In this document: in pieces, positions 1-64,000 of the stretch
Numbering within the stretch: position 1 is the stretch's first letter
How the letters are laid out: every line of letters begins with the position of its first letter
Source: an uncultured Acetatifactor sp.
GTDB taxonomy: Bacteria; Bacillota; Clostridia; Lachnospirales; Lachnospiraceae
NCBI GenBank assembly: GCA_947594835.1
Contig: CANQEH010000001.1
Coordinates: 62,001 to 126,000 of the forward strand
Direction: 5' to 3'
Length of the DNA stretch: 64,000 nt
The notes under the pieces: generated by a model
What the model saw: the letters and a program-made list of their open reading frames with translations, nothing else
Told to the model about the DNA's origin: nothing
The model's database searches: none
Made by a program: the position numbers and the translations under genes

Positions 1-567
1 ACGGTGGAGAGCCAGTATCTGGAAGGGCGCACCGCCTTAAACTGCAGCGATTCCACAGCGGCCGAGATCGACGCCGAGGTGGTGGAAATCTTAAAGGACA
101 GCTACGACAAAGCGCTGGCCATGCTGAGAGAAAACAGAGAGCTGATGGATCGGCTGGCGGAGTACCTGATCGAAAAGGAGACCATCACCGGCAAGGAATT
201 TATGGAGATTTTCCGCCGGGAGAAGGGCCTGCCGGAGCCGGATCCCTCCCAAAAGGACGGGGCGGCGGACGGAAAAACGCAGGAGCCCGCTGTTTGTGAG
301 CCGCAGGCCGGGCAGGAAGCGCCCTCTGACGGGGAGGCCAAGGTGCCTTCCGACGGGGAGACAGGGGCTGTCCTGGAGCAGATAAACGGCCGGGAAGAAG
401 CGCCCCAGGAGACCCGGACGACACAGGACGCGCAGGGGGAAAGCGCTGAAAAGGAGGCGCCCGGATCTGGCTGGGAAGGGCAGGAGGAACAGTCCCAGGA
501 CGCCCGCTCCGTAGGCAGGTTTTCGGGAGCGAAGCTGGAGGGCGGGGACGAAACACAGGGCAGGTAA
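1..567 (+). CDS. ftsH: ATP-dependent zinc metalloprotease FtsH, C-terminal part (5' truncated by window) with a long acidic/Gln-rich tail
   Basis: [63 protein letters not shown] matches the typical FtsH M41 C-terminal region; frame is open to the window edge. Confidence 0.8.
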
Positions 568-571
568 CCTT

Positions 572-2443
572 ATGTTTGACTTTGAAGAGGAATTGAAAAA
601 GCTCCCCAAGGAACCCGGCGTGTATATCATGCGGGATGCAAAGGAAGCGATTCTTTATGTGGGCAAGGCTGTGAACCTTCACAGCCGTGTCCGCTCTTAC
701 TTTCGGGAAAATATCGGCAGGGGGCCGGCCATCGATAAGATGGTGTCCCTGATCGCCCGCTTCGAGTACATTGTCACCGATTCGGAGCTGGAAGCCCTGG
801 TGCTGGAAAACAACCTCATCAAGGAAAATTCTCCCAAATACAACACCCTTTTAAAAGACGACAAGACTTACCCGTATATCAAAGTGACCCTGGGGGAGGA
901 GTATCCCAGGATCCTTTTTTCCCGCGTCATGAAAAAGGACAAGTCCAAATATTATGGCCCTTACACCAGCGCAGCGGCGGTGAAGGATACCATTGAGCTT
1001 CTCAACAAGCTCTACTGTCTGCGCACCTGTAACCGCAGCCTGCCCAGGGATATGGGGCTGGAGCGTCCCTGCTTAAACTATCACATCAAGCAATGCCTGG
1101 CGCCCTGCCAGGGATATGTGTCCAAAGAGCAGTACCGGGAGCAGGTAGACAAGGCGCTGGAATTTTTAAACGGCAACTATAACATGATTTTAAAGGAACT
1201 GGAGACCAAGATGAAATGTGCGGCGGAGGCCCTTGATTTTGAAGCCGCCGCAGGCTACCGGGATCTGTACAACAGCGTAAAAAGCGTCTCCCAGAAGCAG
1301 AAAATCACGGACAGCGACGGGGAGGACAAGGACGTGATCGCCCTGTACCGGGAGGAGACAGAGGCGGTGGTCCAGGTCTTCTTTGTGCGGGGCGGGAAAC
1401 TGATCGGCAGGGAACACTATTATATGACTCATGTGTCGGAAAACGACGATAGTGTCATATTACAGGACTTTGTGAAGCAGTTTTACGCTGGGACGCCCTT
1501 TATCCCGCGGGAACTGATGCTGCAGCGGGAGATCGAGGACAGTGCGCTGATCGAAAAGTGGCTGTCGGAGCGAAAGGGCGCAAGGGTCTATCTGCGGGTG
1601 CCCAAGATCGGCGCCAAAGAGAAGCTGGTAGAGCTGGCGGCGCAGAACGCCAGGCACATTCTGGAACAGGACAGAGAGCGGCTCAAACGGGAGGAGGGCA
1701 GAACCATCGGCGCGGTCAAGGAGATTGCGGCGCTGCTTGGGCTTTCCGGCATCCAGCGCATGGAAGCCTATGACATTTCCAACATCAACGGGTTTGAGAA
1801 CGTGGGTTCCATGGTGGTGTTTGAGAAGGGCAAGCCTAAGCCCAGCGACTACAGGAAGTTCCGGATCCGCACCGTGTCGGGGCCCGACGACTACGCCTGC
1901 ATGAGGGAGGTGCTGACCAGACGCTTCCGCCATGGCATGGAGGAAAGCCGGGAACTGGAGGAAAAGGAGCTGGATCAGGAATATGGGAGCTTTACCCGGT
2001 TTCCCGACCTTTTGATGATGGACGGCGGCAGGGGGCAGGTGAATATCGCCCTGTCCGTGCTGGAGGAGCTGAAACTCCAGATTCCCGTCTGCGGTATGGT
2101 GAAGGACGATTTCCACCGCACCAGGGGATTGTATTTCAACAACGTGGAGGTGCCTATCGACACCCATTCCGAGGGCTTCCGGCTGATCACCAGGATCCAG
2201 GACGAGGCCCACCGATTTGCCATCGAGTACCACCGCTCCCTGCGCAGCAAGGCCCAGGTGAAGTCTGTGCTGGACGACATCCCGGGCGTGGGGCCTGCCC
2301 GGCGCAAGGCCCTGATGCGGCATTTTAAGTCGATCCAGGAGATAAAAAACGCCTCGGTGGAGGAACTGGCGTCCCTGCCGGAGGTAAACAGGCGGGCGGC
2401 TGAGGAGATTTACCAGTATTTCAGGGGGCAAAACCCGGAATAA
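572..2443 (+). CDS. uvrC: Excinuclease ABC subunit UvrC
   Basis: N-terminal GIY-YIG ([22 protein letters not shown]), UVR motif region, C-terminal HhH ([18 protein letters not shown]). Confidence 0.97.
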
Positions 2444-2549
2444 ATTTACTTTACAGAAGTCTCCGCTTGCGATAAAATCAGAGATGGAAAATCGGAGGCA
2501 TTTTTTGCCGGTGATACGTGCGCCGCAGACGGCAGAATGAGAGGAAACT

Positions 2550-3497
2550 ATGGCAAGCATCTCTTTGAAACAGCTGATCGAAAAAATGAAGCTGGAGATC
2601 CTGACGCCCGAAATTGACATGAAGGGGATCCGCATCACACAGCCGGACATCAACCGTCCCGCCCTCCAGCTGACCGGGTATTTCGAGCATTTTGAATCCA
2701 CCCGGATCCAGGTGGTGGGATTTGTGGAATACACCTATCTGGAGAGCTTAAGCGACGAGCGCAAGCGTCAGGTGTACGATGAGCTGATGAGCTATAACGT
2801 TCCCGCCATCGTGTTCTGCCGGGAACTGCAGCCGGATCCCATTTTTATCGAGACGGCCATTGCCCACAAAGTGCCTGTGCTGTCCACCAAAAAAACCACC
2901 TCTGCGTTTATGGCAGAGATCATCCGCTGGCTGAATGTCAAGCTGGCTCCCTGCATCTCCGTCCACGGCGTGCTGGTGGACGTATACGGCGAAGGAGTGC
3001 TGATCACCGGGGAGAGCGGCATCGGTAAATCCGAGGCAGCCCTGGAGCTGGTCAAGAGGGGGCACCGCCTGGTGACGGACGACGTGGTGGAGCTGCGCAG
3101 GGTCAGCGACGACACGCTGGTGGGCACCGCTCCGGATGTGACAAAGCATCTGATCGAGTTGAGAGGCATCGGCATTGTGGATATCAAGGCGCTGTTCGGC
3201 GCGTCTTCCGTCAAGGATACCCAGACCGTGGATCTGGTGATCCGCCTGGAGGACTGGGACAAGGACAAGGAGTACGACAGGCTGGGGCTGGAGGAAAATT
3301 ATACGGAATATCTGGGAAATAAGGTGGTCTGCCACAACATCCCCATCCGCCCAGGCCGCAACCTGGCCATCATCTGCGAGTCCGCCGCAGTCAACCACCG
3401 TCAGAAGAAGATGGGGTACAATGCGGCCCAGGAGCTCTACACCCGCGTACAGAATTCGCTGGCCAGAAAGAGGGAAGAGGAAGAGGACGAGGACTAA
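2550..3497 (+). CDS. hprK: HPr kinase/phosphorylase
   Basis: Walker A GESGIGKSEAALELVKRGHRLVTDD, typical HprK signature. Confidence 0.96.
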   Translation: MASISLKQLIEKMKLEILTPEIDMKGIRITQPDINRPALQLTGYFEHFESTRIQVVGFVEYTYLESLSDERKRQVYDELMSYNVPAIVFCRELQPDPIFIETAIAHKVPVLSTKKTTSAFMAEIIRWLNVKLAPCISVHGVLVDVYGEGVLITGESGIGKSEAALELVKRGHRLVTDDVVELRRVSDDTLVGTAPDVTKHLIELRGIGIVDIKALFGASSVKDTQTVDLVIRLEDWDKDKEYDRLGLEENYTEYLGNKVVCHNIPIRPGRNLAIICESAAVNHRQKKMGYNAAQELYTRVQNSLARKREEEEDED

Positions 3498-3575
3498 AGC
3501 GGAAAACGTGGTAAGCTGCCGCAAAGGGCGGCGGGTGAAGTTTGAAAGCAAACACTCAAAAAGGAGACGGCAGGG

Positions 3576-4544
3576 ATGGGAAAAGTTGCGTTTGGTATAG
3601 ACGTGGGAGGAACCACTGTAAAGCTGGGACTGTTTGACGGGACGGGATGTCTTCTGGAAAAATGGGAGATTCCCACGGTGCGGGACAACGGGGGGGAGAA
3701 GATCCTGCCCCATGTGGCGGAGAGCATCCTGGGGAAAATGCGGGAAAAGCAGATTGCAGAGGAAGACGTGGCGGGCATCGGCATCGGGGTTCCCGGCGCC
3801 GTGGACGAAGACGGAATGCTGGTGAGCGGCGCGGTGAATCTGGGCTGGAAAGCTTTTCACATACCGGAGGCCCTTGGCGCATATATTAACGTAGAGATCA
3901 AAGCGGCAAACGACGCAAACGTGGCAGCCCTCGGAGAGATGTGGAAGGGCGGCGGCGCAGGCTGTCACAGCATGGTGGCTGTGACGCTGGGAACCGGCGT
4001 GGGCGGCGGCATTATCATAAATGGAAAGATACTCACCGGAGCCACCGGGGCTGCCGGGGAGATCGGCCATATCCACATAGAGGATGAGGAGACGCAGCTC
4101 TGCGGCTGTCAGAACAGGGGATGCCTGGAGCAGTATGCCTCCGCCACGGGGATCGTGCGGCTGGCAAAGAAAAGGCTGGCCCAGGACGATACGCCCAGCC
4201 TGCTGCGGCAGGGCGAAGTCTCCGCCAAGACGGTGTTTGATGCGGTGAAGGCAGGCGACGGGGTGGCGATAGAGATTGCAGAGCGCTTTGGCGAGTATCT
4301 GGGCAAGGGGCTGGCGGCGGTGGCCTGTGTGGTAAATCCTGAGATCTTTGTCATCGGCGGCGGAGTTTCCAAGGCAGGAGAGATTTTGTTTGATTATATT
4401 GTTCCAAAGTTCCGGGAATATGCGTTTCCGGCCTGCAGAGACGCCCAGTTTGCGCTGGCTACCCTGGGGAATGACGCAGGGATCTACGGGGCGGCGGGAC
4501 TGATTTTGGCGGGAGGCGCGGATGATCAGCAGAGCAGTCGTTGA
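3576..4544 (+). CDS. ROK family glucokinase
   Basis: FGIDVGGTTVKLGLF, LGTGVGGGIIINGKI, CGCQNRGCLEQYAS ROK Cys motif. Confidence 0.93.
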   Translation: MGKVAFGIDVGGTTVKLGLFDGTGCLLEKWEIPTVRDNGGEKILPHVAESILGKMREKQIAEEDVAGIGIGVPGAVDEDGMLVSGAVNLGWKAFHIPEALGAYINVEIKAANDANVAALGEMWKGGGAGCHSMVAVTLGTGVGGGIIINGKILTGATGAAGEIGHIHIEDEETQLCGCQNRGCLEQYASATGIVRLAKKRLAQDDTPSLLRQGEVSAKTVFDAVKAGDGVAIEIAERFGEYLGKGLAAVACVVNPEIFVIGGGVSKAGEILFDYIVPKFREYAFPACRDAQFALATLGNDAGIYGAAGLILAGGADDQQSSR

Positions 4545-5430
4545 GGCGATCAAAAATTTTATTCCGGAGCAGAATATATTGTTGCAGGAGCCTATGGCAG
4601 GTCACACCACATTTCGGATCGGTGGGCCTGCCGATTGCTTGCTGCAGATTGAAAATGAGGAGCAGCTAAAGAGCCTGCAGCGGTACTTAAGCCTGGTGGA
4701 AGTGCCTTATTTCATCCTGGGAAACGGGAGCAACCTTCTGGTCAGCGACATGGGCTATCCGGGCGTGGTCATACAGATCGGCCCGAAGATGAGCCGGATC
4801 CAGGTGGAGGGGTGCAGGATTACCGCCCAGGCGGGCGCGCTTTTGAGCCAGGTGGCGAAAGCGGCGCTGGAACACGGGCTGACCGGGCTGGAGTTTGCCT
4901 CCGGGATACCGGGCTCCGTAGGCGGCGGCGTGGTGATGAATGCCGGAGCCTACGGCGGGGAGTTAAGCCAGGTGGTGACCCAGGTGGACGCGGTGAGCCG
5001 GGATGGGGAGTCGCTGGAGTTTGACAGAGACGTCATGGAGTTTGGCTACCGAACCAGCGCCCTCCGGAAAAAACCGTTTACCGTCACTTCCGTGACCTTT
5101 ACCCTGCAGCCCGGGCAGCAGGAGGAGATTCGCGCCAGAATGGAAGAACTGGCGGCAAGGCGCAGGGAAAAGCAGCCCCTGGAATACCCCAGCGCCGGGA
5201 GCGTCTTCAAGCGGCCGGAGGGGTACTTTGCCGGCAAGCTGATTATGGAAGCCGGAATGAGGGGGTATCAGGTCGGCGGCGCCAGGGTTTCCGACAAGCA
5301 CTGCGGCTTTATCGTCAACACGGGGAAGGCAACGGCCAGCGATGTGATGGACGTCATCTGCGAGGTACAGGAGCGGGTGAAGGAATGCTTCGGAGTGGAT
5401 CTGGAGAGGGAGATCGTCTACCTCTCCTGA
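4522..5430 (+). CDS. murB: UDP-N-acetylmuramate dehydrogenase
   Basis: HTTFRIGGPADCLL, LGNGSNLLVSD, GIPGSVGGGVVMNAGAYGGE, YPSAGSVFKRP. Confidence 0.96.
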   Translation: MISRAVVEAIKNFIPEQNILLQEPMAGHTTFRIGGPADCLLQIENEEQLKSLQRYLSLVEVPYFILGNGSNLLVSDMGYPGVVIQIGPKMSRIQVEGCRITAQAGALLSQVAKAALEHGLTGLEFASGIPGSVGGGVVMNAGAYGGELSQVVTQVDAVSRDGESLEFDRDVMEFGYRTSALRKKPFTVTSVTFTLQPGQQEEIRARMEELAARRREKQPLEYPSAGSVFKRPEGYFAGKLIMEAGMRGYQVGGARVSDKHCGFIVNTGKATASDVMDVICEVQERVKECFGVDLEREIVYLS

Positions 5431-5467
5431 GAGGGACAGCGCCTGCAAAAGGAAAAAGCGAGGGTTT

Positions 5468-6334
5468 ATGAGGTTTGTAGTCGTTACGGGGATGAGCGGC
5501 GGCGGGAAGAGCACCGCTCTGAAGATGCTGGAAGATGCGGGGTTTTATTGTGTGGACAACCTTCCCATCTCTCTGGTGGAAAAATTCGTGGAACTGATCT
5601 CTATGCCAAACAGTGAGATCAGCAAGGTGGCGCTGGGGCTGGACGTGCGTTCCGACCAGTCTTTTCAGGACGCAACCAGGATCTTAGGGCAGTTGAAGCA
5701 GAGCGGGTGCACCTTTGAGATCCTGTTTATGGAAGCGGACGAGAACGTCCTGATCAAGCGCTATAAGGAGTCCAGGCGGCTCCATCCCCTGGAACCGGAA
5801 GGCCGGGTAGAGGACGGCGTGCGCAGGGAGCGGAAGGTGCTGGAGGACGTGCGCAAGATCGCAGACTATGTCATTGACACCACCCATCTTCTGACCAGGG
5901 AACTGAAGGAAGAAATGGATCGTATTTTTGTCCGGAATGAGGAATACAATAGTCTCATGGTGACCGTCATGTCCTTCGGCTTCAAGCACGGCATCCCCGT
6001 GGACGCCGATCTGGTATTTGACGTGCGGTTTCTGCCCAATCCTTTTTATATCGAGCAGCTGAAGGAAAAGACGGGAAATGACAGAGAAGTGCAGGAATAT
6101 GTCATGGGGTTTGAGGAAGCGTCAGTGTTTCTCGGAAAGCTGACGGATATGCTGGACTTTCTCATCCCCAACTATGTGAAGGAGGGGAAGTACAGCCTGG
6201 TGATCGCCATCGGCTGTACCGGCGGGAAACACAGGAGCGTGACCCTGGCGGGGGAGCTCTACCGCCGCATGAAGGAGCGGAAGAACCTGGGCGTGAAGCT
6301 GTACCACCGGGATGTGAATACCCCGGGCAAATAG
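5468..6334 (+). CDS. rapZ: RNase adapter / nucleotide-binding protein RapZ (YvcJ)
   Basis: VTGMSGGGKSTALKMLEDAGFYCVDNLP; IGCTGGKHRSV. Confidence 0.95.
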   Translation: MRFVVVTGMSGGGKSTALKMLEDAGFYCVDNLPISLVEKFVELISMPNSEISKVALGLDVRSDQSFQDATRILGQLKQSGCTFEILFMEADENVLIKRYKESRRLHPLEPEGRVEDGVRRERKVLEDVRKIADYVIDTTHLLTRELKEEMDRIFVRNEEYNSLMVTVMSFGFKHGIPVDADLVFDVRFLPNPFYIEQLKEKTGNDREVQEYVMGFEEASVFLGKLTDMLDFLIPNYVKEGKYSLVIAIGCTGGKHRSVTLAGELYRRMKERKNLGVKLYHRDVNTPGK

Positions 6335-6344
6335 GAGGGCGAGA

Positions 6345-7223
6345 ATGTCTTTTTCCGGCGAAGTGAAGGAAGAACTGGCAAAGCATATCAGCCCGGCCAG
6401 ACACTGCCAGATCGCCGAGCTGGCCGCGCTCATACACTTCTGCGGCCAGTATGGGCGGGAAAAAGAAGGCAGTTATACGCTGGGGTTTCAGTCTGAAAAT
6501 GAAGCCGTGGTGAGAAAAGGCTTTACATTATTGAAAAAAACATATAATATAGATGTTGGCACGGCCTTGAGCAGTCAAAAGCTGCAGGGGCTTCTCCAGA
6601 AGATCGGGAACCCTGGGGAGCCGGTAAGCAGGCTGTTGATCAAAAACACCTGCTGTAAACGGGCGTTTCTCAGGGGGGCTTTTTTAAGCGTCGGCTCCAT
6701 GAGCGATCCGGCGAAGGGGTATCATCTGGAGTTTGACTGCACGGATCAGGAACAGGCAGGGCAGCTAAAAGAGGTCATCAGCTTTTTTGAAATTGAATCC
6801 AAAATTATCCTCCGCAAAAAGTACCATGTGGTATATCTGAAGGAAGGCGAGGGGATCGTGGAACTTCTGAACGTATGCGAAGCGCCGATATCGCTGATGA
6901 ATCTGGAGAATCTCCGGATCCTGAAGGAGATGAGAAACTCTGTGAACCGCCGGGTCAACTGTGAGACTGCGAACATCGCCAAGACAGTGACTGCCGCTGC
7001 CAGGCAGGTGGAGGATATCAGATACTTAAAGCTGCACTACGGTTTTGAAAATCTGCCGGAAAATCTGCGGGAGATGGCCCAGATCCGTCTGGAAAACCCT
7101 GACCTGCCTTTAAAAGAACTGGGAGCGTACTTTACGCCTCCCATTGGAAAATCGGGAGTGAACCACAGGCTGCGCAAGCTGGGAGAGCTGGCGGAACAAT
7201 GCAGAGGGACTGTGGATCGGTAG
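6345..7223 (+). CDS. whiA: DNA-binding protein WhiA
   Basis: MSFSGEVKEELAKHIS start and C-terminal LPLKELGAYFTPPIGKSGVNHRLRKL; rapZ-whiA-HPr synteny. Confidence 0.95.
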   Translation: MSFSGEVKEELAKHISPARHCQIAELAALIHFCGQYGREKEGSYTLGFQSENEAVVRKGFTLLKKTYNIDVGTALSSQKLQGLLQKIGNPGEPVSRLLIKNTCCKRAFLRGAFLSVGSMSDPAKGYHLEFDCTDQEQAGQLKEVISFFEIESKIILRKKYHVVYLKEGEGIVELLNVCEAPISLMNLENLRILKEMRNSVNRRVNCETANIAKTVTAAARQVEDIRYLKLHYGFENLPENLREMAQIRLENPDLPLKELGAYFTPPIGKSGVNHRLRKLGELAEQCRGTVDR

Positions 7224-7278
7224 CGCCGTTTACAGCCGGTGCGGACAAAAGCGTGATGTCAGATAGGGAGGAGAGATT

Positions 7279-7539
7279 ATGACAAAGAGGAACGTCCAAG
7301 TGAATCTGGAAAACGGCCTGGAGGCCAGACCTGTGGCGCTGCTGGTGCAGGAGGCCAGCAAGTATGAGAGCAGGATCTACATCCAGTCCGGCGAGAGAAA
7401 GGTCAACGCCAAGAGCATCATGGGCATGATGAGCCTGGGACTTGACAACGGAGAGCTTTTGACCATTTCAGCGGAAGGGACAGACGAACAGGCTGCCGTG
7501 GAGGGGATCGACGATTTCCTGAGCGGAAAAGCAGGATGA
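7279..7539 (+). CDS. HPr-family phosphocarrier (no canonical active-site His; EARPVALLVQ)
   Basis: HPr fold sequence, NAKSIMGMMSLGLDNGE; position after whiA. Confidence 0.85.
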   Translation: MTKRNVQVNLENGLEARPVALLVQEASKYESRIYIQSGERKVNAKSIMGMMSLGLDNGELLTISAEGTDEQAAVEGIDDFLSGKAG

Positions 7540-7677
7540 ATTTTTGAAGCGGGAATAAGAGTGATGGGCGGAGTCAATGGGTTTCTGTTGGTTTCGCCCT
7601 TTTGACAATGGAAGAAACGCCGAGGCGGCGTGAAATTTGGTTGGTATGCGCGGGGAAACTGCGCAAGAGGTATCGGA

Positions 7678-8568
7678 ATGGGCAAGAGACTGCTTTTCAT
7701 TTACAATCCCAAGGCCGGGAAAGCGAAAATACGGAATCAGCTTGCGGACATTTTGGACGTCTTTGCAAAGGCCGGGTATGAGACGACGGTTTTTCCCACC
7801 CAGAAACGGGGAGACGCCCGGCAGATTACCATGGAGCGCTGCGGCGAGTTTGAGATGGTGGTGTGCAGCGGCGGGGACGGCACCTTGGACGAGACGGTAA
7901 ACGGGATGATCGCCGGAGGCTTCAAGACGCCGCTGGGCTACATCCCGGCGGGCAGCACCAATGATTTCGGCGGCAGTCTCGGTCTGCCGAAAAACATGGC
8001 CCGGGCGGCGGAGATCATCGTGGAGGGGAAGAACTTCCCCTGCGACATCGGCGCGTTTAACGAGGACGTCTTTGTCTATGTGGCCGCTTTCGGCCTGTTT
8101 ACGGAGGTCTCCTATGAGACGGAGCAGGACGTGAAAAATATGCTGGGGCATATGGCGTATGTGCTGGAGGGCGTGAAGCGGCTCTCCTCCGTCAAGTCCT
8201 TCCCCATGCGCGTGAACTGTCAGGACACGCTGATTGTGGACGATTTTATCTTCGGCATGGTGACCAATTCCGTGTCCGTGGGCGGCTTTAAGAAGATTAC
8301 CGGGACGGACGTGAAGCTGGACGACGGCTTGTTTGAGGTCACCTTGATCAAAAACCCGAAAAATCCTATCGAACTGAACAATATCCTGGTCTCGCTGATG
8401 AACCATAAAGTTGACACGAGCGTCATGTATACCTTCCGCACGGACAAAATTTTCTTTGAGTCCACGGAGCCTGTGGCCTGGACGTTGGATGGGGAAAACG
8501 GCGGCGCCCACAAGAGCGTCGTCATTGAAAACATCTGTAAGGGGATCGAGATCCGGGTGAAGGGATAG
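7678..8568 (+). CDS. Diacylglycerol/lipid kinase family protein (YegS/DgkB-like)
   Basis: LFIYNPKAGKAK; CSGGDGTLDETVNGM; PLGYIPAGSTNDFGGSLGLP. Confidence 0.9.
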   Translation: MGKRLLFIYNPKAGKAKIRNQLADILDVFAKAGYETTVFPTQKRGDARQITMERCGEFEMVVCSGGDGTLDETVNGMIAGGFKTPLGYIPAGSTNDFGGSLGLPKNMARAAEIIVEGKNFPCDIGAFNEDVFVYVAAFGLFTEVSYETEQDVKNMLGHMAYVLEGVKRLSSVKSFPMRVNCQDTLIVDDFIFGMVTNSVSVGGFKKITGTDVKLDDGLFEVTLIKNPKNPIELNNILVSLMNHKVDTSVMYTFRTDKIFFESTEPVAWTLDGENGGAHKSVVIENICKGIEIRVKG

Positions 8569-8623
8569 GGGCGGCAGGGAAGGACGGGGGATTTTACCGT
8601 ATTCCAAACCATCAGAATATATC

Positions 8624-9910
8624 ATGAAATTTAAGGAGCATATCAGTATGGGCAAACCCACCTACCTTGATCTGCTGAGATGTAAAAATTATCGGACGCT
8701 GCTTTCCGCCAACTTCATCAACCGTCTGGGGGATGCGATAGACACGCTGGCGTTTACCTGGATTGTCTATTCCTTTACCGGGGAGGGGACATGGGCGGCC
8801 ATTCTGTTTGCTGTGAATAAAATTCCTTCAGTGGCGCTATTGCCCTTTGCTGGCGCTATGGTGGAAAAGCTGAAAAAGAAAAACACCATGATGGTCTGCG
8901 ACGTCATCCGATGTGTTTTGGTTCTGGCGCTGATTCTGGTGATGGGGGCGGGCAGGCTTTCGGTTCCGGCGCTGGCAGCGTTTACCTTTTTGATCTCTGT
9001 CGCGGAGGCATTCCGAATCCCTGCCAGCACCTCTTTTCTCACACAGCTTCTGAACCGGGAGATGTTGGATCGGGGAGTCATGCTGAATGTGGTGATCACT
9101 ACGCTTGTGGAGATAGGAGGGGCTGCGGCGGGAGGACTTCTGATCAGCGGCTTTGGGGCACAGGCAGCCCTGGCGGCAGATGTGCTCTCTTTTGTGCTCT
9201 CTATTTTGCTGATTGCATCCATCCGCCAGGAGGAGAACATCAGTACAGACATGAAAGAAGCCAGCAGCATACAGGTGTTAAAGGACGGTCTGATCTATAT
9301 TAGAAAAAATGTGATGCTCCTGTTCGTAATTGCCACTGTGGTACTGGCCAACGGGGTGATGAGTCCTATTGATTCCCTGCTTGCGGTGGTCGTGGTAGAT
9401 GTGTTTCACAGGGAAGCCGGTTATCTGTCGGTGCTAAAGGTTGTCCTGTCCGTGGGGATGCTTTTGGGCGGTATTTCATATCCGGCCCTGCGGGCCAGGA
9501 TCAAAGATGAAAAGTGGTATCTGGGCGCTTTCGTCTATATAGGACTCCTCTATTTCTATGTAGCAGGCTGCGGCAGCTGGCTGGGCACTTTTGGCGGAAG
9601 TCATGTGGTGATGGCGGGGCTTTACTTCCTGTACGGCATCGCCGCGTCATTTCTGGCAGCAGGCCTGGGAATCCAGCTTATGGAGAATGTACAGCAGGAG
9701 TATATGGCCCGGGTCAGCACGGTATATTCCGCCATTGCCTCGGCGGCTGTTCCTGCTGCGTCGGCTCTGGCCGGGCTGTTTTTGAAAAAATTTGCTCTGA
9801 CCTCTGTTTTCTTTGGGGCGGCCTTTGTGATTCTGGGGCTGGCTGTTGTATGGGAAGTCTTAAGAGGGATTTATGTGAAAGCTCCAAGAATTGAAGCAGC
9901 AGACAGTTGA
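8624..9910 (+). CDS. MFS transporter
   Basis: Multi-TM protein; N-terminal FINRLGDAIDTLAFTWIVYSFTG MFS signature; paralogous to 32699..34069. Confidence 0.85.
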   Translation: MKFKEHISMGKPTYLDLLRCKNYRTLLSANFINRLGDAIDTLAFTWIVYSFTGEGTWAAILFAVNKIPSVALLPFAGAMVEKLKKKNTMMVCDVIRCVLVLALILVMGAGRLSVPALAAFTFLISVAEAFRIPASTSFLTQLLNREMLDRGVMLNVVITTLVEIGGAAAGGLLISGFGAQAALAADVLSFVLSILLIASIRQEENISTDMKEASSIQVLKDGLIYIRKNVMLLFVIATVVLANGVMSPIDSLLAVVVVDVFHREAGYLSVLKVVLSVGMLLGGISYPALRARIKDEKWYLGAFVYIGLLYFYVAGCGSWLGTFGGSHVVMAGLYFLYGIAASFLAAGLGIQLMENVQQEYMARVSTVYSAIASAAVPAASALAGLFLKKFALTSVFFGAAFVILGLAVVWEVLRGIYVKAPRIEAADS

Positions 9911-9926
9911 GCCTCTTTCCTGCCTG

Positions 9927-9966
9927 CGTTTAGCAAGGATGGCGGCTGTTGCTGAAAATATTTTCC
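9927..9966 (+). repeat. 40-bp direct repeat copy 1 (cgtttagcaaggatggcggctgttgctgaaaatattttcc)
   Basis: 39/40 identical to 13810..13849; brackets the ABC transporter pair. Confidence 0.95.
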
Positions 9967-10113
9967 TGCGGGCAAAATGATTGCATTCGTATGAAAGTTA
10001 TGATATTTTGGAAAGTAATAAAAATACATCATATAGTTTACGACAAAAGGTACTGTGTAAATTTATTTTCATATGCTTTCAAATAGATATAGGCAAAAAT
10101 TAAGTCAGTAGAG

Positions 10114-10147
10114 AATCTGAGCAGCCGATAAACTGCTCAGATTTTAC
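10114..10147 (+). terminator. Intrinsic terminator-like/attenuator hairpin upstream of ABC genes
   Basis: aatctgagcag-ccgataaa-ctgctcagattttac. Confidence 0.55.
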
Positions 10148-10211
10148 TGTATGTAAAATTACTACAAATTATGTATCATGTGGAATAGAAAAGGCAAATA
10201 AAAGTATAGAC

Positions 10212-11984
10212 ATGAGAAAAAGTGGAAGATTTAGTTATATCTTATTTTCATTTGGCAGTGCGCCGCGCCAGACGGTGCTGATGGTAGTGGTAAAAAGTGT
10301 GCTTTCTGTTTGTCCGGCGCTGTCTGCGCTTATTCTGGCGAGTTTTGTGGACGAAATCCTCGCATTGGGAAAGTGGAAGACAATATTGTTCTGGCTGTGT
10401 CTTATGTTGGGCATGGTCGGTTTTATGAAGGTGGGAGAAACGGTAGTGTCCTATATGGAAAGAGGGATCCGTATACGGAATGAAGCAAAGTTGCGAAACT
10501 TGATCTTCCAAAAGACAGAGAGACTTTCGTTCTGCGAGGTGGAAAAGGAAGAATGGCTCGCCTTGAGAAAGAGAATTATGCGGGATGTGGAAAATCGGGC
10601 TTCAGATGGACTTATGAATCAGATTGGGCTGTCTGCTTATGGAGTGAATATCATCAGCGTGGTAGCCGTCATCTCTTTTCACGTCTGGTGGATCGGCTTT
10701 GTTACGCTGCTTGTAGTTGGAATCCTGTTCTGGGTCTCAAAATCCCTGGGCCAGCAAAATTATGAGGCGTTTGAGGAGGCGGAAGAGTACAGGAGAAGAG
10801 CGGATTACCTCCACGGCATATTGACAGACAGAGAGTATGTCCAGGAGAAGACGATTTTTACGTATAAGGAGTTTGTACAAAACAGATGGCATCAGATATT
10901 TGAAAAAGCAAGAAGAATCGAGTATTGGGCACAAGTGAAGACTTTCTTGCAGGCAGGAGGTGTGAATCTGGTTACTTCTTTTTTGACCCTGGGCATCTGT
11001 GCCATCCTGTTGTTCCCTCTGACGGGAGGAAATATTTCTGCCGGAACTTATATGGCTCTTGTGTCGGCTGCATTTTCCTTAACGGAGGGGCTGGCGTGGG
11101 GGCTTTCAGGCGCGATGCAGGATCGGGAAGAGTACAGGCTGTATGGGGCTGACCTGGAGAAATTTCTACAATGGAAGGAAACAGAGACAGAACAAAAAGA
11201 AGGACAGCCAGTTCCCACGATCAACACTCTTGAGTTTCAGAATGTGTCTTTTCGATATCCCCAGGGCAAGACGGATGTTCTGCATCGTGTAAGCTTTCGG
11301 ATGGAGTGCGGGAAGCGTTATGTCCTGCTGGGGACAAATGGGGCGGGAAAGTCTACTCTTGTAAAGCTTCTGGCAGGACTATATACCAACTATGATGGGA
11401 AGATTTTGATAAACAGTACGGAACTGCGAAGCTATCCTATAGAGGAACTGCGCAGGCATATGGCGTTTGCCTTTCAAGACTTTTCCCACTACCAAGTGAG
11501 CGTTAAAGAATTTGTAAGTTTTTCGGAAGAGATGGGAAAGCATCGGGAGAAATTGGAGGATGTTCTGAAAACAGTAGGGCTTGATAGTAAAATAGAAAGC
11601 CTGTCTCTGGGGGTAGATACGCCTTTGGGCAAGATTCATGAAGAAGGAGTCGAGCTTTCGGGGGGAGAGTGGCAGCGTCTTATGATAGCCCGTAATATGC
11701 TGAAAAAAGCTGATGTGTTGGTGCTGGATGAACCGGCTGCTTCCTTAGATCCCATTGCCGAAAGGAATCTTTACCGGGAATATGAGACTTATCTGGGAGA
11801 ACGAAACGGGATATCCCTGATGATATCCCACAGGCTCGGATGTCTCAGCGGCGCAGACGAGATTTTTGTGCTGGATGAGGGGATGCTGAAGGAACAGGGG
11901 ACAAAGGAACAATTGCTGCAGGCGGGGGGATTATTATCAAAAATGTACGAGGAGCAGGAGGAATGGTATTGTGAAAAAAAGTAA
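10212..11984 (+). CDS. ABC transporter, fused permease/ATP-binding protein
   Basis: TM N-half; Walker A LLGTNGAGKSTLVKLLAG; signature LSGGEWQR; Walker B VLVLDEPAASLDP. Confidence 0.92.
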   Translation: MRKSGRFSYILFSFGSAPRQTVLMVVVKSVLSVCPALSALILASFVDEILALGKWKTILFWLCLMLGMVGFMKVGETVVSYMERGIRIRNEAKLRNLIFQKTERLSFCEVEKEEWLALRKRIMRDVENRASDGLMNQIGLSAYGVNIISVVAVISFHVWWIGFVTLLVVGILFWVSKSLGQQNYEAFEEAEEYRRRADYLHGILTDREYVQEKTIFTYKEFVQNRWHQIFEKARRIEYWAQVKTFLQAGGVNLVTSFLTLGICAILLFPLTGGNISAGTYMALVSAAFSLTEGLAWGLSGAMQDREEYRLYGADLEKFLQWKETETEQKEGQPVPTINTLEFQNVSFRYPQGKTDVLHRVSFRMECGKRYVLLGTNGAGKSTLVKLLAGLYTNYDGKILINSTELRSYPIEELRRHMAFAFQDFSHYQVSVKEFVSFSEEMGKHREKLEDVLKTVGLDSKIESLSLGVDTPLGKIHEEGVELSGGEWQRLMIARNMLKKADVLVLDEPAASLDPIAERNLYREYETYLGERNGISLMISHRLGCLSGADEIFVLDEGMLKEQGTKEQLLQAGGLLSKMYEEQEEWYCEKK

Positions 11985-13734
11985 ATATTCTGTCGCTTTT
12001 ACTTTGAAACATACTGTGCCTGTAATCTTCCGGGTGGCTCCGAAAGAGTTTTGTATCCTGTATGGGCTGTTTTTTATGAACGGTGTGCTCATGGCAGTAG
12101 GCGCACCCTGCACGCAGTTTTTGTTTGACCGTGCCAGTATCTCGGTGGGAAATGTGAAAAACCTGCCTATGCTGGTCGGAGCAGTGTTTCTTTTGTTCGG
12201 AGTGAAACTGGCGGAGATGATTTCTTCCTATATGGCCAATTTCATGGGAGAGAGCTACGACATGAAAAGCTATGGCGTACTGTATAGGCAGTTGCAGGAT
12301 AAGGCCTGTCTGACAGATCCGCAATACTATGAAGATCCAGCTGTATTACTTGCTTTAAGCAGGGCAAGGGATGGCGTGCGTAGCGTTATCCGGACCGTGA
12401 ACGTTTTTATGGATATTATCCTAAATTATGCGGCTTATTTTCTGGTCATTCTTGTCTATTTTGTTTATTTGCATCCGGCGCTTTTACTGGTAATGGTCAT
12501 TATTTTTGCAACGGTTCTTCTGGAACAGAGGATCAAAGTGGAAATTTACGCAGAGGAAGAGGAGCAGGTGTCCAAGACTGCGCAAAAAATGAACTATTAC
12601 GATACTTGTATCTGCGACCGGGCTATGGCGAAAGAGACGCGCGTTCTGGGAATTGGCACTTTTTTCCTTAAGAAGCTGCACGATTGCATGAAGGCGGCGC
12701 AGGATGAACGGACAAGGAGCAATAAAAAAATTGCAAAAATATCCTTAATCTTAGATATCGGGTTACTCTTGGAATATGCGGCAATTGTTTCACTGATGCT
12801 TATACTGATGATGCAGGGCATACTGTCGGCCGGAGGTTTCGTGGCAATCTTTAAAGCTGTGGATGAAATATTCGATATGCTGGAAAATCTTCTAGGGGGG
12901 CGTCTAGGCGATTTCGCACAACATTATGGAAAAATAAACTGTTTTTTTGATTTTATGTATTGGGAGACATCCCAAGAGTCCAAAATAAGATACGAAACTC
13001 TGGACGTACAAGATGGCGGACTGATCCGGTTGAGCAAGGTATCCTATCAATATCCGACAAGCGGGCAGATCACGCTGAGGAACATAGATTTTACTATCCG
13101 CAAGGGAGAGACCATTGCTTTGGTCGGTGAAAACGGGTCTGGAAAGTCTACATTGGCAAAATTGCTGACAGGGATGCTTTCGCCTACGGAAGGAACCATT
13201 ATTTATGATGAGAGCCTGAGGGATCGAAAGAATAAAATGTCTGCCGTGTTTCAAAATTATAACCGGTATCCGTTTTCGGTAAAGGACAGTATCTGCTTCA
13301 ATGACAACTTTGTGGACGAAGGGGTCTTAGAGCAAGCTGTGCACGTTGCTGGATTGGCGATGAGGATTGCCGGGATGGAGGAAGGATTACAGACACAGCT
13401 GATGGTGGAGTTTGGAGGGGTTGACCTATCAGGGGGAGAATGGCAGAAGCTGGCAATCGCTCGAGCTCTGTATAAGGAACACTCGTTTCTTGTGTTAGAT
13501 GAACCTACATCTGCTGTGGATCCTCTGGCGGAAATTGAAATGTACAGGCAGATTGGGGAGATGGTCACAGATAAGACGGCCTTGATCATTACCCATCGTT
13601 TGGGCTGTATCAAACTGGCCGACCGGGTTCTGGTCTTAAAAAACGGTGAAATACAGGGATGTGACACACATGAGGAGTTGTTGCACTCCTGTAAATATTA
13701 TCAGCGGATGTGGAAGGATGGTGTGATGCAGTGA
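11971..13734 (+). CDS. ABC transporter, fused permease/ATP-binding protein (partner)
   Basis: GTG start overlapping the upstream ORF; Walker A LVGENGSGKSTLAKLLTG; LSGGEWQKLAIARAL; FLVLDEPTSAVDP. Confidence 0.92.
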   Translation: MKKSKYSVAFTLKHTVPVIFRVAPKEFCILYGLFFMNGVLMAVGAPCTQFLFDRASISVGNVKNLPMLVGAVFLLFGVKLAEMISSYMANFMGESYDMKSYGVLYRQLQDKACLTDPQYYEDPAVLLALSRARDGVRSVIRTVNVFMDIILNYAAYFLVILVYFVYLHPALLLVMVIIFATVLLEQRIKVEIYAEEEEQVSKTAQKMNYYDTCICDRAMAKETRVLGIGTFFLKKLHDCMKAAQDERTRSNKKIAKISLILDIGLLLEYAAIVSLMLILMMQGILSAGGFVAIFKAVDEIFDMLENLLGGRLGDFAQHYGKINCFFDFMYWETSQESKIRYETLDVQDGGLIRLSKVSYQYPTSGQITLRNIDFTIRKGETIALVGENGSGKSTLAKLLTGMLSPTEGTIIYDESLRDRKNKMSAVFQNYNRYPFSVKDSICFNDNFVDEGVLEQAVHVAGLAMRIAGMEEGLQTQLMVEFGGVDLSGGEWQKLAIARALYKEHSFLVLDEPTSAVDPLAEIEMYRQIGEMVTDKTALIITHRLGCIKLADRVLVLKNGEIQGCDTHEELLHSCKYYQRMWKDGVMQ

Positions 13735-13809
13735 CAACAGGCCGGATCAGGCGGCTTGAAGCGAGATTTTTTCATCGTGTCTCGTCACGGGTTTCGGTCG
13801 GAATCTTGT

Positions 13810-13849
13810 CGTTTAGCAAGGATGGCGGCTGTTGATGAAAATATTTTCC
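13810..13849 (+). repeat. 40-bp direct repeat copy 2 (cgtttagcaaggatggcggctgttgatgaaaatattttcc)
   Basis: 39/40 identical to 9927..9966. Confidence 0.95.
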
Positions 13850-13869
13850 AGAAATGGCTATACGGATGC

Positions 13870-13898
13870 TTGCGCGGGGATATGCTTTGGGTTATAAT
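13870..13898 (+). promoter_or_regulatory. Putative sigma-A-type promoter for fba
   Basis: TTGCGC-17 nt-TATAAT. Confidence 0.6.
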
Positions 13899-13969
13899 GG
13901 AACCCGTAAGGAATGTTCGGTCTGATAGCCGGTCAGAATCATATCATACTAGGAAAGGTGGTAAAGACA

Positions 13970-14938
13970 ATGCCATTAGTTACAACAAAGGAGATGTTTG
14001 AGAAGGCATACAACGGCGGTTATGCAGTTGGTGCGTTCAACGTCAACAACATGGAGATCGTACAGGGCATCACGGAAGCAGCCGGCGAGCTGAACAGCCC
14101 CGTGATCCTTCAGGTTTCCAAGGGCGCAAGAGCTTATGCGAACCACACCTATCTGGTGAAGCTGGTGGAAGCTGCAGTACAGGAAAATCCCCAGATCCCC
14201 ATCGCGTTGCATCTGGATCACGGCGATACCTTCGAGGTCTGCAAGTCCTGTATCGACGGCGGATTCACTTCCGTTATGATCGACGCGTCCTCCAAGCCTT
14301 TTGAGGAGAACATTGCCTTGACCAAGCAGGTGGTAGAATATGCGCACGCGCACGGCGTGGTAGTAGAGGCTGAACTGGGCACCCTGGCAGGCGTTGAGGA
14401 TGAGGTCTGCGTAGAGTCGGGCCATGAGTCCTATACCCGCCCGGAGGAAGTGGAGGAATTTGTCTCCAGAACAGGATGCGACTCCCTGGCGATTGCAATC
14501 GGCACATCCCATGGCGCTTATAAGTTTACCGCTGCACAGTGCACCAGAAATGCCGACGGCGTTCTGGTTCCCCCGCCCCTTCGTTTCGACGTGCTGGAGG
14601 AGTGCATCAAGCGTCTTCCCGGGTTCCCCATCGTGCTGCACGGCTCCTCTTCTGTGCCCCAGGATTTTGTGAAGATGGTGAACCAGTACGGCGGCAATAT
14701 GCCCGATGCAGTCGGCATCCCGGAGGAGCAGCTGCGCAGGGCCGCAGAACTTGCTGTCTGCAAGATTAACATCGATTCCGACATCCGTCTTGCCATGACA
14801 GGTACGATCCGCAAGTATTTTGCAGAGCATCCGGATCACTTTGATCCCCGGCAGTATCTCAAGCCTGCCCGCCAGGCCGTTAAGGAGATGGTGGCTCATA
14901 AGATCGTAAATGTCCTTGGCTCCAACGGGAAAGCATAA
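13970..14938 (+). CDS. fba: Class II fructose-1,6-bisphosphate aldolase
   Basis: MPLVTTKEMFEKAYNGGYAVGAFNVNNMEIVQGI; HLDHGDTFEVCKSCIDGGFTSVMIDASS. Confidence 0.96.
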   Translation: MPLVTTKEMFEKAYNGGYAVGAFNVNNMEIVQGITEAAGELNSPVILQVSKGARAYANHTYLVKLVEAAVQENPQIPIALHLDHGDTFEVCKSCIDGGFTSVMIDASSKPFEENIALTKQVVEYAHAHGVVVEAELGTLAGVEDEVCVESGHESYTRPEEVEEFVSRTGCDSLAIAIGTSHGAYKFTAAQCTRNADGVLVPPPLRFDVLEECIKRLPGFPIVLHGSSSVPQDFVKMVNQYGGNMPDAVGIPEEQLRRAAELAVCKINIDSDIRLAMTGTIRKYFAEHPDHFDPRQYLKPARQAVKEMVAHKIVNVLGSNGKA

Positions 14939-14953
14939 AAGGAAGAACAAAGT

Positions 14954-14987
14954 CCCCCGGCTGTGGTGAAACAGCCGGGGGCTTTTT
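14954..14987 (+). terminator. Intrinsic terminator downstream of fba
   Basis: cccccggctg...cagccgggggcttttt. Confidence 0.9.
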
Positions 14988-15025
14988 GTGTTCGTCCCTG
15001 GGGGAAAATTCCCCAGAAAGGGAGG

Positions 15026-15060
15026 ATGCCAAGGAATCAGGGATTCCTTGGCATTTATTA
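15026..15060 (+). terminator. Second terminator-like hairpin
   Basis: atgccaaggaatc-agg-gattccttggcatttatt. Confidence 0.55.
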
Positions 15061-15221
15061 TGAAAAAGTTATTTGGTAAACAGTAACCTGCGGTTGGCTT
15101 TTGTGCGGCACTGCTCTTTTGTTATGGTCTTAGTATAGCCCAAAGAAATGTCTAAAAAATGTTGATTCATTGAAAAAAACTTGAATGATCTGTAAACAAA
15201 ATATGAACGGCATTTTGGGCT

Positions 15222-15743
15222 TTAGCACTTCTCCGGTTCTGGGTATTCCACGCCAAAGGTGTCCACCGTAACGCTTTCCATCACCTGGGGCTCTAAGGGC
15301 CTGTCGCTGTAATCCGTAGCGGTTTCGGCAATCTTGTTTACGACATCCATGCCCTCTATCACTTTTCCAAAAGCGGCGTAAGCGCCGTCCAGATGAGGGG
15401 CATTTTTGTGCATGATAAAGAACTGGGAACCGGCGGAGTCGGGCATCATGGAGCGGGCCATGGAGAGGACACCCTCCGTGTGCTTTAAGTCGTTGGATAC
15501 GCCGTTTTGTGCAAATTCGCCCTTGATCTGATAGCCGGGGCCGCCCATGCCGGTGCCGTCGGGACACCCGCCCTGAATCATAAAGCCTTTGATCACTCTG
15601 TGGAAGGTCAGGCCGTCATAAAACTTTTTCTGGATCAGACTGATGAAGTTGTTTACGGAGATGGGGGCCACATCGGGATAGAGCTCCAGACGGATGGAAT
15701 CTCCGCCTTTCATGGTAATGGTGACAATGGGATTTTTAGCCAT
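15222..15743 (-). CDS. Peptidyl-prolyl cis-trans isomerase (cyclophilin type)
   Basis: MAKNPIVTITMKGGDSIRLELYPDVAPISVNNFISLI...FHRVIKGFMIQGGCPDGTGMGGPGYQIKGEF. Confidence 0.95.
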   Translation of the reverse strand: MAKNPIVTITMKGGDSIRLELYPDVAPISVNNFISLIQKKFYDGLTFHRVIKGFMIQGGCPDGTGMGGPGYQIKGEFAQNGVSNDLKHTEGVLSMARSMMPDSAGSQFFIMHKNAPHLDGAYAAFGKVIEGMDVVNKIAETATDYSDRPLEPQVMESVTVDTFGVEYPEPEKC

Positions 15744-16134
15744 AGCAAGCATCCTTTCTTCGTTTTGATAGAATGATTGTACCGTAAATCTGCAGCGGCG
15801 TAAAGAGGTTTTCGGTACTTGTGGTTCCGCGTTGGAATATTGGAAACTGTTTTGCTCCGGGAGGGAATCTGCGCGGAGTTTGTAAGGAAGCGCAGGATAA
15901 GGGCAGACGGTTGACGGCTTGAAAAGTGATTTTGAATGCAAAATAGATCGACTGAAAAGCGATAAAGAAAAATCACTGAAAAGCGGAAAAGCAGTATAAC
16001 CGAAAAGGGAACTAGACAAGATAGTTTTTCTTTGCTATAATGATGCTGGATCTGAAAAACAAATCTTTCATTTTTCACGCAGTTCTGCGGAATTTTTCAC
16101 GACCAAAATTCATTTTCACAGGAGGAGTCTGCCT

Positions 16135-17100
16135 ATGACAGAAAAAAAGCCAAAAGCCCTATCCAACCGGGAGTTGAAATCCGATGTCTTTACTGCCGTT
16201 TTCAGCGAGCCTGAAAACGCCGCCATGTTGTATACTGCCCTTTCCGGCGAAGCGACAGCCCCGGAGGACATTGAAATTGCTACCCTGGAGGGTGTGCTGT
16301 TCCTGGCCCGGAAAAATGACCTGGGCTTTCTCGTAAAGGACAGAGTGCTTGTCATCAGCGAGCACCAATCCACCATCAACCCCAATATGCCCCTGCGGAG
16401 CATCCTGTACTATGGCCGCACCATGGAAAAACTATTGAAAAACCAGGATCTCTACCGGGAAAAGCTCATCCCCATCCCCACGCCGGAGTTCTATTTATTC
16501 TATAACGGTGCAAAGCCTGTACCTGAAGAAATAGTATTAAAACTTTCGGATGCATATATTGCAAAAACCAAAGAACCCATGCTAGAATTAAAAGTAAAGA
16601 TGATCAATATTAACCTCCCGGTGGGTCATAAGATCTTAGAGGAATGTATGCCGCTGTATGAATATTCCTGGTTTATCGAGCGGGTACGGCGTTACATGGA
16701 AGACGGGATGAACCGGGACACGGCGGTGACCCTTGCCATCAAGGACTGCATCCGGGAGGGGATCTTTGCAGAGTTTGTCACGAAGCATGGGACGGAGGTA
16801 GAGAATATGCTGTTTACCCAGTTTAACATGGACGACGCTTTGGCAGTGCGGTATGAGGAGGGCTTGGAGGATGGGATAGAGCGAGGGCTGGAGCGGGGGC
16901 TTACCCAGGGAAAACAGCAGCTTTTGATTCATCAGGTGTGCAGCAAGCTGCAAAAAGGAGACGCCCCGGAGAAGATCGCCGCTGACCTGCTGGCAGATGA
17001 GAATGAGATCGCCCGGATCTGCGAAGCTTATCAAGCCTGCGGGCCGGAGGAAGATACCGTCTATGAAAAGCTGGCGGGCAATCTGAGATGGCCGGAATAA
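16135..17100 (+). CDS. Rpn family recombination-promoting nuclease / putative transposase (PD-(D/E)XK)
   Basis: FTAVFSEPENAAMLYTAL...DLGFLVKDRVLVISEHQSTINPNMPLRSILYYG typical of this family. Confidence 0.8.
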   Translation: MTEKKPKALSNRELKSDVFTAVFSEPENAAMLYTALSGEATAPEDIEIATLEGVLFLARKNDLGFLVKDRVLVISEHQSTINPNMPLRSILYYGRTMEKLLKNQDLYREKLIPIPTPEFYLFYNGAKPVPEEIVLKLSDAYIAKTKEPMLELKVKMININLPVGHKILEECMPLYEYSWFIERVRRYMEDGMNRDTAVTLAIKDCIREGIFAEFVTKHGTEVENMLFTQFNMDDALAVRYEEGLEDGIERGLERGLTQGKQQLLIHQVCSKLQKGDAPEKIAADLLADENEIARICEAYQACGPEEDTVYEKLAGNLRWPE

Positions 17101-17397
17101 ATTAACCTCCCGGTGGGGCACAAGCTCCTGGGGGAATGTATGCCGCTGTATGAGGACTCCTGGTTTATCGAGCGGGTAAGGCGCTACATGGAAGACGGGA
17201 TGAACCGGGACACGGCGGTGACCCTTGCCATCAAGGACTGCATCCGGGAGGGAATCTTTGCGGAAAGAAAAGATACAGGCTTCCAGTCTGGTGGAGCGTG
17301 GCGCGTGGACAGCCATGGCTCCGATGCATATATTGCAAAAAGCCAAGGCCCCGTGTTAGAATGGAAAAGAGCGATGGATAAAAATCGCGACATTTAA
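17101..17397 (+). pseudogene. Scrambled Rpn/transposase-like remnant(s)
   Basis: 17101-17261 duplicates 16609-16770; following SDAYIAKSQGPVLEWK resembles 16537-16609 but in permuted order. Confidence 0.75.
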
Positions 17398-17413
17398 GGG
17401 CGGTCTGGAAAGC

Positions 17414-18160
17414 ATGAGTTACCTGAAAAAATATGATCTGCCGGAATCGGCGGCACTCTATATAACCGATGACCCGGAAACGGCCCGGGCGCTGCGAAAT
17501 GCACAGGAAGCCGTGCTGATTTACCTGCATGAGGGCAACCGGGGGCAGGATTTTTCGGAGTTTCTGTATGCAGTGGAGGACCCGGAGCACATAGAGCCGG
17601 AATTTGCAGACCGGGTGTACCGCCGCCAGAAGGGCCTTCCATGGGAGATTTTGCAGACAAAGCGCTGTATTGTGCGGGAGACGATCCCGGAGGATGTGGA
17701 AGATTTCTTCCTAATTTATAGTGATCCGGCCATTACAAAGTATATGGAAGGGCTTTATCCGGATCGGGAGCAGGAAAAAGAGTATATCCGGGAGTATATA
17801 GAAAAGGTCTATACCTTTTATGAGTATGGCATCTGGACGGTGCTGGAAAAGAGCGGGGGAGCAGTGATCGGCAGGGCCGGGTTTGCCTGCAGGGAGGGCT
17901 ACGAGGAGCCGGAGCTTGGGTTCATCATCGCAAGGCCCTGGCAGCGGCAGGGCTATGCGGAGGAAGTCTGCCGGGCGGTTCTTAATTACGGCTGGGAGGC
18001 GCTGGGATTCCCCTGCGTGCAGGCTATGGTGGAGCCGCGAAACGAAGCTTCCCTGAAATTGTGCGGGAAATTAGGCTTCCGGGAGACAGGCCTGGTCAAT
18101 CTGCAGGGCAAGCCGCACATCCGGCTGCTTGCCAGTCTGGGAGGAGGCGGAGGTAAATAG
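17414..18160 (+). CDS. GNAT family N-acetyltransferase
   Basis: ELGFIIARPWQRQGYAEEVCRAVLNYGWEALGFPCVQAMVEPRNEASLKLCGKLGF. Confidence 0.88.
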   Translation: MSYLKKYDLPESAALYITDDPETARALRNAQEAVLIYLHEGNRGQDFSEFLYAVEDPEHIEPEFADRVYRRQKGLPWEILQTKRCIVRETIPEDVEDFFLIYSDPAITKYMEGLYPDREQEKEYIREYIEKVYTFYEYGIWTVLEKSGGAVIGRAGFACREGYEEPELGFIIARPWQRQGYAEEVCRAVLNYGWEALGFPCVQAMVEPRNEASLKLCGKLGFRETGLVNLQGKPHIRLLASLGGGGGK

Positions 18161-18207
18161 TAACGAAAAAAAGCAAAATTTCCCCGGGAAAATGTTTATT
18201 TTTATAG

Positions 18208-18236
18208 TTGACACCCCAAAAATACAGTGATATACT
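18208..18236 (+). promoter_or_regulatory. Strong sigma-A-type promoter upstream of amt
   Basis: TTGACA-17 nt-TATACT. Confidence 0.7.
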
Positions 18237-18248
18237 CACACATAAGCA

Positions 18249-18281
18249 AAGGCGCTGCGGGATTCCCGCAGTGCCTTTTTT
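18249..18281 (+). terminator. Intrinsic terminator hairpin immediately after the amt promoter
   Basis: aggcgctgcggg-att-cccgcagtgccttttttt, one G-U wobble. Confidence 0.75.
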
Positions 18282-18338
18282 GTCCGGTAGATCCATGCGC
18301 GCAGCCAGACAAAACAGCGAAAACGAGGAGGAAAGATT

Positions 18339-20129
18339 ATGACAGAAGATATCCTGAGTGCTGTAAACAGCCAGGTCTTTGGCGTCTGGTTTTTGATCGG
18401 CGCCGCGCTGGTGTTCTGGATGCAGGCGGGTTTTGCCATGGTGGAGACAGGTTTCACCAGGGCGAAGAACGCCGGAAACATTCTGATGAAAAACCTGATG
18501 GATTTCTGTATCGGGACGTTTATGTTTATCCTGATCGGGTTTGGCCTGTTTTTAGGGGAGGATCTGGTAGGAATCATCGGGAAGCCCGGATTTGACATCT
18601 TTACCAGCTATGAGAGCTTTGACTGGTCAAACTTTGTGTTCAATCTGGTATTCTGCGCTACCACAGCCACCATCGTCTCCGGGGCTATGGCGGAGAGAAC
18701 CCGTTTCCTCTCCTACTGCGTATATTCCGCGGTGATCTCTGCGGTCATCTACCCTGTGGAGGCCCATTGGACCTGGGGCGGCGGCTGGCTTGCCCAGATC
18801 GGCTTCCACGATTTTGCAGGCTCCAACTGCATCCATATGGTGGGCGGTATCTGCGCATTGATCGGCGCAGCGTTTGTGGGGCCCAGGATCGGGAAATTTT
18901 CCAGGGATAAGTCGGGCAAAGTGACAAAGGTGAATGCATTCCCCGGACACAATCTGCCCCTGGGCTGCCTGGGCGTTTTCATCCTGTGGCTGGGCTGGTA
19001 CGGCTTCAACGGCGCGGCAGCCGTGACGGTGGAGGAGATGGGATCTATCTTTGTGACAACCACTATCGCGCCCTCTGTGGCAACGGTGGTCTGCATGGTG
19101 TTTACCTGGATCAGATACGGCAAGCCCGATGTGTCCATGTGCTTAAACGCTTCCCTGGCAGGTCTGGTGGCTATCACCGCACCCTGCGACGTATGCGATG
19201 CCTTTGGCGCCATCGTGATCGGCGCTGTCTCCGGCGTGCTGGTGGTGTTCGGCGTATGGCTTCTGGACTACAAGCTCCATATTGACGATCCTGTGGGCGC
19301 AGTGGCCGTTCACTGCTTAAACGGCATCTGGGGCACGATTGCGGTAGGCCTTTTTGCCACCGACACCGCTCCCGCCTTTGCAAGAGGCGTCGGCGACGGC
19401 GTGGCCTTTGGAGCCAATCAGATCGCCGGAGAAGGGCTTTTCTACGGCGGCGGCTTCCATCAGCTGGGCCTCCAGTTTTTGGGGATGTTTGCCACCATGG
19501 CATGGACGGCGGTGACCATCACCATTGCCTTCCTTGTGATCAAAGCTCTGTTCGGCCTGCGCGTGTCGGAAGAAGAGGAGATTATCGGCCTGGACGAGAC
19601 CGAGCACGGCCTTGCTTCCGCATATTCCGGCTTCTCCATCATGGATGTGTCGGGCACTATGACCATGGATGTGAACGAAAATACGGATCTTGGCACCGAC
19701 CAGTACGACCAGGCGTCCCAGGTCAAGCGGGATGCGGCTGTACCTGTGGTTGCTGCGCCGGTTCCCTCTCCTTCCGGTATTTACAAGGTTGCCATCATCG
19801 CAAAGCTGTCCCGGTATGACCACTTGAAGAAGGCGATGAACGACCTGGGCGTGACCGGCATGACCGTGACGCAGGTGATGGGCTGCGGCATCCAGAAGGG
19901 CGCTGGGGAAATGTACCGCGGCGTTGAGATGGACGCCACGCTGCTGCCGAAGGTCAAGGTAGAGGTAGTGGTCAGCAAGATCCCTGTGGACAGTGTGATC
20001 ACGGCTGCCAAGAAGGCGCTCTACACGGGCCATATCGGCGACGGGAAGATTTTTGTCTACAGCGTGGACAGGGTTGTAAAGGTACGTACCGGCGAGGAAA
20101 ATTTCGACGCCCTGCAGGACGTAGAGTAA
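18339..20129 (+). CDS. amt: Ammonium transporter with fused C-terminal PII (GlnB/GlnK-like) domain
   Basis: GAALVFWMQAGFAMVETGFTRAKNAGNILMKN (Amt); C-terminal YKVAIIAKLSRYDHLKKAMNDLGVTGMTVTQVMGCG...KVEVVVSKIPVDSVITAAKKALYTGHIGDGKIFVYSVDRVVKVRTGE (PII). Confidence 0.94.
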   Translation: MTEDILSAVNSQVFGVWFLIGAALVFWMQAGFAMVETGFTRAKNAGNILMKNLMDFCIGTFMFILIGFGLFLGEDLVGIIGKPGFDIFTSYESFDWSNFVFNLVFCATTATIVSGAMAERTRFLSYCVYSAVISAVIYPVEAHWTWGGGWLAQIGFHDFAGSNCIHMVGGICALIGAAFVGPRIGKFSRDKSGKVTKVNAFPGHNLPLGCLGVFILWLGWYGFNGAAAVTVEEMGSIFVTTTIAPSVATVVCMVFTWIRYGKPDVSMCLNASLAGLVAITAPCDVCDAFGAIVIGAVSGVLVVFGVWLLDYKLHIDDPVGAVAVHCLNGIWGTIAVGLFATDTAPAFARGVGDGVAFGANQIAGEGLFYGGGFHQLGLQFLGMFATMAWTAVTITIAFLVIKALFGLRVSEEEEIIGLDETEHGLASAYSGFSIMDVSGTMTMDVNENTDLGTDQYDQASQVKRDAAVPVVAAPVPSPSGIYKVAIIAKLSRYDHLKKAMNDLGVTGMTVTQVMGCGIQKGAGEMYRGVEMDATLLPKVKVEVVVSKIPVDSVITAAKKALYTGHIGDGKIFVYSVDRVVKVRTGEENFDALQDVE

Positions 20130-20138
20130 GTTTCGCAC

Positions 20139-20175
20139 TGCGGCCCCGGATGGTTTTTGACCTCCGGGGCTTTTT
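20139..20175 (+). terminator. Intrinsic terminator downstream of amt
   Basis: gccccgga...tccggggcttttt. Confidence 0.8.
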
Positions 20176-20277
20176 CTGCGCCTAAAATCTTGACGATGCG
20201 CACTCTTTCGTGGTACAAAAAAAGGGAGTGTTTTTCTAAAAATCGGTTTGAGAAAAGGAAGGAAAAGGAGACTGCCC

Positions 20278-21267
20278 ATGTATCTTGCGAAGGAAACCCG
20301 ATATGATTCCATGCAGTACCATCGCTGCGGAAACAGCGGCCTGCTGCTCCCGGCGGTTTCCCTGGGCCTTTGGCATAATTTCGGCTCAGACGGAAACTTT
20401 GAGAATATGAAGGATATGTGCTTCACTGCGTTTGACAACGGCATCACACATTTCGATCTGGCCAATAATTACGGGCCGGAGCCGGGCGCGGCGGAGATCA
20501 ATTTCGGTAAGATTTTAAAGGAGGGGCTTGGCGCTTACCGTGACGAACTGATCATCTCTACCAAGGCGGGCTATGAGATGTGGCCCGGCCCTTACGGCAA
20601 CTGGGGCAGCAGAAAATATCTGGTGGCCAGCCTGGATCAGAGCTTAAAGCGCATGGGTCTTGACTATGTGGACATCTATTACCATCACAGGCCGGATCCC
20701 GACACGCCCCTGGAGGAGACGGCGGAGGCGCTGGATCACATTGTAAAGAGCGGCAAAGCGCTGTATGTGGGCATCTCCAATTATGACAGGGAACAGACCA
20801 TCGCCATCGCCGAATTGTTTGCCCAGAAGAAAACGCCGTTTGTCATCAACCAGAGAAAATATTCCATGCTGGAGCGGGCCATCGAGAAAGACGGGTTGAA
20901 GGACTATGCGGCGGCCCACGGCATCGGGATCATCACGTTCTGCCCGCTGGCCCAGGGACTGCTCACAGACCGCTACTTAAACGGCATCCCGCAGGACAGC
21001 CGGATCCGCACGGATGGACGCTTTTTGAAGGAGAGCGCAGTGTCGGAGGAGATCCTCGGCAAAGTGCGGCAGTTGAGCGGCCTGGCGGCTGAGAGAGGAC
21101 AATCCCTGGCCCAGATGGCGCTGGCCTGGATCCTGCGGGACAAAGACATTACCAGTGTATTGATCGGCGCCTCCAGGCCGGGACAGATCCTGGACAATAT
21201 CGGTATGCTGAAAAACTTAAACTTCAGTCAGGAGGAACGCCGCAGGATTGACGAGATCCTGCTGTAA
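20278..21267 (+). CDS. Aldo/keto reductase (YghZ/GPR-like)
   Basis: YHRCGNSGLLLPAVSLGLWHNFG; GMDYVDIYYHHRPDPDTPLEET; GISNYDREQ. Confidence 0.93.
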   Translation: MYLAKETRYDSMQYHRCGNSGLLLPAVSLGLWHNFGSDGNFENMKDMCFTAFDNGITHFDLANNYGPEPGAAEINFGKILKEGLGAYRDELIISTKAGYEMWPGPYGNWGSRKYLVASLDQSLKRMGLDYVDIYYHHRPDPDTPLEETAEALDHIVKSGKALYVGISNYDREQTIAIAELFAQKKTPFVINQRKYSMLERAIEKDGLKDYAAAHGIGIITFCPLAQGLLTDRYLNGIPQDSRIRTDGRFLKESAVSEEILGKVRQLSGLAAERGQSLAQMALAWILRDKDITSVLIGASRPGQILDNIGMLKNLNFSQEERRRIDEILL

Positions 21268-21277
21268 AGGAGAGAGT

Positions 21278-22099
21278 ATGAAAATTTATATCTGTTTTCC
21301 CCAGGGGAAAGCGAAAGCGCTTACCATGAGTTACGACGACGGCAGGCAGCAGGATGAGCGCCTGGTGGAGATTTTTAACCGATACGGCATCCGCGGCACC
21401 TTTAACTTAAATTACGGCAGGATGGGAAAAGATCAGGATCCCCCGCGGATCAGCAGGGAAAGGGCGATAGAGCTCTACAAGGGCCATGAGATCGCCACCC
21501 ACACCCTGACCCATCCCACCATCGCCCGCTGCCCGCTGACAGAGGCGGCGGAGGAAATCCTGCAGGACAGAAGGGGCCTGGAGGGGCTTTTTGGCAGGCC
21601 GGTGCGGGGGCACGCCTATCCCAACGGCTCTTACAGCCAGGAGATCAAGCAGCTCTTTGCCCATCTGGGGATTGCCTATGGCCGGGTTGTGACGTCTGTG
21701 CCGGATTTTGAACTTCCCACAGATCCCCTGGAGTGGCATCCCACCTGCCATCACAACGACCCGCAGCTGATGGAAAAGGCGGCGTACTTTGCCGATTTCC
21801 CTAAAAAACAGTATTTAAAGCTCATGTATGTCTGGGGTCACAGCTATGAGTTTGACAACAATCAGAACTGGGAAGTCATCGAAGAGTTCTGCCGGTTCAT
21901 GGGGGGCAGGGAAGACATCTGGTATGCCACCAACATTGAGATTATCGATTATATGGATGCGGCAAAGAGGCTCCAATTTACCGTGGACAACCGTAAAGTC
22001 TACAATCCCAGCGCCGCCAGCGTATGGATTTCCGTGGAAGACAACAATTATGTGGAAGTAAAAGGCGGAAGCCTGACGGACTTAAGCGCCTGGGGGTGA
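21278..22099 (+). CDS. Polysaccharide deacetylase family protein
   Basis: ALTMSYDDGRQQDERLVEIFNRYGIRGTFNLN; GHEIATHTLTHPTIA. Confidence 0.9.
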   Translation: MKIYICFPQGKAKALTMSYDDGRQQDERLVEIFNRYGIRGTFNLNYGRMGKDQDPPRISRERAIELYKGHEIATHTLTHPTIARCPLTEAAEEILQDRRGLEGLFGRPVRGHAYPNGSYSQEIKQLFAHLGIAYGRVVTSVPDFELPTDPLEWHPTCHHNDPQLMEKAAYFADFPKKQYLKLMYVWGHSYEFDNNQNWEVIEEFCRFMGGREDIWYATNIEIIDYMDAAKRLQFTVDNRKVYNPSAASVWISVEDNNYVEVKGGSLTDLSAWG

Positions 22100-22117
22100 T
22101 TGGGGACGGGCAATAAC

Positions 22118-22156
22118 AAACCGGCAGCTCTGGTAAGCCGAAAGCTGCCGGTTTTT
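22118..22156 (+). terminator. Intrinsic terminator
   Basis: aaaccggcagct...agctgccggtttttgtgt. Confidence 0.85.
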
Positions 22157-22162
22157 GTGTCG

Positions 22163-23035
22163 TCAATTGCCGTAAAAGATCTGTGCGATGGGAGAGTCGG
22201 GCGAGAGGATGACCGTCTTATTGCCGCCCTGCATGGACGTCTTTAAGGCGTCCAGGCTTCTCACAAAGGAATAAAACTCCTGTCTGGAGGGGTCTGCGTA
22301 GGCCTCGGAGAGAATGCGCATATATTCCGCCTCGCCCTCTGCGATCAGGATTTCCGCGTTCTTCTGTGCATCGGAAAGCATCACAGTCACTTCCATATCG
22401 GTAGAATTGCGGATCATCTGTGCCTCGGAGCTGCCCTCTGCGGTGTAGGTGGCCGCAATGTTGTTCCGCTCGGAGACCATGCGCTCATATACGGCTGCCT
22501 TGTTGTCGCTGGGCAGATCCAGTTTTTTGGTCTCGAAGGAGAGAAGCTCAATGCCGTACTGCTCCAGGGAAGCGCCGATGTTGTCGATGACAGCCTGGGA
22601 CAGAACGCCGTTTCGCCCGGCGATCACGTCGTCCTGGCTGGTGCTGCTGATGACGTTTTTGGTAGAGTTATATACGATGGCGTCCAGACGGCTCTCGGCG
22701 TTGGCGATGGAGCAGTTCAGCGTCTGGGCGAATTTCAGGGGATCCGCGATATGCCAGAGGATATAGCTGTCGCAGATCATGGTCTTTTTGTCGCTGGTGA
22801 TCACGTCGGAGGAGGAAAGGTCGTACAGCAGCGTCTGCTTGGGCAGATGGTCTACGCTCTGGACAAAGGGGACTTTAAAGCTGACCCCCGACTGGGACAC
22901 AATGTGGTCGATCTTTCCGAACTGACGGATCAGGCTGTATTCGTTTTCCTGGGTGACTACGATGCTGGAGGCTCCTGCGATGAGGAGAAACAACAGTACG
23001 CAGACAGACAGGACACGGGTCATGGTCTTTTTCAT
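22163..23035 (-). CDS. hflC: HflC-like SPFH/band 7 protease modulator
   Basis: EYSLIRQFGKIDHIVSQSGVSFKVPFVQSV; AEGEAEYMRILSEAYADPSRQEFYSFVRSLDA. Confidence 0.92.
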   Translation of the reverse strand: MKKTMTRVLSVCVLLFLLIAGASSIVVTQENEYSLIRQFGKIDHIVSQSGVSFKVPFVQSVDHLPKQTLLYDLSSSDVITSDKKTMICDSYILWHIADPLKFAQTLNCSIANAESRLDAIVYNSTKNVISSTSQDDVIAGRNGVLSQAVIDNIGASLEQYGIELLSFETKKLDLPSDNKAAVYERMVSERNNIAATYTAEGSSEAQMIRNSTDMEVTVMLSDAQKNAEILIAEGEAEYMRILSEAYADPSRQEFYSFVRSLDALKTSMQGGNKTVILSPDSPIAQIFYGN

Positions 23036-23045
23036 GTGAGCCTCC

Positions 23046-24092
23046 TTATTGTTCCGCGCCGTCTGAAGCGGCGCTGTTTTCATCGGCGGTTGCGCTTCCG
23101 GTATTGCCCTGGTTTTCGGTGAAGGACTCCAGGGGATAGATGGTCTGCACTTCCCCGGAGGGGCTTTCGAGGATGACCTTCAGGCCGGGGAGAACGTCCT
23201 CCATGGCTTCAAAGAACATCCGCTGCCTGGTGACGGCGGGATTTTTGATATATTCCCCGTAGAGGGCGTTGAAGCGGGCGACCTGGGCGGTGGCCTCGTT
23301 GATGCGCTCCGTCTTCTGCGCCTCCGCTTCTTTTAAAATGGCGTCGGCCTGGGCCTGGGCGGAGGGAATCTGCTCATTCCGATATTTGTTGGCGTTGTTT
23401 AACGCCGTTTCCTTGCCCTGCTTGGCGGTCTCCACCGCCTTAAACGCCTCCATCACCTCTGTGGTGGGAGGTTCGGAATCCTGAATGGTGATGTTGACCA
23501 GCTGGATGCCGATATCCTGATCGGCCAGCTTTTCCAGAATCATCTCCCGGATGGCGGCCTGGATCTCGTTCTTGCCGGTGGTCAACACGTCGTCCACGGG
23601 ATAGCTGCTGATCACTGTGCGGATGCAGCTCTGGCTCACATTGCTTAAGATCTCCAGGGGATGGGAGGAGGCGTAGAGGGCTTTCACGGGGTCGCTGTAG
23701 CGGTACTCCACATAAAAGTCCACGTCGATAAAGTTAAAATCGGAAGTAATCATCAGGGATTCCTCTGTGACCGTCTCGCTGGTATCTGTGTTGTAGCCGA
23801 TGGAAAAGCCCTGGATGGTGGTATTGACCTTCCGCACCTGCTGGATGAAGGGGATCTTGAAGTGCAGACCCGGGGAGGTCACCGCCTGGGCCCTGCCCAA
23901 GGTGATGAGCACCGCCTGTTCCTGTTCCTTGATCTCATAAGTAGAGTTGGCCGCAAGGATAAAAAAAGCGATCGCTGCGGCAACGGCCAGGACAATGGCC
24001 GTAGGTTTCTTCTGAGGGCCGGGCTTGCCGCCGTCCATGGTCTCAAACCCGTTTTTTCGGTTGCGGGGGGAATCCCCTCTCATAAAACGCAT
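23046..24092 (-). CDS. hflK: HflK-like SPFH/band 7 protein
   Basis: EQEQAVLITLGRAQAVTSPGLHFKIPFIQQV; DVLTTGKNEIQAAIREMILEKLADQDIGIQLVNITIQDSEPP. Confidence 0.93.
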   Translation of the reverse strand: MRFMRGDSPRNRKNGFETMDGGKPGPQKKPTAIVLAVAAAIAFFILAANSTYEIKEQEQAVLITLGRAQAVTSPGLHFKIPFIQQVRKVNTTIQGFSIGYNTDTSETVTEESLMITSDFNFIDVDFYVEYRYSDPVKALYASSHPLEILSNVSQSCIRTVISSYPVDDVLTTGKNEIQAAIREMILEKLADQDIGIQLVNITIQDSEPPTTEVMEAFKAVETAKQGKETALNNANKYRNEQIPSAQAQADAILKEAEAQKTERINEATAQVARFNALYGEYIKNPAVTRQRMFFEAMEDVLPGLKVILESPSGEVQTIYPLESFTENQGNTGSATADENSAASDGAEQ

Positions 24093-24231
24093 ATCTATAC
24101 TCCTTTCCTCCGCGCCGCAGCGCGTCATCTGACTTCCTGCGGGCGCTCTGCCTGCAACATAATAAGCATACTAAAAATATTCGGAAAGTGCAATTATTTT
24201 TCCTGAGGCGAGGCAGATACGCTCAGTGTCA

Positions 24232-24945
24232 TCAGGAATGATTCATATCTTCTATTTCCTCAGAAATAGCAGTCACAATCTTTTCTATATCACTAATGTA
24301 TGTTTCAACATCTTCACGTTTAATATCTAATTTTTGACCGGTTTCATGCAGACAATCAGCTTGGTGGGCAATCTGGTTTCTCCGCCTGAACAAAGCGTTT
24401 AGCGTATTTTTCAATTTGTCCTTCGTCGGTGTCGTTGAACCTTGCGTATGAAAAGCCCTATCTGCAACACTTTGCCATTTTACACCGATAAGATTCAATT
24501 GGCCAATCACGGCATCGGCGCTCATAAACGTATCTTCCGCATAGGAATCATTTACAATATCCAAAAACCAGTTTTCCTGTTCCGGGTTTCTGAGGACATC
24601 TGAAATCTCACCTAAACGGATTGTGAAATTGTCATATCGTTCTGTCTTTTCCCAAACGCCTTGAAATATTTGTACCATGCCATATTTTGTCGCTTCATGA
24701 ATAAAGAAGTCCAGAGCACTATCAAGAAAGACAATTTGAGATCTTAAAATATCCTTATACTGCAAATTCTCTTCGGCTTTTAGTTTTTCAACCAATTCAA
24801 ATTGGGACTTGATAGATAATAAATTGTCTGCAAAGCGATTTTTGATGGCTGACAGTTCAAATGGTATGGTTCGATTAGGACGTCTATTACGTGTACCGAC
24901 ACTTCTAGGTGTAAGTTCAAGATTTCTTTCTTCCGATTGAGGCAT
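24232..24945 (-). CDS. HEPN-type putative RNase/toxin (RiboL-PSP-HEPN / MAE_28990-like), partner of adjacent ATPase
   Basis: C-terminal ALFRRRNQIAHQADCLHETG contains RX4H (RNQIAH) HEPN motif; start codon overlaps the ATPase stop (TAATG). Confidence 0.75.
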   Translation of the reverse strand: MPQSEERNLELTPRSVGTRNRRPNRTIPFELSAIKNRFADNLLSIKSQFELVEKLKAEENLQYKDILRSQIVFLDSALDFFIHEATKYGMVQIFQGVWEKTERYDNFTIRLGEISDVLRNPEQENWFLDIVNDSYAEDTFMSADAVIGQLNLIGVKWQSVADRAFHTQGSTTPTKDKLKNTLNALFRRRNQIAHQADCLHETGQKLDIKREDVETYISDIEKIVTAISEEIEDMNHS

Positions 24946-26195
24946 TAAAATCCCTCCTCTGCAGGAAATACCAAAGGATTATGAAGAAAAGGAATCGCGC
25001 CATATTTTCCGTTCATGTATCCTTTGTTGATATTTTCATCTTTTCTTACATTTCTTAACTCTGCCAATGAATACAGATCGGTCGCCCTATCGTCATTCAG
25101 TTCAGTGAACCAAATTTGATCCCTTCTAAACGTATTTAAATCCAACAAATTGGTATCATGCGTACTAAAAATAAGCTGGGCCTTAGAATTCGGTTTTCCA
25201 TACATAATCAGTCTTAATATTTCTTTTACAATATAGGGATGTAAACTTGTCTCCAGTTCATCCCAAATCAAAACCTTATCTTTCAGAATAATATCTATAA
25301 TCGGCCCGAATACTTCAAATAATTTCTGCACACCTTTAGATTCTTCATTTAAGTTTACAGAGAACATACCATAATCTATGTTTGCTTCTGACCTTGTTAC
25401 TTCTTTTACCTGTGCAAAAAAAGGTTTTATTTCCTCTGGTATGTGTTCGGGAATCAATTCCGGGGACATCTGCGTTTTCTCATATTTAGTATCTATGTTT
25501 TGAATAGGTGTATCAACAGATTTCATAAAATCAATAAATATCTTTTTTAATTTAGGATCTTTGGTAAATCTTTCAATAGAATATTCCAGCCAATTGTTGA
25601 TTTCTAAGGGCAGCGGATAAAAAATAAGATCTTCCTTAAAGAATAAAAAAACTAATTCTGCTTCTTTGACTGCGGAGTAATTTGCAGAAACAGATAGAAA
25701 TAATTTATTGGGTTTCATAAAATTTAATATTGCTTCAAAATGTTTTTTGAATTTATCGCCAAAGGATATTTCACTTATATTCCTATCAAAAATCTTTGCC
25801 TGCTTTCCGTTCGGAAAATAGTAAAGATATTCAGATATAATCTGCTCCGATGTATAAGACAGGCCGTAAGCATAACGTACATCTTCTTTCACGAATTGGA
25901 TCGCATATGTTGTGGGAGTATCTGGCTTTGCAAGCTTATGCGGAATCTGTCTGATTTTGTCACCCGGTTGATGATTGTTGCTATTACAAACTAAAAGTTT
26001 TAAAAAGGATAATGAATCTAAAAAGCTCGTCTTTCCAGAACCATTTGCGCCATAGATTGCTGCTGTTTTCGTAATAAGAGTCCCTTTGTAATCTATCAGG
26101 AGTTTTTCAAAAGAATTATCCTTTGAGGCAAGCATGGAAAATGTCACTTTTTCTTTGATTGAACGGAAATTTTCACAAGTATATTCCAAAAGCAT
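24945..26195 (-). CDS. AAA family ATPase (COG1106/AAA_15-AAA_21-like, SMC/ABC-type)
   Basis: ENFRSIKEKVTFSMLAS; Walker A IYGANGSGKTSFLDSL; Walker B VLIWDELETSLHP; LIFSTHDTNLLD. Confidence 0.88.
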   Translation of the reverse strand: MLLEYTCENFRSIKEKVTFSMLASKDNSFEKLLIDYKGTLITKTAAIYGANGSGKTSFLDSLSFLKLLVCNSNNHQPGDKIRQIPHKLAKPDTPTTYAIQFVKEDVRYAYGLSYTSEQIISEYLYYFPNGKQAKIFDRNISEISFGDKFKKHFEAILNFMKPNKLFLSVSANYSAVKEAELVFLFFKEDLIFYPLPLEINNWLEYSIERFTKDPKLKKIFIDFMKSVDTPIQNIDTKYEKTQMSPELIPEHIPEEIKPFFAQVKEVTRSEANIDYGMFSVNLNEESKGVQKLFEVFGPIIDIILKDKVLIWDELETSLHPYIVKEILRLIMYGKPNSKAQLIFSTHDTNLLDLNTFRRDQIWFTELNDDRATDLYSLAELRNVRKDENINKGYMNGKYGAIPFLHNPLVFPAEEGF

Positions 26196-26437
26196 AGCAA
26201 CACCCCTTTTATTTTATTCGGTAATTATATTATATCCAAGGCAGTGCAAAAATCAACCCGTATTTCGGATTTTAAACAAAAATAAAATGTTTTTTCTTGG
26301 ATTCTGATATTTAATTTTGCGTTTTTGCAATTTTTTCGTATTTAGGCATTAAAAATCGTAAAATTATTCAGTTCAAAACAGAAAGATTCTTTCATTCTGC
26401 AAAACCGCCATATGAAAACCGAAGATTTAACATAAAT

Positions 26438-26455
26438 GGAAACAAAAATGTTTCT
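26438..26455. promoter_or_regulatory. Putative operator palindrome copy 1: GGAAAC-AAAAAT-GTTTCT
   Basis: Matches 28684..28701 with same 6-nt spacer; upstream of the small peptide ORF. Confidence 0.55.
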
Positions 26456-26532
26456 AAAAAGATGATATATTTTCAGAACAGATAGGAGTAAAATAATAGA
26501 AAACACATGACAATCTTGAGGAGGGTAAGAGG

Positions 26533-26679
26533 ATGAAAAAGAAATTTTGGAACCATCTCAAAAGGATCACGGCGGGTGTGATGGCGGCAGCTCTCCTGTT
26601 TACGGCGGGGTATCAGGGGAGCAGGGAACCTATGGCCTCGACGTGCGAGGAGGAGGAAACACAGCCTCATAGAACCTAA
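26533..26679 (+). CDS. 48-aa putative secreted signalling pre-peptide (not in ORF track)
   Basis: MKKKFWNHLKRITAGVMAAALLFTAGYQGSREPMASTCEEEETQPHRT; strong SD (gaggagggtaagagg); basic N-terminus plus hydrophobic core; tail-to-tail with regulator gene. Confidence 0.65.
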   Translation: MKKKFWNHLKRITAGVMAAALLFTAGYQGSREPMASTCEEEETQPHRT

Positions 26680-28616
26680 TCTTCTAATAAAATATTAAAA
26701 TTCGCCTCAAAAGCCCTTTTTAAGATTGCGGCGCTACTGTCTTGGTTCATTAAGCCTTTTGCGCGGCAACAGTAAACGGCATACAGGGTAGCAGCATCAA
26801 ACTGCATACATTCCCCCAAAGCTTGACAATAATAAAATAGGTAGGAACCATATGTATCTATGTTATAACACATGAGATTAAACGCTTTACAAAATTGCTT
26901 TTGTAATTCCAAAACGGCGTTGTATTGTCTTTGGATGTAAAGTGTGTGGCAATAGGCTTTCAATGTATGCGGGTAAACTTGTGCTTGTAACATGATACTG
27001 GGACATACTTTGGCTATATACGCTGTTATCTGGTGGTAATAAAGACTACACAAATAGGAATCATCTGTCTTGCGGTAGGCATCCGCCAGACAGTTCAAGA
27101 TAGACAATTCCTCCCAGGATAGCCGACAGGTCATAATTTCATGGATATCAAAATCTGGAAGGGTGTAGTGCAAAGCTTTCTTCAATCCAGATATTCTGTG
27201 GGAAGGAGAACGGTTTTTCAATGCTTTGACAACCAAAAAGTCCTGATAGTAAAGTACATCTTTTTCATCAACCAGCCGCTCCATTTCTTGAAAATAGTTT
27301 TCTTGCATTTTTGAGGACAGATTTTGTATATGTATCAATTGAAACTTCAAGTCATTCAGTCGAGATTCTCTTTCGTTTCCCCAAAAGGTAAAAATCCGCT
27401 CGGATATGCCGAGGCGCTGTAAAAGAGCCTCCGTAAGCGCAATATCCGGCTGCAGGGAGCCGTTTTCAATTTTGGAGAGCTTTGACTTACCGCAGAGCCC
27501 ATGGCAGACAATGTCCATGGAGAGGTTTTGTTCAGTCCGAAGGTCGTGTAACAGCATTCCCAGGGTATAGATGTCCGGGGAATCGGCGTTAAAGATACCG
27601 TTGGAAAAATGCCCCGTATCCATGATTTCTTTTACGGGATACGTTTTGGAATCTATTTCCGGCATTTGCCGCATATAGTCAGAGACAGGGAAATCCGTAT
27701 GCCGGGACAGGTGCTCCCGGCATACATTGGCATAATTGCTTTTCACAGCGTGGGCTGTGTAGAAAACATTTTTGATATGTTCTGCTGCCTTTGGGGTATC
27801 ACCCAGATGATGCAGGCCAAGCCCCATTAAAAAGGTCAGCTCCAAAAGAAGCGATAGATTCCAGTACAGCGCCGTTGCGCTGCGGTATCTATCGGTAGTC
27901 TCTACTGCAGATAGGCAGTCCCCTGTGCCCAGCAAATACTTTGCATAGACCACGGCGTCCTCCGCCTGCATCCGCTCTTTTTCCAGACTGGAAAACTTGC
28001 TGTCTGCAAGATAAGCCTCTATCTGCGTATGAATTGCCAGACAGGTATCACGCTGTCCCAGGTAGAGCGCCTCCTGGGCCAGGGCGGTCAAAATCTGGAT
28101 CTCATTTTGAGACAAAAGAAGCGCCCGGAAATCAAAGAGATCGATATCGGGGCGCGAAATATGCAGGGCGTTTAACAGGACATGATAATTCCGGGCGTGG
28201 TCGCACTGATAGGAAAGAAACTGGAGCCTGCCGTGTAAAAGCAGCCATTCCTGATAATATAGTTTATTGTCCGCCCAGCCGTATGTTTCAAGCTTCTCCA
28301 GCTCTTCCCACGCGGGGGCAAGCTGCCAGGCGTCCAGATGAAAGCGGGCAAGCTTTAAGGCGTAAAAGCAGTCGAAGTCACTGCGGCTGGCGAAAATCGG
28401 ATATCTTTCACAGGGCGCACCAGCGCGCTCCATCAGCGCCTGAAAGGTAGCGGGGCTGACGCCTGCGGCGCCGGTTTCTATCCGGGAAAGCGCCTGGATG
28501 GTACAGATGCCCTCCGACATCTGCTCCTGGGTCAGACCGGCGGCTGACCGGGCTTCTCTGATGGCATCTTTAGCGCTCCTTACACTCATAAGGCCTCCAT
28601 TGTGACTGAAAAACAA
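26676..28616 (-). CDS. Transcriptional regulator with two XRE HTH domains and TPR-like helical repeats (RRNPP/PlcR-Rgg-like architecture)
   Basis: HTH 1 IREARSAAGLTQEQMSEGICTIQALSRIETGAAGVSPATFQALMERAG; HTH 2 LHDLRTEQNLSMDIVCHGLCGKSKLSKIENGSLQPDIALTEALLQRLG; helical repeats. Confidence 0.82.
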   Translation of the reverse strand: MFFSHNGGLMSVRSAKDAIREARSAAGLTQEQMSEGICTIQALSRIETGAAGVSPATFQALMERAGAPCERYPIFASRSDFDCFYALKLARFHLDAWQLAPAWEELEKLETYGWADNKLYYQEWLLLHGRLQFLSYQCDHARNYHVLLNALHISRPDIDLFDFRALLLSQNEIQILTALAQEALYLGQRDTCLAIHTQIEAYLADSKFSSLEKERMQAEDAVVYAKYLLGTGDCLSAVETTDRYRSATALYWNLSLLLELTFLMGLGLHHLGDTPKAAEHIKNVFYTAHAVKSNYANVCREHLSRHTDFPVSDYMRQMPEIDSKTYPVKEIMDTGHFSNGIFNADSPDIYTLGMLLHDLRTEQNLSMDIVCHGLCGKSKLSKIENGSLQPDIALTEALLQRLGISERIFTFWGNERESRLNDLKFQLIHIQNLSSKMQENYFQEMERLVDEKDVLYYQDFLVVKALKNRSPSHRISGLKKALHYTLPDFDIHEIMTCRLSWEELSILNCLADAYRKTDDSYLCSLYYHQITAYIAKVCPSIMLQAQVYPHTLKAYCHTLYIQRQYNAVLELQKQFCKAFNLMCYNIDTYGSYLFYYCQALGECMQFDAATLYAVYCCRAKGLMNQDSSAAILKRAFEANFNILLED

Positions 28617-28683
28617 AGCAATGTGATACTGCCTACATCATAAACGATGTCAATAAAAAACGCAATACCGAATAAACAAAAAT

Positions 28684-28701
28684 GGAAACTTTTTCGTTTC
28701 C
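28684..28701. promoter_or_regulatory. Putative operator palindrome copy 2: GGAAAC-TTTTTC-GTTTCC
   Basis: Perfect 6-bp arms; between divergent regulator and M16 operon. Confidence 0.6.
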
Positions 28702-28705
28702 GATA

Positions 28706-28735
28706 TTGTTGTGGTGAAAAAAGGAGAAATATAAT
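28706..28735 (+). promoter_or_regulatory. Putative promoter of M16/RiPP operon
   Basis: TTGTTG-18 nt-TATAAT. Confidence 0.5.
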
Positions 28736-28774
28736 AGGATTTAGGAAGGGAACAGCAAACGGGGGAGCGGAACA

Positions 28775-30043
28775 GTGTATGAATTGCTAAATGCCTATCT
28801 GGGAAATGGGCTGCGTGTGATCCTTCATAAAATAGCAGACGCCAGAACCATATCCTGCGGTCTATGGGTCAGACAGGGAAGCAGTTATGAGACAGACGGC
28901 GATAATGGACTGTCTCATCTGGCCGAACATCTTTTGCTGAATCCAGAGACGGCCAACAACAGAGAATATACAGACCTGATTGGGAAGGCTGTATCGTGTG
29001 GGGTCATCTATAATGCTGCAACGACAAAGGAGTACACTTGCTTCCATTTTACGGGGATGGCAAACGCGTTGGATGTGTGCCTTTCCAGCCTGGCGTGTAT
29101 CGCCATGGGAAACAGGGATTTTCCCGTAGAACGATTTGAAAACGAGAAGAAAGTAGTTTTGCAGGAAGCCACGGGGTATTATTCTTCCTTTCAGCAGATC
29201 AAGGAACGTACAAGTCAGGCGATCTGGGGAAATACGGGAACGGGAAGGATTATCATGGGGGATATACGGAGTATATCGAATGCAACCCCGGGCCAGATCG
29301 AAGAGATTCTGGGGAAAGCGTATCATCCTTCCAATGCCATCGTGGTTGTGATCGGTAATATTGATTATACAGAGACCTTGAAGATGATAGAAAATAAATT
29401 TCACGGGTGGCGTCATAAGCGCGATGCGAATGGCGAGGAGGTAGTAGAAAGTGAACCGGGAATCTATGTGAATCATGGAAGCGGAGCCAGCACGGTATTT
29501 TCAGTGGGTTTTCGCGCGCCTGCTTACAGCGAGAGAAATCGGCCAGCTGTAGAAATGATGGCCCGGATCCTTGGCCAGAGCGGTCTGCAGTCAAGAATGA
29601 CGAAAGAAATTAGAATGAGAAGGGGACTGGCGTATACGCTGGGCAGTTTTTCCAGCTTCTACAAAAATCGTGGCACCCTGGGATTTATGGTGGTCTGTGA
29701 AAATGAGAAGGCCGTCGACGCGGCATCTGTTCTCATGGACGTGTTGAACGAGGCAAAGACAAAAGGCTTTACCGAGGAGGAGATCGAAAGAGAAAAAAAT
29801 ACGATGGAAACAGCCCTTTTGCTGTCGGTGGACAATATCACAGAGCATCTTCGACATATTGGGAAATGCAGCATAATGGGCCATAGCTTTTATATCGAAC
29901 AGGAATTGAGCGCTGTCCGGGATATCTGTAGGGAAGACGTGGCACGGATGGCGGATGAACTCCTGCGTGACAGCAATATGGGCTTGGCGGTGATTGGCCA
30001 GTGTAATACGGATAAATTATTTGAAGTAGTAGATCTTGGATAA
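28775..30043 (+). CDS. M16 family metallopeptidase (insulinase/PqqF-like), single subunit
   Basis: Zinc motif HLAEH (HXXEH) in GDNGLSHLAEHLLLNPE; M16 fold sequence; GTG start with gggggag SD. Confidence 0.85.
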   Translation: MYELLNAYLGNGLRVILHKIADARTISCGLWVRQGSSYETDGDNGLSHLAEHLLLNPETANNREYTDLIGKAVSCGVIYNAATTKEYTCFHFTGMANALDVCLSSLACIAMGNRDFPVERFENEKKVVLQEATGYYSSFQQIKERTSQAIWGNTGTGRIIMGDIRSISNATPGQIEEILGKAYHPSNAIVVVIGNIDYTETLKMIENKFHGWRHKRDANGEEVVESEPGIYVNHGSGASTVFSVGFRAPAYSERNRPAVEMMARILGQSGLQSRMTKEIRMRRGLAYTLGSFSSFYKNRGTLGFMVVCENEKAVDAASVLMDVLNEAKTKGFTEEEIEREKNTMETALLLSVDNITEHLRHIGKCSIMGHSFYIEQELSAVRDICREDVARMADELLRDSNMGLAVIGQCNTDKLFEVVDLG

Positions 30044-30629
30044 GGGGGTGAATCGCGTGGCGGATATGGCCTGCATTTACGAAATGAATATGCTCGCAGA
30101 AAACGAACAGCTGGAACAGGACATCTTGTCGGGGCGCGGTATGGACATCTTGTTTTGCCTGATGGATCGTGTGTCTACAAGGCGGGAAATTGCAGAACGT
30201 CTTAACATACCGGGTTATTCTGTCAACCTGTATCTGCAGCGGCTTGTCAAAGCGGGGCTGGTGCGGGAAGAAACACGGATCGGCAACGGCCAGGCAGAGC
30301 GGCGCTATCAATTGGTTGCAGAACGTCTTGAAATCGTCAATCGGATGCAGGAAAATCCTTTGACAGACACGGAAGAAAAACAAAAATTAGAACTTTCCGC
30401 CAGACAGTTTTCTTTGATGACGCGAAATGCGATCATGAGTGCAAAGCAGTATGAGGGATTGCCGCATAAAATCAAAGCCTACTTTATGAAAGCCAAAAGG
30501 GAAGATATGGTGAGATTCAGGGAGGAGATCGACCGGCTGTTTGAAAAATACCGGGATATGGAGGACCCGGAAGCAACAGAAACTTACAGCTTGTTTTCGG
30601 TGATGGCGCCGTATGAGGTGGAGAGGTAA
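30036..30629 (+). CDS. Winged-helix (ArsR/MarR-like) regulator; start uncertain
   Basis: MDRVSTRREIAERLNIPGYSVNLYLQRLVKAGLVREETRIGNGQAERRYQL. Confidence 0.65.
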   Translation: MDKGVNRVADMACIYEMNMLAENEQLEQDILSGRGMDILFCLMDRVSTRREIAERLNIPGYSVNLYLQRLVKAGLVREETRIGNGQAERRYQLVAERLEIVNRMQENPLTDTEEKQKLELSARQFSLMTRNAIMSAKQYEGLPHKIKAYFMKAKREDMVRFREEIDRLFEKYRDMEDPEATETYSLFSVMAPYEVER

Positions 30630-30740
30630 AGCAATAAATGTTGTTTAGGCATAAACTTTAAATCACGGGTGTGCGGCAGCTGCGCGTGAATCGGCGCAGA
30701 CTCGTCATGTGCAAAGCCAAGCGCGGGAATGGAGGAAAGC

Positions 30741-30875
30741 ATGAAGGGAAAAGAAATACGACAGAGCAATGAAGAAATTCAGGAAATTCAGAAAACAGAA
30801 ATAGTGTTGGCGCAGGAGGAAGAAAATCCCGGAGTCGGCATTGAAATCGTTATTGGCCCGGATAGTCTGGGTTGA
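30741..30875 (+). CDS. 44-aa peptide, candidate RiPP precursor A (not in ORF track)
   Basis: MKGKEIRQSNEEIQEIQKTEIVLAQEEENPGVGIEIVIGPDSLG; SD ggaggaaagc; immediately upstream of precursor B and a radical SAM gene. Confidence 0.55.
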   Translation: MKGKEIRQSNEEIQEIQKTEIVLAQEEENPGVGIEIVIGPDSLG

Positions 30876-30906
30876 TATAAGAAAAAAGAAAGGAAGGAAC
30901 AAAAGC

Positions 30907-31080
30907 ATGGAGAAGAAAATCATGGTTGGTGCGGAGGAACTGCAGGTGCAGGACGGAAGGGTCACGATTCTTTCAGAGGAATTGGCCAGAGCGATACAGG
31001 AGCAGGAGGTCGATCTTGCAGGGGACGAGGAAGCAAATGCCATTGTCAATATACAGTTTAAATGCCAGAATGGAGGCTGA
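30907..31080 (+). CDS. 57-aa peptide, candidate RiPP precursor B
   Basis: MEKKIMVGAEELQVQDGRVTILSEELARAIQEQEVDLAGDEEANAIVNIQFKCQNGG; SD aaaggaagg; acidic leader-like region. Confidence 0.6.
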   Translation: MEKKIMVGAEELQVQDGRVTILSEELARAIQEQEVDLAGDEEANAIVNIQFKCQNGG

Positions 31081-31177
31081 GTGTTGATCCCTTGCTTATT
31101 TTCTTGATCCCGTATTAAATAGGAGTAAGAGTTAGGCGGATCAAAGCACCAGCGGCAGTCGACTAGATTTGGCCGTT

Positions 31178-31318
31178 CAAGGGCGGAGAAAAACAACCAT
31201 AGAGTCGGATGAATGAGATCATGTATGATAAACAGACAGATATTTCATGTATGTGGATCGTTACTGTCTGGGTTGGACTTTTTCACACGACTGCGATTGG
31301 TTGTTTTCTCCTGCCTTT
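31178..31318. repeat. Imperfect inverted repeat (about 25-30 bp arms) enclosing about 80 bp; possible MITE or long hairpin
   Basis: left ggagaaaaacaaccat-agagtcg (31185-31207), right cgactgcgattggttgttttctcc (31288-31311). Confidence 0.55.
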
Positions 31319-31366
31319 GGATAACTGATTTCTTTTTAGACCATCAAAAGACAGATGGGAGAACAT

Positions 31367-32647
31367 ATGAAGCTATCAAAATACTCTGTGACAGTTTCCA
31401 TAAATGAACAACAGGAAATGATCTACAATACGCGCTCCAGACAATATCTGGTGTACCAAAAGTGTGACGGGGGAAAAATATGGGACTTCTTGTATCATAT
31501 CAACAAGGGTTCCTATGACATAGAAGAAGTAAAATTATTTGAAAAGTTGTTGCGCAAGGGTATTGTTTGCCGGGATAGTGTGGATGAGCTGGAAGAATTG
31601 AGGAGGGAAGAAAATCAACAAAAAAGTGATGATGACACTTTCCGGCTGACTATTTTTGCGACAAATGAGTGCAATTTTCGGTGCGTTTACTGTACCCAAG
31701 AGCATATTGTGCAACACTTGAAGGACAGTGCGGCAGACAGTATTTTAAAATTGATAAATAAAAAAGCATCTGAGTTCAAAAAAATCATTTTATATTGGTT
31801 TGGTGGCGAGCCGTTATTAGAATTAAATCGTATAAAATATGTGATGGAGCAAGGACAGAGGATTTGTGAGCAAAGAAATTGTTGCATTGAGTCCTTCATG
31901 ACAACGAACGGGTATCTGTTGAATGAATCGAGAATCCAGCAGCTGAAAAAACTTGGTCTGTACGGCGTGCAAATCACGATAGATGGAAACAAAGAAACCC
32001 ATAATACAAAAAGGATACTGGCCGGTGGACAAGGAACTTATGAGCAAGTACTGCAAAATCTGATACTGTGTCTAAAGTGTGGGATCCGTGTCATTCTGAG
32101 AATGAATGTGAGCGATGAGAATGCTGCGGACATATCAGAACTCTTGAATAGCATTCCGAAAGAGTATCGCTCTGACGTAATGGTGAGCATTGCTAACATT
32201 TTTCAAAATGAAGAGAAGTCAGATGTCTTTCCGCTGATGAAACAAGTAATGGAAAGCGGGTATCTTATCTATCAAAGACAGAACAGTTACGTTGGATGTA
32301 GTTGTTGCTTTTCTAATTCAGTTACAATCGATACAGATGGTTCTCTCTTGTTGTGCACCCATGCGAAAGAAGGCAGAGTAGGTCATTTGGGTTTTGACGG
32401 CAACGCTGTTATCGAGGAAACGGCAAAAGTCCATCAGATGAAGACGGTATCTGCATTAGACAATCCACAATGCCGGGATTGCATTGAACTTCCCTATTGT
32501 TTGGGGGATTGCAATTTTGCAAGAATCAAGTATAATCAGTGTTGTCTGGGGAAACGGGCAGACGGTATGTCCGTGGAGGAACAGGCACTGCTAGATTATT
32601 ATTATGATGAGTGCAAAGAGAGACTTCTCTTACAGGCGTATGAGTAG
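31367..32647 (+). CDS. Radical SAM/SPASM domain peptide maturase
   Basis: CNFRCVYC (CX3CX2C), FGGEPLL, C-terminal SPASM-like cysteines (CSCC...C, QCRDCIELPYCLGDC). Confidence 0.9.
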   Translation: MKLSKYSVTVSINEQQEMIYNTRSRQYLVYQKCDGGKIWDFLYHINKGSYDIEEVKLFEKLLRKGIVCRDSVDELEELRREENQQKSDDDTFRLTIFATNECNFRCVYCTQEHIVQHLKDSAADSILKLINKKASEFKKIILYWFGGEPLLELNRIKYVMEQGQRICEQRNCCIESFMTTNGYLLNESRIQQLKKLGLYGVQITIDGNKETHNTKRILAGGQGTYEQVLQNLILCLKCGIRVILRMNVSDENAADISELLNSIPKEYRSDVMVSIANIFQNEEKSDVFPLMKQVMESGYLIYQRQNSYVGCSCCFSNSVTIDTDGSLLLCTHAKEGRVGHLGFDGNAVIEETAKVHQMKTVSALDNPQCRDCIELPYCLGDCNFARIKYNQCCLGKRADGMSVEEQALLDYYYDECKERLLLQAYE

Positions 32648-32698
32648 GTAAACCGCAAAAGTATGATTATCAATTTTTAAATAGCAGGAGGACATCAC

Positions 32699-34069
32699 AT
32701 GGAAGGACAGAAAAAGATTGGCTATCGGGATATTTTCCGGCAGAAGGAATATATGAAGATGATCGTGGCCGCCATGATCAACCGCTTCGGCGATTCCATA
32801 GACGCCATTGCCTTTACCTGGATCGTCTATGAGATCACGGGAAATGCGGCGTGGTCGGCGTTGATCTATGGACTGAATATTATACCTTCGATCATCGTGA
32901 CTCCCTTTGCAGGCGCCTGGGTGGAGAGGAAGCGCAAGAAGCCCATTATGGTTTTGACCGACCTGGCGCGGGCGGCCTGCGTGGCCTTTGTGGCCACAGG
33001 GTATCTGGCGGGCTTTCTGCGTCCATGGATGCTGATTGTGAATACATTGATCATCTCCACCGTGGAGGCTTTCCGGGGGCCTGCCAACACTGCGCTGACC
33101 CCGATGATCCTGGAGAAAAAATACTATGAGTATGGGATGTCGCTTATGACCACCCTTTCCAGTGCGGTACAGCTGATCGGATTGGCCATGGCGGCGGCAG
33201 TCATTGCGGTGATTGGAAGCGCCGGGGCGCTCTATGTGGATGTGACCACATTTGTCCTGTCTGCACTGATTATTTTGTTTGTGAAGGTGCAGGAGAAAAA
33301 GGCAGAAAGGCAGCCGGAAAAGCGGAAGGAGCAGGCGGCGGGGAAAGCGGAAGAAAGCTACTGGTCTGTCCTTGCATCAGGCTTTCAATATGTGGGGCAG
33401 AATAAGATTGTTATCTTCCTGATTGCTACAATTATTATGTTGAACGCTCTCATAACCCCGCTCAACAGTCTGCAGGCGCCGCTTGCCGACGAAATCCTGC
33501 GGACAGGGGCAGAGGCGCTGTCTGTCATCGGTATTACACTGACTTTAGGGATGATGCTGGGATCCTTTGTCTACCCGATGGTACGGAAACTGCTGAAAGG
33601 GAAGATTCTGTTGTCTTTGGCGGGACTGGGCATCGGCGTATACTATTTGTCCATGGTCGCCGGGCAGCCGCTCTATGACAGCAAGGTATTTCTGTATCTG
33701 TTCATTGCCGTGCTGACCGGGCTGATGGGAGTGATGGTGTCCTTGCTGAACTCCTTCCTCAGCGTGGAGTTTGTCAAGCAGACAGATGAAGCTTATCTGG
33801 CCAGGGTTAATTCGATTCTTTCGGCTTTCAGCTGTGCGGCGTCTCCGCTGGTAGCTTTTATCATCAGCGGCATCGCGGCATTTTGTGACACGCAGGTTAT
33901 CTTTCTGGCGACGGGGATCCTTGCCCTTCTGGCAAGCTTTCCGCTGTTGTTTTCCAGGACGCTGGATATGCTGGATAAAACCCCGGAAGGGGAAGGAGAG
34001 GAGCAGGGATCGGAACCTGCAGCCCGTCAGGAAGAAATTTCTTATATAACGGATGGAGCATACGATTGA
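32699..34069 (+). CDS. MFS transporter
   Basis: MINRFGDSIDAIAFTWIVYEITGNAAWSALIYGLNIIPSIIVTPFAGAWVERKRKKPIM; multi-TM. Confidence 0.87.
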   Translation: MEGQKKIGYRDIFRQKEYMKMIVAAMINRFGDSIDAIAFTWIVYEITGNAAWSALIYGLNIIPSIIVTPFAGAWVERKRKKPIMVLTDLARAACVAFVATGYLAGFLRPWMLIVNTLIISTVEAFRGPANTALTPMILEKKYYEYGMSLMTTLSSAVQLIGLAMAAAVIAVIGSAGALYVDVTTFVLSALIILFVKVQEKKAERQPEKRKEQAAGKAEESYWSVLASGFQYVGQNKIVIFLIATIIMLNALITPLNSLQAPLADEILRTGAEALSVIGITLTLGMMLGSFVYPMVRKLLKGKILLSLAGLGIGVYYLSMVAGQPLYDSKVFLYLFIAVLTGLMGVMVSLLNSFLSVEFVKQTDEAYLARVNSILSAFSCAASPLVAFIISGIAAFCDTQVIFLATGILALLASFPLLFSRTLDMLDKTPEGEGEEQGSEPAARQEEISYITDGAYD

Positions 34070-35247
34070 AAAATTACAGAGAGTTATTCCGCAAAGAGTA
34101 CTTGTTTGTCTATTTGATCTATTTCTGGGTCTTTTTTGCCATCGGGGCATTAGACCAACAGATACCGCTGTTTTTTACGGGGAAGGAAAACGGCCCCCTC
34201 GTCTACGGCATTTTTTTGAGTGCGCTGAGCGCGGCGAACATTGTCATGCCAACGGTGTCCGCCCTGCTGGCAAAGAGGTTTGGCTCGAAAGAAGTCACCT
34301 TGTTCTACTTCGTCATGAGCGCGGCTGTCTCAGGTGTATTGTTTCTGGTCACAAATACCTATGTCATAGCGGTCATTTTTCTGTTAATCAATGTCAGTCA
34401 GCCCGTGTTCAATTTTTCCCTGGGAAGCGCGATCTGCCTTTCCATCGACAATCAGGCAAAGGCGCGGTTTTTTGCCGTCCGGGATGTCTTCCTGTACGGC
34501 TCCATCGCTTTGGGGCTGATGCTGTCGGGCATCCTGGTAAAGAGATACGACGTGAAAATGATCATTGCCGCCTATGGGTTATTTCTGCTTGTCCCATGCG
34601 TCATGTTGTTTTTTGGAAAGAATCCATTCGTCAAGAGGACGGACAGCGAGGACGAGGAGGAAGAAGAGACCGGCCTGAAGGGGATCAAAAAGGCTTTTCA
34701 AAACCGGGAGTTTATCCTGATGCTGGCCGTCAGTTCCTTTTTGTCGGTTTACAGCGCGGTGTACGCATATGTCCCTTTTCTGGCGATTGAGGTCGGTTTA
34801 AATTATTCGGAGGTATTGAACAGTTTCGCCATCGTGACCATGATCAATGTGGTGGTAGCTTTGTTTCTCAGCCATCTGGCAGATGCCACAGATAAGAAAA
34901 TATTTTTCATCATCGATGTGGGATTTGACCTGATTCCCATTTTGATCTTTTTAAATGCCACAAACTATTATCTGTTCATCGCTGCGCTGGTCCTGACTGC
35001 CCTCAAGGATGTGTTTGCGCCGATCACCTTTGCGTACAAATATGAATTGTTCACAGAGGACGGGCAGCTTTTTATTTCCCTTCTGGAATCGATGATGGGC
35101 GTCTTTACGTTTGTGCTGCCCATCGTGATAGGAATTTTGTGGGAACAGATCGGGAAGAATGTGTTCCTCATAGGATTTGCGGCAGTCTTCCTGGCAACGG
35201 TTACGGCCTTTTTCCTGCACGGCAGACCAAAGAAAGCAGAAGGATGA
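34066..35247 (+). CDS. MFS transporter
   Basis: Multi-TM; overlaps the preceding stop by 4 nt (TTGA; TTG start). Confidence 0.82.
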   Translation: MKNYRELFRKEYLFVYLIYFWVFFAIGALDQQIPLFFTGKENGPLVYGIFLSALSAANIVMPTVSALLAKRFGSKEVTLFYFVMSAAVSGVLFLVTNTYVIAVIFLLINVSQPVFNFSLGSAICLSIDNQAKARFFAVRDVFLYGSIALGLMLSGILVKRYDVKMIIAAYGLFLLVPCVMLFFGKNPFVKRTDSEDEEEEETGLKGIKKAFQNREFILMLAVSSFLSVYSAVYAYVPFLAIEVGLNYSEVLNSFAIVTMINVVVALFLSHLADATDKKIFFIIDVGFDLIPILIFLNATNYYLFIAALVLTALKDVFAPITFAYKYELFTEDGQLFISLLESMMGVFTFVLPIVIGILWEQIGKNVFLIGFAAVFLATVTAFFLHGRPKKAEG

Positions 35248-35254
35248 TTAGGCT

Positions 35255-35288
35255 TGTGCCCGGGGTTTTACTCCCGGGCACATTTTTT
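35255..35288. terminator. Terminator between convergent MFS and M55 genes
   Basis: tgtgcccggg-gttttact-cccgggcacatttttt. Confidence 0.88.
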
Positions 35289-45957: not shown

Positions 45958-46809
45958 ATGGCAGAAATCATCAAAGCGATCCTCTACGGCATTGTGGAGG
46001 GAATTACCGAATGGCTGCCCATCAGCAGCACGGGTCATCTGATCCTGGTGGAGCAGCTGATTCCCTTTCAGCAGACCAGCGAGGGATTTTTTGATATGTT
46101 CGATGTGGTCATCCAGCTGGGGGCGATTCTGGCGGTGGTGCTCTTGTTCTGGAAGCAGATCTGGCCCTTTGCGCTGACGGAAAAATCGCGTCGGGGGCAG
46201 ACCGGCATTCAGGCATATTTCAAAAAGGATATCTGGGTGCTGTGGTTTAAGATTCTGGTGTCCTGTGTGCCGGCAGCCGTGATCGGCGTGCTGTTTGACG
46301 ACGTGTTTGACAAATACTTTTACAATCCGGTCAGCGTATCCATTGCATTGATCCTCTTTGGCGTGGCGTTTCTGGTCGTCGAAAACTGGAATAAGGGCAG
46401 ACGGCCAAAAGTGACAAAACTGTCGCAAATCACTTACCAGACGGCGCTTCTGATCGGCATTTTCCAGGTGATCGCAGCGGTCTTTCCCGGTACCTCCCGC
46501 TCCGGCGCAACCATTGTGGGCGCGCTGCTGCTGGGCGTTTCCAGAACGGTTGCGGCAGAGTACACCTTCTTTCTGGCCATTCCGGTTATGTTCGGCGCAA
46601 GCCTCTTGAAGGTGGTCAAATTCGGAGCGGTCTTTACCTCCATGGAGCTGGCCCTTCTTTTGACCGGCATGGCGGTATCCTTTGTGGTATCCCTGTTTGT
46701 GCTGCGATTCCTGATGGGCTACATCAAGAAGCATGATTTCAAAGTGTTCGGCTGGTACCGCATCGCCCTGGGGATTGTGGTGCTGGTATATTTTGGGGTG
46801 GCCGGGTGA
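45958..46809 (+). CDS. uppP: Undecaprenyl-diphosphatase
   Basis: GIVEGITEWLPISSTGHLIL; FPGTSRSGATI. Confidence 0.96.
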   Translation: MAEIIKAILYGIVEGITEWLPISSTGHLILVEQLIPFQQTSEGFFDMFDVVIQLGAILAVVLLFWKQIWPFALTEKSRRGQTGIQAYFKKDIWVLWFKILVSCVPAAVIGVLFDDVFDKYFYNPVSVSIALILFGVAFLVVENWNKGRRPKVTKLSQITYQTALLIGIFQVIAAVFPGTSRSGATIVGALLLGVSRTVAAEYTFFLAIPVMFGASLLKVVKFGAVFTSMELALLLTGMAVSFVVSLFVLRFLMGYIKKHDFKVFGWYRIALGIVVLVYFGVAG

Positions 46810-46882
46810 GGCCGGGGCGGTTCAGACCCGATTCGTCAGGCTGGACGGCTGCAGATATTTGGCAAGTATAGAAGTTGGAGAG

Positions 46883-46911
46883 TTGACAATTTTTTTGAAA
46901 TGGAATAAACT
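46883..46911 (+). promoter_or_regulatory. Putative promoter
   Basis: TTGACA-17 nt-TAAACT. Confidence 0.55.
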
Positions 46912-46976
46912 GTTTTCTAACAAGTCCCATTTGGGCTTGTTGAGGAGTGAAAACTCGGAAACTCGTAGATCAAACG

Positions 46977-47414
46977 ATGAAATTGATCGGATGTGAGAAG
47001 GGAGAGATGGACATGGCAGCACCTAAGAAGGCGGGAAGGCCTGCGGCAAAGGCAGCAGAGGTAAAGACAGAGACCGCGGCACCCCAGGCAGAGATGATCC
47101 AGCCGGAAGCTGCGCCGGCGGCAGAAAAGAAGGAAACAGAAAAGAAAGCGGAGGCAAAGAAGCCCGCGGCAAAGAAGCCTGCGGCCAAGAGAGCCACTGT
47201 GAAGAAGGCAGAGCAGAAAACTGAGCTCCATGTGCAGTTTTCCGGCAAGTCTTATTCCCAGGAGGACCTGGTCAAGATGGCCCGGGACGTGTGGAAATAC
47301 GATCTGAAGCAGAAGGTGCGGGAGCTGGCAAGCATTGACCTGTATGTGAAGCCCGAGGAGAACATGGTTTACTATGTGATGAACCAGGAGTTTACCGGGA
47401 GCTTTTATATCTGA
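46977..47414 (+). CDS. DUF6465-like protein with histone-H1-like Lys/Ala/Pro-rich N-terminus
   Basis: AAPKKAGRPAAKAAEVK...KKPAAKKPAAKRATVKKAEQKTELHVQFSGKSYSQEDLVKMARDVWKYD. Confidence 0.65.
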   Translation: MKLIGCEKGEMDMAAPKKAGRPAAKAAEVKTETAAPQAEMIQPEAAPAAEKKETEKKAEAKKPAAKKPAAKRATVKKAEQKTELHVQFSGKSYSQEDLVKMARDVWKYDLKQKVRELASIDLYVKPEENMVYYVMNQEFTGSFYI

Positions 47415-47440
47415 GCCAGAACCGATATGGGAAAGCTGAA

Positions 47441-47475
47441 GGCGGCATGACATTTGTGTCATGCTGTCTTTTCTT
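47441..47475 (+). terminator. Terminator-like hairpin
   Basis: gcatgaca-tttg-tgtcatgc followed by a T-rich run. Confidence 0.65.
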
Positions 47476-47550
47476 TTTGTGCAGGAGGAAATAGTGTGAA
47501 AAATCACACTGATGTGCTGATTGTTTCACAAAACGAACTTTGTCCGTTTG

Positions 47551-47644
47551 GGAATTTGTGCCGGAGCGTCACAAATTCCCCTGATGGCAGATGAGAAATC
47601 GCATTCGCGAATTTCTCATCGCCCCGTCGCGTAAAACGCTCCGG
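47551..47644 (+). promoter_or_regulatory. Structured 5' leader: perfect 11-bp hairpin whose 9-nt loop pairs with 47636-47644, plus intervening hairpin
   Basis: gggaatttgtg[ccggagcgt]cacaaattccc ... gatgagaaatcgc/gcgaatttctcatc ... acgctccgg, 13 nt before the start codon. Confidence 0.6.
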
Positions 47645-47656
47645 AATGAGGTTAAT

Positions 47657-48373
47657 ATGAAAAAACCCATCGTGGGGGTCATCCCATTGTATGACGACGA
47701 AAGAGAAAGTATCTGGATGCTGCCGGGATATCTGGAGGGCCTGGCGGAAGCGGGCGCCATTCCGGTTATCCTTCCCATGCGGCTCACCTCGGGGGAGATG
47801 GCACAGTTAGACGGGATGCTGGACGGCTATCTCTTGACAGGAGGGCACGACGTAAACCCCGGGCTGTACGGGGAGGTGGCATCGCCGCAGTGCGGGGCGC
47901 CCTGCGACGCCCGGGACAGGCTGGAGCGGGCCGTCTATGAAAAGGCCTGCGAAAAAGATAAGCCTGTGCTGGGGATCTGCAGGGGGCTCCAGTTTATCAA
48001 TGTGCTGCACGGGGGCACGCTGTATCAGGATCTGCCCACCCAGTACCAGGGCGGGGTCTGCCTGGAGCACCGTATGCCGCCGCCCTATGACCGGGGGATC
48101 CATGCGGTGCAGCTGGAAAAAGAAAGCCCGCTGTACCGGCTGCTTGGACAGGAGAGCCTATTGGTGAACAGCTATCACCACCAGGCGGTCAAAGACCTGG
48201 GGGAGGGCCTTGAGGTGATGGCGCGGGCGCAGGACGGGCTGATAGAGGGCGTCTATCGGAGAGACAAGCGCTTTGTCTGGGGCGTCCAATGGCACCCGGA
48301 ATTCAGTTACAAAAAGGAGGAAAGCCAGCGGAAGATTTTTGAGGCCTTTGTAAAGGCTTGTGTTTTAGAATAA
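47657..48373 (+). CDS. Gamma-glutamyl-gamma-aminobutyrate hydrolase family (class I glutamine amidotransferase-like)
   Basis: LTGGHDVNPGLYGE; VLGICRGLQFINVLHGGTLYQD; GVQWHPEFSYK. Confidence 0.93.
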   Translation: MKKPIVGVIPLYDDERESIWMLPGYLEGLAEAGAIPVILPMRLTSGEMAQLDGMLDGYLLTGGHDVNPGLYGEVASPQCGAPCDARDRLERAVYEKACEKDKPVLGICRGLQFINVLHGGTLYQDLPTQYQGGVCLEHRMPPPYDRGIHAVQLEKESPLYRLLGQESLLVNSYHHQAVKDLGEGLEVMARAQDGLIEGVYRRDKRFVWGVQWHPEFSYKKEESQRKIFEAFVKACVLE

Positions 48374-48400
48374 TTTTAGAATTTATTTTTTACAAAGCAG

Positions 48401-48429
48401 TTGACAATAAATTGGGTAAGTGATATTTT
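48401..48429 (+). promoter_or_regulatory. Promoter of hrcA operon
   Basis: TTGACA-17 nt-TATTTT. Confidence 0.7.
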
Positions 48430-48441
48430 ATGGGTAACAAA

Positions 48442-48468
48442 TTAGCACTCTCTTTTGATGAGTGCTAA
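48442..48468. promoter_or_regulatory. CIRCE element (HrcA operator)
   Basis: TTAGCACTC-N9-GAGTGCTAA, exact consensus. Confidence 0.98.
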
Positions 48469-48492
48469 CAATCGAGAAGGGAGACGCCGGGA

Positions 48493-49527
48493 ATGGAGTT
48501 GGATGAACGCAAAAAGAAAATCCTGCAGGCGGTTATCCGCAACTACCTGGAAACGGGAGAGCCGGTTGGCAGCAGAACCATTTCAAAAGATTCCAGCCTG
48601 AACTTAAGTTCCGCGACAATCCGGAACGAAATGGCGGATCTGGAGGAGATGGGATATATTCTCCAGCCCCACACTTCCGCGGGCAGAATCCCTTCGGACA
48701 AAGGCTACCGGCTCTATGTGGACGCGATGATGGCGGAGAAGGAGCGGGAAGTGGTAGAGATGAAGGAGATGCTGGTGGAGCGTCAGGACAAGATGGAAAC
48801 GCTCTTAAAGCAGGTGGCCAGGGTGCTGGCGCAGAATACCCAGTACGCGACCATGATCTCCGCGCCCCACGCCAAGCGCAATAAGCTGAAGTTTATCCAG
48901 CTTTCCCGGGTAGACGCCAAACAGATCCTGGCAGTCATCGTCGTCGAAGGGAATATGATCAAAAACAGTATCCTTTCGGTGGATGCGGAGCTGGACGATG
49001 AGACGCTCCTGAAGCTGAACATCCTCTTAAACTCCAATTTAAACGGCCTGTGCATCGACGAGATCAATCTGGGCATGATATCCCTGCTCAAGCAGCAGGC
49101 GGGCATTCACAGCGACATTGTGGGCGGCGTCATCGACGCGGTGGCGGAGTCCATCCGGGCAGACGAGGATCTGAAGATTTACACCAGCGGCACCAACAAC
49201 ATTTTCAGGTATCCGGAGCTGGCAGACCAGCAGAAAGCCAGCGAGCTGATCAATACATTTGAAGAGAAACAGATGCTGGGCGAACTGCTGCAGGACTCCG
49301 GCCAGGATCCGGACAGCACGGGCATCCAGGTGTACATCGGGGCGGAGACCCAGGTGCAGAGCATGAAAGACTGCAGCGTGGTGACGGCCACCTATGAACT
49401 GGGCGATGGGATGAAAGGGACGATCGGCATCGTAGGCCCCAAGCGGATGGATTACGACAAGGTGATCGGGACGCTTCGGACGATACAGACACAGCTGGAT
49501 GAGCTGTACCGGGATGACAAAAATTAG
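48493..49527 (+). CDS. hrcA: Heat-inducible transcriptional repressor HrcA
   Basis: ILQAVIRNYLETGEPVGSRTIS...SSATIRNEMADLEEMGYI. Confidence 0.97.
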   Translation: MELDERKKKILQAVIRNYLETGEPVGSRTISKDSSLNLSSATIRNEMADLEEMGYILQPHTSAGRIPSDKGYRLYVDAMMAEKEREVVEMKEMLVERQDKMETLLKQVARVLAQNTQYATMISAPHAKRNKLKFIQLSRVDAKQILAVIVVEGNMIKNSILSVDAELDDETLLKLNILLNSNLNGLCIDEINLGMISLLKQQAGIHSDIVGGVIDAVAESIRADEDLKIYTSGTNNIFRYPELADQQKASELINTFEEKQMLGELLQDSGQDPDSTGIQVYIGAETQVQSMKDCSVVTATYELGDGMKGTIGIVGPKRMDYDKVIGTLRTIQTQLDELYRDDKN

Positions 49528-49559
49528 CGCTGGGAAGAAGCAGAGAAAGGACTGAGCGT

Positions 49560-50255
49560 ATGGTGGAGCAGGAGAAGAAGATTTCTGAGGAGACGATCCC
49601 CGGGACGGAGGAAACTCCAGAAAAGGATGCAGAGGAGGCAGCAGAAGCCACAAAAGCGGGAGCGCAGGATGCAGATGCGCAGGAAGCGCAGGACATTTCC
49701 CAGGAGGCAGGGGAAGACGGCGGACAGCCGGAGGAAGACCCTGCAGGAGAGGAGGACGCAAAGAGCTGGTATGAGAAGCGGGCGGAAAAAAAGCAGGCAA
49801 AGCTGAATAAGAAAGAGGAACTTTTCAAAGAGCAGATCGCCCAGCTGGAAGACCGGGTAAAGCGCCAGATGGCCGAGTTTGAAAACTTCCGCAAGCGCAC
49901 GGAGCGGGAGAAACAGGCCATGTTTGAGACGGGCGCAAAGAGTGTGATCGAGAAGATACTTCCCGTGGTGGACAATTTTGAGAGAGGTCTGGCCACGGTG
50001 GCAGAGGAAGATAAGGAAGACCCTTTTGTGGACGGCATGAACCGGGTATACAAACAGCTCCTGACAGAGCTGGACAATATCGGTGTAAAGCCCATCCAGG
50101 CGGTGGGGCAGGAATTTGACCCCGGCAAGCACAATGCGGTGATGCAGGTCGCCACCGAGGAATACCCTTCCGGAGTGGTGGCTCAGGAGCTGCAAAAAGG
50201 TTATACTTACAGAGATGCGGTGGTACGGCACAGTATGGTGGCTGTGGCAGAGTAG
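49560..50255 (+). CDS. grpE: Nucleotide exchange factor GrpE
   Basis: DRVKRQMAEFENFRKRTEREKQ...DNFERGLA...GYTYRDAVVRHSMVAVAE. Confidence 0.96.
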   Translation: MVEQEKKISEETIPGTEETPEKDAEEAAEATKAGAQDADAQEAQDISQEAGEDGGQPEEDPAGEEDAKSWYEKRAEKKQAKLNKKEELFKEQIAQLEDRVKRQMAEFENFRKRTEREKQAMFETGAKSVIEKILPVVDNFERGLATVAEEDKEDPFVDGMNRVYKQLLTELDNIGVKPIQAVGQEFDPGKHNAVMQVATEEYPSGVVAQELQKGYTYRDAVVRHSMVAVAE

Positions 50256-50312
50256 CCATACCTGCGGTGACATAGATATGAAATCAAAATAAAACAGTAG
50301 GAGGGCATAAAC

Positions 50313-52184
50313 ATGAGCAAGATTATTGGTATTGACCTGGGGACGACAAACAGCTGCGTAGCTGTTATGGAGGGCGGCAAGCCCACGGTGATCGCAAACG
50401 CTGAAGGCGCAAGAACCACACCTTCCGTGGTTGCATTTACGAAGACCGGCGAGAGGCTGGTCGGCGAGCCTGCAAAGCGGCAGGCGGTGACCAATGCGGA
50501 GAAGACCATCTCTTCCATCAAGCGGGATATGGGTACGGACAGAGGCCGCACCATCGACGGCAAAAAGTACTCCCCCCAGCAGATTTCCGCGATGATCCTG
50601 CAGAAGCTGAAAGCCGACGCAGAGAGCTATCTGGGAGAAAAGGTGACGGAGGCTGTCATCACGGTGCCTGCATATTTCAACGACGCACAGCGTCAGGCAA
50701 CCAAGGACGCCGGCAAGATTGCGGGCCTGGATGTAAAGCGCATCATCAATGAGCCCACCGCCGCAGCGCTGGCTTACGGCCTGGACAATGAAAAAGAGCA
50801 GAACATCATGGTATACGACTTAGGCGGCGGTACCTTCGACGTGTCCATCATTGAGATCGGCGACGGCATTATCTCCGTTCTGGCCACCAACGGCGACACG
50901 CATCTGGGCGGCGACGACTTTGACGAGAAGATCATCCAGTGGATGCTGTCTGAGTTTAAGAAGGCGGAAGGCGTAGATCTGTCCGGCGATAAGATGGCGA
51001 TGCAGAGGTTGAAAGAGGCAGCTGAGAAGGCGAAGAAAGAGCTGTCCAGCGCCATGACCACCAATATCAACCTGCCTTTCATCACCGCTACCTCGGAGGG
51101 CCCGAAACATTTTGACATGAATCTGACCCGCGCACAGTTTGACGAGCTGACCAGAGACCTGGTAGACAAGACCGCCATTCCCGTGCAGAACGCCATGAAG
51201 GATGCCGGGCTGACCAATGCGGATCTCGGACAGGTGCTTCTGGTGGGCGGTTCCACCCGTATCCCTGCCGTGCAGGAGAAGGTAAGGCAGCTCACCGGCA
51301 AGGAGCCCAGCAAGTCCTTAAATCCCGACGAGTGCGTGGCCATCGGCGCTTCCGTACAAGGCGGCAAGCTGGCAGGCGACGCGGGCGCAGGCGAAATCCT
51401 GCTTCTGGATGTGACGCCCCTGTCCCTGTCCATTGAGACCATGGGCGGCGTAGCGACCAGACTGATCGAGAGAAATACCACGATCCCCACCAAAAAGAGC
51501 CAGGTGTTCTCCACCGCAGCCGACAACCAGACCGCTGTGGACATCAACGTGGTACAGGGTGAGAGACAGTTTGCAAGGGACAACAAGTCCCTCGGACAAT
51601 TCCGTCTGGATGGGATCCCTCCCGCAAGGAGAGGCGTGCCTCAGATCGAGGTTACCTTTGATATTGATGCAAACGGCATTGTGAACGTGTCCGCAAAGGA
51701 TCTTGGCACCGGGAAAGAACAGCACATCACCATCACCGCAGGCTCCAATATGTCCGATGAGGATATCGAGAGAGCGGTGAAGGAAGCGGCAGAGTTTGAG
51801 GCCCAGGACAAGAAGCGCAAGGAGGCTGTGGAAACCAGAAATGACGCAGATTCCTTCGTGTTCCAGACCGAGAAGGCCCTGGAGGAAGTGGGCGACAAGA
51901 TCAGCGACAGCGACAAGGCTGGCGTGCAGGCTGATCTGGATGCGGTGAAGGCGATTCTGGAGAGAACCAAGGATCAGGAGATGAGCGACAGCGACATCGA
52001 CGAGCTGAAGGCCGCAAAGGAAAAGCTGACAAACAGCACCCAGAGCCTGTTCACCAGGATGTATGAGAATATGCAGCAGGCACAGGGAGCGGCAGGCCCC
52101 GGCCCCGACATGGGCGGCGCGGCAGGAGCAGCTTCCGACACGGCAAATGACGACGTGATCGACGGGGATTACCGGGAAGTCTGA
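50313..52184 (+). CDS. dnaK: Molecular chaperone DnaK
   Basis: [46 protein letters not shown]. Confidence 0.99.
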
Positions 52185-52249
52185 GTGCGTCAGATAAAAG
52201 TGTTGAATCTGTCTGCAAAATATGATAGGTTAACTTAGAGGTGCATAAT

Positions 52250-53425
52250 ATGGCAGAGCAGAAGCGGGATTATTACGAAGTCCTAGGCATTGACAAAAAT
52301 GCGGATGATGCCGCAATCAAAAAAGCATATCGGACCTTGGCGAAGAAGTATCATCCCGACGTGAATCCCGGGGATGCGGAGGCGGAAAAAAAGTTTAAGG
52401 AGGCTTCGGAGGCTTACGCTGTTTTAAGCGATCCGGAAAAGAGGCGTCAATATGACCAGTTTGGCCATGCAGCCTTTGACGGCGGCGCGGGCGCAGGAGG
52501 ATTCGATTTCAGCGGGGCGGACTTTGGAGATATCTTCGGAGATATTTTTGGAGATCTGTTTGGCGCGGGCCGCAGCGCAAGCCGCGGCCGCAGCAGCGGG
52601 CCCATGAAGGGAGCCAATCTGCGCACCAGCGTGCGGATCACCTTTGAGGAGGCGGTCTTTGGCTGTAAAAAAGAGATTGAGCTGACCGTGAAGGAGACTT
52701 GTAAGACCTGTAACGGCACCGGCGCAAGGCCGGGAACCAGCCCGGAGACCTGCAGTAAGTGCGGCGGGAAAGGGCAGGTGGTCTTTACCCAGCAGTCCTT
52801 TTTTGGGACGGTGCGGAATGTGCAGACCTGCCCGGACTGCCAGGGCAGCGGCAAAGTCATCCGGGACAAATGTCTGGAGTGCCACGGAAGCGGCTATATC
52901 CCTATGAAGAAGCGCTACTCGGTGGATATCCCGGCGGGCATTGACAACGGCCAGTCCACCCGTATGCCGGGGCTGGGCGAGCCCGGCATCAATGGAGGGC
53001 CCAGGGGCGACGTGCTGATCGAGGTGATCGTGGGCCGTCATCCCATCTTCCAGCGGCAGGATTACGATATTTATTCCACCGTGCCCATGTCCTTTGCGGT
53101 GGCGGCCCTGGGCGGTGAGATTCTGATCGACACCGTGGACGGAAAGGTCATCTACGACGTGAAGCCGGGGACACAGACCGATACCCGGGTCCGGCTGCGC
53201 GGGAAAGGCGTTCCCTCCTGGCGCAACAAGGATGTGCGGGGAGACCATTATGTGACGCTTGTGGTGCAGGTGCCCGACAAGATAAAGCCCGAGGCGAGAG
53301 AACTGTTAAAACAGTTTGACGAAATGACAGGGGATACTTTGAATCTGGCAAAAAACGCAGCCTCCCAGGAGAGCGGGGACGGGAAGGATCCAAAGGACAG
53401 TAAGAAAAAGAAGTTCTGGAAATAA
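52250..53425 (+). CDS. dnaJ: Molecular chaperone DnaJ
   Basis: J domain with HPD; four CXXCXGXG zinc-finger repeats. Confidence 0.98.
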
Positions 53426-53566
53426 GGATATGGCGTGTTTGCGTGTAAGAAGGATTGCTGTTGTCCGGCAATCCTTTTTCCCATACAGCCGGTGGACAGG
53501 CGCCAAAGGGATGCCAGAGAATCCAAGCCGCCTGGAGAAAGAGAAGGACGGAAAGGGACAACCAAT

Positions 53567-54556
53567 ATGAAATGGGTGAAATTTCGGATCAAAACCACCG
53601 TGGAAGCGGAAGATATCATCATCAGCACCCTCTACGACATCGGCCTGGAGGGAGCCCAGATTGAGGACAAGGTGCCCCTGACGGCCCTGGAAAAGGAGCA
53701 GATGTTTGTGGACATCCTGCCGGAAGAGCCGGAGGACGACGGGGTCGCTTACCTAAGCTTTTTCGTGGAGGAGAGAGAGGATGGCCGCCTGGAAGTGATG
53801 GGAGAGGCGGTGGACAGGGAGGCGCTTCTTGACAGGATCCGGGAGGAGCTGGACGGGCTGCGGGAATTCTGCGATATTGGCGCTGGCACGGTGGCAGTGG
53901 ACGAGACGGAAGACATCGACTGGATCAACAACTGGAAGGAGTTTTTCCACCAGTTTTATATTGACGACATCCTGGTGATCCCCTCCTGGGAAGAAGTAAA
54001 GGAACAGGACAATGAGAAAATAGTGCTACATATTGACCCGGGAACTGCTTTTGGCACGGGGATGCACGAGACCACACAGCTTTGCATCCGGCAGCTTAGA
54101 AAGTATGTCACGCCAAAGACCAGACTTTTGGACGTGGGGACGGGGAGCGGGATCCTGGCGATCCTGTCGTTAAAGTTCGGGGCAAAGCACGCGGTGGGGA
54201 CGGATCTGGATGTGTGCGCCGTGGAAGCGGTGGCTCAAAACTGCGAGGCAAACGGCATTGCTCCGGAAAAATTTGAACTGCTGATCGGAAACATCATTTC
54301 CGACAGGCAGATACAGGATCAGGTGGGGTACGGATGCTATGACGTCGTGGTGGCAAATATCCTGGCGGACGTGCTGGTGCCGCTAACCCCGGTCATCGTG
54401 AATCAGCTGAAGCCGGGCGGGATTTATATCACTTCCGGCATTATCGACAACAAGGAAGAAACGGTGGCGGAAGCCGTAAGGGCAGCCGGTCTGACGGTGG
54501 TTGAGGTGACGCATCAGGGCGAGTGGGTGAGCATTACGGCCAGAAAGGATGATTGA
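53567..54556 (+). CDS. prmA: Ribosomal protein L11 methyltransferase
   Basis: LHIDPGTAFGTGMHETTQLCIRQL; LLDVGTGSGILAI. Confidence 0.95.
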   Translation: MKWVKFRIKTTVEAEDIIISTLYDIGLEGAQIEDKVPLTALEKEQMFVDILPEEPEDDGVAYLSFFVEEREDGRLEVMGEAVDREALLDRIREELDGLREFCDIGAGTVAVDETEDIDWINNWKEFFHQFYIDDILVIPSWEEVKEQDNEKIVLHIDPGTAFGTGMHETTQLCIRQLRKYVTPKTRLLDVGTGSGILAILSLKFGAKHAVGTDLDVCAVEAVAQNCEANGIAPEKFELLIGNIISDRQIQDQVGYGCYDVVVANILADVLVPLTPVIVNQLKPGGIYITSGIIDNKEETVAEAVRAAGLTVVEVTHQGEWVSITARKDD

Positions 54557-54570
54557 GAGGAGCCGACCGT

Positions 54571-55317
54571 ATGTTTCAGTTTTTTGTAGAGCCGACGCAG
54601 ATCAATTTAAACGACAATACTGTCATAATAACGGGAAGCGACGTAAACCACATGAAGAATGTGCTCCGCATGACGCCCGGCCAGGAGATCGCAGTCAAAA
54701 GCGGTGTGGACGAAAAGGAATACCGCTGCGGGATCGTGGCGATGGAGCAGGAACGGATCGTGTGCGAGCTGCGTTTTGTCAAAGAAGCAGACGTGGAACT
54801 GCCGGCACAGGTTTATCTGTTCCAGAGTCTCCCCAAAGCGGACAAGATGGAACTGATTGTACAGAAAGCCGTGGAATTGGGGGTGCATCAGATCATCCCG
54901 GTAGAGGCAAAGCGGTGCGTGGTAAAGCTGGATGGGAAGAAAGCGGAAGCCAAGGCAGCCAGATGGCAGGGGATTGCCCAGGCCGCAGCCAAGCAGAGCA
55001 AACGGGGCAGAATCCCGCAGGTCGCCGCGCTGCACAGCTTTTCCCGGGCGGTGAAGATGGCATCTGACATGGATGTCAGAATAATCCCTTATGAGCTGGC
55101 CCAGGATATGGCAAAGACCAAAGCGCTGTTTGAGGCCATGAAGCCGGGGCAGCGCATCGCTGTCCTGATCGGCCCCGAAGGGGGATTTGCGCAGGAGGAG
55201 ATAGAGGAAGCTGTGGGAGCAGGGATTACGCCGGTTACGCTGGGGCGGCGCATTCTGCGCACGGAGACGGCGGGAATGACCGTGCTCTCCTGGATCATGT
55301 ACCAGCTGGAGACATAA
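54571..55317 (+). CDS. rsmE: 16S rRNA (uracil1498-N3)-methyltransferase
   Basis: GSDVNHMKNVLRM; LIGPEGGFAQEEIE; LGRRILRTETAG. Confidence 0.95.
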   Translation: MFQFFVEPTQINLNDNTVIITGSDVNHMKNVLRMTPGQEIAVKSGVDEKEYRCGIVAMEQERIVCELRFVKEADVELPAQVYLFQSLPKADKMELIVQKAVELGVHQIIPVEAKRCVVKLDGKKAEAKAARWQGIAQAAAKQSKRGRIPQVAALHSFSRAVKMASDMDVRIIPYELAQDMAKTKALFEAMKPGQRIAVLIGPEGGFAQEEIEEAVGAGITPVTLGRRILRTETAGMTVLSWIMYQLET

Positions 55318-55412
55318 AGGGCTTTCACAAGACGACAAACATTGACAAGGACATCGGTTCCTGCATATGCTATCAGTAAGTCAGAGGAAAGAGCCGCAGT
55401 ATGGAGGCGATC

Positions 55413-56582
55413 ATGGAAGTATATTTGGACAATTCCGCCACCACCCGGGTACTGCCCCAGGTGGCGGAGTTCATGACAAAAATCATGTGCGAAGATTACG
55501 GCAATCCCTCCAGCCTGCATATCAAGGGCGTGCAGGCTGAGCAATATCTGCGCTATGCCAGAGAAACTTTTGCAAGGATATTAAAGGGAAAGGAAAAAGA
55601 AATCATTTTCACGTCGGGCGGGACAGAGTCCGACAATATGGCGCTGATCGGAGGCGCTTTTGCCAACAGGAGACAGGGGAACCACCTGATCACCACGCAG
55701 ATTGAGCACCCGGCGGTGATGCAGACGATGCGCTATCTGGAAACCCAGGGGTTCCGGGTTACCTATCTGCCGGTAGACCGCCTGGGAAGGATCTCCCTGG
55801 ATGACCTGCAGAGGGCAGTCAGCCAGGAAACCATCTTGGTATCTGTGATGTATGCGAACAACGAGATCGGATCTCTGCAGCCGGTTCAGGAGGCGGGGGC
55901 GCTGATTAAGCGGATGAACCCCGGTATTTTGTTTCATGTGGACGGGGTGCAGGGGTTTGGAAAGGCAAAAATCTATCCGCAGAAGATGGGAATCGACCTG
56001 CTGTCCATCAGCGGCCATAAGATCCACGGACCCAAGGGCGTGGGTGTTTTATATGTGAGGGAAGGGGTAAAGCTTCAGCCCCTCCTGCACGGGGGCGGGC
56101 AGCAGATGAACCTGCGCTCCGGCACCGACAATGTGCCCGGGGCCGCCGGGATGGCAAAGGCGGCGGAACTTTTGTATGCCCATTACGACGAAGATCTGGA
56201 GCAGCTGCGAAACTGCAAGGAACATTTTATCAAAGGTCTGGAACAGCTGGACGGGGTTACCGTGAACGGGCTGCCTGCGGGGGACTGGACGGGGGCAGAA
56301 ACCGCTCCCCACATTGTCAGCGTTTCCGTGGCGGGAGTCCGCAGCGAGGTACTGCTCCACGCCCTGGAGGAGCAGGGGATTTATGTGTCGGCAGGAAGCG
56401 CCTGCTCCGCAAGAAAGCCGCAGCCCTCCGCCACCCTGCGCGCCATGGGGGTGGAAAACGCCCTGCTTGAGTCTGCCATCCGCTTCAGCTTTTCCGTGTA
56501 CACCACGATGGAAGAAATAGACTATACATTACAGGCATTATATGATAAAATTCCTATGCTGCGCAGATACACCAGGCGGTGA
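55413..56582 (+). CDS. Cysteine desulfurase (NifS/IscS-like)
   Basis: MEVYLDNSATTRVLP; ISGHKIHGPKGVGVLYVR; SAGSACSA. Confidence 0.95.
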   Translation: MEVYLDNSATTRVLPQVAEFMTKIMCEDYGNPSSLHIKGVQAEQYLRYARETFARILKGKEKEIIFTSGGTESDNMALIGGAFANRRQGNHLITTQIEHPAVMQTMRYLETQGFRVTYLPVDRLGRISLDDLQRAVSQETILVSVMYANNEIGSLQPVQEAGALIKRMNPGILFHVDGVQGFGKAKIYPQKMGIDLLSISGHKIHGPKGVGVLYVREGVKLQPLLHGGGQQMNLRSGTDNVPGAAGMAKAAELLYAHYDEDLEQLRNCKEHFIKGLEQLDGVTVNGLPAGDWTGAETAPHIVSVSVAGVRSEVLLHALEEQGIYVSAGSACSARKPQPSATLRAMGVENALLESAIRFSFSVYTTMEEIDYTLQALYDKIPMLRRYTRR

Positions 56583-56611
56583 CCGCAAAGTTTCGGTTGA
56601 AAGAGGTATTT

Positions 56612-64000: not shown

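Follow-up and report, generated by a model that had tools for sequence, protein, structure and literature searches.

Does the short open reading frame (ORF) that meets a large regulator gene tail to tail in this 64-kb window (the whole stretch of DNA analysed, from an uncultured Acetatifactor sp. of the family Lachnospiraceae) encode a peptide at all and, if so, is that peptide a signal for the adjoining regulator? The initial annotation listed a secreted 48-aa peptide here, and the two elements on which the first question turns are the following.

26518–26525, + strand: Shine-Dalgarno-like GAGGAGGG (from the sequence)
26533–26679, + strand: propeptide gene, signal-peptide-like, 48 aa, MKKKFWNHLKRITAGVMAAALLFTAG... 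REPMASTCEEEETQPHRT (from the sequence, homologues and dN/dS)

The 48-aa ORF, with its ATG at 26533 and its TAA at 26677–26679, has exactly the sequence and coordinates first proposed, and the ATG stands 7 nt from the end of GAGGAGGG. Its stop codon has 2 nt in common with that of the regulator (CTA on the + strand, 26676–26678), as had been described and as can be seen in the sequence, so that the convergent ORFs overlap by 4 nt; the predicted RNA fold of this overlap was uninformative (z = -1.78). According to a hydropathy heuristic, the peptide has a K/R-rich start followed by a hydrophobic core. Searches of Pfam and NCBIfam with the peptide returned no family match, AgrD included, and its identification as an AgrD cyclic-lactone pheromone was dropped for lack of a match to these models. 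The peptide gene also adjoins a probable abortive infection-type defence pair (24232–26195), an AAA ATPase (AbiLi model, E = 4e-87) and a RiboL-PSP HEPN protein.

By itself such an ORF is unremarkable, and its 48-aa length and the lack of a family match are what could be said for its being open by chance. The genome encodes a paralogue of the regulator (48% identity), which likewise meets a signal-like ORF, of 50 aa, tail to tail; this pair (L060, G000:C10:46348-48454) adjoins a different operon. Within the genus, convergent peptide ORFs accompany eight of the nine regulators with an intact 3' flank, the one in the window included, and seven of these eight peptides retain a Cys at the aligned position, several within a C-terminal motif G-[IV]-x-P-C-G-[DE]-x-E. 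A peptide profile run against 138 genomes of the genus gave E ≤ 3e-18 only for the eight regulator-adjacent copies, the next match (E = 3e-6) being the signal segment of a long protein. One row of the peptide alignment (row 8) contains two surplus residues (MK), which is immaterial because the strong matches coincide with ORFs taken directly from the DNA. Tandem relatives from other genera (L069, L070, L071 and L074) have a convergent peptide too, with gaps of -6 to 0. Altogether, a convergent signal-peptide-like ORF, often with overlapping stop codons, was found beside 14 of the 15 tandem relatives examined first; the tandem regulator of L056 has no visible peptide ORF, and in L102 the peptide is present with no Shine-Dalgarno match.

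Under strict criteria (ATG, Shine-Dalgarno sequence, K/R-rich charged start, hydrophobic core and a gap of -12 to +80), such an ORF follows 13/15 tandem regulators and 0/212 other genes, counts obtained after L059 (tandem) and L104, L109 and L110 (single-module) had been reassigned by hand from the controls; the name filter alone gave 12/14 and 4/216. Across 392 genomes of the order, the strict count was 17/31 for tandem and 22/77 for single-module regulators vs 2/136 for controls, many relatives outside the genus failing the test (14/31 tandem and 55/77 single-module). In the closest pair, dN/dS is 0.34 over the peptide ORF and 0.16 over residues 1–60, and the peptide frame has the lowest value of all six. 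A frame not conserved among relatives was the observation named at the outset as speaking against the gene, and the frame proved to be kept. Because of the regulator-adjacent profile matches, the strict convergent counts against controls and the dN/dS values, the ORF stands far above chance; these same data contradict a spurious ORF, whose probability we regard as negligible. Judged by these sequence comparisons, the peptide ORF is real and under selection within a gene pair. A scan of genome contigs recovered a single copy, truncated and from an uncultured Lachnospiraceae genome, and one of viral contigs recovered no relative. In the order-wide set (L152–L258), some genomes, G557, G599 and G640 among them, encode at least four receptors of this type, and several of these receptors have a peptide and a palindrome to themselves, an enlarged signalling repertoire.

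The architecture of the regulator bears on the second question.

26676–28589, - strand: tandem HTH-TPR/HTH-TPR regulator, likely receptor, 637 aa (Pfam HTH_31 twice, PlcR profile, internal duplication, AlphaFold2)
28413–28562, - strand: HTH 1, residues 10–59 (Pfam)
27390–27563, - strand: HTH 2, about residues 343–400 (Pfam, PlcR profile)
26679–27587, - strand: module 2, PlcR-like HTH and TPR superhelix, residues 335–637 (profile, AlphaFold2, Foldseek)

Its length is 637 aa if translation starts from the ATG at 28589 and 646 aa if it starts from a TTG. Two stretches exceed the Pfam cut-off for HTH_31, which gives the protein the XRE-type HTH of RRNPP receptors, and residues 1–318 are homologous to residues 319–637 (24% identity over 188 columns, E = 3e-11). 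The profile of 15 tandem relatives matched PlcR (2qfc) with E = 1.2e-13 over nearly the whole PlcR length, and that of module 2 did so with E = 1.3e-18 over 270 residues. AlphaFold2 models were confident for both the tandem regulator (pLDDT 90.8, pTM 0.91) and module 2 (pLDDT 91.1, pTM 0.87). In Foldseek, the best match of module 2 was the PlcR-PapR-DNA complex, followed by ComR and then by Rgg and PrgX, with TM scores of only about 0.5. The Pfam TPR models had no match in the regulator; by profile and predicted fold, it has the TPR superhelix homologous to known receptors that is expected of an RRNPP protein. The regulator is thus read, from its sequence, as two fused PlcR-like HTH-TPR units. 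In the module tree, modules 1 and 2 of the tandem group form separate clades. The HTHs have diversified less (71–73% identity) than the TPRs (41–54%). Two single-module receptor genes share one locus in L109, L110, L156, L178, L181 and L246, and may represent unfused forerunners of the tandem.

The 48-aa peptide encoded directly beside the receptor is within the 10–100 aa expected of an adjacent RRNPP propeptide. At 637 aa, the tandem exceeds the 250–500 aa allowed for receptors by RRNPP_detector, a limit derived from validated lengths of 285–473 aa (PMC10075063), whereas its single-module relatives, mostly 300–340 aa, are inside that range. This limit is a detection rule rather than a biological requirement, and a published RRNPP scan would skip the tandem class because of it.

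The window also contains two copies of a candidate operator, a palindrome GGAAAC-N6-GTTTC[CT] with a TAAAT-like extension in front.

26428–26455, + strand: operator copy 1, TAACATAAATGGAAACAAAAATGTTTCT, top-ranked in the 64-kb window, 77 nt upstream of the peptide ATG
26489–26494, + strand: predicted -10 TAAAAT, 33 nt after operator copy 1, no -35 consensus
28674–28701, + strand: operator copy 2, between the regulator and M16 genes, core GGAAACTTTTTCGTTTCC at 28684, rank 2 in the window
28730–28735, + strand: predicted -10 for the M16 operon, TATAAT, 28 nt downstream of operator copy 2

A leave-one-locus-out scan of the window, with a position matrix trained on the other loci only, placed exactly these two sites at ranks 1 and 2. 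At the other loci, the top site likewise precedes either the peptide gene or the regulator/divergent operon, except in L061 and L103; in L103, the top and only strong operator precedes an M16 operon that has the peptide gene as its last gene. L102, from another genus, carries an identical 28-bp site at both places, which extends to a 30-bp palindrome, perfect but for its spacer (CTAAATGGAAAC-N6-GTTTCCATTTAG). Order-wide, a long palindrome (score ≥14) was found upstream of 25/37 peptide genes vs 19/228 control genes (p = 1e-14). More distant relatives have a different palindrome sequence in a similar geometry, its centre mostly about 39–48 nt before a -10-like hexamer.

In the 2.76-Mb genome itself, the longer pattern with ≤1 mismatch has four matches, two here, one at the paralogue and one elsewhere. 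There are 11 matches to the shorter pattern, as against 23 to its backward control; the pattern being rarer than its control, it is position and not the bare motif that carries the signal. The flanks of the L060 paralogue contain no complete GGAAAC palindrome, only a degenerate copy on the regulator side and a half-site on the peptide side. Two operator-like matches were rejected, C8:73018, near an OppA gene, as a chance match inside the OppA coding sequence, and C4:118386, which lies within the coding sequence of a neighbouring gene and not before the single-module relative.

A TANNNT hexamer begins exactly 33 nt past the operator in 21 of 24 sites, which are not all independent since the L057 and L058 genomes are near-identical. 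The mean match to TATAAT at this offset is 4.29/6, as compared to 3.00 for the 99.9th percentile of shuffled sequences, and none of 2000 shuffles scored as high. On the M16 side, the usual offset of 33 is occupied by TAGGAT, and TATAAT is found at +28 instead. No -35 consensus was visible over the 24 sites. Promoters that have a -10 but not a -35 element are expected to need an activator bound just upstream, and the spacing between operator and -10 is probably that of an activator, the activating sign being read from promoter geometry only. Operator-like sites that likewise have a -10 at offset 33 occur at L061:9311, L055:1867 (where the locus is turned round) and L102:4160, and are possible extra regulon members.

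The second operator precedes the putative target operon.

28775–30043, + strand: M16 peptidase, opening the putative target operon (Pfam Peptidase_M16 / M16_C; kept in L102 and L103)
30036–30629, + strand: winged-HTH protein (Pfam search; counterparts in L102 and L103)
30729–30875, + strand: small ORF 1, possible RiPP precursor (conserved C-terminal segment around EEENxGIxYEI)
30907–31080, + strand: small ORF 2, possible RiPP precursor, MEKKIMVGAEELQVQDGRVTIL...
31355–32647, + strand: radical SAM maturase-like protein (scoring under the NCBIfam cut-off for every family shown)
32699–34069, + strand: MFS-like transporter, downstream of the radical SAM gene (assigned from sequence; L102 and L103 have counterparts)

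This gene order is kept in L102 and L103, which belong to two other genera, and the operon (28775–34069) could possibly specify an unassigned class of RiPP with two precursors. The peptide might itself be a RiPP precursor, modified by the neighbouring radical SAM and M16 enzymes, as its conserved Cys and the position of the L103 peptide gene at the end of that operon would allow. We consider this very improbable: a radical SAM gene is missing from the surroundings of most copies of the peptide gene, two conserved small ORFs already belong to the operon, and the N-terminus resembles a signal peptide. Also unlikely, if somewhat less so, is a role as a small effector, secreted or in the membrane and resembling a bacteriocin or an immunity protein, which the regulator merely controls together with the operon. 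The signal-like N-terminus and hydrophobic core, the predicted control by the operator and the co-regulation with a RiPP-like operon would suit such an effector. However, it is the regulator, rather than the operon, with which the peptide travels; elsewhere the pair adjoins ABC transporter or lipoprotein genes, which marks it as a movable regulatory unit. The same partner is found beside single-module relatives, and homology to PlcR predicts a peptide ligand. The pairing and its RRNPP-like reading, an inference in the initial annotation, are supported by conserved microsynteny, by the PlcR homology (E = 1e-18 by profile) and by an operator common to the peptide gene and the M16 operon; the peptide is probably a secreted signal for the neighbouring doubled PlcR/Rgg-like receptor.

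The propeptides of the family are about 43–76 aa long. Several lack an obvious AxA cleavage site, the pairing with the regulator is closely one-to-one, and the presence of Opp, seen as three binding-protein genes (SBP_bac_5) in this genome, is not specific, all of which would suit a co-factor or sequestering partner that acts on the regulator inside the producing cell or in the membrane, in a cell-autonomous feedback with no export or re-import. We give this reading little credence, as many members have AxA-like sites and the variable polar tails typical of exported propeptides, and known RRNPP propeptides are exported.

The reading that we prefer, and consider likely, is an autoinducing RRNPP-type system in which a pseudo-dimeric receptor activates its own peptide gene and the RiPP-like operon. 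Export, maturation, import and binding are steps that we infer from homology. The propeptide would be exported and then cut down to its C-terminal part, which in this genus mostly centres on a Cys and follows the consensus G-[IV]-x-P-C-G-[DE]-x-E. An Opp transporter, of which binding proteins are encoded in the genome, would bring the mature peptide back into the cell, where the TPR superhelix would bind it. The peptide-bound regulator would occupy the palindrome, with one half-site for each of the two HTHs in the chain. It would then activate weak promoters whose -10 is about 42 nt from the operator centre, those of the peptide gene, in a positive feedback, and of the divergent operon that runs from M16 to MFS, which probably specifies a RiPP pathway. 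The convergent overlap of the 3' ends may add antisense interference.

Among known systems, PlcR-PapR of the Bacillus cereus group is alike in its XRE HTH and TPR receptor with an adjacent gene for a small exported propeptide (export being predicted here), in the alignment of module 2 over nearly all of PlcR and in giving the best fold match. It differs in that the solved PlcR chain has 293 aa and one HTH-TPR unit per receptor, as is typical of that subfamily, whereas two units are fused here; in addition, the peptide gene is convergent with overlapping stops, and its C-terminal peptide usually has a Cys in this genus. The operator palindrome is presumably not the PlcR box. In streptococci, Rgg peptide-regulator pairs are found beside radical SAM peptide-maturase operons, as here, and Rgg is also an XRE regulator with a TPR-like C-terminus. 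Rgg-controlled radical-SAM RiPP operons of streptococci are among the subjects reviewed in PMC13361665. The SHPs, short and hydrophobic, leave the cell through PptAB (PMC10075063), whereas the propeptides here, of the length given above, are Sec-like and their receptor is a tandem. ComR is among the Foldseek matches; it is an activator and its peptide gene comS is autoinduced, a likeness to the circuit proposed here, although ComR-ComS has a single module, an unrelated peptide and another gene order. The Qsr/QssR systems of solvent-producing Clostridium (PMC10075063) are likewise RRNPP-type systems of Clostridia; their receptors are single-module and within the 285–473 aa of validated receptors.

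The main text of PMC10075063 does not mention Lachnospiraceae. In the open-access literature searched, we found no description of tandem RRNPP receptors, which makes their novelty provisional, and no open-access paper that combined RRNPP, quorum sensing and Lachnospiraceae. Beyond the initial annotation, the receptor appears as a fused tandem, the operator marks two promoters and the pair is widespread; it is found repeatedly across the bacterial order and has seemingly escaped notice. We suggest, tentatively, that the fused receptor has two separate peptide pockets, so that a single molecule could respond to two signals (the convergent peptide plus a second one, or one peptide twice) as an obligate pseudo-dimer or a logic gate, and that such receptors may form a large unrecognized RRNPP branch in Lachnospiraceae and related families, with its own peptide and palindrome in each lineage. 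The fused receptor would also lend itself to testing the way in which palindromes are read by RRNPP dimers. Descriptions of peptide signalling in Lachnospiraceae are scarce, and receptors, propeptides, operators and target operons assembled across the family allow the identity of the signal to be tested directly with synthetic peptides.

Follow-up and report, generated by a model that had tools for sequence, protein, structure and literature searches.

The window analysed here is the whole stretch of 64,000 nucleotides from an uncultured Acetatifactor sp. (Lachnospiraceae). It contains a cluster with the gene order M16 peptidase - winged-helix protein (wHTH) - A - B - radical SAM (rSAM)/SPASM enzyme - MFS, in which A and B are short open reading frames (ORFs) for putative RiPP precursors. 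A regulator gene lies to the left of the M16 gene and is divergent from it. The features discussed below are as follows.

26438..26455: second palindrome GGAAACAAAAATGTTTCT, with one mismatch, upstream of the micro-ORF
26533..26679, plus strand: signal-peptide micro-ORF of 48 aa (MKKKFWNHLKRITAGVMAAALLFTAGYQGSREPMASTCEEEETQPHRT), convergent with the regulator gene; proposed pheromone precursor
26676..28589, minus strand: tandem HTH-TPR-HTH-TPR regulator, PlcR-like, 637 aa, with two HTH_31 stretches
28684..28701: palindrome GGAAACTTTTTCGTTTCC upstream of the M16 operon; candidate operator of the regulator
28775..30043, plus strand: M16 zinc peptidase, 422 aa, HLAEH intact (PF00675/PF05193); proposed leader peptidase
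30057..30629, plus strand: wHTH protein, 190 aa (MADMACIYEMNM...), HTH_24/TrmB over cut-off
30741..30875, plus strand: ORF A, putative precursor of 44 aa (MKGKEIRQSNEEIQEIQKTEIVLAQEEENPGVGIEIVIGPDSLG) without Cys, ending ...LAQEEENPGVGIEIVIGPDSLG
30907..31080, plus strand: ORF B, putative precursor of 57 aa starting at ATG 30907, with a conserved leader DGxVxIxSEEL...IQ and a single core Cys
31084..31144, plus strand: stem-loop TTGATCC...GGATCAA between B and the rSAM gene
31367..32647, plus strand: radical SAM/SPASM peptide maturase, 426 aa (PF04055, E 1.8e-19)
32699..34069, plus strand: MFS exporter, 456 aa (TIGR00900/MFS_3 matches)

The identical gene order is present in two other Lachnospiraceae genera, represented by Falcatimonas sp. 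MSJ-15 (locus L039) and Lachnospiraceae bacterium G11 (L040). Searching 397 genomes of the same family with the rSAM protein gave two strong matches (E 3.5e-133 and 3e-95, the next being 6e-35), and genome contigs scanned with the M16 alignment gave the same two genomes only. A fourth genome, G760 (locus L046; its reverse complement is L046rc), was recovered by the wHTH profile. There the wHTH gene precedes two A-like ORFs and then two B ORFs; MFS comes next, before a third A-like ORF and the rSAM gene, whose product belongs to a different, nif11/PapB-like subfamily. Orthologues of A occupy the equivalent position at L039 6478-6633, L040 6042-6191 and L046rc 1815-1952; those of B lie at L039 6675-6842, L040 6258-6428 and, in two copies, in L046rc.

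Among the genomes searched, only these four carry the A/B system. The B profile returned only the three known loci and no other convincing member from the 397 family genomes, and no convincing further member from 79 genomes of the G760 genus; weaker matches in the family genomes (E 1e-3 to 1e-2) sit within long ORFs and were rejected. Genome contigs scanned with rSAM alone yielded no relative, and viral contigs scanned with the wHTH and B alignments no match. Beside other rSAM homologues (~30% identity), small ORFs preceded by an SD were absent or of other kinds, some of them Cys-rich, and none was of the A/B type. Across the class, the best other match to the M16 profile reached 2.9e-63, against 2.5e-253 here, and such matches were taken as ordinary M16 peptidases. 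The rarity and scattered occurrence of the A/B system suggest horizontal transfer or loss. The loci of G812 (L050) and G859 (L051) were rejected as A/B clusters, as they have a distant wHTH and a ryptide-like rSAM but neither A nor B. In these stretches (L050 1897-5539, L051 7951-13529) the distant wHTH-family member is followed by the ryptide-like rSAM, which scores below cut-off for NF040899, by a small ORF MSTFELSPEEFAEMEQNDDVQLSCECIDHTHRRY and by an MFS; L051 also has the tandem regulator, and an inserted transposase-like gene breaks up the stretch.

The original prediction placed two short ORFs directly upstream of the rSAM gene. Both are present with the sequences it quoted, and they recur between wHTH and rSAM elsewhere. 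The starts it proposed hold as well: the ATG of A at 30741 has GGAGG upstream (another ATG in frame is found at 30729), and B is read from ATG 30907 and not from TTG 30841, because its homologues of 54-56 aa start there, so that the 79-aa mechanical ORF from TTG 30841 is an artefact. When 16 A-A and B-B pairs were aligned by Smith-Waterman, 15 scored above all 2000 shuffles and the last was equalled by 1 of 2000. Scores were 48-95 for the A-A pairs (shuffled means 26-29) and 75-92 for the B-B pairs (24-26 shuffled), with 249 for the recent duplicate pair of G760. Codon change in A and B is at third positions and synonymous, and dN is smaller than dS wherever computable, dS being near saturation; this pattern would indicate coding, as supporting evidence only. 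No model matched A or B in Pfam and NCBIfam scans, nor their homologues in NCBIfam scans. Restriction to this genome had been named as an outcome that would speak against the two ORFs; they are in fact kept in three other genomes together with rSAM, M16 peptidase and exporter, and in the window, L039 and L040 they both adjoin an rSAM/SPASM enzyme and are conserved with it.

These observations bear on whether the small ORFs could encode conserved peptides with a leader-like or attenuation role in the operon and no enzyme substrates at all. They are short and lie upstream of an enzyme gene, and in each of the three syntenic loci B is followed by a hairpin, which is much more stable in L039 and L040 (z -4.8 and -4.7) than in the window (z -1.9). 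However, the amino-acid sequences of A and B are kept across genera despite synonymous change, the two have a paralogous segment and duplicated copies, and the cluster, like RiPP clusters in general, includes genes for modification, proteolysis and export, which makes an attenuation role highly improbable. The hairpin itself is a candidate attenuator or processing element favouring precursor over enzyme.

A kinship between A and B, raised in the original prediction as a possibility, is supported by comparison of the A profile with the B profile (hhalign, P = 4.7e-5, probability 68%) and by the ungapped alignment of window A with a G760 B copy over 39 residues (score 65 versus 25.5 +/- 4.8; 0 of 1000 shuffles). 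Window A against window B is marginal, 47 of 1000 shuffles scoring equally well; the kinship becomes visible only via the relatives. The segment common to both reads IQ-x-x-x-V-x-[LV]-x-x-[ED]-E-E-[NDA] and spans about 14 residues: the (E/D)EE(N/A) boundary noted earlier is present, as the end of a longer motif.

Conservation by segment, computed ungapped from IQ, bore out the expected leader/core division in B, where the leader is conserved and the core variable (identity 0.46 in the leader, 0.44 in the IQ-box, 0.10 in the core). In A it is reversed (0.13, 0.46 and 0.31, the last a lower bound given the 2-residue insertion before EEED in the G11 peptide): the N-terminus is variable and the C-terminus, of the GIG[YI]EI or GIGYEI type, is conserved, unlike in a classical variable-core precursor. 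Judged from these alignments, B resembles a textbook case of a RiPP precursor, and A resembles a paralogue in which the C-terminal segment GIG[YI]EI is more strongly constrained. In each of the three loci with a window-type rSAM the B core has one Cys, which follows [NQ]F (QFKC, NFC, NFGC); the A cores of these loci and the B copies of G760 have none. In G760 (L046rc 1815-4115) the precursors are multiplied, with three A-like and two B ORFs, and the B cores are Cys-free (HVKIHIEIGS). With its other rSAM subfamily, this set offers a natural comparison for enzyme-core specificity.

The reversed pattern of A, together with the lack of Cys in the C-terminal segment of its orthologues, would suit a reading in which B is the sole rSAM substrate and A a diverged paralogue acting as an intracellular signal, a chaperone or decoy leader, or an immunity peptide. 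The GIGYEIVI-type end of A also resembles the short hydrophobic SHP pheromones of streptococci, e.g. EGIIVIVVG (PMC13361665). We nevertheless think this unlikely: the IQ...EEE[N/D] segment is found in both peptides, which argues for common processing, the A leader is acidic and soluble, unlike an export signal, the micro-ORF beside the regulator, with its signal peptide, is the better pheromone candidate, and the A-like peptides of G760 are both multiplied and diverse. Conversely, A and B could both be modified and act jointly, like two-component sactipeptides such as thuricin CD. Their relatedness and their joint presence in all four genomes speak for such a two-peptide product, but their cores differ greatly in composition, and the window cluster has one rSAM only, where thuricin CD uses two (PMC12093266); we would give joint action about a one-in-three standing at best. 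Our preferred reading is that A and B are two paralogous precursors that very probably yield an undescribed modified peptide.

The rSAM enzyme has its CxxxCxxC motif at C102-C106-C109, and this motif and the SPASM cysteines C311, C314, C330, C369, C372, C378, C382 and C393 are invariant in three orthologues; orthologues are 46% and 38% identical. Its N-terminal strand-helix domain is likely a leader-binding RRE. The best NCBIfam models, TIGR04463, CefB (NF038107) and Clo7bot (TIGR04334), are alike over nearly the full length (E 4e-48 to 3e-45), with 164, 163 and 155 bits against curated cut-offs of 525, 600 and 600. No NCBIfam peptide-maturase cut-off was reached, and because the scores are far below every one of them the chemistry is not readable from homology. 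In contrast to the Cys-rich peptides of these maturases, the window precursors have one or no core Cys and no NCBIfam match. The closest solved structures by profile and fold include CteB, a thioether-forming SCIFF ranthipeptide maturase (5wgg/5why), and TigE (8vpo), which is nearly as close as CteB in fold (model pLDDT 65, from three sequences only); identity to them is only 15-17%, and A and B are unrelated to the six-Cys SCIFF peptide. As a weak first guess, the B product might carry one thioether or similar crosslink via the single Cys in [NQ]F-x(0,1)-C, because one Cys follows [NQ]F in three cores. A has no Cys, so its chemistry, if it is modified, must differ from that of B.

The M16 orthologues are 55-58% identical with HxxEH invariant, and the closest solved structure is the processing protease 3hdi (E 1.3e-44). 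AlbE and AlbF of subtilosin A are M16 peptidases. Like AlbE/AlbF, PttP1/PttP2 and PesP1/PesP2, the window enzyme is linked to a RiPP pathway, but it differs from them in being one catalytically intact M16 gene whose cluster lacks an inactive partner subunit. PttP1/PttP2, of the paenithopeptins, and PesP1/PesP2 are M16 peptidases tied to such pathways (PMC10885120, PMC13060819). The wHTH protein represents a cluster-specific family, known from four loci and two distant members, and is read as a second regulator or possibly a recognition partner. The MFS protein, also found within the L039, L040 and L046 clusters, is proposed to serve export or immunity. A second MFS gene (34066-35247) stands directly 3' of the first and is missing from both syntenic relatives; since it is not kept there, it probably lies outside the core cluster.

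The N- and C-terminal halves of the regulator are homologous (P 5.2e-15), each consisting of an HTH and helical repeats. In Foldseek PlcR (3u3w) is the top match and the only structure under E 1e-3 (E 5.3e-4); in VIA-align it again comes first (Z 16.9, rmsd 3.6 over 213 aa), with Rap, NprR and ComR also listed. Since helical repeats easily reach high Z, the modelled fold match taken alone would be moderate evidence; a sequence comparison also points to PlcR (E 0.0011). As in RRNPP receptors, an N-terminal HTH (HTH_31/HTH_3; HTH parts modelled at low confidence) precedes a TPR-type domain. Its length of 637 aa, the result of tandem duplication, falls outside the 250-500 aa that RRNPP_detector allows such receptors by default (PMC10075063), so a regulator of this type would escape those defaults.

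RRNPP systems are also marked by a small gene, next to the receptor gene, that encodes an exported propeptide. Here this feature is present at 5/5 loci (window, L039, L040, L046rc, L099) as a signal-peptide micro-ORF converging on the 3' end of the regulator gene. At the sixth regulator locus, L051, no micro-ORF was seen at that place, and a signal-peptide-like ORF follows its wHTH instead. Such an ORF arose in 4 of 1000 shuffles of the region at 26533; shuffling put the chance at 0.4-1.2% for each locus and random windows put it at 1.4%, with criteria fixed after the first cases had been seen. In three genomes the 18-bp palindrome GGAAAC-N6-GTTTCC precedes the M16 start by 85-98 bp, exact copies occurring in L039 and L040, and that at 28684 is the only exact match in the 2.76-Mb own assembly. 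The Falcatimonas counterpart of the second palindrome is an exact copy upstream of the micro-ORF (L039 2239-2256). No exact palindrome matched at the G760 regulator locus or the own-genome C10 locus, and a sigma-70 scan gave no excess above shuffles. The own-genome locus L099 (3349-7477, i.e. C10:46348-50476) holds a close regulator paralogue (E 5.8e-193) with its own signal-peptide micro-ORF, adjoining a 46-aa ORF that ends SGSGSSFAHCYGGK and an rSAM nearest to the ACGX system; it is likely a second RiPP cluster, equipped with a control module of this kind.

The system resembles PlcR/PapR of the Bacillus cereus group in its HTH-TPR fold, the small signal-peptide gene beside the regulator and the palindromic site, but the window regulator is about twice as long as PlcR, with two HTH-TPR units. 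Comparable wiring is known from streptococcal RaS-RiPP clusters under Rgg/SHP control (PMC13361665), where a TPR peptide-receptor regulator and a short peptide gene likewise stand beside an rSAM RiPP operon. The window locus differs from these in its tandem 637-aa PlcR-like regulator, a pheromone candidate with a Sec-type signal peptide, an MFS exporter and an undescribed precursor family.

Taken together, we hold with fairly good confidence that this is a radical-SAM RiPP operon under quorum control and that its two precursor peptides are paralogues. Gene order, the conservation and kinship of A and B, catalytic motifs, hairpins, the duplication within the regulator, micro-ORFs and palindromes are all observed here; for pheromone, operator, modification chemistry, M16 cleavage site and MFS export we infer the following course. 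The product of the micro-ORF at 26533 would be secreted, processed to a short pheromone and, after re-entering the cell, bound by one or both TPR halves of the regulator. The regulator, with both HTH domains in one chain, would bind GGAAAC-N6-GTTTCC and, to judge from the placement of the sites, activate the operon and the pheromone gene. Owing to the hairpin after B, both precursors might be produced in excess over the rSAM enzyme, which would hold them via its N-terminal domain and modify the short C-terminal segment after EEE[N/D]; B would perhaps receive the crosslink guessed at above, and A something else or nothing. Cleavage by the M16 peptidase near IQxxxVxLxxEEE[N/D] may then free the product of its leader, and the MFS protein may export it.

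A bolder claim, to which we give slightly less than even weight, is that the locus represents an undescribed rSAM RiPP class, with paired paralogous Cys-poor precursors carrying the IQxxxVxLxxEEE[N/D] processing segment, combined with a new RRNPP type made up of a fused-dimer (tandem PlcR) receptor, a PapR-like pheromone and GGAAAC-N6-GTTTCC, as a module that recurs beside other Lachnospiraceae rSAM clusters. Three kinds of RiPP cluster are each already known: those with rSAM enzymes, those containing M16 peptidases and those controlled by an RRNPP system. Neither the precursor family nor the tandem receptor seems to have been described, as far as the searched tools and papers show, and our literature search found no paper on RRNPP together with Lachnospiraceae. 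This product type has likely been overlooked so far, because it matches no curated family and gene callers readily miss small ORFs or assign them a wrong start, and a group of Lachnospiraceae quorum-sensing systems may have been overlooked for the length of the regulator. The locus joins a pheromone candidate, a candidate operator and a putative peptide product in one testable link.

Two further stretches of the window may be mentioned. On the minus strand at 24232-26195, adjoining the regulator, an AAA-type ATPase-like ORF (416 aa) and a 237-aa partner, which could be a mobile or defence-type pair, lie in a stretch of low GC (about 0.30-0.38). At 36277-37179 a 300-aa ORF has about six EGRE repeats near its C-terminus, with several frames open.
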